From contig CABXCC010000005.1 of NCBI GenBank assembly GCA_902510475.1, positions 1 through 64,000 on the forward strand: a stretch of DNA of 64,000 nucleotides, read 5' to 3'. The position numbers were made by a program, and so were the translations under genes. Source of the DNA: an uncultured Bacteroidota bacterium (GTDB lineage Bacteria > Bacteroidota > Bacteroidia > Flavobacteriales > Flavobacteriaceae). Shown here piece by piece: positions 1 to 64,000 of the stretch; the first letter of the stretch is position 1, and every line of letters starts with the position of its first letter. Below the pieces are notes generated by a model, which had not been told where the DNA came from, ran no database searches, and worked only from the letters and a program-made list of their open reading frames with translations.

Positions 1-37
1 TCCTGATTTGATTAACATACTTTTAACGAAAAGAACG

Positions 38-45
38 TAAATTTG
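38..45 (+). promoter_or_regulatory. Bacteroidota -7 promoter element upstream of thiL
   Basis: TAAATTTG matches the Bacteroidota -7 consensus TAnnTTTG and ends 5 bases before the thiL ATG, so the leader would be very short. No TTG lies at the usual -33 spacing, which keeps confidence moderate. Confidence 0.45.
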
Positions 46-50
46 CACTC

Positions 51-1091
51 ATGTTAGAAAACAAAAATAAAAACCTAACAAAATTAGAGGATTTAGGAGA
101 ATTCAACCTTATTGATCTTTTAACCAAGGATTTAAAAATTAAACACAAGTCAACTATTAAATCAATAGGCGATGACGCTGCTGTTTTGGATTACAAATCA
201 AAAAAGGTCCTTGTTTCAACTGACTTTTTAGTAGAAGGGGTTCACTTTGACCTATCTTACATGCCTTTAAAACATCTTGGCTACAAGGCGGTCATGGTTA
301 ATTTATCTGATATTTATGCAATGAATGGGATTGCAAAGCACATAACAGTATCCATTGCAATTTCAAATAGATTTACTCAAGAGGCTATGGAGGAATTGTA
401 CGCTGGAATTACTCTGGCTTGTGAAAAATATGATGTTGATTTCGTTGGCGGAGACACAACATCATCTGTTACAGGTTTAACAATTTCAGTGACTGCAATT
501 GGTGAGGCTAATTTAAAAGATATTGTCTATAGAAGCGGAGCAAAACTAAATGACTTAATTGTTGTTTCTGGCGACTTGGGTTCTGCGTTTATGGGCTTGA
601 AAGTTTTAGAAAGAGAGAAGGAAGTATTTAAGGTTAATCCCAAAAATCAACCAGATTTAGATCAGTACACTTATTTGATAGAAAGACAATTAAAACCTGA
701 AGCCAGAAAAGATATAGTAAGGCTATTGGAAGATTTAAAAGTTAAACCAACATCTATGATAGATGTAAGTGACGGGCTCTCATCTGAGCTTTTACATATA
801 TGTAAGCAGAGTAAAGTAGGTTGTGATTTGTACGAAAATAAAATACCGCTCGATCCACAATTAATTTCCACATGTGAAGAATTTAAGTTAAATGTTACAA
901 CATTAGCTTTAAACGGAGGTGAAGATTATGAGCTTTTAATGACTATTTCTCAGAAGGATTATGACAAGATAAAAGGCGACCCAAATTTTACAGTTATTGG
1001 ATACATCAAGGAAGAAAATACAGGAACGAACCTAGTATTGAGAAATGATTCAATTGTTGAATTAAAATCTAGAGGCTGGGGCTCAAAATAA
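51..1091 (+). CDS. thiL: Thiamine-monophosphate kinase
   Basis: ThiL phosphorylates thiamine monophosphate to thiamine diphosphate with ATP, the last step of cofactor synthesis in the cytoplasm. The 346-aa protein has the PurM/ThiL-type layout. IGDDAAV at residues 39-45 is the N-terminal Mg/ATP motif, STDFLVEGVHF follows near 56-66, GGD is near 133-135, DVSDGLSSEL is near 240 and NGGEDYELL is near 288. Length is normal for the family. The downstream surface-protein gene starts 9 bases after the stop, but a functional link is unlikely. A TPP riboswitch occurs elsewhere in the window (46.6 kb), not here. Confidence 0.95.
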   Translation: MLENKNKNLTKLEDLGEFNLIDLLTKDLKIKHKSTIKSIGDDAAVLDYKSKKVLVSTDFLVEGVHFDLSYMPLKHLGYKAVMVNLSDIYAMNGIAKHITVSIAISNRFTQEAMEELYAGITLACEKYDVDFVGGDTTSSVTGLTISVTAIGEANLKDIVYRSGAKLNDLIVVSGDLGSAFMGLKVLEREKEVFKVNPKNQPDLDQYTYLIERQLKPEARKDIVRLLEDLKVKPTSMIDVSDGLSSELLHICKQSKVGCDLYENKIPLDPQLISTCEEFKLNVTTLALNGGEDYELLMTISQKDYDKIKGDPNFTVIGYIKEENTGTNLVLRNDSIVELKSRGWGSK

Positions 1092-1100
1092 GATTAAGTT

Positions 1101-3521
1101 ATGTCTAAAAGAGTACTGTTTACATTAATATTTATATTTTCATTTTTTCATTTTTTTTCAACTACTTATTATGTTGCTCCATCTGCGTCAGGGGGTAGTG
1201 ATAGCAATGAAGGAACATTAGTCGCTCCTTTTGAAACATTACAATATGCTATTAATCAATTATCTGCTGGAGATATATTATATATTAGAGAAGGAACATA
1301 CAGAGAAACAATTACCATAGACGAGGACGGATCAAGCGGAAACTTAATCACAATTGAAAATTATAATAATGAGGTTGTAACCGTCGATGGTACAGTTGAT
1401 GTAGCCGGAACATGGAGTACTTATAATGATGTTTCTGGAGCCTACCAATTGTCTTCCTATTCTACTGATATCACTCAATTATTTGTTGATGACGAACCGA
1501 TGGTTAATGCGAGATGGCCTAATGCACAATTCAATGACGATTCTATATTTTCCCATTCCACTTGGGCGCAAGGAGATGAAGGAGATGATGATAACCCTAA
1601 CAGTGTACAAGGTTCTCTCCAGATTGACGAAGATATTTATAACCCTGGGTCTCTTGATTTAAATAATTCAGTAGGGGTTTTAAATATAGGATCTTTTAAA
1701 ACAGAAACAGTTAAAATCACTGGTCATACACAAAATGCAGGGGCTGATGATGTAATTACTTACGGATACACTGGCGGAACAGATGCTGACTATAGCACAA
1801 CTTATAAGGACAAACATCACTATTATTTTTTCGAAGGAAAAAAAGAGTTTATAGACACCAATAACGAGTGGTTTCATGACAAAACAAATGACATTTTATA
1901 TTTATACCCAGACGATGGACTGAATCCTTCCACTACAGGTAGAACTATCAAGGCAAAAACTACGGATTACAGGGTTACTTTTAGTGGAGCAAACTATATC
2001 ACTTTTAAAGGAATTAACTTTTTTGCAACAACTATTGATATTCAGAATTCCGATTATTTAAGTATTGAAGAGTGTAACTTCTATTTTCCTAGCGCTTCCA
2101 AAAGAATGCTTGGATTGACAAGTGGATTAGGCACAACTAATGTTACATCTCTAAATAACAACTCTGATAACAATACTATTAAAAAATGTTTATTTGAAAA
2201 TGCTGAAGGGGAAGCATTGGTTATTAAAGGAGATAGTAACACGATTGAAAATAATTATTTCCACCATATTGATTGGAGCGCTTCAGACTTGAATGGTTTA
2301 ATGGTTACTATGTATTGCACTGGAGATTCAAATACTTTTACAAAAAACACGATCCATACAACTGGTGCTTCAGCGACTGTTCTGCCTGGAACAGCTTCTA
2401 CTTTTTCTTATAATAAGGTCACAAATACTGGACTATTGCAGTCAGATGGTGCTGTATTTCAAGGAACCAAAAACTATGTTGAGGGTTCAAATGTCCACCA
2501 CAATTTTATTTATGATACTGAGAAATATGCCTTTCGATATGACGCCCCAGGTGGTGATGCTGCAGTTGCAGGAAGCTATGGTCGTATGCATCATAATGTG
2601 GCAGACAATACTAATGGTTTAATGATAAAAGGGAATAATCAAATCATTGCTCACAACACTGTAATGAATACCATCAATAACAGAAACGATATAATTATTC
2701 TCGCTGAGGATTGCTCCAATACAAGTACATGGCTTTATAATAACCTGGCAAAAAGAATTGGCTCACATAGAAGCTCACAATCATTTTCTCTTTCTACTGA
2801 TAGTCCGTTGCCCATGGGTACCATAGGCTACATCGAAGATGATAATGGAACGTCAGGAAACTCTAACGATGATTTTTGGAGAACATGTGTGGATAATGAT
2901 GTAAGTAATGGTTGGACAGCAACAGTTGGAAATGGAAGCTCTCAAGATAATATTGATCAAATTAATGTTTCAAGAACTGGACTTACCTATAATTCTGAAA
3001 TTGAATCCTTATTAAATTATAATGCAGCGAATGGAAAATCTGAAGCTGACTATGTGCCAACTAATAATGTGACAATAGTAGATCAAGGGATATCTCCAAC
3101 AAATTCTGTAAGTACTGGGGCATCTAGTAGTGATACTTTAGATGATTTGGTTCCACACACAAATGTTGGGTCAAGTGCAGATATTGGAGCCTTTGAATAT
3201 GGCGCTACGACTTGGACTGCTGGAATTGATTGGACTCCAAAATTTAGAAGGGCTGTATGGAAAAAAGCTGCCAGTTCAACAGATTGGCATACTGCTTCAA
3301 ACTGGTCCACTGGCAATGTCCCTACAGCTGATGTGCATGTTTTGATTCCAACTGGAGCATCCAATTATCCTATTATTACAGGCTCAAATGCAACATGTAA
3401 TAACCTAACAATTTATCCATCTGCAAGTATTACATTAAGTTCCTCTTATTCATTAACTATTTCCGGTGATTTTAAAAACATGGGAAATACTACTATTGGT
3501 GGAGATGTAGTGATTCAGTAA
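1101..3521 (+). CDS. Secreted right-handed parallel beta-helix protein, no visible T9SS tail
   Basis: An 806-aa exported protein. A signal peptide covers about residues 1-21, followed by the DUF1565-like opening YYVAPSASGGSDSNEGT and PFETLQYAINQLSAGD. The middle has many N-rich beta-helix rungs (NTIKKCLFENAEG, NTIENNYFHH). This is typical of surface polysaccharide lyase or adhesin scaffolds, but I see no diagnostic catalytic motif, so substrate and activity are unknown. Near residue 705 a segment of the type WHTASNWSTGNVPT begins. The protein then stops at GGDVVIQ without the T9SS sorting domain normally found after such a segment. The T9SS protein starting at 5222 opens with very similar repeats, so this may be one half of a split gene. 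Confidence 0.8.
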   Translation: MSKRVLFTLIFIFSFFHFFSTTYYVAPSASGGSDSNEGTLVAPFETLQYAINQLSAGDILYIREGTYRETITIDEDGSSGNLITIENYNNEVVTVDGTVDVAGTWSTYNDVSGAYQLSSYSTDITQLFVDDEPMVNARWPNAQFNDDSIFSHSTWAQGDEGDDDNPNSVQGSLQIDEDIYNPGSLDLNNSVGVLNIGSFKTETVKITGHTQNAGADDVITYGYTGGTDADYSTTYKDKHHYYFFEGKKEFIDTNNEWFHDKTNDILYLYPDDGLNPSTTGRTIKAKTTDYRVTFSGANYITFKGINFFATTIDIQNSDYLSIEECNFYFPSASKRMLGLTSGLGTTNVTSLNNNSDNNTIKKCLFENAEGEALVIKGDSNTIENNYFHHIDWSASDLNGLMVTMYCTGDSNTFTKNTIHTTGASATVLPGTASTFSYNKVTNTGLLQSDGAVFQGTKNYVEGSNVHHNFIYDTEKYAFRYDAPGGDAAVAGSYGRMHHNVADNTNGLMIKGNNQIIAHNTVMNTINNRNDIIILAEDCSNTSTWLYNNLAKRIGSHRSSQSFSLSTDSPLPMGTIGYIEDDNGTSGNSNDDFWRTCVDNDVSNGWTATVGNGSSQDNIDQINVSRTGLTYNSEIESLLNYNAANGKSEADYVPTNNVTIVDQGISPTNSVSTGASSSDTLDDLVPHTNVGSSADIGAFEYGATTWTAGIDWTPKFRRAVWKKAASSTDWHTASNWSTGNVPTADVHVLIPTGASNYPIITGSNATCNNLTIYPSASITLSSSYSLTISGDFKNMGNTTIGGDVVIQ

Positions 3522-3563
3522 GTTGTTGATAAAGCTTACCATAAATAATTATTCTTGAGTTAT

Positions 3564-3590
3564 TTGAATTTTAAATATTAACTAATTTTG
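3564..3590 (+). promoter_or_regulatory. Candidate Bacteroidota promoter for the S74 fibre gene
   Basis: TTG at 3564-3566 and TAATTTTG (matching TAnnTTTG) at 3583-3590 are separated by 16 bases, slightly short of the usual spacing. They lie 23 bases upstream of the ATG at 3614. Confidence 0.4.
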
Positions 3591-3613
3591 CTAGTACCAA
3601 AAAATTTATTTCA

Positions 3614-5209
3614 ATGAAAAAATTACTCACTTTATTGTTTTTATTTTCTTTTTTATTCACTTACTCTCAGGTTAGAATTGGATCATATGACGGAGATTCT
3701 CATGCTGTTGTGTATAATAACGGTTGGGGTGATGGAGATAGTTATATTCATATTGGGAACAATGCTGGCGTTAACGCTAATAGTACTGGTACATATTTTA
3801 CTAACATAGGCTATGCTGCAGGACGATATAACAGTAGTATGAATTTTAATGTACATTTGGGATACGCGGCTGGTAACAGAGGAACTAATGCTATCAAGAA
3901 TGTAGCTATTGGGGCTTATGCAATGTATGCAGATAGTGGGTCTTATATGACAGGAGACAATAGTACATCAGTAGGACATGAAAGTATGTACAATATTTCT
4001 TCAGGATACAACAATAGCGGTCTTGGTTATCAGTCTTTTTATAACTTGACTACAGGTTATAATAATACAGCTCTTGGTTATCAGTCTCTTTATAGCTTAA
4101 TCAATGGTTATGGAAACTTAGCTGTTGGTCTTCAGTCTGGTGACAATCTTGTTTCTGGTACATATAACACTTTTCTTGGCTTAGGAACAGATGCCAGCTC
4201 AACATCTGCTATTAATCAGACAATGATTGGTTACGCAGCAGATGGTCAAGCAAATAATTCTGTTACATTAGGTAATTCTGATGTAACGGCAGTTTATATG
4301 GCAGAGGATTCAGGGGCTACTGTTTATGCAGCTGGATTAAATTTAGGCGGAACAGCTGTTACCTCTACAGCAGCAGAGATAAACTTGCTTGACGGAGTAA
4401 TAGCTGTTGGGTCAGGAATTTTATCCTCTACAACAGAAAATAGTAACACTGGTGTGAGACTATCTACCTCAAATACTTCTAATCATGGAGATATCGGTTC
4501 TAATGCTGTTGATTTGAGCTATTCAGATTCTTCAAGTAGTACATATGGTGCCACTGGGGACTATTCCACAGCTATGGGGTATGGATCAACGGCTAGTGGA
4601 ATTCGTTCATTTGCTGGCGGATTATTCACCGTTGCTAGTGGTGTTGGTTCTTTTGCTTTTCATAGCGGAACAACGGCAAGTGGAACTAATTCTACTGCGC
4701 TTGGAAGAGTGACCGTTGCGAGTGATTATGCTTCAACTGTCATTGGGCAATACAATTCTTCTGGTTCCTCAGCAACAAGTGCAAATTCATTTTCTACATC
4801 TGCCCCCGCTTTTGTAATTGGAAACGGAACCTCAGGAAGTTTATCAGATGCTTTTAAAGTAATGTTTAATGGTGATGCTACAGTAAGTAATGACTTAACG
4901 GTTAGTGGAGATGTCGTGATTTCATCTGATACAAGGCTTAAGTCAAATATTGTATCTCTTGGTTCTACACTTCCTAAACTATTACAAATAGACGGTAAGT
5001 CTTATGAGATGAAAGGCAAACAAAAGATAGGTGTGCTTGCACAAGAGATTCAAAAAGTATTTCCTGAACTTGTAAGTGAGGATGATAACGAAATGTTAGC
5101 AGTAAACTACCAAGGATTAGTACCTGTACTTATCAATGCATTGAAAGAGCAAGATGATAAAATAACTAGATTAGAAAATCTGGTAGAACAATTAATTTCA
5201 AAAAAATAA
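3614..5209 (+). CDS. Secreted fibre-like protein with peptidase S74 intramolecular chaperone domain
   Basis: A 531-aa protein with a signal peptide (about 1-18, ending TYSQ). A long Gly/Asn/Ser-rich region of short turn repeats (NTALGYQSLY, NSGLGYQSFY) follows. Then come YadA-head-like repeats (YSTAMGYGSTASG, NSTALGRVTVASD) around residues 315-385. The C-terminal domain, about 435-531, is S74-like: DTRLKSNIVSLGS, KIGVLAQEIQ, VFPELV, AVNYQGLVPVLINALKEQ and a coiled tail. In known S74 proteins this domain trimerises the fibre and then cleaves itself off. The function is therefore probably a trimeric surface fibre or adhesin, which is inference. The last 260 bp are highly similar to the 3' end of the gene at 6959, exactly 2,700 bp downstream. 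Confidence 0.85.
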   Translation: MKKLLTLLFLFSFLFTYSQVRIGSYDGDSHAVVYNNGWGDGDSYIHIGNNAGVNANSTGTYFTNIGYAAGRYNSSMNFNVHLGYAAGNRGTNAIKNVAIGAYAMYADSGSYMTGDNSTSVGHESMYNISSGYNNSGLGYQSFYNLTTGYNNTALGYQSLYSLINGYGNLAVGLQSGDNLVSGTYNTFLGLGTDASSTSAINQTMIGYAADGQANNSVTLGNSDVTAVYMAEDSGATVYAAGLNLGGTAVTSTAAEINLLDGVIAVGSGILSSTTENSNTGVRLSTSNTSNHGDIGSNAVDLSYSDSSSSTYGATGDYSTAMGYGSTASGIRSFAGGLFTVASGVGSFAFHSGTTASGTNSTALGRVTVASDYASTVIGQYNSSGSSATSANSFSTSAPAFVIGNGTSGSLSDAFKVMFNGDATVSNDLTVSGDVVISSDTRLKSNIVSLGSTLPKLLQIDGKSYEMKGKQKIGVLAQEIQKVFPELVSEDDNEMLAVNYQGLVPVLINALKEQDDKITRLENLVEQLISKK

Positions 5210-5221
5210 TATATTTAAATC

Positions 5222-6790
5222 ATGAAAAAAATTATCATTATTTTTTTACTTATTTGTGGTTTTACATACTCACAAAATCTGACAATAGATAATGGAGCTT
5301 CGCTTACAATTGAAAAAACAGGGACAGCAACCGTTGGAGGAAATTTTTCTAACTCTGGAACTGTTACAATGAATTCTGACAGTGATGAATTTTCAGCTAT
5401 TAAAATTTCTGGGTCAACATCTGGAAATGTAATCTATAATAGATTTGTTAATATTGCTGCTTCAAATGAATGGGACCTAATTGGATCACCTGTCGATGGC
5501 TTATCAATTTCAAGTTTTGTAAGTACAAATACCTCGGGTACAGCAACTTTAGCGACTAATGGTTCAGCTTATGCTGTTGGATACTATGATAACAGTACTG
5601 ATACATGGACAAATCATACGACCGGATCGGTAGGTGCTGCTGGTAATTTTGACATTGGAAAAGGATATCAGATGGGAACAGTAAGTGGGGGCACTCAAAT
5701 TTTAGTATTTACTGGAACTATTTCATCAAGTGATGAAACACAAGCTGTTATTAATAATGATGCAGCTAATAGCGGTAGCGGTAGAAGATGGAATTTAGTA
5801 GCTAATCCATATCCTACATATATTAATGCCAATGACGATGCTGATAATTCAAATAATTTTTTAACCTCCAACACCAGTAAAATTGATGATAATTTTTTAG
5901 CTATTTATGGCTGGGATGCAGACGGTTCTGGTTATACTGCTAGAGGTCATGATTACAATTCTAATTCAGCTGTGTATTTTGCACCAGGTCAAGCCTTTTT
6001 CATAGCATCAGACGATACAATTGGTGAAAATATAACCTTTACCGAAGCCATGCAAACAGTATCACCAGCTTCAAATGATGATTTCATATCTGGAGATCCA
6101 ATAGAGCCTACCGAAATCTTTTTAAGGCTTTATAATTATGATGAATTAATTGAGGATGCACATATAAAGTTTCAAGAAAATATGACTTTAGGACTTGATC
6201 CTGGTTATGATCTTGGAAACTATTTTCAGGGCTCAGCCATTTCATCAAGACTTGTTGAAAATGACGAGGGTATTAATTTTGCTCAACAGCAATTGCCTGT
6301 TTCAGCCATGGAAAATGCGGTGATTCCACTGATAATTAATCAATCGGCTGGTCAAGAGTTTAGAGTCAATCTTCACACAGCTACCATCCCAGATCCTAAT
6401 GTGTATTTGGAAGACGTTGAGATGGGTACTTTCACCAATCTTTATGAAGGAGATTTTGTGTTAATTCCAACAAGTGATTTAGAGGGTGCTGGAAGATTCT
6501 TCATTCATATGAGTGCTGATACAATGAGTAATGAAGAAGTATCAATAAGTATGTTAAACGCTTATAAAGAAGTTAATTCTAACTATATTACATTAGAAGG
6601 TTTAGCTACTCAATCAAAAAATATTAGCGTTAGTTTATACAATATTCTTGGAAGAAAAGTATTAAGTACTTCTCTAAGCAATAATGTGAATACCCAAACT
6701 ATTTCAATTCTTGGAATGGCATCTGGTATTTATGTGATTGAATTAGAGTCAGGAAATGACAGGTTAACTAAGAAACTAATAATACAATAG
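5222..6790 (+). CDS. T9SS type A sorting-domain surface protein
   Basis: A 522-aa exported protein. The signal peptide is about residues 1-17. A beta-roll opening follows (NLTIDNGASLTIEKTGTATV, GGNFSNSGTV), then a domain with IYNRFVN, EWDLIGSPVDG, FDIGKGYQMG and RRWNLVANPYP. That pattern is common near the C-termini of large Bacteroidota surface proteins. The last 80 residues form a type A sorting domain: SVSLYNILGRKVLS, then ASGIYVIEL and KKLIIQ at the end. The protein would cross the outer membrane by T9SS. It begins 12 bases after the S74 gene, so co-transcription is likely. Its opening resembles the abrupt end of the 806-aa beta-helix protein at 1101-3521. Confidence 0.85.
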   Translation: MKKIIIIFLLICGFTYSQNLTIDNGASLTIEKTGTATVGGNFSNSGTVTMNSDSDEFSAIKISGSTSGNVIYNRFVNIAASNEWDLIGSPVDGLSISSFVSTNTSGTATLATNGSAYAVGYYDNSTDTWTNHTTGSVGAAGNFDIGKGYQMGTVSGGTQILVFTGTISSSDETQAVINNDAANSGSGRRWNLVANPYPTYINANDDADNSNNFLTSNTSKIDDNFLAIYGWDADGSGYTARGHDYNSNSAVYFAPGQAFFIASDDTIGENITFTEAMQTVSPASNDDFISGDPIEPTEIFLRLYNYDELIEDAHIKFQENMTLGLDPGYDLGNYFQGSAISSRLVENDEGINFAQQQLPVSAMENAVIPLIINQSAGQEFRVNLHTATIPDPNVYLEDVEMGTFTNLYEGDFVLIPTSDLEGAGRFFIHMSADTMSNEEVSISMLNAYKEVNSNYITLEGLATQSKNISVSLYNILGRKVLSTSLSNNVNTQTISILGMASGIYVIELESGNDRLTKKLIIQ

Positions 6791-6792
6791 AT

Positions 6793-6936
6793 ATGAAGAA
6801 GACAGGTATTACTAGAAAACAAGCGATAAAGAAAATGGTTAAATATGCAGCATTAACTGCTATTGGAACCTTCACTATCTTAAATCCTAAAAAGGCTCAG
6901 GCTCAATCTGTTCCGCCTAACCCTGGTCAATGGTAG
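6793..6936 (+). CDS. 47-aa exported small peptide with a short PPNPGQW tail
   Basis: The ORF starts 2 bases after the preceding stop and is flanked by surface-protein genes in the same direction, which supports translation. The 47 residues begin with a basic stretch (TRKQAIKKM), then a hydrophobic core (YAALTAIGTFTILN) and an AQA-type cleavage region. Cleavage after AQA would leave a 10-residue mature peptide, QSVPPNPGQW. The basic region with Arg-Lys and the small-residue core look somewhat like a Tat or Sec signal, but there is no twin-Arg pair. I do not recognise a named family. It could be a peptide signal, a processed modified peptide or a structural partner of the fibres; none is proven. 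Confidence 0.65.
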   Translation: MKKTGITRKQAIKKMVKYAALTAIGTFTILNPKKAQAQSVPPNPGQW

Positions 6937-6958
6937 TAATTTAAAAACTAAACTCTAT

Positions 6959-7924
6959 ATGAAAAAAATATTTACACTCTTAGCATTAACTATTACATTT
7001 AGTATGAATGCACAAGTAAGCACAAACAGTACAAATCCTACAGGTACTTATGCTTCAGCAATGGGAAATGGCACAACAGCAAGTGGCAATGAGTCTACAG
7101 CAATGGGGTATGATACAACAGCAAGCGGAGAAGCTTCTACAGCAATGGGATATAGCACAACAGCAAGCGCACAAGGTTCTACAGCTATGGGAAGGGGCAC
7201 AACAGCAACAGGTACTTATGCTTCAGCAATGGGGTATAATACAACAGCAAGTGGATTAATTTCTACAGCAATGGGAAGTGGCACTACAGCAAGCGCACAA
7301 GGTTCTACAGCTATGGGAAGTGGCACTACAGCAAGTGGAACTAACTCTACAGCTATGGGGAATGGCTCAACAGCAAGTGGATATTATTCTACAGCAATGG
7401 GAGTGAGCACAACAGCAAGTGATTTTGGCTCTTTAGTAATCGGACAATTCAATTCTTCAGGTTCATCTGCAACAAGTGCAAATTCATTTTCTACTTCTGC
7501 TCCTGCTTTTGTGATTGGAAATGGAACTAACAACTCGAACAAATCAGATGCTTTTAAAGTACTTTTTAACGGAGATGCTACAGTAAGCAATGACCTAACA
7601 GTAAGTGGAGATGTTAATATTTCATCCGATGCAAGATTAAAGTCAAACATTGTATCTCTTGGTTCTACACTTCCTAAACTATTACAAATAGATGGTAAGT
7701 CCTATGAGATGAAAGGCAAACAAAAGATAGGTGTACTTGCACAAGAGATTCAAGAAGTGTTTCCTGAACTTGTAAGTGAGGATGACAATGAAATGTTAGC
7801 AGTAAACTATCAAGGATTAGTGCCTGTACTTATCAATGCATTGAAAGAGCAGGAGTCCAAAATTATTAATCAGCAATCTCAAATTGATGAGCTTAAAGTA
7901 TTAGTAAATAAACTCATAAACTAA
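6959..7924 (+). CDS. Secreted YadA-head-like repeat protein with peptidase S74 domain
   Basis: A 321-aa protein with a signal peptide (about 1-18, ending MNAQ). Nine near-perfect 14-residue repeats of the form STAMGxxTTASGxx fill residues 32-157. They resemble the left-handed beta-roll heads of trimeric adhesins. After NSSGSSATSANSFSTSAPAF comes a C-terminal S74 chaperone domain (DARLKSNIVSLGS, KIGVLAQEIQEVFPELV, QGLVPVLINALKEQ) and a short coiled coil. It is a shorter paralogue of the gene at 3614, sharing the whole C-terminal third. The expected product is a trimeric surface fibre; export beyond the inner membrane is unproven because no T9SS tail is visible. Confidence 0.85.
   Translation: MKKIFTLLALTITFSMNAQVSTNSTNPTGTYASAMGNGTTASGNESTAMGYDTTASGEASTAMGYSTTASAQGSTAMGRGTTATGTYASAMGYNTTASGLISTAMGSGTTASAQGSTAMGSGTTASGTNSTAMGNGSTASGYYSTAMGVSTTASDFGSLVIGQFNSSGSSATSANSFSTSAPAFVIGNGTNNSNKSDAFKVLFNGDATVSNDLTVSGDVNISSDARLKSNIVSLGSTLPKLLQIDGKSYEMKGKQKIGVLAQEIQEVFPELVSEDDNEMLAVNYQGLVPVLINALKEQESKIINQQSQIDELKVLVNKLIN
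7052..7429 (+). repeat. 42-bp in-frame tandem repeat, nine copies
   Basis: Nine consecutive 42-bp units encode the 14-residue STAMGxxTTASGxx repeat. Units differ mainly at the residues after AMG and after ASG. Unit number could vary between strains by slippage or recombination. Confidence 0.85.
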
Positions 7925-7944
7925 ATTTTTATTGACATCATTAT

Positions 7945-7979
7945 TCTATACTTTTTTTAATAATTAATTATAGTATAGA
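7945..7979. terminator. Possible bidirectional terminator between convergent genes
   Basis: TCTATACT (7945-7952) and AGTATAGA (7972-7979) form an 8-bp inverted repeat around an AT-rich spacer, between the S74 gene and the convergent pepP gene. The stem is weak and the loop long, so the call is tentative. Confidence 0.3.
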
Positions 7980-7982
7980 TAT

Positions 7983-9275
7983 TTATTTATTCATTAAATC
8001 TTCAATTTCTTCAGCTTCTATTGGGATGTCTTTCATAAGATTAATCGGCTCACCATTATTTTGAACAACTACATCATCCTCTAATCTAACTCCAAATCCT
8101 TCCTGCGGTAAATAGATGCCAGGCTCAACTGTGAAAACCATATTTTCAACCATTGGCTCATCCAATAATCCATAGTCATGAGTGTCAAGCCCCATATGGT
8201 GTGATGTTCCATGCATAAAGTACTTTTTATATGCTGGTTTTTCTTTTGACTCATTTTGAATATCGGATTTATCTAACAAACCAAGCCCAAGTAATTCTGA
8301 GGTCATTAACTTTCCTACCTCAATATGATACTCTTTCCAATCCGCGCCCGGAATGAGCATTTTTGTAGCATCATTTTTAACCCTGAGAACCGCATTGTAT
8401 ATATCCTTTTGTCTTTTTGTATAACGACCTGAAACGGGAATTGTTCTGGTCATATCACTAGAATAATTCGCGTATTCTGCACCTACATCCATAAGTATTA
8501 ACTCCCCATTTTTACATTGCTTATTATTTTCTATATAGTGAAGAATATTAGCATTATTTCCAGATGCAATAATGGGGGTATATGCAAACTTTTTTGATCG
8601 ATTTCTTAAAAACTCGTGAATAAATTCAGCCTCAATTTCATATTCCCACACCCCATCATTTACAAAGTTTAAGACTCTTCTAAAACCCATATTTGTAATG
8701 TCGCACGCTTTTTGGATAAGTACTAATTCAATAGGGTCTTTTATGGATCTAAAATGTTGAAGTATAGGGTTGCTTCTTTTTTTAGATTTGCCAGGAAATT
8801 TATTTTCAAGCCATTTATTAAATCTTTCCTCTCTGGTTTCTGTTTCGATTTTAGCTCGGTAGTGTTCATTGTGGTTGTAGTAGATCGTTTCACATCCATT
8901 TACAGCCTTCTCAATAATTTTTTCCATTTCACTTAACCAATAGACAGTTTTAATTCCACTGGTTTCTAAAGCTTGCTGTTTATTCAGCTTTGGTCCCTCC
9001 CACACCGCAATATGCTCATTAGTTTCTTTTAAAAAAAGTACCTCACGATGATTTGAATTTGACGCATTTGGGCACAACATTAATACACTTTCCTCTTGAT
9101 CAACCCCAGACAAATAAAAAATATCTCTATGTTGTTCAAAGGGGAGAGTTGAATCTGCACTTACGGGGTAAATATCATTAGAGTTAAAAAAAGCAATACT
9201 ATTTTTATCCATTTTACTGATAAAGTTTTTTCTATTCTTAACAAATAATTCTGAGGATATTTTACTGTACTTCAT
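7983..9275 (-). CDS. pepP: Xaa-Pro aminopeptidase (M24B)
   Basis: This cytoplasmic metallopeptidase removes an N-terminal residue that precedes proline. The 430-aa protein has the aminopeptidase P N-terminal domain (about 1-150; SIAFFNSNDIYPVSAD, FYLSGVDQEESVL) and a pita-bread catalytic domain. The dinuclear metal ligands are visible in order: Asp in LMDVGAEYANYSSDMTR (both Asp), His in HGTSHHMGLDTHD, Glu in TVEPGIYLP and Glu in GVRLEDDVVV. Length is normal. It converges with the S74 gene and diverges from sdhC. Confidence 0.93.
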   Translation of the reverse strand: MKYSKISSELFVKNRKNFISKMDKNSIAFFNSNDIYPVSADSTLPFEQHRDIFYLSGVDQEESVLMLCPNASNSNHREVLFLKETNEHIAVWEGPKLNKQQALETSGIKTVYWLSEMEKIIEKAVNGCETIYYNHNEHYRAKIETETREERFNKWLENKFPGKSKKRSNPILQHFRSIKDPIELVLIQKACDITNMGFRRVLNFVNDGVWEYEIEAEFIHEFLRNRSKKFAYTPIIASGNNANILHYIENNKQCKNGELILMDVGAEYANYSSDMTRTIPVSGRYTKRQKDIYNAVLRVKNDATKMLIPGADWKEYHIEVGKLMTSELLGLGLLDKSDIQNESKEKPAYKKYFMHGTSHHMGLDTHDYGLLDEPMVENMVFTVEPGIYLPQEGFGVRLEDDVVVQNNGEPINLMKDIPIEAEEIEDLMNK

Positions 9276-9299
9276 TTTGTTTGCTTTTTTTACTTTTCA

Positions 9300-9307
9300 C
9301 AAAGATA
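9300..9307 (-). promoter_or_regulatory. -7 promoter element for pepP
   Basis: On the minus strand TATCTTTG matches TAnnTTTG 25 bases upstream of the pepP ATG. No clear -33 TTG is seen. Confidence 0.4.
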
Positions 9308-9335
9308 ATATTAACACATTTAAAGTATTAATTTT

Positions 9336-9366
9336 TTGTCTAAGAATCTAATCGTTCTTATTTTTG
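9336..9366 (+). promoter_or_regulatory. Complete Bacteroidota promoter for sdhC
   Basis: TTG at 9336-9338 and TATTTTTG (TAnnTTTG) at 9359-9366 are separated by 20 bases, within the known -33/-7 spacing. The sdhC ATG lies at 9384, 18 bases downstream. A longer reading from the TTG at 9336 would start inside this promoter, which is the main reason to prefer 9384. Confidence 0.65.
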
Positions 9367-9383
9367 TGTTACAAATAATATTA

Positions 9384-10043
9384 ATGAAAAATTTTTTGTT
9401 TACATCAATCGGTAAAAAATTTGCAATGGCTTTATCTGCAATTTTTTTAATGATATTTTTATTGCAGCATTTTTTAATTAATATAACTTCGGTTTTTAGT
9501 GAAAGTCTTTTTAACTGGCTATCACACTTTATGGGTACTAATCCTCTTGTTCAATTTATACTACAACCTGTTTTAATAGCAGGTGTAATTTTTCATTTTA
9601 TAATGGGTTTCTTTTTGGAGATTCAAAATAGAAGAGCTACTAAATACGAGTATCATAAAGATAGAGGTGGTGCTAATTCAACTTGGATGAGTAGAAATAT
9701 GATTTGGAGTGGATTGGTTATACTTTCCTTTTTGGTATTACATTTTATAGATTTTTGGATCCCTGAAATGAATCATAAGTATGTTGAATTTTTACCTGAT
9801 GATCCAAATAGATACCACCATGAGCTTGTTGAAAAATTTCAAGACCCCTATAAAGTAGTTTTCTATTGTGTCTCATTTGTATTGTTATCTCTTCATTTGC
9901 TTCATGGATTTTCATCATCACTGAAATCAATGGGAACTAATAAATCTTATGCATCTTCTGTTAAAAATGTAAGTTATGCGTATTCGATTGGCATACCCCT
10001 TGGTTTTTGTTTCATTGCAATCTTTCATCATTTTTCACATTAA
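9384..10043 (+). CDS. sdhC: Succinate dehydrogenase cytochrome b subunit
   Basis: This is the haem-binding membrane anchor of succinate:quinone oxidoreductase, of the single-subunit five-helix type used by Bacteroidota. The protein is 219 aa from the ATG at 9384, opening MKNFLFTSIGKKFAMALSA. Hydrophobic helices alternate with conserved His in LQHFLINI, IFHFIMGFF, VLHFIDFW and LLHGFSSS, the expected haem and quinone-site positions. An in-frame TTG start 16 codons upstream sits inside the promoter and adds residues unlike the family. It is the first gene of sdhCAB. Confidence 0.93.
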   Translation: MKNFLFTSIGKKFAMALSAIFLMIFLLQHFLINITSVFSESLFNWLSHFMGTNPLVQFILQPVLIAGVIFHFIMGFFLEIQNRRATKYEYHKDRGGANSTWMSRNMIWSGLVILSFLVLHFIDFWIPEMNHKYVEFLPDDPNRYHHELVEKFQDPYKVVFYCVSFVLLSLHLLHGFSSSLKSMGTNKSYASSVKNVSYAYSIGIPLGFCFIAIFHHFSH

Positions 10044-10055
10044 TATAGATATTTA

Positions 10056-10135
10056 GTGTTACAAACGTGTTACACTTTCTTGAGAGCATATATTTAATAT
10101 ACTGATTTTCATTGTGTTACAATACGTGTTACAAA
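10056..10135 (+). promoter_or_regulatory. Four phased GTGTTACA direct repeats between sdhC and sdhA
   Basis: GTGTTACA begins at 10056, 10067, 10114 and 10126. These are two pairs with internal spacing of 11 and 12 bases, about one helical turn, and the pairs start 58-59 bases apart. Most copies continue as GTGTTACAA. A fifth copy lies at 9366 upstream of sdhC. Phased direct repeats next to a reading frame that opens with a recombinase-like arm-binding domain suggest remnant arm-type integrase sites. That role is inference; a transcription-factor operator is the alternative. Confidence 0.55.
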
Positions 10136-10173
10136 TTATCTTATATTTTTTATATTAAAATTCAAATTATTAG

Positions 10174-10181
10174 TATTTTTG
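10174..10181 (+). promoter_or_regulatory. -7 promoter element upstream of the fused sdhA
   Basis: TATTTTTG matches TAnnTTTG 14 bases before the ATG at 10196. No TTG occurs at the -33 position. If used, sdhA would have its own transcript in addition to read-through from sdhC. Confidence 0.4.
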
Positions 10182-10195
10182 TATAAAATTTAGAA

Positions 10196-12511
10196 ATGTC
10201 AAAGAAGAAGTTAACCTATTCTTTAAACTATAGACGACCCAAGTCTGAGTATAAAGATTCTGATGAGTTGATGATATGTATTAGATATTATCATAAATGT
10301 AATCATACATCCAAGACTAAAATTATAAAAAAGAGTACTGGGGTTAAGTGTAAGTTGCAAGATTGGAATACCGACTGGCACCTTACAAAAGACAGAAGCC
10401 CTGTTAAATCATCCGATCCAGATTTCAAAAAGAAAAACAAGATTCTTAAAGAAAAAGTTAAATCTTTTGATATTGAAAAACTCTACAGCTCTGTTAAGAA
10501 TGAATCGTTCTCAGATTATCTAAATTCTAAATTACCAAAAGGCCCTATTGACAGAAAATGGACAAATCATAAAAATACGATAGATCTAGTAAGCCCAGCA
10601 AACAAAAGAAATATTGATATTATAGTTGTTGGTACAGGCCTGGCAGGTGGTTCAGCCTGTGCAACCCTTGCAGAGCTGGGTTATAATGTTAAGGCTTTTT
10701 GTTTTCAAGATTCACCAAGAAGAGCACACTCGATTGCAGCTCAAGGAGGCATCAATGCTGCTAAAAATTATCAAGGTGATGGTGATTCTATTTATAGATT
10801 ATTTTATGATACTGTTAAAGGAGGCGACTACAGATCCAGGGAAGAAAATGTTTATCGATTAGCAGAAGTTTCGGCTAATATTATTGATCAATGTGTTGCG
10901 CAAGGTGTACCATTTGCTAGAGATTATGGAGGTTTGTTAGATAATAGATCCTTTGGAGGAGTATTGGTTTCAAGAACTTTTTATGCCAAAGGACAAACTG
11001 GACAACAACTATTATTGGGAGCATATTCTGCAATGAATAGACAGATTGCCAGAGGAAAAATAAAAATGTATAATAGACATGAAATGTTAGATGTTGTTCT
11101 TGTTGACGGAAAAGCGAGAGGTATAATAACAAGAAATTTAGTGAATGGTGAAATTGAAAGCCATTCAGCTCACGCTGTAGTTCTTGCAAGTGGAGGGTAT
11201 GGAAATGTTTTTTATTTATCTACCAATGCCATGGGTAGTAATGTTACTGCTGCTTGGAAAGCACACAAAAGAGGTGCATACTTTGCAAATCCTTGTTTCA
11301 CTCAAATTCACCCGACATGTATCCCTGTGTCTGGAGACCATCAGTCAAAATTAACACTAATGTCAGAGTCATTAAGAAATGACGGGAGAATATGGGTTCC
11401 CAAAAATATTCATGATGTAGAGTCCATAAGAAAAGGTGAGCTAAGACCGACTGAAATTACTGAAGAAAATCGAGACTATTTTTTAGAAAGAAGATATCCG
11501 GCTTTTGGAAATTTAGTTCCAAGAGATGTGGCCTCAAGGGCAGCAAAAGAAAGATGCGATGCAGGTTTCGGAGTTAACAAAACCGGTGAAGCGGTTTATT
11601 TAGATTTTGCTTCAGCAATTATTAGATATGGTAAAGAACAAGCTTTGGTTGACGGAAAAGATGAAAAAAATGACGAGATTGTTCAGAGCCTTGGAAAAGA
11701 AATTATCAAGAAAAAATATGGTAATTTATTTCAGATGTACGAAAAAATTGTTGATCAAAACCCCTATGAAACTCCTATGATGATTTACCCTGCAGTTCAC
11801 TACACAATGGGAGGTGTATGGGTAGATTATAATTTGATGACTACAATCCCAGGATTGTATGCAATTGGCGAAGCTAATTTCTCCGACCACGGAGCCAATC
11901 GACTTGGCGCCTCTGCATTAATGCAAGGACTTGCAGACGGCTATTTCGTTCTTCCCTATACAATTGGAGATTATTTGTCAGATGATATTTCAACTGGTCC
12001 TATACCAAATGATTCTCAGGAATTTATTAATGCGGAAAAAGAAGCCAAAGAAAAAATAGATTTTTTTGTAAATAATAATGGGTCAAAATCTGTTGATTAT
12101 TTTCACAAAAAATTAGGAAAAATTATGTGGAATAAATGTGGGATGGCTAGAAATAAAAAAGATTTAGAATCTGCAATTCAAGAAATATCTGAATTGAGAA
12201 AAGAATTTTTTAAAGAAGTAAAAGTACCTGGAGATCAAAATGAGTTTAATGAGGAATTAGCGAAAGCAGGAAGGGTAGCAGATTTTCTTGAACTTGGCGA
12301 GCTTTTTGCAAAGGATGCACTGGAAAGAGAGGAATCGTGTGGAGGACACTTTAGAGAAGAGCATCAAACTAAAGAAGGAGAAGCAACAAGGAAAAAAGAA
12401 TTTCAGTTTGTTTCCGCCTGGGAGTACATGGGTGAGCCTAAAAATGCAATCTTACACAAGGAAAACCTAGAATATGAAAATATTGAAGTTAAAGAAAGAA
12501 GTTATAAATAA
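10196..12511 (+). CDS. sdhA: Succinate dehydrogenase flavoprotein subunit with integrase-like N-terminal extension
   Basis: This subunit oxidises succinate to fumarate with covalently bound FAD at the inner membrane. The 771-aa product has SdhA homology from about residue 109 ([18 protein letters not shown]). It includes the Rossmann motif GTGLAGG (146-152), the FAD-linking His178 in [37 protein letters not shown] and [17 protein letters not shown]. Flavobacterial SdhA normally begins at the equivalent of residue 109. Residues 1-108 are extra, with [24 protein letters not shown] and [17 protein letters not shown], which resemble the arm-DNA-binding domain of Bacteroidota tyrosine recombinases. 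No in-frame ATG lies between codon 26 and the SdhA core, and no GTG or TTG occurs in the 50 codons before it, so the core cannot easily start alone. Confidence 0.9.
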
Positions 12512-12517
12512 TCTATA

Positions 12518-13264
12518 ATGAAACTGAAACTAAAAATTTGGAGACAGAAAAATGCAGATACTAATGGAGGTATTGTGAATTATGATATTGACAATATTTC
12601 ACCTGATATGTCATTTTTAGAAATGTTGGATGTATTAAATGCAGATTTGATTTCCAAAGATGAAGAACCTGTTTCATTTGATCATGATTGCAGGGAAGGT
12701 ATTTGTGGTTCTTGCTCATTATTTATAAATGGCCAGGCACATGGACCAGACAGGCGAATTACCACTTGCCAACTTCATATGAGAAAATTTAAAGATGGTG
12801 ATACTATATACATTGAGCCATTTAGAGCTAAGGCGTTTCCTGTTATAAAAGATTTGGTTGTTGACAGAAGTGCTTTTGATAGGATTCAACAGTCTGGCGG
12901 GTACATTTCTGTAAATACATCAGGAAACACACAAGATGCAAATTCAATTCCGATTAATAAGGATGATGCTGATACTGCTTTTGATGCTGCAACATGCATC
13001 GGCTGTGGAGCATGTGTAGCTACGTGCAAAAATTCATCAGCAATGTTATTCGTGGGCGCTAAAGTCTCTCAATATTCTTTGCTCCCCCAAGGAAAAACTG
13101 AAGCATCTAGACGTGTTATGAATATGGTCAATCAAATGGATTTGGAAGGTTTTGGAAATTGTTCAAATACTGGAGCTTGTGAAGTCGAGTGTCCTAAGGG
13201 AATTTCTCTTGATAATATTGCTAGAATGAATAGAGAATTAATGAAAGCTTCCGTCAAAAAATAA
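12518..13264 (+). CDS. sdhB: Succinate dehydrogenase iron-sulfur subunit
   Basis: SdhB passes electrons from FAD to quinone through three Fe-S clusters. The 248-aa protein has the [2Fe-2S] ligands in CREGICGSC and a later Cys (ITTCQLH), the [4Fe-4S] motif [11 protein letters not shown] and the last cluster region [15 protein letters not shown]. Length and motif order match the fumarate reductase/SdhB type of Bacteroidota. It starts 6 bases after sdhA, and its stop abuts the stop of the convergent lipoprotein gene. Confidence 0.96.
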
Positions 13265-14854
13265 TTATTGTAATATAAATTCTTGTATTAAATCCCATCC
13301 CGCTCTTACATCAATTTGATCAGGGTAATAGATTACCTTTTCTGGGTCAATTTTTTCAAGGTAGTTACCTGTACTATATTCTTCGTTTTTATCTTGATCA
13401 TATATTATCCTAATATAATATTTTCCTGGATCGATATTATCAAAAATTATTTTTGAATTATTTGATTCGTATTTTTCATATTTCATTTCACCCGTTGATA
13501 ATACAAGTTGAATAATCAGGGGATATTTGGCATTGGTAAGGTTTAATTCAAGATTTCCATAATCATCGTATTTTCTAGTTTTTAATTTATATACCAACGT
13601 ATCATTTTCATTTTCAAAAAAATCGGTTATGGCGCCAGGAAATAAGCTTATATTATATTCCTGCTCTTCTTCTTTTTCAAAAATAAAACTAAAATGATTA
13701 TTGATTAAATCGATTTTAGTTTTAAACTCAATGTTTAATGAGTCTTTATCTAAAATAGAGACTTTGCTATTTTCAATTTTCTCCAATGGTAAACTACCGC
13801 TGATCATGAAATTATCGTTAAATTTCAATATTTTATTTTGTTTGGAAATAAGTACTAATGAGTCGTTTTCTTTGTCTCTAAAATTAAGCTTTAAGGTGTC
13901 TGAAAATTTATCATTGAATACATTAAAGACTATCGAGTCAAATTTTTGATCTGTCTTGAGCCAATAAATTAAACTATCAGATTTTTTTTCTCTTGTTATC
14001 CGACTTGAATAACTTGACGAATTCAAATTTACAGGTTTGATCTGAACACTTTCATATTCTCCCTGAAATCCAAAAGAAAATGATCTGTTTGTTTTTTGCT
14101 TGGGTTTTCCCAATTTGAATTTAGAAGTTTCTTTGAAAATTGTGATATTAATAACACTGTCTTTGGGTAAATCAATGAAGTTTTTAGAAAATCCTATTTT
14201 GTCTTCTTTAGTTTGAAACGTATAATCTTTATTTTCTTCCTCTAACGCGATTAAAAGATATTCTCCTTCTTTTACATTTTGTATTAGAAATTGAGATGTA
14301 GAATCAATAACTTTTGCTACATATTTTGGTTTTTTGGTATAAATTACCGAGTCATTAAATAGTGAGTCAATTTCATAGAGTAGTACATTAACATTTTCAC
14401 TTATTTCACGCTCAAACGCATCTTTGACAGAACCTTTAATTTTCAATGAATCAATGTACTCTCCAGTAGAAAAAACATACCTATAATTTATTAATGGATT
14501 TCTTTCGTTATTATCTTCTATACTTTCACCAAAGTGAAAACTATATGTTGTATCATCCTTCAATGAATCTAAATCTGAAATAGTTAATAATTTGTCTGCA
14601 GAGCCCATGGGCATAATTAAGGGAAGTGGATCAATTGGAGGGGAAACTATTAGTTCAGTTTGTAACTTGTTTAAACGAATGTATTCATTAAAAAAGATTT
14701 CAATTTCATCACTTATAAAATTTGTTGAAAAATTTGGAGGATTAGCTTTCAAAACAATCGGGGGTTCTACATCAATTTCTCCTCCGGTTGGTGTACCTCT
14801 GTTGGCACAACCTACTATAACTAACGTGATAAATAATGAAACTTTTTTTAACAT
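13265..14854 (-). CDS. Lipoprotein with N-terminal bacterial Ig-like (Big_5) domain
   Basis: A 529-aa envelope protein with a lipobox, VIVGCANRG, placing the lipidated Cys near residue 16. The next about 100 residues (PPIVLKANPPNFSTNF, IEIFFNEYIRLN, LLTISDLDSLKDDTTYSFHF) have the SbsA/Big_5 Ig-like pattern common in Bacteroidota lipoproteins. The remainder is beta-rich, with a prealbumin-like C-terminal part (IIFDNIDPGKYYIRIIYDQD, then GNYLEKIDPEKVIYYP). The function is unknown; such proteins are conserved in flavobacteria. It is divergent from glyS. Confidence 0.8.
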   Translation of the reverse strand: MLKKVSLFITLVIVGCANRGTPTGGEIDVEPPIVLKANPPNFSTNFISDEIEIFFNEYIRLNKLQTELIVSPPIDPLPLIMPMGSADKLLTISDLDSLKDDTTYSFHFGESIEDNNERNPLINYRYVFSTGEYIDSLKIKGSVKDAFEREISENVNVLLYEIDSLFNDSVIYTKKPKYVAKVIDSTSQFLIQNVKEGEYLLIALEEENKDYTFQTKEDKIGFSKNFIDLPKDSVINITIFKETSKFKLGKPKQKTNRSFSFGFQGEYESVQIKPVNLNSSSYSSRITREKKSDSLIYWLKTDQKFDSIVFNVFNDKFSDTLKLNFRDKENDSLVLISKQNKILKFNDNFMISGSLPLEKIENSKVSILDKDSLNIEFKTKIDLINNHFSFIFEKEEEQEYNISLFPGAITDFFENENDTLVYKLKTRKYDDYGNLELNLTNAKYPLIIQLVLSTGEMKYEKYESNNSKIIFDNIDPGKYYIRIIYDQDKNEEYSTGNYLEKIDPEKVIYYPDQIDVRAGWDLIQEFILQ

Positions 14855-14921
14855 TTTATTTTCTTCAGTACAAAGAAACGCATAATTTTAAAAAAAGCAT
14901 TCCTTTGTTAAATGCGTTTTA

Positions 14922-14929
14922 TATTTTTG
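14922..14929 (+). promoter_or_regulatory. -7 promoter element for glyS
   Basis: TATTTTTG matches TAnnTTTG and ends 4 bases before the glyS ATG, implying a very short or leaderless transcript. A TTG lies 14 bases upstream of it, closer than usual. Confidence 0.4.
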
Positions 14930-14933
14930 TGAA

Positions 14934-16466
14934 ATGAATCCTAATCAAGATACCTTTAAAAAAATTATATCCCATTCAAAAGAGTACGGTTTTATTTTTC
15001 AAAGCAGTGAAATTTATGACGGACTTAGTGCTGTTTATGATTATGCTCAAAATGGTGTTGAATTAAAAAATAATATTAAAAAATATTGGTGGGCTTCAAT
15101 GGTTCAAATGAATGATAATATTGTGGGTCTTGACACAGCAATATTAATGCATCCCAAAACATGGAAAGCATCTGGTCATGTTGACGCATTTAACGACCCC
15201 TTGATTGATAATAAAGATTCAAAACTTAGATACAGGGCAGATGTTTTAATTGAGGATTATATAGCTAAAATTGAATCTAAAATTCAAAAAGAAGTTAACA
15301 AGGCACAAAAACGTTTTGGAGATTCTTTTGATGAAATCCAATTTAGACAAACAAATAAAAGAGTTTTAGATAATCAGCAAAAGATTGATAATACAATTGG
15401 TCAAATGAAAAAATGTTTTCAAGATGATGATTTAAAAGCCTTAAAAAAATTAATTGAAGATCTAGAGATATCTGATCCTGTTTCTGGATCTAGAAATTGG
15501 ACTGAAATTAAGCAGTTTAATTTAATGTTCTCAACAAGAATTGGAGCTAGCTCAGATTCGTCATCAGAAATTTATTTACGCCCAGAAACTGCACAAGGAA
15601 TTTTTGTAAATTTTTTAAATGTTCAGAAAAGCTCAAGAAAAAAGATTCCTTTTGGAATTGCACAAATTGGTAAAGCATTTAGAAATGAGATCATTGCAAG
15701 GCAATTTATTTTTAGAATGAGAGAATTTGAACAGATGGAGATGCAGTTTTTCGTCAAACCAGGAACACAATCAGAATGGTATAAAAAATGGAAAGAAACA
15801 AGAATGAATTGGCATAAGTCCTTGGGAATTTCTGAAGATAATTATAGATTTCATGATCACGATAAATTAGCACATTATGCAGATGCAGCATGCGATATAG
15901 AATACAAATTTCCTTTCGGATTCAAAGAATTGGAAGGAATTCACTCCAGAACTAACTTTGATTTAGTTCAACACGAATCTCACTCAGGAAAAAAACTTAA
16001 ATATTTTGATCCGGAAGAAAATGAAAGCTATGTTCCTTATGTGGTAGAAACATCAATTGGATTAGACAGAATGTTTTTGGCAATCTTGTCATCTTCCTTT
16101 AATGAAGAAAAGCTTGAAAATGACTCTGTAAGAACTGTCCTTAAAATACCTCCTTTTTTATCCCCATTTAAGGCTGCTATATTACCGTTGTTGAAAAAAG
16201 ATGGCCTTTCTGAATATGCAAAAAAATTATATAATAGTTTAAAGTTCCATTTTAATATCTCATATGACGAAAAAGACGCAGTCGGAAGACGTTACAGAAG
16301 ACAAGATGCTATAGGTACCCCTTTATGTATTACAATAGATCATGATTCATTAAATGATGATACTGTAACAATAAGAGATAGAGATTCAATGAAGCAAAAA
16401 AGAGTAAAGATTAAAGATATTAGATCTGAAATTGATAAACTTGTAAACATATCTAATTACCTTTAA
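14934..16466 (+). CDS. glyS: Glycyl-tRNA synthetase (single-chain, class II)
   Basis: The enzyme charges tRNA-Gly with glycine in the cytoplasm. The 510-aa dimer-type enzyme has the class II signatures YLRPETAQGIFVNF, GKAFRNEI, RMREFEQMEMQFF and ETSIGLDRMFLAIL. The C-terminal anticodon-binding domain (PFLSPFKAAILPLLKKDG, AVGRRYRRQDAIGTPLCI) begins near residue 400. Length is normal. Confidence 0.96.
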   Translation: MNPNQDTFKKIISHSKEYGFIFQSSEIYDGLSAVYDYAQNGVELKNNIKKYWWASMVQMNDNIVGLDTAILMHPKTWKASGHVDAFNDPLIDNKDSKLRYRADVLIEDYIAKIESKIQKEVNKAQKRFGDSFDEIQFRQTNKRVLDNQQKIDNTIGQMKKCFQDDDLKALKKLIEDLEISDPVSGSRNWTEIKQFNLMFSTRIGASSDSSSEIYLRPETAQGIFVNFLNVQKSSRKKIPFGIAQIGKAFRNEIIARQFIFRMREFEQMEMQFFVKPGTQSEWYKKWKETRMNWHKSLGISEDNYRFHDHDKLAHYADAACDIEYKFPFGFKELEGIHSRTNFDLVQHESHSGKKLKYFDPEENESYVPYVVETSIGLDRMFLAILSSSFNEEKLENDSVRTVLKIPPFLSPFKAAILPLLKKDGLSEYAKKLYNSLKFHFNISYDEKDAVGRRYRRQDAIGTPLCITIDHDSLNDDTVTIRDRDSMKQKRVKIKDIRSEIDKLVNISNYL

Positions 16467-16630
16467 ATAGTTTTTAATTCTGTAATCAAAAATATTGGTT
16501 AACTGTCTGTCAACTATTTGTCTAAATCTTCGTTTAATTCCTTTTATTTTTAAGACTAAAACCCTAAATTGCTGCACCCAAAAAAGGGACCTATTTTTAT
16601 ACGCCCTTAAACTTGTAAAAAACACTCTTT

Positions 16631-19600
16631 ATGAAAAATCTATTTAGCTTTTTATTATTCTTTAATTTTTTTATTTTTTCGATTACTGTAAATTCTCAAA
16701 CAAAATTTCCTCCTTTGCCAAAAGCAAAAGATACATATAAAGTTACTTCAAGCGTTACGCTTGAGTATAAATATGTGCCAAGTATCAAGGAACTAATAAG
16801 TAATCAAACTTTTATTCCCTCAGATCCAAATCTTTTTAAAATGAAGCGTTCTGATAAAAAAATGAGAGGCAATAAGGTTATTCCCGGAAAAGGTCTCCCT
16901 AAGGGACCTGATCCGTTAGTAAATCACGGAGAAAAAAATAATCAAAAACAAAACAGAGAGCCTGTTTTAGATTTTTTAACAACTTCAAACACCGCTACAC
17001 CTGGTGATCCAACAGGTGAGGTTGGAAGAGACTATTACATCACAGCTTGGAATTCTTCTTTCAGAATTTTTAATTTAGACGGTACACCTGCTACACCTGC
17101 AGCAAGTTTAGGTAACTTCTTTATTCAAGATGTAGGTGATCCCATTGCATTATACGACAGTCAAGCGGATCGCTATATTATATCGTCAATGGGTAATAGT
17201 GCTGTAAATTTTGCGGTTTCGGTTTCTAACGATCCTGTTAATGGGGGATGGCATGTTTACAACGCTTCAAGTAATTCTTTCCCTACGGGTGGCTTTCCAG
17301 ACTATCCTAAATATTCAATATGGTCTGATGCATATTATTTGACTATTAATCCTGCAAATCTCTTCGCATTAGAAAGAGATAAAATTTTAATCGGTGATAC
17401 TTCTGCATCAATGCAGTCATTTAATATCCCGGCAATTTCTACAAGCGGATTTGCTTCAGCTCAAATTTTAGATATAGTTGATGATAATCATCCAGCAGTT
17501 GGAAATGCAACGCTCATTTATTTTCAGGATGATGCGTGGTTTGGTGTAGATAATGACCACATTAAATTATGGAATGTCAATGTAGATTGGGATAATCCTT
17601 CGAATTCGCAAATATCAAATCCTGTTGAGTTGTCAACAACTCCTTTTAATAGCGTATTTGATGGGGGTAGTTTTTCAAACCTAACTCAACCAAACGGAAC
17701 TGATATTGATGCTGTTCAGGCAACAGTTATGAATCAAGCACAGTACAGAAAATTTCCAACTCATAATTCGGCTATATTCAATTTTGTAGTTGATGCAGCA
17801 GCGGGTAATGAAGAGCTTGCAGCCATAAGATGGTATGAATTGCGTCAATCTGATGATGGACAGCCATGGGAAGTCTTTCAAGAAGGCACCTATACGGCAC
17901 CTGAAGGAAGACACGCTTGGATGGGCTCTATGTCAATGGATCTACAAGGAAATATTGGTTTAGGTTATTCATCAATGAGCTTAACCGAGCCTGTTTCACT
18001 TAGATATACAGGAAGATATGCCAATGACCCACTTGGCGATATGACTGTTGAGGAAGGAACTTTTGTAATTAGTAACGGAAATAGTACAAGTTTAAGATAT
18101 GCAGATTATGCACACATGAGTGTTGATCCGTCAAATGATAAACAGTTTTGGTTTGTTAGCGAATATTTTTCTCCTGCAAGAAGTCATCGTGTTGGTGTAT
18201 TTCAGATTGCAGCAAATTATGCTTATGACATTGGAGTTACCAGTATTAATTCACCTGTTACAGGCACATTAACTGATAGCGAAGACGTAACTGTTTCCAT
18301 TTTCAATTACGGGGAAAATGAGGCATCAAACTTTGAGGTATCTTATTCGGTTGACGGCGGATCAGTTATCACTGAAACTTATACAGGTGCAGTTGCATCA
18401 ACTGAGACAGTACAACATACTTTCTCAACTCCGGCAGACATGTCAGAGGAGGGTGCAACGTATTCTATTACGGCATACACAACATTTGCTGAAGATGAAG
18501 ATTCTGAAAATGATTCCATCACTGCTGATGTTACACATTTAAATCCAAATGATCTTGGGGTTTCTGAGATAATATCTCCATCTTCTGGTGAACTATTGTC
18601 AGCTGCAGAGGCAGTTACCGTTACAATAACTAATTACGGTGGTGCAACTCAGTATGATTTTGATGTCACCTATGAATTTAACGGAGAGACTGTAACGGAA
18701 GTTGTTGCAGGTCCTTTGGAAGGAAACAGTACAATGGAATATACATTTAATCAAACTGTAGATATTTCTGCATTTGGTTCCTATACAATAACAGTATCTA
18801 CATCTCTTGATGGCGATTCAGACACATCAAATGATTCATCATCATCTGATATCACTAATATTAACTGTGCACCTTCAATGGATTGTTCACTTGGTGATGG
18901 ACTTCAATTATTCCAGTTAGGAGATATAAATAACGAATCTAGTTGTGAAGGTTATGGAGATTTTACTGATCAATCTACAGACGTTGAACTTGGTGAAACT
19001 TATGGTGTGACCATGACAACAGGCTGGGGATCTCAGTACGTAAGAATATGGGTTGATTACAATGATGACTTTAACTTTACATTAGATGAATTAATTCTTG
19101 ACAATTATGTGATTGCTGATGGTTCGGGTCAAGGTTCATATACTGAAACAACTTCTGTGACAATCCCAATATCAGCTACATTAGGTGAACACTTAATGAG
19201 AGTTAAAACAAATTGGAATGCAGGTGTCCCTGACGACGCATGTGAGTTAACTACTTACGGTGAAACGGAAGATTATATGATCAATATACAACCAGGAGCT
19301 GCCTATGATATTGGTATCACAGATATTACAAATCCGATCACAGGAACTTTAACGGCTGCTGAGACGGTTACAGTTGAGATATTCAATTATGGAGAAAACG
19401 AGGCGTCAAACTTTGAAGTTTCTTACTCGGTAAACGGTGGAGATTCTGTTACTGAGACTTTCACAGGAACAATAGCTTCTGGAGAATCTTCAGAGTATAG
19501 TTTCACAACTACTGCTGATATGTCAACCGTTGAAGTATTCTACACAATAGTTGCAACGGTGTCTTTAAGTGAAGATGAAGATGCTGAAAATGATTCCTTT

Positions 19601-20659
19601 GAAATTGAGATACAACACTTGACAGCTTATGATGCAGGTATAACAGCTATCATATCACCAGTTTCAGGTGTTTTATTGTCTGCACAAGAGCAGGTAACAG
19701 TTGAGATTACAAACTTTGGAGGAGCTACACTTACAGACTTTGAGGTTACCTACGAGTTAGACGGAGAATTGGTTACAGAGATAGTACCAGGTCCACTGGA
19801 AGGAAATTCAACTATGGAGTATACATTTACTCAAACTGCGGATCTTTCAATCCCTGGAACATATACTTTCACTTGTTATACTTCAATTGAAGGTGACTCA
19901 GATAATTCAAACGATTCTGCGAGTGTTGAAGTAGTAAATTCAAATTGTGCTCCATCCATGAACTGTGGAGTTGGAGACGGTCTTACATTATTCCAAATGT
20001 TAGATATAGACAATCCATCGGGTTGTGAAGGTTATGGTGATTTTACAGATCAAATGACCAATGTTGAACAAGGTGGAGTACATGATGTTACAATGACAAC
20101 AGGTTATGGAAATCAGTACGTAAGAATTTGGATTGACATGAATGATGATTACAATTATACATTGGATGAGCTTATATTAGATAATTATGTTATCGCTTCA
20201 GGCTCTTCAGGTGGTACTTACACTGAGACTACACAGGCTACGATACCTGCTGATGCTCCACTTGGAATGCATTCAATGAGAGTTAAAACAAACTGGAATG
20301 CACCAGTTCCCGATGATGCATGTGAGTTAACTACTTACGGGGAGACAGAAGATTACATGGTTAATATTGTAACTTCTTTAGGCATTGGAGAAACGGAGTT
20401 GACTAATTCACAATTTGTAATTTATTCAATTGATAATGAAAACTTTACTGTCAAATTAACAACAGACTACAGTGATTTGATCACCTTCAGCGTATATGAT
20501 ATTAGTGGAAAGACTATCGTTTTTAATAATATTGATAAATTTGATGGTAATACCTATATTTATAATCTTGACATGTCACATACTTCTGCTGGTATTTACA
20601 TGATAAAAATGGGTAATTCTATAATTGGATATAAAACAGGTAGAATAATTGTTAAATAA
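16631..20659 (+). CDS. Large secreted T9SS protein with CARDB and GEVED repeats
   Basis: A 1,342-aa exported protein. The signal peptide is about 1-22. Residues 100-510 form an unrecognised domain (GRDYYITAWNSSFRIFNLD, DPIALYDSQADRYIISSMG, RHAWMGSMSMD), possibly a propeller; no protease triad is evident. From about 530 come two units of CARDB-CARDB-GEVED. The GEVED domains, near 744-885 and 1104-1245, are marked by EGYGDFTDQ, YVRIWVDYNDD and CELTTYGETEDYM. A type A T9SS sorting domain ends the protein (YKTGRIIVK). Bases 18261-20510 appear identical to part of the protease gene at 23139. It is the first of three tandem T9SS cargo genes. Confidence 0.88.
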   Translation: MKNLFSFLLFFNFFIFSITVNSQTKFPPLPKAKDTYKVTSSVTLEYKYVPSIKELISNQTFIPSDPNLFKMKRSDKKMRGNKVIPGKGLPKGPDPLVNHGEKNNQKQNREPVLDFLTTSNTATPGDPTGEVGRDYYITAWNSSFRIFNLDGTPATPAASLGNFFIQDVGDPIALYDSQADRYIISSMGNSAVNFAVSVSNDPVNGGWHVYNASSNSFPTGGFPDYPKYSIWSDAYYLTINPANLFALERDKILIGDTSASMQSFNIPAISTSGFASAQILDIVDDNHPAVGNATLIYFQDDAWFGVDNDHIKLWNVNVDWDNPSNSQISNPVELSTTPFNSVFDGGSFSNLTQPNGTDIDAVQATVMNQAQYRKFPTHNSAIFNFVVDAAAGNEELAAIRWYELRQSDDGQPWEVFQEGTYTAPEGRHAWMGSMSMDLQGNIGLGYSSMSLTEPVSLRYTGRYANDPLGDMTVEEGTFVISNGNSTSLRYADYAHMSVDPSNDKQFWFVSEYFSPARSHRVGVFQIAANYAYDIGVTSINSPVTGTLTDSEDVTVSIFNYGENEASNFEVSYSVDGGSVITETYTGAVASTETVQHTFSTPADMSEEGATYSITAYTTFAEDEDSENDSITADVTHLNPNDLGVSEIISPSSGELLSAAEAVTVTITNYGGATQYDFDVTYEFNGETVTEVVAGPLEGNSTMEYTFNQTVDISAFGSYTITVSTSLDGDSDTSNDSSSSDITNINCAPSMDCSLGDGLQLFQLGDINNESSCEGYGDFTDQSTDVELGETYGVTMTTGWGSQYVRIWVDYNDDFNFTLDELILDNYVIADGSGQGSYTETTSVTIPISATLGEHLMRVKTNWNAGVPDDACELTTYGETEDYMINIQPGAAYDIGITDITNPITGTLTAAETVTVEIFNYGENEASNFEVSYSVNGGDSVTETFTGTIASGESSEYSFTTTADMSTVEVFYTIVATVSLSEDEDAENDSFEIEIQHLTAYDAGITAIISPVSGVLLSAQEQVTVEITNFGGATLTDFEVTYELDGELVTEIVPGPLEGNSTMEYTFTQTADLSIPGTYTFTCYTSIEGDSDNSNDSASVEVVNSNCAPSMNCGVGDGLTLFQMLDIDNPSGCEGYGDFTDQMTNVEQGGVHDVTMTTGYGNQYVRIWIDMNDDYNYTLDELILDNYVIASGSSGGTYTETTQATIPADAPLGMHSMRVKTNWNAPVPDDACELTTYGETEDYMVNIVTSLGIGETELTNSQFVIYSIDNENFTVKLTTDYSDLITFSVYDISGKTIVFNNIDKFDGNTYIYNLDMSHTSAGIYMIKMGNSIIGYKTGRIIVK
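18261..20510 (+). repeat. 2,250-bp direct repeat, copy 1
   Basis: This tract corresponds base for base, without indels (constant offset 6,289), to 24550-26799 in every line I compared. The two translations are the same over the tract. It covers the CARDB/GEVED array and part of the sorting domain. Both outer flanks remain homologous but diverged (TSINSPVTG against ESIDSPVSG on the left; GKTIVFNN against GRLINSDS on the right). Confidence 0.9.
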
Positions 20660-20669
20660 AATAAAACGA

Positions 20670-23135
20670 ATGAAAAAAATATTATCTACTATAATTTTAA
20701 TCCTTTGCTTTGGCTATGCATTTGGGCAAGTTACAAATGAAGGTAATCCATTAAGTTGGGATCTAAATCTTGATTCAGAAAATGTTGTGGTAAAAAATTT
20801 ACCTGAATTTGATATGAACCAGGTAAAAGCAGAAGATGAAATCAACGATGCAAAACCAGATACCCCCTGGAGATTTGGATATACACATAGTGTTGATTTT
20901 GGATTGGAAGATGGTACATGGACTAATTTAGAAAATGGCGATAGAATATGGAGATTATTAGTTAGCTCACCAGGAGCATTATCATTAAATTTTATTTTTG
21001 ATGATTTTTACATTCCCCAAGGAGGAAAACTATATTTATATAGTGATGATAAACAAGATTTATTAGGTGCATATACATCTGTTCAAAATCAAGATTCAGG
21101 TATTTTAGGGACGTGGTTAGTATCCGGAGATAAAGTGTGGTTAGAATATTACGAGCCAAGCAATGTTCTTAATCAGGGAAGATTGCATGTCGCAAAAGCA
21201 ACTCATGGTTACAGAAATGCCTCTACTAACGTTTCAAAATCATTAAATGACTCGGGTGATTGCAATCTGGATGTAAATTGTTCTATTGGTGATGATTGGG
21301 AAGATTTAAAAAATCATAATAAAAAATCCGTAGCACTTATAATAATGAGTGGTAGTGTTTGTACTGGTGCTTTGATTAATAATACTGAGAATGACGGAAC
21401 ACCTTATTTTTTAACTGCAAATCACTGCTATGGTGGAGATGAAGCATCATGGGCCTTTCGATTTGGTTGGATTAGTCCAACAAATGTATGTGCAACAACT
21501 GCTAATAGTCAAAGTGGACCTACAAATATGACCATAAGTGGATCTACTTTAAAATCTAGAAGTTCAAGCTCGGATTTTGCTTTGGTTCAGATTAATTCTT
21601 TTATTCCAGGATCATGGGATAGAGTTTTTGCCGGTTGGGATAAGTCTGATAACACGCCCGAATTCCAGGTTGGAATTCATCACCCCTCAGGAGATGTAAT
21701 GAAAGTTTGCAGAGACAATGATCCTGCTTTAAGTACTTTTTATGGCGGAGCAGCAGTTTGGGAAATAAATGATGCCAATGGTGGATGGGAAATCGGAGTA
21801 ACCGAAGGGGGATCATCTGGTTCTCCTCTTTTTGATCAAAATGGGAAAATAATTGGTCAATTATATGCCGGTGACGCTGCTTGTTCCGGAACAGTTGATA
21901 ATAACGGATGGGATGTTTATGGTAGATTTGCAGTTTCATGGGAAGGTAACGGATCTTCCTCTTCTCGTCTTAGTGATTGGTTAGATCCAAATGGTACAGG
22001 GCCTTCTTATTTAGAATCATATCCTGCTTTTGAAACCTTAGAGATTGATGGTGGAATTATTTCGATTGATTCACCTGAAAGTGGAAATTTATCAGAAAAT
22101 GAAAATATAACAATTTCATTAAGAAATTTTGGACAAAATGATATTTCTAATTTTGATATTTCATTCCAGGTGAACGGGGAAAATGAAGTTATTGAAAATT
22201 ACTCTGATGTAATTTCTCCAACACAAATTGTTCAATACACATCATCAGAAAGTTTTGATTTTAGTCAAGAAGGAGATTATGAAATTATTGTTTCAATTGA
22301 AATTGTAAATGATGAAAACGATGCTAATAACCTGTTCAGCTCAACGATTTCAAATACCGGAGATGGTGATTGTCTTGAGCTGTATCCGCTTCCTTACTTA
22401 AACGATTTTAATGACCCTGTATCTTTCGTTAACTGTAATACTTTTGTTGACAGTGATGGAGACGGTAATGGTTGGACCAGTGTTGCATTTTCAATTGATA
22501 ACGGGAACAGTGTTGCGGACTCGGAGTCTTATAATGGTTCTGCGCTAACCCCTGATAATTGGCTAATTATGGGTCCAATTGACCTGACTAATGCTGGAGA
22601 TACTACGTTGTCTTGGTTGGTTAGAGGAATTGATCCTAGTTGGTGTGGAGAAAATTATTCTGTTTATATTTCTGACTCAAATGATATTGGTTCTTTTATA
22701 AGTTCAAGTTTATATTATGATGAGACGATTAATAGTGGAAGTGATGCATGCGGTAACAGTTTTGCAGAAAGATCACTTGATATCTCTAGTGCAGCTGGTC
22801 AAGAAATATATGTAGGATTTAGACATTACGACATTTCAGATATGTTCAGATTAAATATTGATGATGTTCGAGTTGAAGAAACATTAGGTTTGGATGACTT
22901 TGCAGCTAATAATATCAATTATTTCTATAATCAAGAAACTAGAGAGTTGGTGATAAGTTCGTCAGAAATTATCAAGAATATTCAAATTGTTAATCTACTT
23001 GGACAAAAGATAGTTTCAAAAAACATTAATAATCTTACACACAAAATAAATTTAACAAACCTGAGCAGTTCAATTTATGTTGTTAACATTCATGGAATCT
23101 CAGGAGTTAAGAAATTTAAACTACAAATAAATTAA
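20670..23135 (+). CDS. Secreted trypsin-like (lysyl-endopeptidase-type) protease with T9SS tail
   Basis: An 821-aa protein from the ATG at 20670; an upstream TTG reading overlaps the previous gene. After the signal peptide (ending FGYAFG) there is a propeptide-like region with PWRFGYTHSVDFG. The S1 protease domain has His252 (LTANHCYG), Asp302 (SSDFALVQI) and Ser383 (GGSSGSPLF). A CARDB-like domain (about 460-570) is followed by a cleaved-adhesin/MAM-like domain (DFNDPVSFVNC, TPDNWLIMGPIDL, YVGFRHYD, LNIDDVRVEE) and a type A sorting domain (VNLLGQKIVS, KKFKLQIN). It is expected to be an extracellular protein-degrading enzyme. It is paralogous to the next gene over the protease half but has a different C-terminal architecture. 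Confidence 0.9.
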   Translation: MKKILSTIILILCFGYAFGQVTNEGNPLSWDLNLDSENVVVKNLPEFDMNQVKAEDEINDAKPDTPWRFGYTHSVDFGLEDGTWTNLENGDRIWRLLVSSPGALSLNFIFDDFYIPQGGKLYLYSDDKQDLLGAYTSVQNQDSGILGTWLVSGDKVWLEYYEPSNVLNQGRLHVAKATHGYRNASTNVSKSLNDSGDCNLDVNCSIGDDWEDLKNHNKKSVALIIMSGSVCTGALINNTENDGTPYFLTANHCYGGDEASWAFRFGWISPTNVCATTANSQSGPTNMTISGSTLKSRSSSSDFALVQINSFIPGSWDRVFAGWDKSDNTPEFQVGIHHPSGDVMKVCRDNDPALSTFYGGAAVWEINDANGGWEIGVTEGGSSGSPLFDQNGKIIGQLYAGDAACSGTVDNNGWDVYGRFAVSWEGNGSSSSRLSDWLDPNGTGPSYLESYPAFETLEIDGGIISIDSPESGNLSENENITISLRNFGQNDISNFDISFQVNGENEVIENYSDVISPTQIVQYTSSESFDFSQEGDYEIIVSIEIVNDENDANNLFSSTISNTGDGDCLELYPLPYLNDFNDPVSFVNCNTFVDSDGDGNGWTSVAFSIDNGNSVADSESYNGSALTPDNWLIMGPIDLTNAGDTTLSWLVRGIDPSWCGENYSVYISDSNDIGSFISSSLYYDETINSGSDACGNSFAERSLDISSAAGQEIYVGFRHYDISDMFRLNIDDVRVEETLGLDDFAANNINYFYNQETRELVISSSEIIKNIQIVNLLGQKIVSKNINNLTHKINLTNLSSSIYVVNIHGISGVKKFKLQIN

Positions 23136-23138
23136 ATT

Positions 23139-26100
23139 ATGATTAAGAATTTTTTCACATTACTATTATGCTTTTTTTCGTTAACTGTGTTCTCACAAGT
23201 TACAAATCAGGGTACACCTATAAGTTGGAATTTAAACTTAGAGGATAATATAAAAACTGTCAGCCTACCAAGTTTTGACTTAGACGCCGTGCAGGCGGAA
23301 GATGCTGTAAATGATTATAAATTTGAGTCTCCTTGGAGATTTGGATATATGCATAGTGTAGATTATGGATTTGAGGAAGGTACTTGGACAGTATTAGACA
23401 ACGGAGATCGGATATGGAGATTACTTGTGATATCAAAAAATGCATTATCATTAAACTTTGTATTTGATGAGTTTTTCATGCCAGAGGGAGGAAATGTGTA
23501 TTTATACAATAAAGATAAAACAGATCTTTTAGGTGCATATGATGAAAACCAAAATCAAGATACTGGAATCCTTGGAACCTGGTTAGTTGAAGGGGATGCA
23601 GTATGGATTGAATATTATGAGCCAATGGCTGTGAAGGGGCAAGGTAGGTTACATATTGCCAAAGCTACTCACGGATATAGAAATGCTGAAACATTCAAAC
23701 AAGCTAAGGGATTGAATGATTCTGGCGCATGTAATCTTGATGTTGATTGCTCAATTGGAGACGACTGGGAAGACATAAAAGAACATAATAAAAGATCAGC
23801 CGGTATTCTTCTTTCTGGTGGTTCAGGATTTTGTTCAGGAGCTTTAATAAACAATACCGCTAATGACGGAACTCCATATTTTTTAACAGCAAATCACTGT
23901 TTTTCTGACCCGAGCTCTTGGGCTTTTAGATTTGGATGGATTAGTCCAAATCCCATATGTGCAGAGACATCACCCAGTACTAATGGGCCTACAAATCTGA
24001 CTATTAGTGGAGCTACTCTGAGAGCAAGAGATGCTGGATCTGATTTTGCTTTAGTTGAAATAAATCAAGCAATTCCGGAGGATTGGGATAGAGTATTTGC
24101 GGGTTGGGATAGATCTGATGTTACCCCTGATTTTACAGTTGGTATTCATCACCCATCTGGAGATATTATGAAAGTTTGTAGAGATAATGATCAACCAATT
24201 CAAGCTGTTAATGCTGGTGCTCAAACTTGGGAAATTACAGGCGCTGGTGGTGGATGGGAAATTGGTGTAACAGAGCCAGGGTCATCAGGATCTCCATTAT
24301 TTGATGTAGAAGGAAGAATAATTGGCCAACTATTCGGTGGTGGAGCAGCATGTTCAGGAACTGTTGATAATAATCTTTATGATTATTATGGTCGTTTAGG
24401 CGTATCGTGGGAAGGAGGAGGAACATCCTCAACTAGATTACGAGACTGGCTTGATCCATCCGATTCAGGAGCCAATGATTCAGCTGCATTTCCTGCTCTT
24501 GTATCTTTCCCGTATGACATTGGAGTTGAAAGTATTGATTCCCCAGTTTCAGGCACATTAACTGATAGCGAAGACGTAACTGTTTCCATTTTCAATTACG
24601 GGGAAAATGAGGCATCAAACTTTGAGGTATCTTATTCGGTTGACGGCGGATCAGTTATCACTGAAACTTATACAGGTGCAGTTGCATCAACTGAGACAGT
24701 ACAACATACTTTCTCAACTCCGGCAGACATGTCAGAGGAGGGTGCAACGTATTCTATTACGGCATACACAACATTTGCTGAAGATGAAGATTCTGAAAAT
24801 GATTCCATCACTGCTGATGTTACACATTTAAATCCAAATGATCTTGGGGTTTCTGAGATAATATCTCCATCTTCTGGTGAACTATTGTCAGCTGCAGAGG
24901 CAGTTACCGTTACAATAACTAATTACGGTGGTGCAACTCAGTATGATTTTGATGTCACCTATGAATTTAACGGAGAGACTGTAACGGAAGTTGTTGCAGG
25001 TCCTTTGGAAGGAAACAGTACAATGGAATATACATTTAATCAAACTGTAGATATTTCTGCATTTGGTTCCTATACAATAACAGTATCTACATCTCTTGAT
25101 GGCGATTCAGACACATCAAATGATTCATCATCATCTGATATCACTAATATTAACTGTGCACCTTCAATGGATTGTTCACTTGGTGATGGACTTCAATTAT
25201 TCCAGTTAGGAGATATAAATAACGAATCTAGTTGTGAAGGTTATGGAGATTTTACTGATCAATCTACAGACGTTGAACTTGGTGAAACTTATGGTGTGAC
25301 CATGACAACAGGCTGGGGATCTCAGTACGTAAGAATATGGGTTGATTACAATGATGACTTTAACTTTACATTAGATGAATTAATTCTTGACAATTATGTG
25401 ATTGCTGATGGTTCGGGTCAAGGTTCATATACTGAAACAACTTCTGTGACAATCCCAATATCAGCTACATTAGGTGAACACTTAATGAGAGTTAAAACAA
25501 ATTGGAATGCAGGTGTCCCTGACGACGCATGTGAGTTAACTACTTACGGTGAAACGGAAGATTATATGATCAATATACAACCAGGAGCTGCCTATGATAT
25601 TGGTATCACAGATATTACAAATCCGATCACAGGAACTTTAACGGCTGCTGAGACGGTTACAGTTGAGATATTCAATTATGGAGAAAACGAGGCGTCAAAC
25701 TTTGAAGTTTCTTACTCGGTAAACGGTGGAGATTCTGTTACTGAGACTTTCACAGGAACAATAGCTTCTGGAGAATCTTCAGAGTATAGTTTCACAACTA
25801 CTGCTGATATGTCAACCGTTGAAGTATTCTACACAATAGTTGCAACGGTGTCTTTAAGTGAAGATGAAGATGCTGAAAATGATTCCTTTGAAATTGAGAT
25901 ACAACACTTGACAGCTTATGATGCAGGTATAACAGCTATCATATCACCAGTTTCAGGTGTTTTATTGTCTGCACAAGAGCAGGTAACAGTTGAGATTACA
26001 AACTTTGGAGGAGCTACACTTACAGACTTTGAGGTTACCTACGAGTTAGACGGAGAATTGGTTACAGAGATAGTACCAGGTCCACTGGAAGGAAATTCAA

Positions 26101-26948
26101 CTATGGAGTATACATTTACTCAAACTGCGGATCTTTCAATCCCTGGAACATATACTTTCACTTGTTATACTTCAATTGAAGGTGACTCAGATAATTCAAA
26201 CGATTCTGCGAGTGTTGAAGTAGTAAATTCAAATTGTGCTCCATCCATGAACTGTGGAGTTGGAGACGGTCTTACATTATTCCAAATGTTAGATATAGAC
26301 AATCCATCGGGTTGTGAAGGTTATGGTGATTTTACAGATCAAATGACCAATGTTGAACAAGGTGGAGTACATGATGTTACAATGACAACAGGTTATGGAA
26401 ATCAGTACGTAAGAATTTGGATTGACATGAATGATGATTACAATTATACATTGGATGAGCTTATATTAGATAATTATGTTATCGCTTCAGGCTCTTCAGG
26501 TGGTACTTACACTGAGACTACACAGGCTACGATACCTGCTGATGCTCCACTTGGAATGCATTCAATGAGAGTTAAAACAAACTGGAATGCACCAGTTCCC
26601 GATGATGCATGTGAGTTAACTACTTACGGGGAGACAGAAGATTACATGGTTAATATTGTAACTTCTTTAGGCATTGGAGAAACGGAGTTGACTAATTCAC
26701 AATTTGTAATTTATTCAATTGATAATGAAAACTTTACTGTCAAATTAACAACAGACTACAGTGATTTGATCACCTTCAGCGTATATGATATTAGTGGAAG
26801 ATTAATTAACTCCGATAGTATCAATAAGACTGACAATACCAGTTTTATATATTACCTAAATATGTCTGAAGTTGAATCCGGTATGTATTTTGTAAGGATG
26901 GGTAATTCTACAATTGGATACAAAACAGGTAGAATTGTTGTCAAATAA
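23139..26948 (+). CDS. Secreted trypsin-like protease with CARDB/GEVED array and T9SS tail
   Basis: A 1,269-aa exported protein starting 3 bases after the paralogous protease gene. The signal peptide ends at about residue 19 (LTVFSQ). The S1 protease domain has His253 (LTANHCFS), Asp302 (GSDFALVEI) and Ser383 (GSSGSPLF). From about 458 it carries two CARDB-CARDB-GEVED units (GEVED near 671-812 and 1031-1172) and a T9SS sorting domain ending YKTGRIVVK. The catalytic half resembles the 20670 protein. The C-terminal half is shared with the non-protease 16631 protein, so the gene looks chimeric or recently converted. A strong terminator follows. Confidence 0.9.
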   Translation: MIKNFFTLLLCFFSLTVFSQVTNQGTPISWNLNLEDNIKTVSLPSFDLDAVQAEDAVNDYKFESPWRFGYMHSVDYGFEEGTWTVLDNGDRIWRLLVISKNALSLNFVFDEFFMPEGGNVYLYNKDKTDLLGAYDENQNQDTGILGTWLVEGDAVWIEYYEPMAVKGQGRLHIAKATHGYRNAETFKQAKGLNDSGACNLDVDCSIGDDWEDIKEHNKRSAGILLSGGSGFCSGALINNTANDGTPYFLTANHCFSDPSSWAFRFGWISPNPICAETSPSTNGPTNLTISGATLRARDAGSDFALVEINQAIPEDWDRVFAGWDRSDVTPDFTVGIHHPSGDIMKVCRDNDQPIQAVNAGAQTWEITGAGGGWEIGVTEPGSSGSPLFDVEGRIIGQLFGGGAACSGTVDNNLYDYYGRLGVSWEGGGTSSTRLRDWLDPSDSGANDSAAFPALVSFPYDIGVESIDSPVSGTLTDSEDVTVSIFNYGENEASNFEVSYSVDGGSVITETYTGAVASTETVQHTFSTPADMSEEGATYSITAYTTFAEDEDSENDSITADVTHLNPNDLGVSEIISPSSGELLSAAEAVTVTITNYGGATQYDFDVTYEFNGETVTEVVAGPLEGNSTMEYTFNQTVDISAFGSYTITVSTSLDGDSDTSNDSSSSDITNINCAPSMDCSLGDGLQLFQLGDINNESSCEGYGDFTDQSTDVELGETYGVTMTTGWGSQYVRIWVDYNDDFNFTLDELILDNYVIADGSGQGSYTETTSVTIPISATLGEHLMRVKTNWNAGVPDDACELTTYGETEDYMINIQPGAAYDIGITDITNPITGTLTAAETVTVEIFNYGENEASNFEVSYSVNGGDSVTETFTGTIASGESSEYSFTTTADMSTVEVFYTIVATVSLSEDEDAENDSFEIEIQHLTAYDAGITAIISPVSGVLLSAQEQVTVEITNFGGATLTDFEVTYELDGELVTEIVPGPLEGNSTMEYTFTQTADLSIPGTYTFTCYTSIEGDSDNSNDSASVEVVNSNCAPSMNCGVGDGLTLFQMLDIDNPSGCEGYGDFTDQMTNVEQGGVHDVTMTTGYGNQYVRIWIDMNDDYNYTLDELILDNYVIASGSSGGTYTETTQATIPADAPLGMHSMRVKTNWNAPVPDDACELTTYGETEDYMVNIVTSLGIGETELTNSQFVIYSIDNENFTVKLTTDYSDLITFSVYDISGRLINSDSINKTDNTSFIYYLNMSEVESGMYFVRMGNSTIGYKTGRIVVK
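24550..26799 (+). repeat. 2,250-bp direct repeat, copy 2
   Basis: Second copy of the 18261-20510 tract, at a constant offset of 6,289 bp. Shadow reading frames inside the two copies are also identical, showing that synonymous sites match as well. No transposase, terminal inverted repeat or target duplication flanks it. Confidence 0.9.
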
Positions 26949-26970
26949 TTAAAATTCTTTAAATATTTAA

Positions 26971-27000
26971 AAAAGGGAAGGTAATTTTACCTTCCCTTTT
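26971..27000. terminator. Bidirectional intrinsic terminator
   Basis: AAAAGGGAAGGTA (26971-26983) pairs with TACCTTCCCTTTT (26988-27000) around a 4-base loop, flanked by A-runs and T-runs. It lies between the convergent protease and outer-membrane protein genes and would serve both. Confidence 0.85.
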
Positions 27001-27003
27001 TTA

Positions 27004-30000
27004 TTAAAAGATGGCTTTGAGTTGAATGGACCCGTTATGAATTGTTCTGCTATTTTGGCTTTTTCTTCCATAATAAACAAAGTTTAAATCTAAAAGTTTT
27101 GAGATTTTTTGTTGAAATCTTAAAGACCAAGTATAATTTTCTCCGTTTTGTAAACCATTCATCATAACATAGCTTATAATGGAGTTAATATCTCCGTTAA
27201 ATTCATTTTTGAAATAATTAAATTCAGAAACAAATCCTCTATTTTGTTTTTGATTTAGATATACAGAAAGTCCAAATTGTTGTTGATCAAGGAACTCTTG
27301 ATTTCCTAAAAGATTATTGATTTTTGATAATTTATATAAAAAATTAATTCTGTTGTTATTTCCTGCTAAATAGGTAAGAGTTGGATTTAGCTGTTCTTTT
27401 TCTAGAATATAGTTTTTTTCTAAATAGTTTTCACTCCTACTTGAACTACGTTCTTTATTAGCGACAAACTCAATCAGATAAACTTCATTTGCTCTATGAA
27501 TTAAATTGATCCTTTTATAATTTTGAGAATTTCTTGTTGAACCAAACGAAAAATTATTTTTAGATTCATTTTCTAAATATGTAAATATGGCTGAATATTT
27601 TTGTTTTGATTTATTTATGTAGAGAATATTTTTAAGATTATAACTATATGCAAGTAAATTTTCTTTTTCTAATTTGAAAGGGTTTATTTCAATTTCAGGA
27701 TTTATATCCAAATTTGTTTTTTTATCAATTGAATATTGGAACTGATTTGAAAATTTAGAAATTAACTTTTGTAATCTACTATTGGAGTTTTTTAATTTTG
27801 AAAAATTTAATCCTAGTGAATAATTTAATTTATTTTGATACGTCTTGATAAATATTTGATTTGGCAAAAGAACTCTAATATATCTTCCCTCATCCTCAAA
27901 AATTGCTATTTCAAACTCTTCTAGTTCTTGAATGTTATTTTGATTTACATCAATCCATTTATAACTTCCAAGCCCAGGTTCAACTTCAAGAAATGTGTAT
28001 TCTTGTTGTGGTAGATTTCCAGAGTTTGTTTCAAAAAATAAATTAGAGTTGATAATGTTTTTAAATATCTTTTGGTTGTAAATCAGCCTGGTATTTAGGT
28101 AGTTGTCCGATCGGTTATTTAATCTAGAAACAAGTTTATTTTGATTTACATATATATTTAATTTTGAATTATTTCCGTTTAAAAGTTGTGAGTCAATAAA
28201 ATAAGAATCAGAATAGTTGACGTTCTTAAGACTAGAATTAACAATACTATCATTGACTTTTTTTCTATAGCCAAATTCAATAAATGATTTATCTTTTTTG
28301 CCAAAACCATTTTTTATTTCAAAATATTTTTGAGCAAAATCTAAATTAATAATATTACCATTTACTTCATCACCTACTTTTTTTTCAAAATTGAATTTAA
28401 TATCAGACCAACCCTTCTTATACTTATAATTTAGATTATTAAACGACTTAATGAACTTCGTATTAGAATTATCCCTGTTTGAATTCATTAAACTGGAATT
28501 TGATACAATTTTAAGATTTTTGATTTTATCAAGATTAATATTCAAAGTATTTCTTTTCCCTTGGAATTCACTTTCGAATTCAAGACTTTCAAATACGTAA
28601 AATAAACTACCCAAGTTTATTTTCTCTACACCAATTTTGGCACCACCAAGAAACTGATTTCTATTTGAAATTAAAATATTATCTACCCCCCAGTCTCTGT
28701 TAAATTCAGTATTATAGATTCTTTCAATAGGTTGAAAATATTTATTTATATAATCGATATTAATATCTGATTTCAAAATAAAGTACTCCTGTAAATCCTT
28801 TTCAAAAACGTATTTAAATTTTGAGGCAAATCCTTTATTATCATTTTCGTCTAACGAAGAAAATAAGTTTTTGTCCTGATTAGATGCTGCCATTTCAAAA
28901 TTAATATCCGAATTTTTTTCTGCATTATAATTCATATTATAAACAAATAATTCTAATTTTTTTGGGGCAATAAGTTGTACCTGAGGATCATAATTCCCTT
29001 GTTTAATTCCGTTTGCAGGGCTTATGTATTCATATATATTATCAATTGCATTATTTGTAAGTAAAATGTAATCCCCTTGATTATCTCCGACATTACTAAA
29101 GTTTACTGAATACAATTCCTCTTCTGGATTATTAGAATAAATAAAAATCTCAATATTATTAATAATTTGTTTTTTATATAAGATTCTATTTTCGTCATAA
29201 GTGTTTATTGTTCCTGTTGGGGCATACATCATATTATTGTCATCTCCTGCATTAGCTAAAATTTCTTTTTGATTTTCAGAAAGGTTTTGAAGTAATGGTT
29301 GATTTTTTAGATCATTTTCGTTGTAATATGAAATGTTGTGAGTAAAATTATTTTGACTGATTTTAACATTTGAATAGCCTATGAAACTATTAAAGTTTTT
29401 TTCACTTACCTGATATTCTACCTGTATTCTCATGTCTGCCATCACAGGAAATTTTGTATTGAATATTATTTCTCCTGCATTATAATTAATCACATAATCT
29501 TTATCCTTTCCTCTTTCTATTTTAATTCCATTTACAAAAACAGATTCACTTCCAGAAACTACCAGAACATACAACTCCCCATTATTTCCGATTAGCTTAT
29601 AGGGTCCTTGGTTCCCATTTTGTGGAGTAATTTGACTTTTTTTGTATTTACCTTTTACAACAGCACCGGCAACCTCAATTTCTATGGATTCGCTAAGATT
29701 GCTGTTTATAGAAAGTCCTTGAATTCTTTTATCAAAATTCCCAAAGAATGAATTTTTTTTATGTAAGTCAATATCGCCTCCTCTAATTTTCCATTTTTCA
29801 GACTCTAGTTCGATAAATATTTGGTCAAATTCATCAATTTGCTGTGAATATCCATTTTCTTGTAGAGGTATGTTAGAATCTTGAATAGAAGCTTTTATAG
29901 ATGTGTTTTCACTAAGTTTTCCAGAAATTTGAAGATCTAGTTCGCTGTTAAGAACCGAGTTTTGATTGTTTCCAATTGTTATCCCTCTTGAAATACTTCC

Positions 30001-30294
30001 AGATGTATTTAGATCATATGATTTATTAATATTTGTGATATTTCTTTCAGAAAGCTTATATAATGTATTTAGATTATTTGTGTTATTAATAATTAATTCC
30101 TTGCTTAATCTAGAATGTTCTTTTGAAAATATATTTGGCAATTGATTCAGTGAAGTTGAATCTTTAAATTTTTTTAGTTCTAACTTAAAATCAATGATAG
30201 AGTCATTTTTCTTTTTAATTGAGTCATTTTCTAAAACTGACCCATAAGAGCTCACAGAAATAATAATAATAAGTAATTTTAAGATTAACCTCAT
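27004..30294 (-). CDS. Large outer-membrane beta-barrel-like protein of unknown function
   Basis: A 1,096-aa protein with an N-terminal signal peptide (about 1-18). Near residues 90-190 is the conserved block GSISRGITIGNNQNSVLNSE, LDLQISGKLSENTSIKASI and GDIDLHKKNSFFGNFDKRIQG. Residues 220-300 follow with VKGKYKKSQITPQNGNQGPY and YNAGEIIFNTKFPV. The rest is made of alternating beta strands and ends in an aromatic residue (IQLKAIF), as outer-membrane barrels do. The N-terminal blocks recall parts of the SprA translocon family, but the protein is less than half SprA length, so this is only a distant guess. It converges on the secreted protease gene. Confidence 0.7.
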   Translation of the reverse strand: MRLILKLLIIIISVSSYGSVLENDSIKKKNDSIIDFKLELKKFKDSTSLNQLPNIFSKEHSRLSKELIINNTNNLNTLYKLSERNITNINKSYDLNTSGSISRGITIGNNQNSVLNSELDLQISGKLSENTSIKASIQDSNIPLQENGYSQQIDEFDQIFIELESEKWKIRGGDIDLHKKNSFFGNFDKRIQGLSINSNLSESIEIEVAGAVVKGKYKKSQITPQNGNQGPYKLIGNNGELYVLVVSGSESVFVNGIKIERGKDKDYVINYNAGEIIFNTKFPVMADMRIQVEYQVSEKNFNSFIGYSNVKISQNNFTHNISYYNENDLKNQPLLQNLSENQKEILANAGDDNNMMYAPTGTINTYDENRILYKKQIINNIEIFIYSNNPEEELYSVNFSNVGDNQGDYILLTNNAIDNIYEYISPANGIKQGNYDPQVQLIAPKKLELFVYNMNYNAEKNSDINFEMAASNQDKNLFSSLDENDNKGFASKFKYVFEKDLQEYFILKSDINIDYINKYFQPIERIYNTEFNRDWGVDNILISNRNQFLGGAKIGVEKINLGSLFYVFESLEFESEFQGKRNTLNINLDKIKNLKIVSNSSLMNSNRDNSNTKFIKSFNNLNYKYKKGWSDIKFNFEKKVGDEVNGNIINLDFAQKYFEIKNGFGKKDKSFIEFGYRKKVNDSIVNSSLKNVNYSDSYFIDSQLLNGNNSKLNIYVNQNKLVSRLNNRSDNYLNTRLIYNQKIFKNIINSNLFFETNSGNLPQQEYTFLEVEPGLGSYKWIDVNQNNIQELEEFEIAIFEDEGRYIRVLLPNQIFIKTYQNKLNYSLGLNFSKLKNSNSRLQKLISKFSNQFQYSIDKKTNLDINPEIEINPFKLEKENLLAYSYNLKNILYINKSKQKYSAIFTYLENESKNNFSFGSTRNSQNYKRINLIHRANEVYLIEFVANKERSSSRSENYLEKNYILEKEQLNPTLTYLAGNNNRINFLYKLSKINNLLGNQEFLDQQQFGLSVYLNQKQNRGFVSEFNYFKNEFNGDINSIISYVMMNGLQNGENYTWSLRFQQKISKLLDLNFVYYGRKSQNSRTIHNGSIQLKAIF

Positions 30295-30361
30295 ATTATA
30301 GATTAAACTAAAAATAATAGAAAATATTTTATCATATTTATAAGATAAAAATTATTTAAAC

Positions 30362-31126
30362 ATGAAAATAATCTCATATAATGTAAACGGAATTAGAGCA
30401 GCAATGAAGAAAGGCCTTATCAATTGGCTAGAAAATGAGAATCCGGACATGGTTTGTTTTCAAGAAATTAAAGCATTAGAGGATCAAATTGATACAGAAG
30501 AATTTGAAAAGATAGGTTATAAATATAATTACTGGTTTAGTGCTCAAAAAAAAGGCTACAGTGGTGTTGCGATAATTTCAAAACACAAACCTAAAAATGT
30601 TGAATTTGGAACAGGTATTGACTATATGGATTTTGAGGGAAGAAATATTAGATTAGATTTTGATGATTTTTCAGTAATGAGTTTGTATTTGCCCTCTGGA
30701 ACAAATATGAGTAGACTAGAATTCAAATTAAAGTATATGGATGAATTTCTGAACTATATTAAATTACTGAGTAGAAAAATTAATAATTTAATAATTGCAG
30801 GCGACTATAATATTTGTCACAAGGCCATTGATATTCACGATCCTGTAAGAAATAAAAATGTTTCTGGTTTTTTACCAATTGAAAGACAGTGGATTCAAAA
30901 TTTTATTGACTTTGGTTTTATCGATTCGTTTAGGTTTTTCAATAAAGATCCGCACAACTATAGTTGGTGGACTTACAGAGCCAATGCCAGAGCGAATAAT
31001 AAGGGATGGAGAATTGATTACATAATGGCATCGAAGAATCTTAATGAAAAAATGACTTCGGGAAAAATTTTAAAAAATATTATTCATAGTGATCATTGCC
31101 CAATTTCAATGACTTTAAAAAGTTGA
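30362..31126 (+). CDS. xth: Exodeoxyribonuclease III
   Basis: This AP endonuclease / 3'-5' exonuclease acts in base-excision repair. The 254-aa protein shows the EEP-fold motifs in order: SYNVNGIRAA near the N-terminus, CFQEIKA with the metal-binding Glu, SLYLPSG, AGDYNICH, the Trp-rich loop SWWTYR, WRIDYIMAS and the terminal HSDHCPI with the catalytic Asp-His. Length is normal. A terminator follows directly. Confidence 0.95.
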   Translation: MKIISYNVNGIRAAMKKGLINWLENENPDMVCFQEIKALEDQIDTEEFEKIGYKYNYWFSAQKKGYSGVAIISKHKPKNVEFGTGIDYMDFEGRNIRLDFDDFSVMSLYLPSGTNMSRLEFKLKYMDEFLNYIKLLSRKINNLIIAGDYNICHKAIDIHDPVRNKNVSGFLPIERQWIQNFIDFGFIDSFRFFNKDPHNYSWWTYRANARANNKGWRIDYIMASKNLNEKMTSGKILKNIIHSDHCPISMTLKS

Positions 31127-31132
31127 GAGCAA

Positions 31133-31165
31133 AAAAAAACCCTATCAACCGATAGGGTTTTCTTT
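31133..31165. terminator. Bidirectional intrinsic terminator between xth and rng
   Basis: AAACCCTATC (31137-31146) and GATAGGGTTT (31151-31160) form a perfect 10-bp stem with loop AACC, preceded by an A-run and followed by a T-rich stretch. It lies between the convergent xth and rng genes. Confidence 0.85.
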
Positions 31166-32706
31166 TAAATATTTCTACCATTTTCATCTAAAAAATGATA
31201 TTCCAGGTATTTGTATGCATCTCTAGGGATAATTTTTATCCACTTTTGATATTGAAAATACCACTTTAATCTAACAGAAGGATATCCTTTTTCTAGATAT
31301 GCCGCAATAAAAGGGTGTATATTAAGATGAATATCACTTTTTCCTTTTTTAATAAGTCGGTCAATATCTTCGGATATTTTATTAATTAAAACTATTGGAG
31401 CTTCTACCTCATTTCCGTTATTATTACTAGGATTTTCTTCTCTAGTTTTAATATTCATTTCTGGCCTAACTCTTTGTCTAGTGATTTGGATTAGTCCAAA
31501 CTTACTAGGCGGAAGAATTTTATGCTTAGCTCTGTCTTCCTGCATTTCAGATTTAAGGTGATTAAATAATTTTTTTCTATTCTCTGCCTTATTTTGATCG
31601 ATAAAATCTACTACGATAATACCTCCCATATCTCTTAATCTCAATTGCCTAGCAATTTCAGATGCAGCAATTAGATTAACTTCAAGAGCTGATTCCTCTT
31701 GATTTTTTGCAGAAGACCTTCTGTTACCACTGTTTACATCGATAACATGAAGTGCTTCGGTATGTTCAATCACTAAATATGATCCTTTAGTCATTGTAAC
31801 ATTTTTACCAAATGAAGTTTTAATTTGACGTTCAATTCCAAATTTTTCAAAAAGTGGAATCTTTGATTTGTAAAGTTTTACTATTGACTCTTTTTTCGGT
31901 GCAATTTTTTGCACATAATCTTTAATTTGAATTTGCAATGTTTCATCATTTACTTGAATTGAAGTAAAATTTTCATCAAATATGTCTCTTAATATTTTTG
32001 ACGAGATATTCATTTCGTCCATAACTTTACTAGGAATATTTGCATTTCTGATTTTTCTACACATTGCGATCCATCTACCATAAAGATTTTGTAAATCTCT
32101 GTCAAGTTCAGCAACTTTTTTGCCTTTGGCAACGGTTCTAATGATAACACCAAATCCTTTAGGTGTAATACTTTTAACTAACCTCTTTAATCTATCTTTC
32201 TCTTTAGAGTCTTCAATTTTTTGAGAGATAGAAATTCTAGTTGAAAAAGGGACAAGTACAAGGAACCTACCTGCAATAGATAGCTCTGATGTAACTCTTG
32301 GACCTTTTGTTGAAATAGGTTCTTTAACAATTTGTATTAATACAGATTGATTGGGGCTAAGGATATCTCCTATTGCTCCGTCTTTATCTATTTCTTCCTC
32401 AAATTTATAATTGTTTAAAGAGTAATTTTTAATTTTCCCAGAACTTACACCCTTAATAAATTTTTGAAGAGTTGCAACTTTTGGTCCTAAGTCATGATAG
32501 TGAAGAAACGCATCCTTCTTATATCCTACATTTACAAATGCCGCGTTTAAGGCAGGCATTGTCTTTCTTATTTTTGCAAGATATATATCACCAACTAAAA
32601 ATTTTGTATTGTCATTATCTTTATGAAATTCGATAAGTTTTCCGTCTTTAAGTAAGGCAAAGTCAACATTGTTTGAACTTGAGCGAATAAGCAATTCTTT
32701 ATTCAT
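31165..32706 (-). CDS. rng: Ribonuclease G/E family endoribonuclease
   Basis: It processes and degrades RNA in the cytoplasm. The family start MNKELLIRSSSNNVDFALLK is used here (ATG at 32706). Another ATG lies 6 codons upstream (32724), giving 519 instead of 513 aa. The S1 domain spans about residues 35-130 (VGDIYLAKIRKTMPALNAAF, FVNVGYKKDAFLH). The catalytic DNase I-like region includes GVIIRTVAKG, EHTEALHVIDVNSG, AASEIARQLRLRDMGGIIVV and DFID. The Zn-link Cys pair of E. coli RNase E is not seen. It lies downstream of the small basic protein and HU genes. Confidence 0.93.
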   Translation of the reverse strand: MNKELLIRSSSNNVDFALLKDGKLIEFHKDNDNTKFLVGDIYLAKIRKTMPALNAAFVNVGYKKDAFLHYHDLGPKVATLQKFIKGVSSGKIKNYSLNNYKFEEEIDKDGAIGDILSPNQSVLIQIVKEPISTKGPRVTSELSIAGRFLVLVPFSTRISISQKIEDSKEKDRLKRLVKSITPKGFGVIIRTVAKGKKVAELDRDLQNLYGRWIAMCRKIRNANIPSKVMDEMNISSKILRDIFDENFTSIQVNDETLQIQIKDYVQKIAPKKESIVKLYKSKIPLFEKFGIERQIKTSFGKNVTMTKGSYLVIEHTEALHVIDVNSGNRRSSAKNQEESALEVNLIAASEIARQLRLRDMGGIIVVDFIDQNKAENRKKLFNHLKSEMQEDRAKHKILPPSKFGLIQITRQRVRPEMNIKTREENPSNNNGNEVEAPIVLINKISEDIDRLIKKGKSDIHLNIHPFIAAYLEKGYPSVRLKWYFQYQKWIKIIPRDAYKYLEYHFLDENGRNI

Positions 32707-32856
32707 TGTATCAATTTTTTGCATTTAATGCTGATTATTATATAAACTACGTTAATTCATTTATTGTAAAAATGATGATTACAACATTGCTAATGAATTT
32801 ATTTCAAAGAACTTAAGTTGGTATTAATGATAAAATCTTGAAAAAAGATTAAGAAA

Positions 32857-32949
32857 TTAATCCTTTTTCTTGTGACGATTAGCTCTACGTCTTTTCTTTC
32901 TCTTATGAGTAGCTACTTTATGTCTTTTACGTTTTTTTCCGCTAGGCAT
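32857..32949 (-). CDS. 30-aa highly basic protein, probable ribosomal-type small protein
   Basis: A 30-residue ORF opening MPSGKKRKRHKVATHKRKK and ending RHKKKD, with more than half its residues Lys, Arg or His. I recognise this sequence type as a widely conserved small flavobacterial protein in the same HU-rng neighbourhood. Its composition and length resemble tiny ribosomal proteins such as bTHX, so ribosome association is a reasonable inference but not proven here. It begins 10 bases after the HU stop, on the same strand, and is probably co-transcribed. Confidence 0.8.
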   Translation of the reverse strand: MPSGKKRKRHKVATHKRKKRRRANRHKKKD

Positions 32950-32959
32950 AAATTAATAT

Positions 32960-33250
32960 TTAGTTAATTTTTAATTTCGTTTTTACTCCGTCAATAAAAA
33001 ATTTTGACGGTTTAAATGCTGGAATATTGTGTGCTGGAATTTTAATAGTCGTATTTTTTTTAATATTTCTAGCTGTTTTTTCCGCCCTTTTTTTGACGAT
33101 AAAACTACCAAAACCTCTTAAATATACATTTTCACCACTTTCTAATGAACTAATAACCTCTTGCATTAAAGATTCAACAGTAAGTTGAACATCAACCTTT
33201 TCAATTCCTAGTTTATCAGAAATTCTTGCTACAATTTCAGCCTTTGTCAT
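32960..33250 (-). CDS. hup: HU-family DNA-binding protein
   Basis: A histone-like nucleoid protein that bends DNA as a dimer. The 96-aa protein has the HU layout: MTKAEIVARISDKLGIEK, the signature GENVYLRGFGSFIVKKRAEK, the beta-arm ARNIKKNTTIKIPAHNIPAF and the end KPSKFFIDGVK. It is the first gene of a probable HU, small basic protein, rng transcription unit, divergent from mutY. Confidence 0.96.
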   Translation of the reverse strand: MTKAEIVARISDKLGIEKVDVQLTVESLMQEVISSLESGENVYLRGFGSFIVKKRAEKTARNIKKNTTIKIPAHNIPAFKPSKFFIDGVKTKLKIN

Positions 33251-33289
33251 AAATCAATTTATTTATCATTAATAATTCAACAATGCCTG

Positions 33290-33297
33290 CAAATATA
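33290..33297 (-). promoter_or_regulatory. -7 promoter element for hup
   Basis: On the minus strand TATATTTG matches TAnnTTTG 40 bases upstream of the HU start codon. The -33 partner is not at the ideal spacing. Confidence 0.4.
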
Positions 33298-33375
33298 TGT
33301 ATTTTTTATTTCAATATTTAGTTCCATTATAATTTAATTTTTTAACCCTAAATATTAACTTTATATAGGTATATT

Positions 33376-34425
33376 ATGTGTATGAAGTTCAGTGAGTTAA
33401 TTTTAAATTGGTATGATGAAAACAAAAGAAATCTACCATGGAGATTGACAAAAGACCCCTACAAAATTTGGGTTTCTGAAATAATTCTACAGCAAACGAG
33501 AATTGCTCAAGGCACATCCTATTATAACAGATTTATTAGTCGTTTTCCTACATTAGAGTCTCTAGCTAATTCAGATGAAAATGATGTTTTACTGATGTGG
33601 CAAGGTTTAGGTTATTATTCGAGAGCAAGAAATTTATTGTTTAGTGCAAAACATATTTATAATGATTTGGGGTCAAAATTTCCCGTAACATACAATGAAA
33701 TTATTAAATTAAAAGGGGTAGGAGATTACACAGCAAGTGCCATTGCTTCAATATGTTTTGAAGAACAAACTCCTGTATTGGACGGAAATGTGTACAGAGT
33801 ATTGTCGAGAATATTCGAATTACAGAATCCAATAAACTTAAGCAGTTCAAGAAAAATTTTTAAAGAAAAGGCAAAATCTTCAATGTCTGCCAAAAGATGT
33901 GGGGATTACAATCAGGCTTTAATGGATTTTGGTTCATTAGTTTGTAAACCTCAAAAACCCCTATGTGGTAGTTGTAATGTCTCAAAATTATGTAAGTCTT
34001 TTATCAACGGCACTGTTTTAAAATATCCTGTAAAAACATCTAAGAACAAAATAAAAACTCAATATCATGATTACATTATTTTAACTAAGGATAGAAAGAC
34101 CTTGATCGTTAAAATAGAAGGCGGCATTTGGAAAAATTTATATCGATTTCCTGTTTGTATTTCTGAAAAAAAACAAAGTAAGAGGTACTTACAAGAATAT
34201 TTTAAAAAGAGATACAATTTTTCTGACGTTAAAATTTCATTAATAAATCAAAAATTCATAGATCATAAGCTATCACATTTAATTTTAAAATCTAGGTTTT
34301 GGAATATTAGTATCAAAAACAATATGGCAGAAGGATTATTTGTCAGTGACTTCACTGATTTTCCTATGCCCCAATTAATGAGAAATTTTAGAGAAAAATA
34401 TAAAACTAAATTGAGTATATTTTAA
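33376..34425 (+). CDS. mutY: A/G-specific adenine glycosylase
   Basis: MutY removes adenine mispaired with 8-oxoguanine. The 349-aa enzyme shows the catalytic Glu region VSEIILQQTR, the helix-hairpin-helix LKGVGDYTASAIAS, the catalytic Asp in PVLDGNVYRVLSR, and the iron-sulfur loop with Cys spacing C-x6-C-x2-C-x5-C (CKPQKPLCGSCNVSKLC). The C-terminal third is the NUDIX-like 8-oxoG recognition domain (IVKIEGGIWKNLYRFPV). An ATG two codons downstream is an alternative start. It heads the mutY-ssb-gldD series. Confidence 0.95.
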   Translation: MCMKFSELILNWYDENKRNLPWRLTKDPYKIWVSEIILQQTRIAQGTSYYNRFISRFPTLESLANSDENDVLLMWQGLGYYSRARNLLFSAKHIYNDLGSKFPVTYNEIIKLKGVGDYTASAIASICFEEQTPVLDGNVYRVLSRIFELQNPINLSSSRKIFKEKAKSSMSAKRCGDYNQALMDFGSLVCKPQKPLCGSCNVSKLCKSFINGTVLKYPVKTSKNKIKTQYHDYIILTKDRKTLIVKIEGGIWKNLYRFPVCISEKKQSKRYLQEYFKKRYNFSDVKISLINQKFIDHKLSHLILKSRFWNISIKNNMAEGLFVSDFTDFPMPQLMRNFREKYKTKLSIF

Positions 34426-34458
34426 GTATTAATAGTAAATTAGAAGAAATTAAAGATT

Positions 34459-34899
34459 ATGTCTGGAACACTAAATAAAGTAATGTTAATAGGTCATTTA
34501 GGTGATGAAGTTAAAATCCACCGATTTGAAGATGGTGGATGTGTTGGAAGATTTCCCCTAGCTACAAACGAAACATATATGAATAAGCAGACTAACGAAA
34601 GGGTCTCAAATACGGAATGGCACAATATTGTTTTAAGAAATAAAGCAGCAGAAATATGCGAAAAGTACTTGTCTAAGGGCGATAAGGTATATGTTGAAGG
34701 AAGAATTAAAACTAGAAAATGGCAAGATGATAAAGGAAATGATCGATATTCAACAGAAATTAACTGTACTGAATTCACTTTTTTATCAAATAAAAATGAC
34801 AACCCCGTTGTTTCGGAAAACAACACAAGCCAAGAAAAAGTTGTTGCTAAACAAGAAGTAACAGATTCTTCAAATGAATCTGACGATCTTCCTTTTTAA
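34459..34899 (+). CDS. ssb: Single-stranded DNA-binding protein
   Basis: SSB coats single-stranded DNA during replication and repair. The 146-aa protein has an OB-fold (LNKVMLIGHLGDEV, WHNIVLRNKAAEICEKYLSK, GDKVYVEGRIKTRKWQD) covering about 1-110. A disordered linker and the acidic recruiting tip DDLPF end it. The same tip occurs in the DUF3127 protein at 51487. It lies between mutY and gldD. Confidence 0.96.
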   Translation: MSGTLNKVMLIGHLGDEVKIHRFEDGGCVGRFPLATNETYMNKQTNERVSNTEWHNIVLRNKAAEICEKYLSKGDKVYVEGRIKTRKWQDDKGNDRYSTEINCTEFTFLSNKNDNPVVSENNTSQEKVVAKQEVTDSSNESDDLPF

Positions 34900-34972
34900 T
34901 GTGAAGATTAAATCAAAAGCACTTAAATTTTATCAATTTTGATTTTTCAACAAATTAGGTTAATATGAAAAA

Positions 34973-35563
34973 ATGAGGTTTTTTAATATTATTTGTTCGT
35001 TATACTTTCTTTTTACATTTTTTTCTTGTGAGAATAATTCTAGCCTCCCTAAACAGGATGCCTTTTTAAGAATCGAATTTAACGAGCCTAACTATTTAAT
35101 CCATAAAAGTCAAAATTCTAAAATAAATTTTCTTTATAACACAAGTTCATCGTCTCTTGAGTCTATTTCTAAAAGAACTATAAATTTAGATTATAAAAAA
35201 TTAGGAATGAGTCTAGATTTATCGTTTGATAAATTAAATGATGAAACAGAATTAACAAATTATTTAAGAGATTTCAATCTTTTACTTGATGCTCACACCA
35301 AGCGATCAAATGGATTTTTGATCAAAGAATTTGAAAATGGAAATTATTCAACTTATGGTAAAATTTATGAGTTTAGAGGTGATGTAGCTTCTCCAATTCA
35401 ATTTTTTTTAACCGATAGTATTAATAATTTTATTCATGGGTCTCTTAATATGACCATTAAATCAAAATACGATTCAATATATCCCTCAGTTCAATACATA
35501 AAAAATGATATTTTAGTTTTTTTTGAATCTATAAATCTTAAAAAGAATAATGAAGCTGAATAA
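34973..35563 (+). CDS. gldD: Gliding motility lipoprotein GldD
   Basis: GldD is a lipoprotein needed for flavobacterial gliding and linked to T9SS function. The 196-aa protein has the lipobox FFSCENN (Cys near residue 19), then PKQDAFLRIEFNEPNY, LLDAHTKRSNG, YGKIYEFRGDVASPIQFFLT, IHGSLNMTIKSKYDSIYPSV and FFESINLKK, which match GldD conservation. In Flavobacterium gldE usually sits between ssb and gldD; here it is absent. The gene overlaps the following transporter gene by 14 bases. Confidence 0.88.
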   Translation: MRFFNIICSLYFLFTFFSCENNSSLPKQDAFLRIEFNEPNYLIHKSQNSKINFLYNTSSSSLESISKRTINLDYKKLGMSLDLSFDKLNDETELTNYLRDFNLLLDAHTKRSNGFLIKEFENGNYSTYGKIYEFRGDVASPIQFFLTDSINNFIHGSLNMTIKSKYDSIYPSVQYIKNDILVFFESINLKKNNEAE

Positions 35564-36437
35564 ATGGTTTTATTTAATTTCCTTATCGCTGATATGGGGT
35601 AGCTCATTTATACTCATAAAAAAAGCTTTAGTAGGATTAGAAGCTGATCAGTTGGGTTCTCTTCGAATTATTTTTTCTTCAATAATTATTATTTTAATCG
35701 CGTGGAAAAGGTTATCGAAAATAACCACATTGGAATGGAAATGGATAACGATATCTGCTTTTTTAGGCAGTTTTTTTCCAGCCTTTTTATTTGCTTTTGC
35801 AGAAAAAGAAATTGACAGTGCAGTAGCCTCAATAATAAATTCAATTGTGCCCTTAAATACTGTAATAATAGGAATGGTATTATTTAATATTCGATCAACA
35901 AAAAGACAAATTATTGGAGTTTTAATTGGCCTAGCCGGAACTTATATGTTAATCATTTCGGGAATTAAATTAAATCCTGATCAAAATTATTTATACTCTG
36001 GATTTGTTATACTATGTTCCTTTTTATATGCTCTTAATGTGAATATTATTAAAAAATATTTACAACATCTTTCTGCTTTAACAATAACAGTAGGTCATTT
36101 TGCTGTTATAATAATACCTGCAGTAATTGTTTTTTATTTTTCAGATTTTGATGTAAATAGTTTAAAAAATCAAGAGACAATAGACTCTGTCATATATGTT
36201 TTGATTTTAGCTGTTTTTGGCACAGCACTCGCAAAAATATTGTTTAATAAGCTTATCAAGATTTCAAGTCCAGTATTTGCATCATCGGTTACATACTCCA
36301 TGCTTATTGTATCCATATTTTGGGGATTGGTTGACGGAGAAAATTTTTCCGTCTATCAACTAATCGCAACCATTATTATAATACTTGGAGTACTGTTAAC
36401 CAATAAAAAAAGTATTCCTAAAAACTTGAATCCTTAA
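35550..36437 (+). CDS. EamA/DMT-superfamily permease
   Basis: A 295-aa inner-membrane protein with ten predicted helices in two EamA halves. The first half begins FYLISLSLIWGSSFILIKKA. The second begins near residue 145 (LYSGFVILCSFLYALNVNII) and ends IIILGVLLTNKKS. The family exports or imports small metabolites such as amino acids; the substrate cannot be told from sequence. Its 3' end overlaps the convergent M16 peptidase gene by 20 bases. Confidence 0.88.
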   Translation: MKLNKWFYLISLSLIWGSSFILIKKALVGLEADQLGSLRIIFSSIIIILIAWKRLSKITTLEWKWITISAFLGSFFPAFLFAFAEKEIDSAVASIINSIVPLNTVIIGMVLFNIRSTKRQIIGVLIGLAGTYMLIISGIKLNPDQNYLYSGFVILCSFLYALNVNIIKKYLQHLSALTITVGHFAVIIIPAVIVFYFSDFDVNSLKNQETIDSVIYVLILAVFGTALAKILFNKLIKISSPVFASSVTYSMLIVSIFWGLVDGENFSVYQLIATIIIILGVLLTNKKSIPKNLNP

Positions 36438-38493
36438 GTTCTTTGTTTACTTCTACACTTGTAGTTTTAAACTCAAGCTTCTGAGCAGGTATCTCCGTGT
36501 AGAAAGGTAATTTTATATTTTCCACAGGTTGATAATCTCCAAAGTTAGTTGTAACTACATTATTATTATCGTCGGTATCTTCAGTGCTTAAAAGAAGCCC
36601 ATTTTCAACAGAATAATATCTATGAGAGACTTTACCGTCAATTGTAACTTTGACTTTATAAGCATCCTCATAATTAACTGAGTTGATACTAACTAATTCA
36701 AGTTGTTCTTCTGTATAGTAAAGTTCTTCAAAAATACCTTTGGTTTTCATGCTTTCATCAAGCTGATCTTCCTCAAAATCTCTTCTTTGTCCCTGCGCCT
36801 CATTGTATCCTCGCTCTCCATTAAAAGTCGTTTTTGATAGGGTTATTTTTTGACCTTGCATATTTGCCTCAATCAAAAAGGAAGATTTATTTGGAAGTTT
36901 CTGTCTTATTATTGCTGTTGGAACAAAAGGTGCACCTGGAATTGTTACATCAGCTTTCATTACCAATGTGTTTACGGACTCAAGATTTTGTCTTCCTCCA
37001 ACCGCTTGTAAATAACTACTAATCACGTTAAGCCCAGTTAATCCATCAGGGATTGCCTTATTAAAAACCGGTTTTGCAATGGGGTTGGCAAAAGCATCAA
37101 AATAATTGATAGGAAAACCAACTTCTTCTAGATTAGCTACAACATCACTTCCTTTTCCAACAATGATAATCCTCGAGTTACCTATTTTAAAATATTTGTT
37201 GGCAACTCGTTTTACATCAGCCTCAGAAACGGAATTAATATTCTCTAAATAAGTTTCGTAAAAGTCGTCAGGTAAGTTATTAAGTTTAATATTTAGAGCA
37301 TATCCAGCAATCGTCTGCGGATTCTCTGCCTGTCTTATAAAATTTCCTACGTATTTAGCTTTTGCATTTTTCAAAAGATCAGAATCAACTCTCTCTAATC
37401 TAATACGTGATATCTCTTTAACAATCTCTGATACAGCACTGTCAGTAACCATATTTCTTACTTTTGCACCTGCTCTAAATTTTGATACTCCATACCTGTT
37501 TGAACCTAGACTAGAGTAGGCTCCATAGGTGTATCCTTTATCTTCCCTTAGGTTTTTAAATAAATACCCAGCACCGCCACCACCCAGAATATCATTTGCC
37601 ATTAACGCAGCAAAATAATCTTCATCAGTCATTTTTAAATCAACATTATTGGTAACCTGAATGGATGATTGAGTAGCTGTAGGTAAATCAACAAAATCAA
37701 TTTCTGTTAAACTCACATTTTCGGTTAATATTGGTTCAGGGTCTTGAAGTGGCTTTCCCTTTTTCCATCCGCTAAATTTTTCAGAAATTAGAGATTTTAC
37801 TTCTTTATAATTAACATCACCTATCGCAACTAAATAAACATTATTAGGAATGAAATACTTTTTCTGAAATTCCACTACATCATTAAAAGTTACATTATTG
37901 ATTGTTTGTTCAGTTATAAATTCACCGTAGGCATGATTTTTACCGTATGATAAAGCACCAGCAACTCTTCCTGAAATAGCATCAATATCCTTTTTTTGAG
38001 ATTTTAATCCTTCCAATAATTTTTCTTTTTCCTTTTCAAATTCTTCCTCTATTAACAAGGGATTGATTATCGCATCTGAGAAAAGTTCAAGAACTCTTTC
38101 ATTATTTTTTGTTAATGTAAAGGCAAATCCTGATCCAAAGCTGACATTTATACTAGCTCCTAAAAAATCAACTTCTTCGTTAAATTCATCTTTTGGAATA
38201 CTTGTTGTTCCGTTACCTAACATTGACCCCAATAAGGATAACAAACCAGCTTTATCTCCTTCTACGATTGGATTTCTATTAAATCTTAAGGAATAATTTA
38301 CTCTTGGAAGTTTGTGGTTTTCCACTACTAGAACCCTAATACCATTTTTAAGTTTAAATTCTTTGGGCTTGTCCAACTTAATTTTAGGAGATGGGCCTCC
38401 GATTGGCATTACTGATCTATCAAGTTGTGCATTAATATTTAAAGTAAAAATTAATGCTACTACAGTTAATATAATTTTTTTCATTTTTTTCAT
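36418..38493 (-). CDS. M16-family protein, catalytically inactive partner, with C-terminal extension
   Basis: A 691-aa exported protein. The signal peptide is MKKIILTVVALIFTLNINAQ; two ATGs in frame at 38493 and 38484 make the exact start uncertain. Two M16 domains cover about 45-460 (FKLKNGIRVLVVENHKLPRV, AIGDVNYKEVKSLISEKFSG, GGGGAGYLFKNLREDKGYTY). The HxxEH zinc motif is absent, replaced near residue 85 by GLLSLLGSMLGNGT. The last about 190 residues (LQAVGGRQNLESVNTLVMKA onward) form a separate LolA-like domain. M16 pairs of one active and one inactive subunit are common; this is the inactive partner of the upstream gene, 3 bases away. Confidence 0.9.
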   Translation of the reverse strand: MKKMKKIILTVVALIFTLNINAQLDRSVMPIGGPSPKIKLDKPKEFKLKNGIRVLVVENHKLPRVNYSLRFNRNPIVEGDKAGLLSLLGSMLGNGTTSIPKDEFNEEVDFLGASINVSFGSGFAFTLTKNNERVLELFSDAIINPLLIEEEFEKEKEKLLEGLKSQKKDIDAISGRVAGALSYGKNHAYGEFITEQTINNVTFNDVVEFQKKYFIPNNVYLVAIGDVNYKEVKSLISEKFSGWKKGKPLQDPEPILTENVSLTEIDFVDLPTATQSSIQVTNNVDLKMTDEDYFAALMANDILGGGGAGYLFKNLREDKGYTYGAYSSLGSNRYGVSKFRAGAKVRNMVTDSAVSEIVKEISRIRLERVDSDLLKNAKAKYVGNFIRQAENPQTIAGYALNIKLNNLPDDFYETYLENINSVSEADVKRVANKYFKIGNSRIIIVGKGSDVVANLEEVGFPINYFDAFANPIAKPVFNKAIPDGLTGLNVISSYLQAVGGRQNLESVNTLVMKADVTIPGAPFVPTAIIRQKLPNKSSFLIEANMQGQKITLSKTTFNGERGYNEAQGQRRDFEEDQLDESMKTKGIFEELYYTEEQLELVSINSVNYEDAYKVKVTIDGKVSHRYYSVENGLLLSTEDTDDNNNVVTTNFGDYQPVENIKLPFYTEIPAQKLEFKTTSVEVNKELKDSSF

Positions 38494-38496
38494 TTT

Positions 38497-39825
38497 TTAT
38501 TCTTCACCTACTTCTTCACCTACTTCTTCACCTGGCAGGTATTCAATTTCTATTCTTTGATTTGGGCTTAGATACTTTTGAGCTACACTTTGTATTTCTT
38601 GTCTTGTAATTGAACGATATATATCAATTTGTTCATTGATTAAATTAACATTATCATAGAGTAAATAATAAGTTGCCAGTGAGCTTGCAATTCCTGCAAC
38701 ACTAGAATTAGAATTTACAAATTGAGATTCAAATTGATTTTGAAGTTTTTGATAATCTCTTTCAGAAATTAATTCATTTTGCATTTTTAAAACTTCTTCA
38801 TCTATTTCAGAAAGTAGTGTATCCAAAGTTGTTTCGCCGAGTGGCAGAGCAAAAAAGGCAAACATGTTATAGTCAACTTGCCCAAGATTAATCGCACTAG
38901 CTTCCAAAGCAAGCTTTTTCTTATCAACTAATTTTTTATATAATACAGAACTTTTTCCTCCGCTTAAGTAAGTAGATATCATGTCTAGGACATATGCATC
39001 TCTATCTGCAAACCCAGGCATTCTGTATGCAGCCAAAATAGCAGGTATTTGAATATTTTTATCATAAGCAATAATTCTTTCGGCTTCTGTTATTGGCTCT
39101 TCCTTAGGAAAGTTCCTGGTGAATCCAGGTCTTCTTTTAACTTCAGAGAAGTATTTTGACACCAATGATTTGGTTTCTTCTATTTGTATGTCACCAGCTA
39201 TAACTAAAACAGCATTATCAGGACTGTAGTATTTGTCAAAATAAGCCATGAACTCTTCCAGTGTGGCGGCATCTAGGTCTTCCATTCTTCCAATATTTTC
39301 GTCTTTGTAAGGGTGTACTTTAAATAAATTTTCCCACAAGACTTTTAATAATTTTCCATAAGGCCTATCATAACTTTGTCTCTTCTCTTCTTTGACAACT
39401 TCATTCTGGGTATCAACACCAAGTTTATCAATAACAGGATGAAGCATTCTTTCAGATTCAAGCCAAAGGCCAAGTTCCAATTTATTTGAAGGGAATATGT
39501 CGTAATAGTATGTTCTATCCTGGGATGTATTGGCATTAAATGTGCCTCCGTTTGCAGGAATAATTTTCATAAACTCACCTCTTTCAATATTTTCTGATCC
39601 TTCGAATAGTAAATGCTCAAAGAAATGCGCAAAACCGGTTCTTCCTTTTTCTCTGTCTTTTCCTCCAACATCATACATAACAGATGTAATCACAACAGGA
39701 GCTGTATTATCCTGGTGTAGAATAACATGTAATCCGTTGTCTAAATCAAATTCTATAAAATCAACCTGTTGACTAAATATAAAAACAGGTAAAAATAGAA
39801 TACTAAATAAAATTTTATTTTTCAT
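38497..39825 (-). CDS. M16-family zinc peptidase, active subunit
   Basis: A 442-aa exported metallopeptidase. The signal peptide is about 1-18 (LPVFIFSQ). The inverted zinc motif HFFEH is at residues 67-71, with a downstream Glu ligand in NEVVKEEKRQ. A second M16 half begins near 190 (VIAGDIQIEETKSLVSKYF). The C-terminus is unusual: it ends PGEEVGEEVGEE, encoded by a 12-bp tandem repeat. It is expected to form a heterodimer with the inactive M16 protein encoded immediately downstream. Confidence 0.92.
   Translation of the reverse strand: MKNKILFSILFLPVFIFSQQVDFIEFDLDNGLHVILHQDNTAPVVITSVMYDVGGKDREKGRTGFAHFFEHLLFEGSENIERGEFMKIIPANGGTFNANTSQDRTYYYDIFPSNKLELGLWLESERMLHPVIDKLGVDTQNEVVKEEKRQSYDRPYGKLLKVLWENLFKVHPYKDENIGRMEDLDAATLEEFMAYFDKYYSPDNAVLVIAGDIQIEETKSLVSKYFSEVKRRPGFTRNFPKEEPITEAERIIAYDKNIQIPAILAAYRMPGFADRDAYVLDMISTYLSGGKSSVLYKKLVDKKKLALEASAINLGQVDYNMFAFFALPLGETTLDTLLSEIDEEVLKMQNELISERDYQKLQNQFESQFVNSNSSVAGIASSLATYYLLYDNVNLINEQIDIYRSITRQEIQSVAQKYLSPNQRIEIEYLPGEEVGEEVGEE
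38500..38533 (-). repeat. 12-bp coding tandem repeat at the end of the M16 gene
   Basis: About 2.8 copies of a 12-bp unit (minus strand GTAGGTGAAGAA) encode EEVG repeats right before the stop codon. Gain or loss of a unit keeps the frame. Confidence 0.7.
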
Positions 39826-39868
39826 AATATTTGTGAAGCTAAATTGTTGCTAAATAATTTTCTGGTTC

Positions 39869-39876
39869 CAAATATA
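39869..39876 (-). promoter_or_regulatory. -7 promoter element for the M16 pair
   Basis: On the minus strand TATATTTG matches TAnnTTTG 44 bases upstream of the active M16 gene. No well-spaced TTG is present. Confidence 0.35.
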
Positions 39877-39957
39877 AGTTTTCAATCACATAATTTTGTT
39901 AAAAAACCTTTAAATATCAATATAGAAACCGTTAAATATTTAATTTTTCATAAAAAT

Positions 39958-39987
39958 TTGTTGATTAGTTAATTAACTTTATATTTG
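39958..39987 (+). promoter_or_regulatory. Complete Bacteroidota promoter for rplU-rpmA
   Basis: TTG at 39958-39960 and TATATTTG at 39980-39987 (TAnnTTTG) are separated by 19 bases. The rplU ATG is 21 bases downstream. A longer rplU reading would begin at a TTG inside the -7 element, so the ATG at 40009 is preferred. Confidence 0.7.
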
Positions 39988-40008
39988 CATTCGCTTTTAA
40001 AGATAAAA

Positions 40009-40524
40009 ATGTACGCAATAGTAGAAATATCAGGAAGACAATTTAAGGTTGAAAAAAAGCAAAAGCTTTTTGTTAACAGATTGGATGCTCAAGAAGGAAA
40101 AAAAGTTTCTTTTGACAACGTATTAATGGTTAATGACGGAACTAAGTTTTCTGTAGGTACTCCAAATGTTTCTGGTGCTCAAGTAGATGCCAAGGTGTTG
40201 AAACACCTTAAATCTGACAAAGTGATCGTATTCAAGAAAAAAAGAAGAAAAGGTTACAAAGTTAGAAACGGTCACAGACAAGCAATTACAGAAATTGAAA
40301 TTAGTGATATTTTAACCGGTGTCTCCAAGAAAGCTACTCCTGCAAAGAAGGAAGTTAAAAAAGCTGCTCCTGCAAAGAAGGAAGCTAAAAAAGCTGCTCC
40401 TAAAAAAGAAAAGCAAGATTTAACTAAATTATCTGTTGCTGCTTTAAAGGACATAGCAAAATCTAAAGGAATTACAGGATTATCTTCAATGAAAAAAGCA
40501 GATTTAATCAAAGCACTTAGCTAA
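40009..40524 (+). CDS. rplU: Ribosomal protein bL21 with C-terminal Lys/Ala tail and SAP/Rho-N-like domain
   Basis: The first about 103 residues are a normal bL21 (MYAIVEISGRQFKVEKKQ, FKKKRRKGYKVRNGHRQ), part of the 50S subunit. The protein continues to 171 aa with a Lys/Ala/Pro linker (TPAKKEVKKAAPAKKEAKKA). It ends in a small helical domain of about 35 residues (LSVAALKDIAKSKGITG, MKKADLIKAL) that resembles SAP or Rho N-terminal helix-extended-loop-helix motifs. Such tails occur in some Bacteroidota L21 proteins; the role is unknown but nucleic-acid contact is plausible. It is followed by rpmA. Confidence 0.93.
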   Translation: MYAIVEISGRQFKVEKKQKLFVNRLDAQEGKKVSFDNVLMVNDGTKFSVGTPNVSGAQVDAKVLKHLKSDKVIVFKKKRRKGYKVRNGHRQAITEIEISDILTGVSKKATPAKKEVKKAAPAKKEAKKAAPKKEKQDLTKLSVAALKDIAKSKGITGLSSMKKADLIKALS

Positions 40525-40535
40525 ACTTATAGAAA

Positions 40536-40790
40536 ATGGCACATAAAAAAGGAGTAGGTAGTTCTAAAAACGGAAGAGAATCAGAATCGAAACGATTAGG
40601 TGTAAAAATCTTCGGTGGACAATCAGCAAAAGCGGGTAATATTATCGTTAGGCAAAGAGGAACAGTTCACAATCCTGGAGAAAATGTTTATTTAGGTAAA
40701 GACCATACTTTACATGCTAGAGTTGACGGAACCGTTAAGTTTACAAGAAAGAAAGATAATAAGTCTTTTGTTTCAATTATCCCTGCTTAA
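40536..40790 (+). CDS. rpmA: Ribosomal protein bL27
   Basis: An 84-aa 50S subunit protein near the peptidyl-transferase centre. It opens [20 protein letters not shown] and has [20 protein letters not shown] and the [14 protein letters not shown] block. There is no N-terminal cleavable extension. It lies 11 bases after rplU in the usual rplU-rpmA operon. Confidence 0.97.
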
Positions 40791-40913
40791 GACAGACCTT
40801 CAATTTACCACACATATTTATTTCTAGTTTTTAACCAAAGATTAGTTTTTTTTTAACAGTTATAGATTACTAATATGATAAATTTGTATTACTAACAATA
40901 AATTAAACAAATT

Positions 40914-41306
40914 ATGGAATGGTATATAAAAGTTATGCGCGATAACTACATTAACTTCAAGGGTCGCGCCAGAAGAAAAGAATATTGGATGTTTACCCTC
41001 GTATATGTAATCATATTGATGGGATGTACTGCACTTGACAACATGCTTGGAACAGTATTTATGATGGATGGTGGGGCTTTAGGCGAAATTAGTATGGGTT
41101 ACGGATGGGTATATACTATTTGTGGATTAGTACATTTTTTACCTGCATTATCTCTTGTGGTTAGAAGATTACATGACGTTGGTAAATCAGGTTGGTTTTA
41201 TCTTATAATTTTGATCCCTTTAATCGGAATAATATGGTTGTTGGTATTGTACTGTACTGAAGGTCAAAAGCAAGATAACAAGTGGGGGCCCGATCCAAAA
41301 GCATAA
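40914..41306 (+). CDS. DUF805 membrane protein
   Basis: A 130-aa inner-membrane protein of the DUF805 family: NYINFKGRARRKEYWMFTL at the N-terminus, several hydrophobic helices, then LSLVVRRLHDVGKSGWFYLI and the tail CTEGQKQDNKWGPDPKA. The biochemical function is unknown. TAAATTTG at 40879-40886 matches the -7 promoter motif upstream. A terminator follows. Confidence 0.9.
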   Translation: MEWYIKVMRDNYINFKGRARRKEYWMFTLVYVIILMGCTALDNMLGTVFMMDGGALGEISMGYGWVYTICGLVHFLPALSLVVRRLHDVGKSGWFYLIILIPLIGIIWLLVLYCTEGQKQDNKWGPDPKA

Positions 41307-41322
41307 AAATATATGAACTGTA

Positions 41323-41352
41323 AAAACCTCTTCGTTTGAAGAGGTTTTTTTA
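41323..41352 (+). terminator. Intrinsic terminator after the DUF805 gene
   Basis: AAAACCTCTTC (41323-41333) pairs with GAAGAGGTTTT (41338-41348) around loop GTTT, followed by more T residues. A longer reading of the next gene would start from a TTG inside this hairpin, another reason to move that start downstream. Confidence 0.9.
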
Positions 41353-41395
41353 TGCCCTTAATTGTATATTTATAAACTATAGCGAATACTTAATC

Positions 41396-42022
41396 ATGCC
41401 AATTATAGAGGATTTAACAATTTCCAAAGACACCAGGTTAATTGTATGGGAGATTTCAGAAACGATTAATGATCTTAAGACTGAAGATTTATTAAGTGAG
41501 GATTCGTTAAAATTACTTAATCAAAGAAAATCAGAGATTCACAAAAAACAGTTCTTAGCTATAAGAAATATTTTAAAGGAATTATCGATTGACGATCAAG
41601 TTCTACTATACGATGAATCTGGAAAACCTTTTATCAGAGATGGTCAAAATATTTCCTTTTCTCATTCTGATATTTATGCAGCGGTTATAATTGGGAAGCA
41701 AATGGTTGGAATTGATATTGAAATAAGAAGAGACAGGATATTAAAAATTAAAGAAAAATTTTTAGGAATTGAATTGAATTATCCAGGAGATCTTAATTCT
41801 GACAAAGCACTAATTTACTGGAATATTAAGGAGAGTATATATAAAACGGTTAGTAATTCCGGAATTGATTTTAGAAAAAATATTGTTGTACTTCCTTTGG
41901 ATTTGAATAATAATTATATCAAATCTTGGTATATAAATGACAATCAAATAGATTCATATAATTCGTATTATAAAATTTCTAAAAATTATACCTTAGCATA
42001 CGTAATAAAAGGACAATGGTAG
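41396..42022 (+). CDS. 4'-phosphopantetheinyl transferase superfamily protein
   Basis: It is expected to transfer phosphopantetheine from CoA to carrier proteins. From the ATG at 41396 the product is 208 aa. Family motifs are present: SFSHSDIYAAVIIG, VGIDIEIRRDRILKIKEKF with the metal-binding Asp and Glu, and WNIKESIYK. The 60-base longer reading starts inside a terminator and is rejected. It overlaps pnuC by 7 bases, so translation is probably coupled, though the functions are unrelated. Confidence 0.88.
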   Translation: MPIIEDLTISKDTRLIVWEISETINDLKTEDLLSEDSLKLLNQRKSEIHKKQFLAIRNILKELSIDDQVLLYDESGKPFIRDGQNISFSHSDIYAAVIIGKQMVGIDIEIRRDRILKIKEKFLGIELNYPGDLNSDKALIYWNIKESIYKTVSNSGIDFRKNIVVLPLDLNNNYIKSWYINDNQIDSYNSYYKISKNYTLAYVIKGQW

Positions 42023-42633
42023 AATTGTATGATTTTTTTCTTGAAGCATATTCAACTTATTCAAAATTGGATATTGGGCTCGAATTTCTTGCTTTTTCTT
42101 TTGGAATAATTAGCGTGATTTATGCGAAAAAAGAAAACATTCTTGTCTATCCTACAGGAATTATATGTACAGTAATTACTGTATATTTATTATATAAGGC
42201 TCAGTATTTTGGGGATATGATGATGAATATTTATTACTCTTTAATGAGTATTTATGGGTGGTGGAATTGGTCAAGAATACAAAATGATAAATACCTACTT
42301 AAAATAACCAGATTCTCTAAAAATGATCTAGGCTTAACAGTATTTCTTTTCTTATTAACCGTCACTATAACATATGCTGTTTACACATTTAATCTAACAG
42401 AAATTAAAATTCCAAATTACATTGATATGTTCACATCTGGATTATTTTTTACAGCAATGTGGCTCATGGCAAATAAAAAATTGGAAAGTTGGATTTTCTG
42501 GATCATAGGAGATATAATTACGGTGCCTCTTTACGCATATAGAGGACTAGGAATGCTATCTTTACAATATATTATTTTTACAATCTTAGCAATTCAAGGT
42601 TATAAAGAATGGAAGAAGCACTTAAGCAGATAA
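42016..42633 (+). CDS. pnuC: PnuC-family vitamin-precursor transporter
   Basis: A 205-aa inner-membrane protein with about seven helices and the PnuC family blocks LEFLAFSFGIISVIYAKKEN, YKAQYFGDMMMNIYYSLMS and IYGWWNW. PnuC proteins facilitate uptake of nicotinamide riboside, and relatives (PnuT) take up thiamine. The adjoining kinase, overlapping by 25 bases, would trap the substrate by phosphorylation. In Bacteroidota such pairs are often linked to TPP-regulated TonB receptors; one lies 4 kb downstream here, so thiamine is a possible substrate. Confidence 0.9.
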   Translation: MVELYDFFLEAYSTYSKLDIGLEFLAFSFGIISVIYAKKENILVYPTGIICTVITVYLLYKAQYFGDMMMNIYYSLMSIYGWWNWSRIQNDKYLLKITRFSKNDLGLTVFLFLLTVTITYAVYTFNLTEIKIPNYIDMFTSGLFFTAMWLMANKKLESWIFWIIGDIITVPLYAYRGLGMLSLQYIIFTILAIQGYKEWKKHLSR

Positions 42634-43166
42634 AATCAAATTGTAAAAAAGTAGTTTTGTATGGGCCTGAGTCCACAGGAAAAACAACTCTTTCTATTGA
42701 ATTATCAAAATATTTTGATGTACCGTGGGTTCCTGAATATGCAAGAGAATATTTACAAAACGTATGGGACAACGAGAAACGAATATGTGAACCCCAAGAT
42801 TTATTACCAATTGCAAAGGGTCAAATGGAGCTCGAGAATAAATTTTCTAAAGAAACGGATTCAATACTTATTTGTGATACAAATTTATTTGAGACAATGG
42901 TATACTCAAAATACTACTATGGAAAAAATTGTGATCCATTACTAGAAAAATATGCAAAACAAAACAAGTACGATCTTTATCTCTTAACAAACATAGATGT
43001 TCCCTGGGTTAAGGATGATTTAAGAGATAAACCTGATGAACGAGAGAATTCTTTTGAAATCTTCAAAAGTGAATTAATAAAAAATAATTTGCCTTTTGAA
43101 ATTATTGAGGGAAACAGAAAAGAAAGGTTAAAAAAAGCTATTAATTACATATCCCTTTTAAAATAA
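42609..43166 (+). CDS. NadR-like P-loop nucleoside/vitamin kinase
   Basis: A 185-aa cytoplasmic ATPase with Walker A GPESTGKTTLS near residues 19-29, VPEYAREYLQ, ICDTNLFETMVYSKYYYG and DDLRDKPDERE. It resembles the ribosylnicotinamide-kinase domain of NadR without the adenylyltransferase or DNA-binding parts. It probably phosphorylates the vitamin brought in by PnuC, either nicotinamide riboside or thiamine. The overlap with pnuC supports co-expression. Confidence 0.85.
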   Translation: MEEALKQIKSNCKKVVLYGPESTGKTTLSIELSKYFDVPWVPEYAREYLQNVWDNEKRICEPQDLLPIAKGQMELENKFSKETDSILICDTNLFETMVYSKYYYGKNCDPLLEKYAKQNKYDLYLLTNIDVPWVKDDLRDKPDERENSFEIFKSELIKNNLPFEIIEGNRKERLKKAINYISLLK

Positions 43167-43174
43167 AAATTATC

Positions 43175-43182
43175 TATATTTG
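43175..43182 (+). promoter_or_regulatory. -7 element directly before the GTG-started small protein
   Basis: TATATTTG matches TAnnTTTG and ends 4 bases before the GTG at 43187. A transcript from it would start at or very near the start codon. No -33 TTG is seen. Confidence 0.35.
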
Positions 43183-43186
43183 AACT

Positions 43187-43489
43187 GTGAAAAAAATATA
43201 CTCTTTTCTCCTAATACTTACTTTGGTGTTTCCCCTATTTTTAGGTTTAGGTCATGCCTTATTTGAAGACCATAAAACATCACAAGAAATTGAGCTAAAT
43301 TTTCATGAAAAGGAGAACGATTGCTCTTATTGTTCTTTATACTTAAATATCGAAAACAATTATGTAGAAAATAAACAATATTCTACATACACAATTCATA
43401 AAAGTGAATTAGTCCTCACGAATATTGATTTAAAATTAGTTAACGATCCACTTGGATTTAACTTAAGAGGACCACCCTTAAAATCTTAG
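43187..43489 (+). CDS. Small exported Cys/His protein, possibly metal-related
   Basis: A 100-aa protein starting at GTG. The signal peptide is about 1-24 (LVFPLFLGLGHA). The mature part has LFEDHKTS, NFHEKENDCSYCSLYL with a CxxC pair, and ends NLRGPPLKS. Small proteins with His/Cys clusters and an RGPP-like end often precede TonB receptors for metals in Bacteroidota. I cannot name the family securely. Two palindromes, a lipoprotein gene and a TonB receptor gene follow on the same strand. Confidence 0.65.
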   Translation: MKKIYSFLLILTLVFPLFLGLGHALFEDHKTSQEIELNFHEKENDCSYCSLYLNIENNYVENKQYSTYTIHKSELVLTNIDLKLVNDPLGFNLRGPPLKS

Positions 43490-43503
43490 TACCCAATTTA
43501 TTC

Positions 43504-43558
43504 ATGATTCAAATAATTTGAATCATATTTCATTTTTTGATCCAAATGGTTTGGGTCA
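43504..43558. promoter_or_regulatory. Two related palindromes 33 bp apart (candidate operator pair or hairpins)
   Basis: ATGATTCAAA-TAA-TTTGAATCAT (43504-43526) is a perfect 10-bp palindrome. TGATCCAAA-TGG-TTTGGGTCA (43538-43558) is a second, related one with a single G-T pair. Their centres are 33 bp apart, about three helical turns. The differing bases change on both arms together, so the pairing is conserved. Tandem repressor sites or tandem RNA hairpins would both fit. The site lies 33 bases upstream of the lipoprotein start. Confidence 0.55.
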
Positions 43559-43590
43559 TTTCAATTAATAATTTTTCAAAAATAATAACT

Positions 43591-44121
43591 ATGAAAATTT
43601 TTAAATACGCCTTATTGGCAATCCCTTTTTTATACTTCTCGTGTAATGATGACGATGATACTCCAGAGCCGGTTAACGAGGAAGAGGTAATCACAACTAT
43701 GAATGTATATGTTGATGGAGCACTTGCAATGTCCTCTACAGATTCAGATGGAGAAGGTCCTCTAGAGCCTGTAGTAACCGATGGTGTACTTGCAGCAAAC
43801 ACAACTTATTCTGTCAGATTAGAGTTCTTAAATGAATTAGAAGATCCTGCAGAAGACATTACTGAAGAGGTTGAAGAAGAAGCCTTAGAGCATCAAGTAT
43901 TTTATTCAGCTGGAGGTGATCTAAACGTAGGAGTTGAATATGCTAACTTTGATTCTGATGAAAATCCATTAGGAACATTGTTTACTTTAACAACTAACGA
44001 GGCTGGATCAGGAACTATTACTATTACTTTAGTTCATGAGCCAATGAAGCCAAACGATGGACTTGCTACAGCAGGTGGATCAACTGATATTGAAGTTACT
44101 TTTAACGTATCAGTAGAATAA
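43591..44121 (+). CDS. Small acidic lipoprotein upstream of a TonB receptor
   Basis: A 176-aa lipoprotein from the ATG at 43591; an upstream TTG reading runs through the palindromes and is rejected. The lipobox is LYFSCNDDDD. The mature protein is acidic and beta-rich: TTMNVYVDG, DSDGEGPLEPV, YSVRLEFLNELEDPAEDITE, VEEEALEHQVFYSAGG and a C-terminal strand FNVSVE. I recognise the pattern as a flavobacterial lipoprotein often next to a TonB receptor; it may bind ligand at the surface. The function is not established. Confidence 0.75.
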   Translation: MKIFKYALLAIPFLYFSCNDDDDTPEPVNEEEVITTMNVYVDGALAMSSTDSDGEGPLEPVVTDGVLAANTTYSVRLEFLNELEDPAEDITEEVEEEALEHQVFYSAGGDLNVGVEYANFDSDENPLGTLFTLTTNEAGSGTITITLVHEPMKPNDGLATAGGSTDIEVTFNVSVE

Positions 44122-44145
44122 TTAAATGAATTTATTCTTACATGG

Positions 44146-44188
44146 AAACAGTGCTAGTTTCAATATGAAATTAGTACTGTTTTTTTTT
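44146..44188 (+). terminator. 17-bp hairpin plus T-run overlapping the receptor start
   Basis: The arms at 44146-44162 and 44166-44182 pair over 17 positions, with only two G-U pairs, around a 3-base loop ATA. At least six T residues follow. The ATG at 44165 lies at the loop edge. It has the form of an intrinsic terminator for the lipoprotein message, but because it spans the start of the receptor gene it may act as an attenuator. Confidence 0.7.
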
Positions 44189-46561
44189 CTTATTTTATCT
44201 AATCACGTTATTTCAAAAGCTCAAAATTGTGATTATAACCTAACCCTTGAGGTTATCGATCTTCACGACAGTACACCATTAAAAAAGGCTTTTGTAAACT
44301 TAGTTGATCTTGATATTACTGGGGTTACGGATGATAGTGGTCAGTATACTTTTGAGAATTTGTGTAAAAACACATATAAAATAAATATTTCTCATGAAGA
44401 ATGTCAAACTATTCAGCTAGAAGTTGACTTAAAAAGAAATTTAAAAAAGAGGGTTAGACTGGAGCATCACCTGAACGAATTAGAGGAAATTATGGTTCTT
44501 TCAGACTCCAGAAAAATTTCTAAATCATTAATTGAAAATAATATTTCAAAGGATGTTTTAGACGATTTTAATAGTAGATCTTTGGGCGATGTTTTAAAAA
44601 TACTTTCCGGTGTTAGTACAATTAACAGTGGAAATTATTTATCTAAACCCATGATTAATGGACTACACAGTAGTAGAGTAATACTTATAAATAACGACGT
44701 TAGAGTCGAAGATCAAAATTGGGGTATTGAACATGCGCCGAGTATCGATATAAATTCTTCTGATAAAATTGCTGTTATCAAAGGAGCAGGTGCTCTTCAA
44801 TATGCTGGTGATGCAGTTGGAGGCATCATTATTACTGAAACAGATAGAGCTCCCCTAATCGATAGTTTATATGGAAATGTTTTTTCAAATTTTCAAACAA
44901 ATGGAAGAGGAGGTTCAATTTCAACAAATATTACCAAATCAAATTCTAACGGATGGTATTCTAAATTTCAGACAACTGTAAAAAGAATGGGTGATTTTAA
45001 TGCCCCTGAATATTCAATGACTAATACAGCATTCTCTGAAAGGAATTTTTCATTTAAAGCAGGATTAAATAGAATCGATCATGGTTTTGATATTTACTAT
45101 TCATTTTTTAGCAACAATATCGGAATCTTAAGATCTTCTCATGCTGTCACCGCAAGGGACATTGTTAACGCAATCAATAATCAAATTCCTAATATTATTA
45201 ATGAATTTAGTTATGATATTAATGCCCCCAAACAAAAGACCAATCATAACTTAATTAAATTAAAACTTTTCAAAAATTTTGATTTTGGAAAGCTGATAAT
45301 GGGTTATGATTTTCAAGTGAATGATAGAAAGGAATATGATATTAGAAGAGGTGATGACCGGGATAAGCCTGCATCAGATTTAAACCTACAAACACATTCA
45401 ATTTCCCTTGATTTAAACTCAAAACTTACAAACACGTCAAATGTTAAGGCAGGTATTTCAGCTAGATATCAAAATAACTTTCCTGATCCTGACACCGGTA
45501 TAAGAAGAATAATCCCAGATTATAAAAAATACGATTTGAGTTTTTACTCTATTTATGATTTAAAAATTAATGAATTGTTTCAGTTTGAATCGGGTTTAAG
45601 ATTTGATTATTCACACATGAATGCCTATAAATATTATAGGACGTCTTTTTGGGAATCAAGAAACTACAATGAGTTATTCCCTGAAATTGTACTAAATGAT
45701 TTAGGAACTCAAATATTAACAAATCCTAAGTTTAATTTTTATAATTTATCAGCGAATATCGGAGCTAATTATAAGATTGCTGAAAATAAAAAAATATACT
45801 TTAATTATTCCATGTCTTCAAGGAATCCAAATCCTTCAGAGCTATTTAGCGAAGGACTTCATCACTCAGCTGCTAGAATTGAAATTGGAGATTTGAGATT
45901 TAACTCAGAAATTGGTCATAACCTTTCCCTGTCTTATGAGTTAATTGGTGAGAAATATAATTTTAAAGCGACTTCTTTTATTAATTCAATTAACGATTAC
46001 ATATATATAATGCCAACATATCTTTTACCAACAATTAGGGGTGTATTTCCTGTTTGGGAGTACAGGCAAGAAAATGCAACTCTTTATGGCGTAGATATTA
46101 AATATGATAAAAAATACAATCAAGATTTAAGTACAGGTCATCAATTCTCATTAATTAAAGGTTATTTAAAAAACAATAATGAGCCCATCATTAATTTACC
46201 ACCTGCAAATTTTAAAAATTACATTTCCTACCAATTTTTTAACCTCAATAATTTAATTATCTCTTTGGAAAGTGAGTATGTCTTTAGGCAAAACGAGTTT
46301 CCAAATAATAATTTTGATGTATACATTCCAACTGAGGAAACATTCGAACTATTAGATACAAGTACTCCTCCCAATGCATACCATTTAGTAAATTTTAATT
46401 CTTCTACGGAATTTATTTTGAATCGTGGAAATAAATTAAAATTAAATTTTAAAGTGCGTAATTTTTTTGACACAATTTATAAAGATTACCTAAATAGATT
46501 GAGATATTTTACTCATGATTTAGGCAGGAATTTTATTTTAACGGCAAAGTACAGTTTTTAA
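44165..46561 (+). CDS. TonB-dependent outer-membrane receptor, probably for a metal
   Basis: A TonB receptor of 798 aa from the ATG at 44165 (signal MKLVLFFFLILSNHVISKAQ); an in-frame ATG at 44126 would add 13 residues. A carboxypeptidase-regulatory-like domain occupies about 25-110. The plug follows (SLGDVLKILSGVSTINSGNY, GLHSSRVILINNDVRVEDQN, WGIEHAPSIDINS, VIKGAGALQYAGDAVGGII) and then the barrel, ending LTAKYSF. The plug resembles ZnuD-like zinc/metal receptors. With the adjacent Cys/His protein and lipoprotein this suggests metal uptake, which is inference. Confidence 0.85.
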   Translation: MKLVLFFFLILSNHVISKAQNCDYNLTLEVIDLHDSTPLKKAFVNLVDLDITGVTDDSGQYTFENLCKNTYKINISHEECQTIQLEVDLKRNLKKRVRLEHHLNELEEIMVLSDSRKISKSLIENNISKDVLDDFNSRSLGDVLKILSGVSTINSGNYLSKPMINGLHSSRVILINNDVRVEDQNWGIEHAPSIDINSSDKIAVIKGAGALQYAGDAVGGIIITETDRAPLIDSLYGNVFSNFQTNGRGGSISTNITKSNSNGWYSKFQTTVKRMGDFNAPEYSMTNTAFSERNFSFKAGLNRIDHGFDIYYSFFSNNIGILRSSHAVTARDIVNAINNQIPNIINEFSYDINAPKQKTNHNLIKLKLFKNFDFGKLIMGYDFQVNDRKEYDIRRGDDRDKPASDLNLQTHSISLDLNSKLTNTSNVKAGISARYQNNFPDPDTGIRRIIPDYKKYDLSFYSIYDLKINELFQFESGLRFDYSHMNAYKYYRTSFWESRNYNELFPEIVLNDLGTQILTNPKFNFYNLSANIGANYKIAENKKIYFNYSMSSRNPNPSELFSEGLHHSAARIEIGDLRFNSEIGHNLSLSYELIGEKYNFKATSFINSINDYIYIMPTYLLPTIRGVFPVWEYRQENATLYGVDIKYDKKYNQDLSTGHQFSLIKGYLKNNNEPIINLPPANFKNYISYQFFNLNNLIISLESEYVFRQNEFPNNNFDVYIPTEETFELLDTSTPPNAYHLVNFNSSTEFILNRGNKLKLNFKVRNFFDTIYKDYLNRLRYFTHDLGRNFILTAKYSF

Positions 46562-46572
46562 CAATTTATTTA

Positions 46573-46580
46573 TATTTTTG
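46573..46580 (+). promoter_or_regulatory. -7 promoter element for the TPP-regulated receptor
   Basis: TATTTTTG matches TAnnTTTG and lies 6-8 bases before the riboswitch aptamer, so the transcript would start just upstream of it. Confidence 0.5.
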
Positions 46581-46585
46581 TGCTA

Positions 46586-46656
46586 TTAAGGGGTGCTTTC
46601 CAAAGCTGAGATTATACCCATTGAACCTCGAACAGGTAATGCTGTTTAGGAAAATG
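46586..46656 (+). ncRNA. TPP riboswitch (THI element)
   Basis: The aptamer signatures are in order: GGGGTGC at 46590, GCTGAGATTATACCC (46605-46619), TTGAACCTCGAACAGG and GTAATGCTGTTTAGGAAAA. These match the TPP-box consensus (GCTGAGA, ACCC, GAACCTGA, TAATGC, AGGGAA) with small changes. It lies in the leader of the TonB receptor gene at 46719, so binding of thiamine diphosphate should lower receptor expression. Confidence 0.93.
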
Positions 46657-46667
46657 AATTTATATTC

Positions 46668-46714
46668 TATATAGTTTAGTAAACACACCTTCAATTTTTA
46701 ATTTAAACTATATA
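46668..46714 (+). promoter_or_regulatory. 11-bp inverted repeat, candidate riboswitch expression platform
   Basis: TATATAGTTTA (46668-46678) and TAAACTATATA (46704-46714) are perfectly complementary around a 25-base loop. The 3' arm ends 4 bases before the receptor ATG. There is no T-run, so control of ribosome access is more likely than termination. Confidence 0.55.
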
Positions 46715-46718
46715 ATCA

Positions 46719-48839
46719 ATGAAAAATTTATTTTTATTACTACTAATATTCAGTTTTTCCTTAAACGCTCAAGAAACCTTTATAGATTCAACAAGGGTTC
46801 AAAACTTAGAGGAAGTAGTTGTTTCTTCAGTTAGAGTAAAAGATAATATGCCAATGGCATTTAACACTATGTCAAAAGATGAAATTTCAAAGAGAAATTT
46901 AGGGCAAGATCTACCAATATTATTAAATTTTCTTCCCAATGTTGTTACAACTTCAGATGCTGGCGCTGGTGTTGGATACACAGGTATTAGAATCAGAGGA
47001 GTTAATTCACAATCAACAAATGTTACAATAAATGGAATCTCTTATAATGATGCTGAATCATTAGGAACTTTTTGGGTTGATTTACCTGATTTTTCTTCAT
47101 CTGTTGAAAATTTACAAGTTCAAAGAGGAATTGGAACATCCGTTAACGGATCAAGTGCTTTTGGAGCAAGTATTAATATACTTACTGATAAAATTTCTGA
47201 AAAACCATACTTAGAGAACTCAGGCTCTATTGGAAGTTATAATACAGTAAAAAATACAATTAGATTTAGTACAGGTCTGATTAACAATGTATTTGAATTT
47301 TCGGGTAGATTGTCAAAAATAACTTCTGACGGATATATTGATAGAGCATCCTCAGATTTAAAATCTCATTTCATTCAAGCTTCCTACAAAAAGGACAAAA
47401 CATTAATTAAGTTTTTGAATTTTGGAGGACACGAAATAACTTATCAAGCATGGAATGGAATCGATTCTCAAACCCTACAAGATGATAGAACATACAATCC
47501 TTCAGGATTTTATTTAGATCTAGAAGGTAATGCGCAATTTCACGAAAATGAAGTTGATAATTACAAACAGGATCATTATCAACTTCACTGGACTCAATCA
47601 ATTAACTCTAAAATTTTCTCAAATTTAGCTTTAAATCTAACCAATGGAAAAGGTTATTATGAACAATATAATGAAAATGGAAATGAAGATTTTATCACAA
47701 GAAAATGGTTAGATAATCAATTCCGTGTTGTAAACTATAACTTAAATTATACGGGAACCAAAAACGATATAATTTTGGGATCTACATACAGTGAATATGA
47801 TGGAGATCATTTTGGTGAAACTATTTGGGCTCAAAACTCAGGAGATATAGAATTTACCGATCAGTTTTACACAGGAAACGGTTTGAAAAAAGATTTTAGT
47901 AATTTTTTTAAATCAATTTTCCAGGTTTCTAAAAAAATAAATATTTACACGGATTTACAGTTGAGAAAAATAAGTTACATCACGTCTGGAAGCACATCCA
48001 ATGTGAGCGATCTAACTATTAATAAAAAGTACTCATTTTTCAATCCAAAGGCGGGATTAAATTTTCAAAAGGACAGTAAAAATAGATTTTATTTTTCTGT
48101 TGCAAGAGCATTTCGTGAACCAACTAGAAGTGATTTTGAAAATAATATTGAAATTAAGCCAGAGGAATTGATAGACTATGAAATGGGCTGGAATTTTAAC
48201 TCAGAAAAATTTTATCTAAGTTCTAATTTATATTATATGAAATATAAAAACCAGTTGGTTCTCACAGGATCTTTAGATGATGTAGGAACTGCAATAAGAG
48301 ATAATAGTGGAGAAAGTTTTAGAAAGGGAATTGAATTAGAGTCTGCATATAAACTCAGTAAAAAAATTAATGTTTCTGCCAATGTAAGTTTTAGTAAAAA
48401 CGTAAATAGAGATTTTAAAACCAATTTGAATGGTCAGCTAGTAAACTTAGGAGATACTAAAATTTCCTTTTCGCCTGAACTCATTTCGAGTACTAAATTA
48501 GAATTTAAACCCAAAGAAAATACAGAAATTTCATTGTTGAATAAGTATATAGGTGATCAATTTATGAGTAATACAGAATCTGATTTCTCAAAACTTGATT
48601 CCTATGGAGTAACTGATCTAATTATAAAATATGGGTTTGAAAAAACCTCTTTTTTTAGTGAAGTTAGCATCAACTTGATGATTAATAATATACTTAATAA
48701 AGAATATGTTTCTAACGGATATTATTATACCTATGATGATACATGGTCAGATCCAAACTCAACAATTACTGTTGAGGGAACAGGCTATTATCCACAGGCA
48801 AAAAGAAATTTTTTGTTGGGAATTACTTTTAAATTTTAA
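46719..48839 (+). CDS. TonB-dependent receptor for thiamine (TPP-riboswitch controlled)
   Basis: A 706-aa outer-membrane receptor. The signal peptide is about 1-17 (FSFSLNAQ). A TonB-box-like segment LEEVVVSSVRV is followed by the plug domain (NLGQDLPILLNFLPNVVTTS, GYTGIRIRGVNSQSTNVTIN, VQRGIGTSVNGSSAFGASIN) and the barrel (HEITYQAWNGID, AFREPTRSDFENN), ending LGITFKF. There is no N-terminal carboxypeptidase-like domain. The TPP riboswitch in its leader identifies the likely substrate as thiamine or a derivative. Its stop overlaps the convergent lipoprotein gene by 4 bases. Confidence 0.92.
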   Translation: MKNLFLLLLIFSFSLNAQETFIDSTRVQNLEEVVVSSVRVKDNMPMAFNTMSKDEISKRNLGQDLPILLNFLPNVVTTSDAGAGVGYTGIRIRGVNSQSTNVTINGISYNDAESLGTFWVDLPDFSSSVENLQVQRGIGTSVNGSSAFGASINILTDKISEKPYLENSGSIGSYNTVKNTIRFSTGLINNVFEFSGRLSKITSDGYIDRASSDLKSHFIQASYKKDKTLIKFLNFGGHEITYQAWNGIDSQTLQDDRTYNPSGFYLDLEGNAQFHENEVDNYKQDHYQLHWTQSINSKIFSNLALNLTNGKGYYEQYNENGNEDFITRKWLDNQFRVVNYNLNYTGTKNDIILGSTYSEYDGDHFGETIWAQNSGDIEFTDQFYTGNGLKKDFSNFFKSIFQVSKKINIYTDLQLRKISYITSGSTSNVSDLTINKKYSFFNPKAGLNFQKDSKNRFYFSVARAFREPTRSDFENNIEIKPEELIDYEMGWNFNSEKFYLSSNLYYMKYKNQLVLTGSLDDVGTAIRDNSGESFRKGIELESAYKLSKKINVSANVSFSKNVNRDFKTNLNGQLVNLGDTKISFSPELISSTKLEFKPKENTEISLLNKYIGDQFMSNTESDFSKLDSYGVTDLIIKYGFEKTSFFSEVSINLMINNILNKEYVSNGYYYTYDDTWSDPNSTITVEGTGYYPQAKRNFLLGITFKF

Positions 48840-49267
48840 AAACTCGTTAAAAGAAGAATATTTCCAGATTGTTCTACCCTATATGGTTTTAAAGTACAGG
48901 GTAATGCGACTCCTAAGGACTGGCCAGTGATTAGACTGTAAGTGTTTTGTTGTGCACAATCAGATGTGGCCTCTAAGCCAGAAATAGATAATACTGCGCA
49001 TGGTAGATTTACGTGATTAGGATCTGCAGCGTCCCAAGCTAAAAAACCACTTCCAGAATTGGTAACGATAATGCCACCATTTCCTACATTTGGAATGTAA
49101 ACTGAATTACTAATAAAGTTAAGCTGAGAATATTGAGGTAAATTCAAATTTAACTCATAAAAAACATCGAGATTTAAAAGGTTATTGCAGTTTGAATCAT
49201 TAATATTTTTTGCACAACTATTTAATAATATTAGAATTATTATAAAGTAGAATTTTGTCTGTCTCAC
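48836..49267 (-). CDS. Small lipoprotein, possibly a degenerate Rieske fold
   Basis: A 143-aa lipoprotein with lipobox LLNSCAKN. The mature part has IIVTNSGSGFLAWDAADPNH, then a Cys pair region (LPCAVLSISG, TSDCAQQNTYSLITGQ) and ends YRVEQSGNILLL. The pattern of strand, 'fact or acid' loop and GQ-turn resembles flavobacterial Rieske-like lipoproteins. The classical CxH and CxxH cluster ligands are not intact, so iron-sulfur binding is doubtful. Function unknown. It is divergent from greA. Confidence 0.65.
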   Translation of the reverse strand: MRQTKFYFIIILILLNSCAKNINDSNCNNLLNLDVFYELNLNLPQYSQLNFISNSVYIPNVGNGGIIVTNSGSGFLAWDAADPNHVNLPCAVLSISGLEATSDCAQQNTYSLITGQSLGVALPCTLKPYRVEQSGNILLLTSF

Positions 49268-49308
49268 TTCTTAAAAATACAATAAAAATGATGATTTAAA
49301 TAATTTTG

Positions 49309-49316
49309 TATATTTG
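49309..49316 (+). promoter_or_regulatory. -7 promoter element for greA
   Basis: TATATTTG matches TAnnTTTG. A start a few bases downstream would place the hairpin at 49323 at the very 5' end of the greA transcript. Confidence 0.45.
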
Positions 49317-49322
49317 ATTATG

Positions 49323-49344
49323 TCTCGCTAAAGCGAGATTTTTT
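49323..49344 (+). terminator. Terminator-like hairpin in the greA leader
   Basis: TCTCGC (49323-49328) pairs with GCGAGA (49333-49338) around loop TAAA, followed by six T residues. It sits 36 bases upstream of the greA ATG and directly after the -7 element, so it is a leader hairpin and not an end-of-gene terminator for greA. The divergent neighbour starts at 49267, so it does not end that gene either. Confidence 0.6.
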
Positions 49345-49379
49345 CTTATATATAAGAAATAAATTTAAAAACTATTACT

Positions 49380-49853
49380 ATGTCAAAAATTTCATATTAT
49401 ACGGCAGAGGGACTAAAAAAATTAAAAGAAGAATTAAACCAGCTTAAGGATGTTGAAAGACCCAAGGCTTCAAACGCAATTGCAGAAGCAAGGGATAAAG
49501 GAGATTTGAGTGAAAATGCTGAATATGATGCTGCAAAAGAGGCACAAGGAATGTTAGAAATGAGAATTTCAAAGCTTGAAGAAACCTTATCAAATGCTAG
49601 AGTTATTGATGAATCTCAACTTGATAATTCAAAGGTGTTGGTATTATCAAAAGTGAAAATTAAAAATCAACTAAACGGGATGGAAATGGATTATACACTT
49701 GTAGCTGATGGAGAAGCAGATTTGGCTTCAGGAAAGATATCTGTAAATTCACCCATAGGTAAAGGACTTTTGGGAAAATCTGTTGGTGATGTCGCTCAAA
49801 TTAATGTTCCTAGTGGAGTTATTAATTTTGAAATCATAGAAATTTCAAGGTAA
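49380..49853 (+). CDS. greA: Transcription elongation factor GreA
   Basis: GreA rescues backtracked RNA polymerase by stimulating transcript cleavage. The 157-aa protein has the coiled-coil N-terminal domain (YTAEGLKKLKEELNQLK, ARDKGDLSENAEYDAAKEAQ, with the acidic tip Asp-x-x-Glu) and the FKBP-like C-terminal domain (VNSPIGKGLLGKSVGD). Length is normal. The stop is followed at once by the HIT gene. Confidence 0.96.
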   Translation: MSKISYYTAEGLKKLKEELNQLKDVERPKASNAIAEARDKGDLSENAEYDAAKEAQGMLEMRISKLEETLSNARVIDESQLDNSKVLVLSKVKIKNQLNGMEMDYTLVADGEADLASGKISVNSPIGKGLLGKSVGDVAQINVPSGVINFEIIEISR

Positions 49854-50252
49854 ATGTCTACAATATTCAAAAAAATAATTGATAAAGAAATACCCTGTTA
49901 TAAAGTTGCAGAAGATGAGGAATTTTTAGCTTTTTTAGATATTAATCCTAACACCAAAGGTCACACACTTTGTATACCAAAGATAGAAACTGATGATATA
50001 TTGGATTTGGATAAGGAAACTTATAAAAATTTAATGATGTTCTCTAGAAAAGTTGCAAAATCTATAAAGGATGTAATTCAATGTAAAAAAATCGCAATTT
50101 CTGTCATAGGATTAGAAGTTCCTCATGTTCACGTTCACCTGATTCCAATTAATGACATGAAAGATGCAAACTTTAGTAAAAAGGTTAATTTAACGAATGA
50201 TGAATTTATTAAAATTTCAGATTTAATTTCAAAATCATTTTCTTCCATTTAG
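49854..50252 (+). CDS. HIT-family nucleotide-binding protein
   Basis: A 132-aa histidine-triad protein, likely a nucleoside phosphoramidase or nucleotide hydrolase. It has STIFKKIIDKEIPCYKVAED at the start, FLDINPNTKGHTLCIPK and the triad VPHVHVHLIP. It begins directly after greA with no gap and overlaps the convergent histidine kinase gene by 18 bases. Confidence 0.94.
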   Translation: MSTIFKKIIDKEIPCYKVAEDEEFLAFLDINPNTKGHTLCIPKIETDDILDLDKETYKNLMMFSRKVAKSIKDVIQCKKIAISVIGLEVPHVHVHLIPINDMKDANFSKKVNLTNDEFIKISDLISKSFSSI

Positions 50253-51374
50253 GGTGATTAAAAAAGTAGTACCCACATTTAATTCTGATTTTAATACTTT
50301 TATTTCCCCTGAATGATAATCTTCAATAATTCTTTTTGAGAGAGATAATCCTAACCCCCATCCTCTTACTTTTGTGGTAAATCCTGGATTAAATATTTTC
50401 ACAAAAGAAGATTTTTCCATTCCGACCCCATTGTCTTCTAAATAGATATTAATTTTGGAATTATTTTTTTCAATCCTTATATAAATTTCCCCTTTATCTT
50501 TAATGGCATCAACACTATTTTTAATAATATTTTCAATGCACCAACTAAATAATTGAGGATTAATTTTTGCTAAATATTTGTCTTTTTCATTAATGAAATT
50601 TATGCTAATTTTTTTGCTTAAACGAGAAGACAAATAGTTTATCGTCTTTTTGATTTCATTTGAAATATCTTTATTTTCTAATTTTGGTTCAGATCCTATT
50701 TTATTAAATCTATCTGAGATTACATTAAGTCTATTTATATCTTTCTCAATCTCATTTAAGTAATCATTTTCATTGTGTTTATTTCGAAGAAGCTCAACCC
50801 ATCCCATAAGCGAAGTCAACGGCGTCCCAATTTGGTGAGCAGTTTCTTTAGCCATACCAGACCATAATTTATTCATTTCAGCAATTTTAGAATTTTTAAA
50901 AAACAGAAAAGCTATAAAACCAAAAATAGCAGCTATAATTAAAAGGGCTAACGGATAATACTTTAGCTTATTCAATAACGATGAGTTTCCGTAGTATAAA
51001 GTTGAAATCCTTTCTTTTCCAAAATTTATTTCAATTGGTGGATTTTCAGACTTAAATTTTTCTGTAAGTTTATTTATTTGAATTGTATCATTTATATCTA
51101 AATCAGGAATATTGTTAAATTCAATTGATCCATCAGAATCAATCTTAATCATTGGAGTTGTTGTGTTTTTTCTTAAAACCTCCAAGGTTAAATTTGAAAT
51201 TTCCCCTTCTGCACTAACTAATTCTATTGTAGCTAATGACCATAGCTCCATTTTATTTCGTTCTTCGTTTTTGAAATTTTGAACAAATATATATGTGTTC
51301 CATAAAATTGCAGAAATGACAATCGACGAGAAAATAATTATAAACCAATTTGTAAGCTTAATGTTTTTTGTCAT
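50235..51374 (-). CDS. Sensor histidine kinase
   Basis: A 379-aa membrane kinase. There are two transmembrane segments, near 11-33 and 138-160, bounding a periplasmic sensor region of about 100 residues. The H box is AKETAHQIGTPLTSLMGWVE. The N box is NIIKNSVDAI, then EDNGVGM and GWGLGLSLSKRIIEDYHSG of the ATPase domain. No response regulator gene lies next to it, so its partner is unknown; orphan kinases of this form are common in flavobacteria. Confidence 0.92.
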   Translation of the reverse strand: MTKNIKLTNWFIIIFSSIVISAILWNTYIFVQNFKNEERNKMELWSLATIELVSAEGEISNLTLEVLRKNTTTPMIKIDSDGSIEFNNIPDLDINDTIQINKLTEKFKSENPPIEINFGKERISTLYYGNSSLLNKLKYYPLALLIIAAIFGFIAFLFFKNSKIAEMNKLWSGMAKETAHQIGTPLTSLMGWVELLRNKHNENDYLNEIEKDINRLNVISDRFNKIGSEPKLENKDISNEIKKTINYLSSRLSKKISINFINEKDKYLAKINPQLFSWCIENIIKNSVDAIKDKGEIYIRIEKNNSKINIYLEDNGVGMEKSSFVKIFNPGFTTKVRGWGLGLSLSKRIIEDYHSGEIKVLKSELNVGTTFLITLNGRK

Positions 51375-51486
51375 CTTATATTACGTAAGTTAGTATTATT
51401 AAATATAGTGAGTTTATATCTAAATTAAACTTCAATATTTCTTATTTATTATCTATCTTCATATTTGATATAAAATTTAAATATAT

Positions 51487-51864
51487 ATGGAAATCCAGGG
51501 ATCAATAAAATTAATAGGTGATGTTCAAGAAATTAGTTCAACTTTTAAAAAAAGAGAATTAGTAGTTACCACTGAGGAGCAATATCCGCAAACAATTTCT
51601 GTAGAATTTGTTCAAGATAAAACAGATCTTTTAAATAGTTTTAAAGTAGGTCAAAATGTTAAAGTAAATATCAACTTAAGGGGTAGAGAATGGGAAAATC
51701 CACAAACCAAGGAAATAAAATATTTTAATACAATTCAGGGTTGGAGGATAGAGCTATTAGAATCCAATGAACAAAACGAAGATTTACCCCCATTAGATAA
51801 TTTAAGTCCTTTTGAACCCGCATCTGAAACAAATGATGAAGATTTAGATGACTTACCTTTTTAA
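51487..51864 (+). CDS. DUF3127 protein with OB-fold-like body and SSB-like C-terminal tip
   Basis: A 125-aa cytoplasmic protein of the DUF3127 family: MEIQGSIKLIGDVQEISSTF, KRELVVTTEEQYPQTISVEF, VGQNVKVNINLRGREWENP and FNTIQGWRIE. The strand pattern resembles the OB fold of SSB. The tail is acidic and ends DLDDLPF, the same tip as the SSB at 34459. The function is unknown, but the tip suggests docking to SSB-interacting repair or replication proteins. It lies 5 bases before the PPK2 gene. Confidence 0.85.
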   Translation: MEIQGSIKLIGDVQEISSTFKKRELVVTTEEQYPQTISVEFVQDKTDLLNSFKVGQNVKVNINLRGREWENPQTKEIKYFNTIQGWRIELLESNEQNEDLPPLDNLSPFEPASETNDEDLDDLPF

Positions 51865-51869
51865 GAAAA

Positions 51870-53489
51870 ATGTTATCAATTGAAGAATTAAATAATTTTA
51901 AAAATCGAAATGATTTTATCAATCTTCTGAAAAAAAATTTACCTAAGAAGAGGTTTGAAAAAATTATAGTAAAATCTGATTATCATAATCAGATTATCCA
52001 ACTACAATCGGATTTAGTAAATCTCCAAAATTGGGTAAAGAAAAACAATAAAAGACTTTGTGTAATATTCGAGGGAAGAGATGCTGCAGGTAAAGGTGGA
52101 GCAATAAAAAGATTTATAGAGCATTTAAATCCGAGATATTCAAGTGTAGTTGCATTATCTGAACCAACTGAAAAAGAAAAGGGTCAGTGGTATTTTCAAA
52201 GATATTTGAGAAAAATGCCAAATACTGGAGAAATAGTCTTTTTTGACAGAAGTTGGTATAATAGAGCTATTGTAGAACCTGTAATGGGATTTTGTAATGA
52301 AAAGCAATATGATCAATTCATTAATCAGGTTAATGATTTTGAAAAAATGTTAATTGACGACGGTATAATTTTAATTAAATTATGGTTCTCAATTACCAAA
52401 GATGAACAAAGAAATAGATTTATAAAAAGGTTATCAAACCCCCTTAAAACTTGGAAGTTTAGTAAAGTTGATATGGAAGGTCAAAAGAGGTGGAAAATTT
52501 ATACAAAATATAAAGAAAACATGTTTTTGAAAACAGATTCAAATTTATCCCCTTGGAAAATCATAGACAGCAATGACAAGTTTGCAGCAAGAATTAATTC
52601 TATTAAATATGTGCTGTCAAAATTTAAAAATATTTCAGAAGGAAAAAATTTTTCTAAACAACCTAAGCCTTTAAAATCTGAAAAGCTGAAAGAGGTTTCT
52701 TTAAAGGATGTAAAAATCTTAAATAAAAATAAGTCTCTAATAAACTTACTTTCAAGAAATGACACATCACTTTCAAAAACTTTAAGATATTATAAGTATG
52801 AAAAAAATCTTTTAAAACTTCAATTAGAAATGATTAAGCTTCAAAATTGGGTTTATGAAAAAAATAAAAAGGTTATTATTGTTTGTGAAGGAAGAGATGC
52901 TGCAGGTAAGGGTGGGGCAATAAGAAGGGCGATTGAAAATTTAAATCCAAGAAAATTAAAAGTAGTTGCACTGCCTAAGCCAAGCAATGAAGAAATGGGG
53001 CAGTGGTACTTCCAAAGATATGTAGAGCAATTCCCCAATAATGGTGAAATTGTTTTTTTTGACAGAAGTTGGTATAACAGAGCAGTAGTTGAACCGGTGA
53101 ATGGATTCTGCAGTAAAAAAGATTATAATATTTTCATGAGTCATGTAAACGAATTTGAAAATATTATTATTAATAACGGAATCATATTGTTAAAATTCTA
53201 TTTTTCTGTATCAAAAGAAACACAAGCAAAAAGATTTGATGAAATTAAAAATAGTCAATTAAAGAAATGGAAATTTACTGAGGTTGATGGTAAGGCTCAG
53301 AAATTGTGGGAAAAATACTCAACTTATAAGGACAAAATGTTCAAAAAAACAAACACATCAATAGCTCCATGGAATATTATTTCAGCTGATAAAAAAATGT
53401 CCGCCAGAATAAATGCAATTAAATTGATTTTAAATAATATTCCCTATGATTCTAAAACACTTATTCACTCAGAAAAAATTAATTTCTAG
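51870..53489 (+). CDS. Double-domain PPK2-family polyphosphate kinase (polyphosphate:AMP phosphotransferase type)
   Basis: A 539-aa protein with two fused PPK2 domains, about 30-255 and 295-525. Each has a Walker A-type loop (FEGRDAAGKGGAIKRFIEHL; CEGRDAAGKGGAIRRAIENL) and a Walker B/lid region (FFDRSWYNRAIVEPVMGF; FFDRSWYNRAVVEPVNGF). Two-domain (class II) members make ADP from AMP with polyphosphate. Both catalytic loops look intact here. The 3' end overlaps truB by 4 bases, convergent. Confidence 0.9.
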   Translation: MLSIEELNNFKNRNDFINLLKKNLPKKRFEKIIVKSDYHNQIIQLQSDLVNLQNWVKKNNKRLCVIFEGRDAAGKGGAIKRFIEHLNPRYSSVVALSEPTEKEKGQWYFQRYLRKMPNTGEIVFFDRSWYNRAIVEPVMGFCNEKQYDQFINQVNDFEKMLIDDGIILIKLWFSITKDEQRNRFIKRLSNPLKTWKFSKVDMEGQKRWKIYTKYKENMFLKTDSNLSPWKIIDSNDKFAARINSIKYVLSKFKNISEGKNFSKQPKPLKSEKLKEVSLKDVKILNKNKSLINLLSRNDTSLSKTLRYYKYEKNLLKLQLEMIKLQNWVYEKNKKVIIVCEGRDAAGKGGAIRRAIENLNPRKLKVVALPKPSNEEMGQWYFQRYVEQFPNNGEIVFFDRSWYNRAVVEPVNGFCSKKDYNIFMSHVNEFENIIINNGIILLKFYFSVSKETQAKRFDEIKNSQLKKWKFTEVDGKAQKLWEKYSTYKDKMFKKTNTSIAPWNIISADKKMSARINAIKLILNNIPYDSKTLIHSEKINF

Positions 53490-54169
53490 ATTTCCCTTAT
53501 AAAATCCATTACCTTAACAGAGTCCTTTACTGAGTAATCACCAATTTTAATTCTTCTTAATTCAGAAAGATGAGCGCCAGACTTTAATTCTTTTCCAAAA
53601 TCGTGTGCTAATGATCTAATATATGTTCCCTTACTACAAGTAACATTAAATGATATTTCTGGTAGATTAAACGAGGTTATTTCAAAACTATCAATAGAAA
53701 CCTCTCTTTTGTCTATTTTTATTTCTTTTCCTTGCCTAGCAAGATTATATAATCTCACCCCGTCTTTTTTAATAGCAGAAAACATGGGGGGAGTTTGAAA
53801 AATTTTACCAACAAACTTTTTAGCGGTTTTAAGAATTAATCTTTCATCAATATGATCAATTGGATAATGAACGTTGGGTTTAGTTTCTAAATCATATGAG
53901 GGTGTTGTTGAGCCTATTGTAATTTTCCCAGTATATGTTTTATTCATTGCAGAAAAATTATTGATACTTTTTGTCATTTTCCCACAGCATATTATCAAAA
54001 GACCAGTAGCAAGCGGGTCCAGAGTTCCTGCATGACCAACTTTTATTTTTTTTATATCAAATTTTTTTTTGATTGCATATCTAATTTTATTCACAACATC
54101 AAAAGAAGTCCAATTAAGTTCTTTGTCAATTAAAATAAGCTCTCCTTCTTTGATATTTATACTCATCAA
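53486..54169 (-). CDS. truB: tRNA pseudouridine(55) synthase
   Basis: TruB makes pseudouridine 55 in the T-loop of tRNAs. The 227-aa protein has the catalytic Asp in KVGHAGTLDPLATGLL, followed by TKTYTGKITIG-like NKTYTGKITIG, QTPPMFSAIKKDGVRLYNLA, and CSKGTYIRSLAHDFG. There is no long C-terminal PUA domain, as in other Bacteroidota. It is the last gene of ftsX-DUF3098-uppP-truB. Confidence 0.95.
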   Translation of the reverse strand: MMSINIKEGELILIDKELNWTSFDVVNKIRYAIKKKFDIKKIKVGHAGTLDPLATGLLIICCGKMTKSINNFSAMNKTYTGKITIGSTTPSYDLETKPNVHYPIDHIDERLILKTAKKFVGKIFQTPPMFSAIKKDGVRLYNLARQGKEIKIDKREVSIDSFEITSFNLPEISFNVTCSKGTYIRSLAHDFGKELKSGAHLSELRRIKIGDYSVKDSVKVMDFIREI

Positions 54170-54170
54170 T

Positions 54171-54956
54171 TCACAGTAAACTAATTGAAATAATTCCTAG
54201 GGTAAAACAATAAAAACTAAAATATATTAAATTGTTATTATTTACAATTTTTAACATCAACTTACAGGCTAATAAGCCAAAAATAAAAGATGAAAGAAAG
54301 CCAATAATTAATACAGACAGATCCAATTGATTATTAAATATTTCACCTGAGAAAATATCCTTTAAAATAGCACCAAAAATCACTGGTATAACTATCAAAA
54401 ATGAAAATTTTGCGCTATCACTTTTACTATTTCCTAAAAACAGCGAGGTGCATATTGTTGCTCCAGATCTGGAAATTCCTGGAAGAATAGCAAAAGCTTG
54501 AGACAATCCAATAATTATAGCATCAGTCTTAGAAATATTTGAATTTTTTGGTTTTATTATTTTGGTTAAAAAAAGTAATATTCCAGTTATTATTAACATT
54601 ATACCTACAAGAGTAATATTTCCTGTAAATAATATTTCTATATAATCGTTCAAGGTAAACCCAATTATTCCAGCAGGAATAATTGCTATAATAATTTTGA
54701 TAATATAATTTTTACTGTCTTCAGAATTTTCTGAAAGAATACCTGTAAATAATCTCCATATTTCCTTTCTGAAAATAACAATTGTACTAAGCGCAGTGGC
54801 AAAATGTAAAATTGAAGTCATTAGAAGATTGTCCGAGGGTAATTCATTAGCACCTAATAACCTTCTTCCTATCTCTAAATGTCCACTAGATGAAACTGGA
54901 AGAAATTCAGTTAAGCCCTGAATAATCCCTAAAACAAGTGCGTCAATCTCATCCAT
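54171..54956 (-). CDS. uppP: Undecaprenyl-diphosphate phosphatase
   Basis: UppP recycles the undecaprenyl carrier for peptidoglycan and surface-polymer synthesis in the inner membrane. The 261-aa protein has about seven helices and the two signature regions LGIIQGLTEFLPVSSSGHLE near the N-terminus and AFAILPGISRSGATI in the middle. Length is normal. It ends 1 base before truB begins. Confidence 0.95.
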   Translation of the reverse strand: MDEIDALVLGIIQGLTEFLPVSSSGHLEIGRRLLGANELPSDNLLMTSILHFATALSTIVIFRKEIWRLFTGILSENSEDSKNYIIKIIIAIIPAGIIGFTLNDYIEILFTGNITLVGIMLIITGILLFLTKIIKPKNSNISKTDAIIIGLSQAFAILPGISRSGATICTSLFLGNSKSDSAKFSFLIVIPVIFGAILKDIFSGEIFNNQLDLSVLIIGFLSSFIFGLLACKLMLKIVNNNNLIYFSFYCFTLGIISISLL

Positions 54957-54962
54957 TTTAAC

Positions 54963-55199
54963 TTATTTAGATGATTTTAAAATAGCGTAAACTTGTATTC
55001 CAAATCCTATTAGAATTATAGCTGGAGCTATTCGTATTCTGGTAAAATTATATATTTCATCAGAAAAAATATTAGGATTATCACTACCTCCTCCAGACAT
55101 TAGTATAAAACCTAGAATTATAAAAAACACACCAATTAGCATTGCTCTATAATTACGCTTTCCGAATATTAATTGTTTTTTTCTCTTTTCCATTTTCAT
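54963..55199 (-). CDS. DUF3098 small membrane protein
   Basis: A 78-aa protein with a basic N-terminus (MKMEKRKKQLIFGKRNYRAM), two hydrophobic helices (LIGVFFIILGFILMSGGG; IAPAIILIGFGIQVYAIL) and the family block SDNPNIFSDEIYNFTRIRIA. The function is unknown, but it is consistently found between ftsX and uppP in flavobacteria. It overlaps the ftsX stop by 4 bases. Confidence 0.88.
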   Translation of the reverse strand: MKMEKRKKQLIFGKRNYRAMLIGVFFIILGFILMSGGGSDNPNIFSDEIYNFTRIRIAPAIILIGFGIQVYAILKSSK

Positions 55200-56059
55200 A
55201 TATCTAATTTATCTGCCTTAATTTTTAGAATATTCTGCGTTGCAAAAAATGTGCTAATGTAACTAATTGTTAAACCTAATAATACCATAAAAAAGCAAAG
55301 AATGAATATTGTTTTGGGCTCTATGTTTTTTAAAAAATTGATATTATTATCTAAATAGTTTATGATTAATATTATTAAGCTTATAGAAAGAAAGGAAGAA
55401 ATTAAACTTAAAAAAGCATTGGTTTTTAGAAAAGGTTTTCTAATGAAAGATTTTGTCGCACCAACTAACTGCATAGTCTTAATTAATTGCCTATTAGAAT
55501 AAATTGATAACCTAATTGAACTATTTATTATCAAAAATGTAATTATCAAAAAAATAGAAATTGATGGGATAAGCCAGAATGTAACCCTTTTGATATTTTC
55601 ATTTATAAGATTAATAAGGTTTTTATCATAAACAATTTCGTCAACGTATTTATTTTTTTTTATAATTTCAGAGATACTATCAATTTTTACTGCTTCAACA
55701 TATTGACTCTTAAAATTTAAATCAATAGAGTTAACCAGGGGATTATATCCCAAGTCTTGGATAAAATCTTCACCGTATTCTTCTTTCATTATTAATACCG
55801 CACTTTCTTTCGAAACGTAAGATAGTTTATCAATGTAATCACTCATTAAAAGTTCATTTTGTAATTGTGTAACCTCTATCTGCTTTACATTATCTTGGAA
55901 AAATATAGATACAGAAAAATTCTCTTTGAATGAGTTTGCAATTGAGTTTGAGCTAATCACAAATACCCCAAAAAAACCAAAAAGAAATAATACAATAGAC
56001 ATTATAATAACTATTGACATATAAGATGTAAGTAATCTTTTGTTTTTGATTTTTTTCAT
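55196..56059 (-). CDS. ftsX: Cell-division protein FtsX
   Basis: FtsX is the membrane part of FtsEX, which controls peptidoglycan hydrolases at the septum. The 287-aa protein has one N-terminal helix (about 10-33), an extracytoplasmic domain (VSIFFQDNVKQIEVTQLQNE, YGEDFIQDLGYNPLVNSID) and three C-terminal helices (about 165-280) with IYSNRQLIKTMQLVGATKSF, typical of FtsX. The ftsE gene is not adjacent. It leads the ftsX-DUF3098-uppP-truB operon and is divergent from leuS. Confidence 0.92.
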   Translation of the reverse strand: MKKIKNKRLLTSYMSIVIIMSIVLFLFGFFGVFVISSNSIANSFKENFSVSIFFQDNVKQIEVTQLQNELLMSDYIDKLSYVSKESAVLIMKEEYGEDFIQDLGYNPLVNSIDLNFKSQYVEAVKIDSISEIIKKNKYVDEIVYDKNLINLINENIKRVTFWLIPSISIFLIITFLIINSSIRLSIYSNRQLIKTMQLVGATKSFIRKPFLKTNAFLSLISSFLSISLIILIINYLDNNINFLKNIEPKTIFILCFFMVLLGLTISYISTFFATQNILKIKADKLDI

Positions 56060-56131
56060 AAATCTTAATTCTCAATAAAAGTAGTGAACAAATCAATAAT
56101 TAAAAAGATTTTCTATTCTTAGTATAAAATG

Positions 56132-56139
56132 TAAATTTG
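56132..56139 (+). promoter_or_regulatory. -7 promoter element for leuS
   Basis: TAAATTTG matches TAnnTTTG, 24 bases upstream of the leuS ATG. Confidence 0.45.
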
Positions 56140-56163
56140 TTCTTTTGGTCAATTTAATTGTTA

Positions 56164-58851
56164 ATGGAATATAATTTTAGAACTATAGAGCAAAAATGGC
56201 AAAAGTATTGGCTAGAAAATAAGATATATTCTGTTAACAACAATTCGAACTTGCCCAAATATTATGTTTTAGACATGTTCCCGTACCCTTCTGGCTCAGG
56301 ATTACATGTTGGTCATCCGCTAGGATATATTGCTTCTGATATAATTTCAAGATATAAAAGAGCCAAGGGCTTTAATGTATTACACCCAATGGGTTTTGAT
56401 TCTTTTGGACTACCTGCTGAGCAATATGCTATTAAAACAGGTCAACATCCAAAAATAACTACCGATAAGAATATCTTACGATTTAAAGATCAGTTAAACA
56501 GGCTTGGGCTTTCTTATGATTGGGACAGAGAAATAAAAACTTCTGATAGTGAATATTATAAATGGACTCAGTGGATTTTTTTAAAACTGTACAATTCATA
56601 TTTTGATAAAAAAGAAAATAAAGCGAAAAATATTTCAGAATTAACGATTCCTGATTCTCTAACAAATACTCAAAAAAATCGTTTTATTGATTCTAAAAGA
56701 TTGGCTTATGTAGACACCATTGATGTTAATTGGTGTGAAGAATTGGGTACTGTTTTGGCCAATGAAGAGGTGGTTGGAGGCTTAAGTGAAAGAGGAGGCT
56801 TTCCGGTTGTAAGAAGACCAATGAAACAATGGGTTATGAAAATAACTGAATATGCTGACAGATTAATCGAAGATCTTGATAATTTAGATTGGCCAGATTC
56901 AATCAAGGCATCACAAAAAAATTGGATTGGCAAATCAACGGGAGCTGAAATTACTTTTCAAATTGACGAAAACAATACAATTGATGTTTTTACAACAAGA
57001 CCCGATACTATTTTTGGAGCAACTTATTTAGTCATAGCACCTGAACATCCAATTCTTACAGATATTATTTCAAATGAACAAACAAAGGAAATAGAGGAGT
57101 ATTGCAAAAAAACTTCACTAAAAAGTGATCTTGAAAGACAGGAAAACCAAAAAAATAAAACAGGAGTATTTACCGGCGCCTATGCAATTAATCCCGTAAG
57201 TGAGGAAAAGATCCCTATTTGGATATCTGATTATGTACTTTTCGGATATGGTACAGGAGCAATAATGGCTGTACCTGCACACGATGAAAGAGATTTTGAG
57301 TTTGCGAAAAAATTTAATTTAAAAATCATTAAGGTAATCAAAAGTGATCAGGATTGTTATTCCGGGGCAGGTGAAATAATAAATTCATCTAACTTTAATG
57401 GCTTACCTAGTGAAGATTTTAAAAATATCATAACTACTTATTTAGAAAAAAATAAAGTAGCTAAAAAAACTACAAATTATAAGTTAAGAGATTGGATTTT
57501 TACAAGACAAAGGTACTGGGGCGAACCAATACCCATTCTACATTCTGATGAAGGAACGGAAGGACTAAAAGAAAAAGATTTGCCTCTCATACTTCCAGAA
57601 GTTGATTCTTATTTACCTACTGCTGACGGTCTTTCTCCTTTGGCTAGAAATTCTGAATGGAAATCAGTGAATATTGATGGAAAGAATTTTATTCGTGAAA
57701 CCAATACAATGCCACAATGGGCAGGATCGTGCTGGTATTATTTGAGGTTTTTAGACCCAAAAAACAACGAATCGTTTGCTTCCAAAAAAAATATTAACTA
57801 CTGGATGCCCGTTGATCTCTATATAGGAGGAGCTGAACACGCAGTTCTTCATCTTTTGTATTCTAGGTTTTGGCATAAGGTCTTATTTGATTTAGGCTAT
57901 GTAAACACATCTGAGCCCTTTAAAAAATTAGTTAATCAGGGCATGATTTTGGGAAATAGTGCATTTATATATAGAAAAATTGACGGAAAAAGTTACGTGT
58001 CAGCTGAAATAGCATCAAAATATAAGACTCAAAGAATTCATGTTGATATAAATTTTGTTAATGAAAAGAATGAACTAGACTTAGAATTATTAAAAAATAA
58101 TAATTCCGAATTTTTAAATGCTTCATTTGAATTTAATGATAAATTCTATGTCGATCGTGAAGTTGAAAAAATGTCAAAGTCTAAATATAATGTAGTAAAT
58201 CCTGATGATATTTGTGAAAAATACGGTACTGATACTTTAAGACTTTACGAGATGTTTTTGGGCCCACTCGAGCAATCAAAACCTTGGAATACAGCTGGGA
58301 TTTCTGGAGTTCATAACTTTTTAAAGAAATTTTGGAGACTGTATTTTGATACAGACTCTAATATGTTAGTTAACGATTCTGATCCCAGTGAACAAAGTTT
58401 GAAAGCTTTACATAAGTGTATAAAAAAAGTGTCAGATGATATCGAATCTTTTTCATTTAATACAGCAGTCTCAGCTATGATGATTTTAGTTAATGAATTA
58501 ACCTCTCAAAAATGCAGAAGCAGAAAAGTATTAGAGCAATTACTGTTAGTTATATATCCTTTTGCCCCTCATATTTCGGAAGAAATATGGGAAAATCTAG
58601 GAAATAAAAAATCAATCGTTTACTCAAAATATCCAGATTCCATTGAATCATTTTTACAGGACAATACAAAAATTTATCCTGTATCAATAAATGGAAAGCT
58701 AAAACATAAAATAGAATTACCTCTGAATTTAACAAAAGATCAGATTGAAGCTAGGATTTTATCTGATGAAATTATCCTTGAAAAATTAAATGGAATTGAG
58801 CCAAAAAGAATTATTATAGTCCCCGGAAAAATTATAAATTTCGTAATATGA
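56164..58851 (+). CDS. leuS: Leucyl-tRNA synthetase
   Basis: It charges tRNA-Leu with leucine. The family start MEYNFRTIEQKWQKYW fits the ATG at 56164; a TTG two codons upstream is unlikely. The 895-aa enzyme has the HIGH-type motif in GLHVGHPLGYIASD, the CP1 editing domain (TTRPDTIFGATYLV, GAIMAVPAHDERD), the signature RDWIFTRQRYWGEP, TMPQWAGSCWYYLR and the KMSKS loop EKMSKSKYNVVNPDD. A Bacteroidota-type insert lies before the KMSKS loop. Length is normal. Confidence 0.97.
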   Translation: MEYNFRTIEQKWQKYWLENKIYSVNNNSNLPKYYVLDMFPYPSGSGLHVGHPLGYIASDIISRYKRAKGFNVLHPMGFDSFGLPAEQYAIKTGQHPKITTDKNILRFKDQLNRLGLSYDWDREIKTSDSEYYKWTQWIFLKLYNSYFDKKENKAKNISELTIPDSLTNTQKNRFIDSKRLAYVDTIDVNWCEELGTVLANEEVVGGLSERGGFPVVRRPMKQWVMKITEYADRLIEDLDNLDWPDSIKASQKNWIGKSTGAEITFQIDENNTIDVFTTRPDTIFGATYLVIAPEHPILTDIISNEQTKEIEEYCKKTSLKSDLERQENQKNKTGVFTGAYAINPVSEEKIPIWISDYVLFGYGTGAIMAVPAHDERDFEFAKKFNLKIIKVIKSDQDCYSGAGEIINSSNFNGLPSEDFKNIITTYLEKNKVAKKTTNYKLRDWIFTRQRYWGEPIPILHSDEGTEGLKEKDLPLILPEVDSYLPTADGLSPLARNSEWKSVNIDGKNFIRETNTMPQWAGSCWYYLRFLDPKNNESFASKKNINYWMPVDLYIGGAEHAVLHLLYSRFWHKVLFDLGYVNTSEPFKKLVNQGMILGNSAFIYRKIDGKSYVSAEIASKYKTQRIHVDINFVNEKNELDLELLKNNNSEFLNASFEFNDKFYVDREVEKMSKSKYNVVNPDDICEKYGTDTLRLYEMFLGPLEQSKPWNTAGISGVHNFLKKFWRLYFDTDSNMLVNDSDPSEQSLKALHKCIKKVSDDIESFSFNTAVSAMMILVNELTSQKCRSRKVLEQLLLVIYPFAPHISEEIWENLGNKKSIVYSKYPDSIESFLQDNTKIYPVSINGKLKHKIELPLNLTKDQIEARILSDEIILEKLNGIEPKRIIIVPGKIINFVI

Positions 58852-58865
58852 TTTTTGGTATTTTA

Positions 58866-59330
58866 TCAAACACTTATCTGTCTATTTATTTGTTGATCTA
58901 AAGAAATATATGTTTCGGTGCGAGAGACACCTTTTATGGTTTGAATTTTTTTTGTGAGTATTTCCATTAAGTCTTCATTATCCTTACATAATAATTTTGT
59001 AAGTACACTCCAATCACCTGTTGTATAGTGACATTCTAATATTTCAGGAATTTCTTTTAGTTGATTAACTACACTTAGATTATTTGTGGCTCTATCTAAA
59101 AATATGCCTATGTAAGCCATGGTTGTAAATCCTAAAACTTTATGATTAATTTTAATACTTGAGCCTAAAATTAAATTTTGTTTTTCAAGTTTTCTTAATC
59201 TTTGATGAATAGCAGCACCTGAAATACCAATATTTTTTGCTATTTCTAGGATAGGTCTCCTGGAGTTAGACATTAACATTCTAAGGATTTGCTTATCAAT
59301 ACCGTCTAATTTTATCAGCTTATTTTTCAT
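58866..59330 (-). CDS. Lrp/AsnC-family transcriptional regulator
   Basis: A 154-aa regulator with an N-terminal helix-turn-helix (LDGIDKQILRMLMSNSRRPI, IGISGAAIHQRLRKLEKQNL) and a C-terminal RAM/AsnC effector domain (TTMAYIGIFLDRATNN, ILECHYTTGDWSVLTKLLCK, IKGVSRTETYISL). The gene starts immediately after the saccharopine dehydrogenase stop, with no gap. It probably senses lysine or a related amino acid and controls that pathway, which is inferred from position. Confidence 0.93.
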   Translation of the reverse strand: MKNKLIKLDGIDKQILRMLMSNSRRPILEIAKNIGISGAAIHQRLRKLEKQNLILGSSIKINHKVLGFTTMAYIGIFLDRATNNLSVVNQLKEIPEILECHYTTGDWSVLTKLLCKDNEDLMEILTKKIQTIKGVSRTETYISLDQQINRQISV

Positions 59331-60659
59331 TTAATACTCTTGAAAGTTTATTCCATTGGTTTCTAATTCCTTTAGAACAGGGTTGTATATTTCTCTCTCG
59401 ATTGGCGTATGAACACCTATAAGATTAATTTTATTATTTAATAAAAGAATTGAAGAAATCGCAAGGGGTAACCCAACTGTTTTAGCCATTGCGGTATAGG
59501 TTTCATCTTTTCCTTTACAAACCATTGTGGAAATAATTTTTTCTTTCCCCCCCAAACTTGTTACATATCCAAATTCATGATACATGACTATCATATCTTT
59601 GTCTTTTTTTTCTAGTTTCCATGAATCTTTTAAAATATATTCTAATATTTGAGCTGGTGATGCATTTTTTAACGGGATTTTTTTGTTTGAACTAAGAATA
59701 TCTATTTCCTTAATCTTTCCCCAGTTTTTATCACCTTTTGACACTGAAAGAACCTTCTGAAGTTTTTCCTCAATTGATAATTTATCATCATAGGGTAAAA
59801 AACAATTTACATATTCTCTATAACTCATATTTTCAGAGTTTGAAATTTTGAAACTATCATTTGTTAGTCCTAACTTAACAAACATATTCCATGAATCAGA
59901 AAAACCGACTTTTCTGATGGTTCCTCTTATCATTGTTTTGATATTGTTGAGGGAATATATTTCTCTGTATTTTAATGAATCTCGGTTAGGGTAAACTTCA
60001 AATTGACCATATTTTTCTATTTTTATTTTTTCGATATTTTTAAATAGCCTATTATATGGTATATACTTGTATTTATTATTTTCTATATATTTTGCCGGTA
60101 TACCTTGACCAGCTAAAACAACATTTCTCGGGTTCCATGTGAATTTATAATTCCATTTATTATTATCACTCTCAGGAGCAATTAGCCCTCCTGTATAAGA
60201 TTTAAAAGAGTTTATCTTAGCACCATTTGCCAATAGTTCATCTATTATTTTTTTGGCGCTCATGTGATCAATTCCTGGATCAAGCCCCATCTCATTTAAA
60301 AACAATAATTCACTTTTTTTGACATCATTTGTAAGAGTTTTCATTTCCTCACTAACATAGGAGGCGGTTAAAAGATTTCTCTTTAATTTCAGACAACTTT
60401 TTGCTAAGATAATATGAAACCTAGCCGGAAGCATTGAAATAACCAGATCAGACTCTGAAATAAATTTATCTCTTTCTTTTTCACTTGAAATATTAATTGG
60501 TGACACCTTACAGTTTTCATATTTCTGATATTTTTTTAAATGATTTGTGTCTAAATCAGCAATATGAATTAACAATTCCTCTTTTTGAGATTTATCGAGT
60601 AAATATTTAATTAAATAAGGTGAAGATTTACCAGCACCTACAATTAAAATGTTTCTCAT
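59331..60659 (-). CDS. Saccharopine dehydrogenase (LYS9-type)
   Basis: A 442-aa NAD(P)-dependent enzyme that cleaves saccharopine to 2-aminoadipate semialdehyde and glutamate, or runs the reverse, in lysine metabolism. The Rossmann motif is ILIVGAGKSSPYLIKYLL (residues 4-21). Family blocks follow: VISMLPARFHIILAKSCLK, NEMGLDPGIDHMSAKKIID, SYTGGLIAPESDNNKWNYKF and TWNPRNVVLAGQG. In flavobacteria, which make lysine by the diaminopimelate route, degradation is the likelier role. Co-transcribed with the Lrp-type regulator. Confidence 0.9.
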   Translation of the reverse strand: MRNILIVGAGKSSPYLIKYLLDKSQKEELLIHIADLDTNHLKKYQKYENCKVSPINISSEKERDKFISESDLVISMLPARFHIILAKSCLKLKRNLLTASYVSEEMKTLTNDVKKSELLFLNEMGLDPGIDHMSAKKIIDELLANGAKINSFKSYTGGLIAPESDNNKWNYKFTWNPRNVVLAGQGIPAKYIENNKYKYIPYNRLFKNIEKIKIEKYGQFEVYPNRDSLKYREIYSLNNIKTMIRGTIRKVGFSDSWNMFVKLGLTNDSFKISNSENMSYREYVNCFLPYDDKLSIEEKLQKVLSVSKGDKNWGKIKEIDILSSNKKIPLKNASPAQILEYILKDSWKLEKKDKDMIVMYHEFGYVTSLGGKEKIISTMVCKGKDETYTAMAKTVGLPLAISSILLLNNKINLIGVHTPIEREIYNPVLKELETNGINFQEY

Positions 60660-60757
60660 ACTTTGTTAATTTAATTATAATATTAGTAAATAATTATTAG
60701 TATTAATTAAATAATTTAGATTAATTTTAAATCTTATAATCTATTGAAATATCAAAT

Positions 60758-62368
60758 ATGGTCGTAGTCTCAAACGATTCAGATAATCTCAAAATTTCCT
60801 TAAATCATTTCGGAATAAGCAGTTCTAAAATCAATTACAATTTATCGGTTGAAAAACTGTATAGTTTGTGTGTCGAAAACGATTTAGGAAAATTGACTGA
60901 TAAAAATGTTTTAGCAATCAATACGGGAAAATTTACCGGTAGATCTCCTAAGGACAGGTATATCGTTTCAGATTCAATAACTAAAGATAAAGTTTGGTGG
61001 GGTGAAATTAATAGACCTGTAGATACTCAAATTTTTGATAATTTATATTCAAAGATTACCAATTACTTGTCCGGTAAAGAGCTTTATGTTCGGGATTGTT
61101 ATGCTTGTGCTTCAGAAAAAAATAGATTAAATCTAAGAACAATATGTGAATATCCTTGGAGTGATATTTTTGCTCATAACATGTTTATTAGGCCAGAAGA
61201 AAATGAAAAATTCAATATTGAATGGACTGTGATTTCTGCACCAAAATTTATAGCAACCCCTGAAACTGATGGAATAGATAATCAAAATTTTTCCATAATC
61301 AATTTTTCTAAAAAAGTAATTATTATTGGTGGAACTGGATATACGGGTGAAATAAAAAAAGGTATTTTTTCTGTTTTAAATTTCACTTTGCCTGTTGAAA
61401 AGAATATTTTACCAATGCACTGTAGTGCTAATTCTGGTGTAAAGAATGATACATCTATATTCTTTGGTCTTTCAGGTACCGGTAAAACTACTCTTTCTAC
61501 AGATTCGTCTAGAAAATTAATCGGTGATGACGAACACGGATGGGATGAAAATGACAATATTTTTAATTTTGAAGGTGGATGTTATGCAAAGGTTTTAAAC
61601 TTATCAGCAAAAAAAGAACCAGAAATCTACAATGCAATTAAGCCGGGTTCATTGCTTGAAAATGTGATTTTAGACGATGGTGGTGTTGTAGATTTTAATA
61701 ATAAATCAATTACTCAGAACACTAGAGTAAGTTACCCAATACATTATATTGATAATATTAAAAAACCTTCCTTAGGATCAAATCCAACCAATATCTTTTT
61801 TCTTACTGCTGATGCCTTTGGTGTATTACCACCGATCTCTAAACTAAATCCTAGTCAATCTGCATATCATTTTATTTCAGGATATACATCTAAGTTAGCA
61901 GGTACAGAAGCTGGAGTTGACGAGCCGGTCCCTTCATTTTCAGCGTGCTTTGGAGCTCCTTTTATGCCACTACATCCAACAGTATACGCAAGAATGCTTA
62001 TAAAAAAGATGAAAAATTCAGGTGTCAATGTTTGGCTTGTTAACACAGGTTGGACTGGAGGACCTTATGGGGTTGGGAGAAGAATGGAGTTAAAGTATAC
62101 CAGAGCAATGATTAATGCAGCTATGTCTGGTGAATTGGATAAGGTAAATAGTGAAAATTACCACATCCACTCGGTTTTTAATTTAATGCAACCAAGAATT
62201 TGTCCTAATGTTCCAACCAGTGTACTGAGCCCAAGACAAACATGGAATAATGATGAAAAATATTACAAAAAAGCATATATGCTTTCAGGTGCTTTCATTA
62301 AAAATTTTAAAAAATTTGAGGACCAAGCAGATAGTCAAATTTTGGCTGGAGCCCCAAATATGAAATAA
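60758..62368 (+). CDS. pckA: Phosphoenolpyruvate carboxykinase (ATP)
   Basis: PckA converts oxaloacetate and ATP to phosphoenolpyruvate, ADP and CO2, the first step of gluconeogenesis. The 536-aa enzyme has NTGKFTGRSPKDRYIV near the N-terminus, the active-site and nucleotide blocks GGTGYTGEIKKGIF, MHCSANSG, FFGLSGTGKTTLST (P-loop), IGDDEHGWD and FEGGCYAKV, and later VNTGWTGGPYGVG. Length is normal. It converges with hemD, separated by a single base. Confidence 0.97.
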   Translation: MVVVSNDSDNLKISLNHFGISSSKINYNLSVEKLYSLCVENDLGKLTDKNVLAINTGKFTGRSPKDRYIVSDSITKDKVWWGEINRPVDTQIFDNLYSKITNYLSGKELYVRDCYACASEKNRLNLRTICEYPWSDIFAHNMFIRPEENEKFNIEWTVISAPKFIATPETDGIDNQNFSIINFSKKVIIIGGTGYTGEIKKGIFSVLNFTLPVEKNILPMHCSANSGVKNDTSIFFGLSGTGKTTLSTDSSRKLIGDDEHGWDENDNIFNFEGGCYAKVLNLSAKKEPEIYNAIKPGSLLENVILDDGGVVDFNNKSITQNTRVSYPIHYIDNIKKPSLGSNPTNIFFLTADAFGVLPPISKLNPSQSAYHFISGYTSKLAGTEAGVDEPVPSFSACFGAPFMPLHPTVYARMLIKKMKNSGVNVWLVNTGWTGGPYGVGRRMELKYTRAMINAAMSGELDKVNSENYHIHSVFNLMQPRICPNVPTSVLSPRQTWNNDEKYYKKAYMLSGAFIKNFKKFEDQADSQILAGAPNMK

Positions 62369-62369
62369 A

Positions 62370-63116
62370 TTATCTTTTGTTTGCTTTGGCTATATAATTA
62401 TCTAAAGCCATAGTCATTGACGGAAATTTTGGTGATGGGGCATAGATATCAACTTTTAACCCTTTTTCCTCAACAGTCTTTTTTGTGATTGCTCCAAAAA
62501 CAGCAATTCTTGTATTATTTTGTTTAAAATTTGGGAAATTATGAATTAGTGACTCAATACCAGAGGGACTAAAGAAAACTAAAATATCGTATGTGACGTC
62601 TGCCAGGTGTGATAAGTCACTAATAACAGTCTTGTAAAATACAGATTGCCTCCAGTTAATTTCTATTTCATCAAGTAGCTTAGGAACATCTGGTTTTAGT
62701 TTATCAGTTGTTGGTAAAAGAAATGTTTCATTTTTGTGCTTTTCTATTAAAGGACACAAATCTTTAAATGTTCTTTGGCCAACATATATTTTTCTTTTTC
62801 TGTATACCACATGATTTTGCAGATATAGGGCAACAACTTCTGATTGACAAAAGTACTTCATTGAGTCTGGAACCTTAAACCTCATTTTATCACAAATTCT
62901 AAAGTAGTGATCAACAGCGTACCTACTTGTAAGAATAATCGCAGAAAACTTTGTTAAATCAATTTTTTGTAATCTTATTTCTTTCACAGAAGCTCCTTTA
63001 ACGTGTATGAAAGGGATAAAATCTATCTTGACCTTTCTTCTTTTTTTTAAGTCCAAAAAAGGCGAGTTCTCCAGCTTGGGTCTTGGTTGAGAAACTAATA
63101 TAGTTTTAACTTTCAT
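62370..63116 (-). CDS. hemD: Uroporphyrinogen-III synthase family protein
   Basis: It is expected to cyclise hydroxymethylbilane in haem synthesis. From the ATG at 63116 (MKVKTILVSQPRPKLENSPF) the product is 248 aa; an ATG four codons upstream overlaps the previous gene. The family pattern is seen in FSAIILTSRYAVDHYFRICD, KYFCQSEVVALYLQNH, TFLLPTTDKLKPD, DILVFFSPSGIESLI and IAVFGAITKKTVEEKGL. Bacteroidota members are divergent, so the call rests on pattern and neighbourhood: DUF4271 upstream is the usual partner. Confidence 0.85.
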   Translation of the reverse strand: MKVKTILVSQPRPKLENSPFLDLKKRRKVKIDFIPFIHVKGASVKEIRLQKIDLTKFSAIILTSRYAVDHYFRICDKMRFKVPDSMKYFCQSEVVALYLQNHVVYRKRKIYVGQRTFKDLCPLIEKHKNETFLLPTTDKLKPDVPKLLDEIEINWRQSVFYKTVISDLSHLADVTYDILVFFSPSGIESLIHNFPNFKQNNTRIAVFGAITKKTVEEKGLKVDIYAPSPKFPSMTMALDNYIAKANKR

Positions 63117-63120
63117 TTTG

Positions 63121-63753
63121 TCACACATTTATTATATTACTGATTATGTAGTAATATGGAATAATTTCAAGTGTGCAAAGATACAAAATAAAATAAAACC
63201 AATTTTTATAAATCAGATTTTTAAAAGCAAAAAATATTGAGAAGTGACTGATAATCAAATATAAAAGTATTACTGTTAGTGAAAAATAAACTAATTCCTC
63301 GTTATAATTTTGAGAAAAAATAATTAACATATTTAGAAATAGTACTGGTATCCCCAAGGCGTTAAAATAAAAAAGTTTTGAATTAAGATAATTATTGGAA
63401 ATCCTTTTAAATTCAAACAACCAACCTATAAATTTCTCTAGCAGGTATTTTAAAAAAATAAATAAAATAATATAACATAAATGATTTTCAAAGATATTTA
63501 GAGTAAATTTTCCCTGTGAAAAAATTGTCAATAGAATAGAAATATTTAAAAGAAATACCAACAGATAAATAATATTGATAAATCGAAGTGAAATAAAATC
63601 ATTATTATAAAGCTTACTGAGTAATTTTTTTTTGTGAAGGTGCAAATTGTCATAAAAAATCTCACCGTCTATTTTTTTCAGAATTAATATTAACAGAAAT
63701 GAAAAAAGAAATAAAGAAGTTAATATATCATTTGAAAAATATTCTCTTACCAT
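63121..63753 (-). CDS. DUF4271 membrane protein
   Basis: A 210-aa inner-membrane protein with about six hydrophobic helices and the internal block LLEKFIGWLFEFKRISNNYL followed by YFNALGIPVLFLNMLI, as in DUF4271. The function is unknown. In flavobacteria this gene regularly precedes hemD, as here, where the stop lies 4 bases before the chosen hemD start. It is divergent from the glycosyltransferase gene. Confidence 0.85.
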   Translation of the reverse strand: MVREYFSNDILTSLFLFSFLLILILKKIDGEIFYDNLHLHKKKLLSKLYNNDFISLRFINIIYLLVFLLNISILLTIFSQGKFTLNIFENHLCYIILFIFLKYLLEKFIGWLFEFKRISNNYLNSKLFYFNALGIPVLFLNMLIIFSQNYNEELVYFSLTVILLYLIISHFSIFFAFKNLIYKNWFYFILYLCTLEIIPYYYIISNIINV

Positions 63754-63791
63754 ATCTTTTTAAATAAGATTCCTTTTTAGACTAAAAATTA

Positions 63792-63799
63792 TACTTTTG
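63792..63799 (+). promoter_or_regulatory. -7 promoter element for the last gene
   Basis: TACTTTTG matches TAnnTTTG, 14 bases upstream of the ATG at 63814. Confidence 0.4.
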
Positions 63800-63813
63800 C
63801 AAAAAGCAATTCT

Positions 63814-64000
63814 ATGAAGGATGTTCTAATTATAATTCCCACCTATAACGAGGCAGAAAATATATTAAGAATAATCGAATCAATATTTTCATTACATAAG
63901 GATATTAATATTTTAGTAATAGATGATAATTCACCTGACGGAACTTCTGGTAAAGTTAAAGAAGTTATTTCAAAAACCAATAATAACCTACATCTTAAAA
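63814..64000 (+). CDS. Glycosyltransferase family 2, polyprenol-phosphate mannosyltransferase-like (partial)
   Basis: The window ends inside this gene; 62 residues are visible. It opens MKDVLIIIPTYNEAENILRI and has INILVIDDNSPDGTSGKV, the nucleotide-sugar binding pattern of GT2 enzymes of the dolichol/polyprenol-phosphate mannose synthase type. These transfer a sugar to a lipid carrier at the inner membrane. The C-terminal part is outside the window, so membrane segments cannot be judged. Confidence 0.85.
   Translation, partial: MKDVLIIIPTYNEAENILRIIESIFSLHKDINILVIDDNSPDGTSGKVKEVISKTNNNLHLK

Follow-up and report, generated by a model that had tools for sequence, protein, structure and literature searches.

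There are known cases of enzymes that control their own genes, and the best comparison for the locus described here is PutA, the trifunctional proline utilization A of Escherichia coli. PutA is a flavoenzyme with an N-terminal DNA-binding domain, which acts in autogenous repression and is released upon association of the protein with the membrane (PMC5293562). A second group for comparison is formed by tyrosine recombinases, such as lambda Int and IntTn916, which have an N-terminal arm-binding domain (PF17293) and short tandem repeats near their gene (PMC8138268). The third consists of the sdhCAB operons of Flavobacteriaceae with an unfused SdhA.

The sdhA gene studied here encodes a succinate dehydrogenase flavoprotein fused to an N-terminal recombinase-type domain. 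Like PutA, the fused SdhA is a flavoenzyme that associates with the membrane, carries a DNA-binding domain at its N-terminus (DNA binding being assigned by homology) and has sites in its own control region; it would likewise exert autogenous control over a catabolic or respiratory operon, whereas repression and redox switching, which are known for PutA, would apply to SdhA by analogy. The two proteins are not homologous, as Pfam recognizes FAD_binding_2 and Succ_DH_flav_C and no PutA domain (RHH, PRODH/P5CDH) in the fused SdhA. Whereas PutA combines a ribbon-helix-helix domain with proline/P5C dehydrogenase, the fused SdhA has a tyrosine-recombinase arm domain and is a subunit of a multi-subunit complex. 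Hence, it may work like PutA without being a PutA. With lambda Int and IntTn916, it shares a homologous N-terminal domain, for which three strands and a helix are predicted, and short tandem repeats near the gene; unlike in these systems, the sdh locus has no core-binding or catalytic recombinase domain, att site or element, and its sites overlap promoters. Compared with the unfused sdhCAB operons, the enzyme is the same (74-86% identity over the SdhA part) and so is the gene order, but the unfused operons have no arm domain, no GTGTTACA and a short sdhC-sdhA gap (~10 bp; mean 10 bp, vs. 122 bp in fused loci). In the 160 bp upstream of sdhC, 15 of the 21 unfused loci (L126-L152) contain a CATTCTAAAT-type motif, as opposed to six of 49 fused loci; this motif is a candidate site for the ancestral sdh regulator, whose role may have been taken over by the fusion.

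The window, i.e., the whole stretch of 64 kb that was analyzed, contains the following features of the sdh operon, all on the forward strand:

9359-9366 (+): TATTTTTG, -7 promoter element of sdhC, from sequence and the TAnnTTTG consensus (PMC9723704)
9366-9373 (+): fifth GTGTTACA site, overlapping the sdhC -7 element and the presumed transcription start
9384-10043 (+): sdhC, membrane subunit
10056-10074 (+): tandem site pair 1, GTGTTACA-AAC-GTGTTACA, period 11 bp, at about -140/-129 from the sdhA start, conserved in ~10 related species
10114-10133 (+): tandem site pair 2, GTGTTACA-ATAC-GTGTTACA, period 12 bp, conserved near -82/-70 from the sdhA start
10174-10181 (+): TATTTTTG, predicted -7 element for a promoter separate to sdhA, from sequence; most loci in the window's clade have it at -22
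10196-10480 (+): arm-binding domain at the N-terminus of the fused SdhA (residues 1-95), from profile alignment, Pfam, a structural model and dN/dS
10481-10519 (+): variable linker between arm domain and SdhA, with higher dN than the flanking domains, varying length and pLDDT <50
10520-12511 (+): SdhA catalytic part (FAD_binding_2, Succ_DH_flav_C), from Pfam; orthologous to unfused SdhA
12518-13264 (+): sdhB, iron-sulphur subunit

The first-pass annotation had pointed to four helically phased GTGTTACA repeats just upstream of sdhA. The four copies, starting at 10056, 10067, 10114 and 10126, all on the (+) strand, indeed lie in the 152-bp gap (10044-10195) between sdhC and sdhA (771 aa), with 11 and 12 bp within the pairs and 58 and 59 bp between them. 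The phasing holds for the members of a pair, where 11-12 bp corresponds to approximately one helical turn. It does not extend to the pairs relative to each other, since 58-59 bp is ~5.5 turns, which puts them on different faces of the helix, even though this spacing is conserved across species. The fifth copy, said to overlap the sdhC promoter, was found there as well; it runs into TATTTTTG at 9359-9366, and an identical overlap (TATTTTTG-TGTTACA) precedes sdhC in nine further loci. Single copies are only slightly in excess (five in 64 kb vs. 1.7 expected, with three of 100 shuffles reaching five). When the entire 1.23-Mb assembly was searched for spaced pairs, as had been proposed, the sdh gap was the single location of the tandem pair, and the reversed control pattern gave no match.

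The frame next to the repeats had been proposed to begin with an integrase-type arm domain, and profile comparison bears this out. The SdhA of most family members starts at around residue 105-109 of the window protein, the first ~95 residues of which are therefore extra. The remainder is SdhA, with FAD and C-terminal domains, encoded in an operon with sdhC and sdhB. The profile of the extra domain aligns with the N-termini of ~530-aa tyrosine recombinases (hhalign probability 99.7, E 7.6e-27), and all three of these recombinases that were checked by Pfam contain Arm-DNA-bind_5, SAM_5 and Phage_integrase domains. PF17293 (Arm-DNA-bind_5) was matched by 22 of 37 fused members (E up to 0.5; best 8.6e-7), but the window's own N-terminus alone gave no match to an arm-domain family in Pfam. 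An AlphaFold2 model of the domain (pLDDT 85) predicts strands at 6-10, 24-34 and 41-53 and a helix at 77-89 (β-β-β-α). Fold searches with this model gave no credible match and retrieved no solved arm domain, and a sequence search of the PDB gave no relative of the domain. The full-length model is poor (pLDDT 53) and agrees only with a separate N-terminal domain followed by an unordered linker. The core-binding and catalytic domains of a recombinase are absent, with SdhA following the arm domain instead; by its domain content, the fused protein carries an arm domain but is not an integrase. No tRNA genes were found in the 64-kb window, and no att site or integrated element at sdh; judged from this context, the sites at sdh are exapted and not part of an element. 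Elsewhere in the window (6959-7924), a 321-aa protein with TTASGxxSTAMG-like repeats has an end that, by eye, resembles a Peptidase_S74 chaperone domain; it is a probable adhesin or tail-fibre-like protein.

The fusion is not confined to this genome. A scan of 84,980 species genomes for the arm domain yielded 53 loci, all from Flavobacteriales (by record title) or from uncultured Bacteroidetes single cells, and every locus on a long enough contig is an SdhA fusion, with the exception of L212 (see below). The fusion is present in ~50 marine Flavobacteriales genomes and is old and conserved. The arm domain was not found in searches of viral contigs, and no report of a succinate dehydrogenase fused to an integrase or DNA-binding domain came up among the listed titles and abstracts of open-access papers. 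In SdhA trees, the fused rows do not form one clade (AU p 0.0005, quick tree), which implies that the fusion was lost, e.g., in G046/L126 within a fused group, or spread laterally. Two near-identical sdh contigs (L190 and L196) in one Crocinitomicaceae MAG (SP82) probably reflect a duplicated or contaminated assembly.

For the comparison of sites, the control region was taken to comprise the gap between sdhC and sdhA and the 160 bp that precede sdhC, in a fused set of 54 loci (50 with full SdhA, forming 37 clusters at 97% SdhA identity) and an unfused set of 21 loci. In the fused set, GTGTTACA is the commonest 8-mer in this region, with 126 exact copies where 0.89 were expected; no exact copy was found in the control regions of the unfused set. 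Eight fused loci lack an exact copy and have two to three variants instead, e.g., GTGTTATA. Spacings between sites on the same strand concentrate at 11-12, 22-23, 35-37 and 46-48. The sites turn over, changing strand and position, while the sdh control region remains their constant location, and they are kept in otherwise diverged intergenic DNA. Inverted copies are found near the start of sdhA in several lineages, and an inverted pair upstream of sdhC in others; in L234, where the gap is only 3 bp, sites are found only upstream of sdhC. After correction for the tree, four to five independent pairs remain, of which all or nearly all go in the expected direction, but the contrast is not significant. 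Because independent contrasts are so few, turnover and exclusivity carry most of the comparative argument. The possibility that the motif is equally common in unrelated DNA found no backing: only three exact sites lie beyond the sdh control region in all fused contigs examined, and of 397 genomes of the family, 11 have the tandem pair (reversed control 0).

In genomes without the fusion, the GTGTTACA pair mostly marks integrated elements. Upstream of four integrases of 402-408 aa in three unfused genomes, all with Arm-DNA-bind_5, SAM_5 and catalytic domains, tandem GTGTTACA is located at a distance of 10-45 bp, so that the predicted adjacency to arm-domain recombinases was found. In G219 (two elements) and G196, where the integrases measure 405-408 aa, tandem GTGTTACA is also present at the tRNA end, beside att repeats of 46-48 bp (tRNA-Arg or tRNA-Ala). 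The pair also precedes an integrase in G087 and lies near a tRNA in G155 and G199. With repeats just inside both element ends and directly upstream of an arm-domain integrase, these are, by position, arm-type sites. The pairs of G267, G240 and G275 are within coding sequence and were regarded as chance occurrences. Pairs with 4-base spacing in IMG/VR contigs were considered as phage arm sites and rejected, as no related integrase was found at those loci; their spacers suggest 12-bp in-frame coding repeats, and this spacing peak was not used as evidence. The SdhA domain has no close sequence similarity (hhalign E 0.19) to the 405-aa integrases with exact GTGTTACA sites. Its nearest relatives, the ~530-aa integrases, are located after a tRNA gene and have tandem repeats with a 12-bp period just upstream (TTGTGTTCCAAATTGTGTTCTAAAT, TTTGTTCCAAATCTTGTTCCAAAT, TGGGGTACTATATGGGGTACTA), with an inverted copy near the start codon in L176. 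This layout of tandem repeats plus an inverted copy at the start is that of several fused loci, and the motif letters are related but different (GTGTTCCA, TTGTTCCA, GGGGTACTA). In L179, L180, L182 and L183, the ~530-aa integrases lie just downstream of tRNA-Phe, with coaX (type III pantothenate kinase) across the tRNA; given its occupation in four different genera, tRNA-Phe/coaX is a recurrent integration locus. The earlier proposal that sites and domain were captured together is well supported, as the pairs are integrase arm sites in unfused relatives, and neither a motif common in unrelated DNA nor its absence near arm-domain recombinases was found.

The position of the sites relative to promoters bears on what they might do. 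The -7 element of flavobacteria and other Bacteroidota has the consensus TAnnTTTG at -12 to -5 (PMC9723704). A site overlaps such an element in 27 of the 54 fused loci: 12 direct sites do so (1.75 expected), as do 16 of the 29 inverted ones (0.85 expected). A site over a -7 element constitutes repressor geometry. The paired sites in the window's clade are located ~41-118 bp upstream of the sdhA -7 element (10174-10181), a place used by activators, and could also be suited to activation. With the pairs at -140 to -70 relative to the start serving as upstream activator sites, the fusion might instead activate sdhA. This opposite sign is unlikely, though it deserves to be kept in mind, as repression accounts better for the sites that, in half of the loci, cover an sdhC or sdhA -7 element.

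Two natural variants are informative. In G136 (L169, L212), the catalytic part has gone and the arm domain is encoded by a stand-alone gene (131 aa), the product of which ends near PLEKKW, a sequence of the SdhA start. The domain groups with that of the fused L191 (support 98/94), and the differences between the two are mostly silent (pN 0.11, pS 0.74). As in the window, pepP is located upstream; the arm gene is followed by a remnant of the native sdhC, lies upstream of a different SDH operon and is surrounded by four GTGTTACA copies. In L169, another SDH type, with a 295-aa membrane subunit without a Pfam match and a 618-aa flavoprotein, has taken over the position of the native sdh operon, of which the sdhC remnant is left. 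In G055, a second GTGTTACA pair lies directly upstream of a gene for a 587-aa SdhA/FrdA-like flavoprotein (L174:1175-2971), which is divergent from a flavodoxin gene and located ~1.5 kb upstream of the fused sdh operon.

Perhaps, the sites are bound by a separate host transcription factor, with the arm domain of SdhA having another role or none. The difference in letters from the sites beside the nearest integrase relatives would fit such a factor. Yet, sites are present in 54 of 54 fused loci when variants are counted and in none of the 21 unfused ones, they accompany the stand-alone domain in G136 and are scarce in the rest of these genomes, and the same pairs are the arm sites of integrases with this type of domain, which together make this explanation improbable. 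It is harder still to regard the locus as a relic, i.e., a harmless insertion of an integrase 5' end of which domain and sites are decaying without function. The N-terminal domain does evolve faster than the SdhA part, as a relic would, and its dN/dS is somewhat higher than that of the enzyme, but it is far below 1, and the dN of the linker is much higher. In 12 of 14 pairs, dN/dS for residues 1-95 is 0.01-0.09, over dS up to and above 1 (the other two pairs are saturated), and 23 columns are invariant across the 37 species. By these measures, the arm domain is under strong purifying selection. Its retention as a stand-alone gene and the preservation of the sites in diverged intergenic DNA also make a relic very improbable. 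Least credible of all is an anti-element decoy, in which the arm domain would compete for arm sites with GTGTTACA-class integrases, blocking integration or excision, and the sdh sites would be incidental; integrases with identical arm sites do exist in the family, but in few genomes, PADLOC gave no match, and the sites cluster only at the sdh control region, where they overlap promoters.

Quite probably, then, the 5' module of an integrase was captured, the repeats are operators derived from its arm sites, and the fused SdhA binds them as an autogenous regulator, presumably a repressor, of the sdh operon. The homology of the arm domain, its selection, the enrichment and exclusivity of the sites, their overlap with promoters and their identity with integrase arm sites argue for this autogenous regulation, as do the stand-alone domain kept with four sites in G136 and the second pair at the SdhA/FrdA-like gene in G055. 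The earlier suggestion that SdhA might bind its own promoter thus gains comparative support. Counted against the reading as a whole are the 405-aa integrases, which have the exact motif and are not close to the SdhA domain, the different site letters beside the nearest integrase relatives, the fold search without a solved arm domain, the four to five non-significant contrasts, and the fused rows that are not one clade.

In the proposed scenario, a recombinase 5' module comprising tandem arm sites, promoter and arm domain would have come to lie between sdhC and sdhA and been fused in frame with the beginning of sdhA, with loss of the core-binding and catalytic recombinase domains. Arm domains on SdhA molecules outside the membrane complex would bind GTGTTACA over the sdhC and/or sdhA promoters and thereby keep the operon repressed. 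They would be released from the sites once SdhA is assembled into the membrane complex or its FAD or substrate state changes. That the domain physically binds the sites, that the effect is repression and not activation, and what acts as the signal are all inferred.

Whilst PutA is a precedent for self-regulating enzymes, we met none with a respiratory-complex or TCA-cycle subunit built from the DNA-binding domain of a mobile element. The many natural variants, in which sites have moved or been inverted, the enzyme swapped or the domain freed, make the hypothesis directly testable. The fusion concerns small-genome marine flavobacteria, with many single-cell and metagenome assemblies. For these bacteria we lean, with some reserve, towards a wider reading, in which a complex II subunit would act as transcription factor on the operon that encodes it and, in one relative, probably also on a second SdhA/FrdA-like flavoprotein gene, by means of a captured arm domain and its arm sites. 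It would sense unassembled or redox-changed SdhA at the promoter and would have replaced an ancestral regulator; the module could disappear, move from one lineage to another or persist on its own as a regulator after the enzyme has gone. An integrase 5' module, bringing both a domain and its DNA sites, may rewire the control of a central operon in one step.
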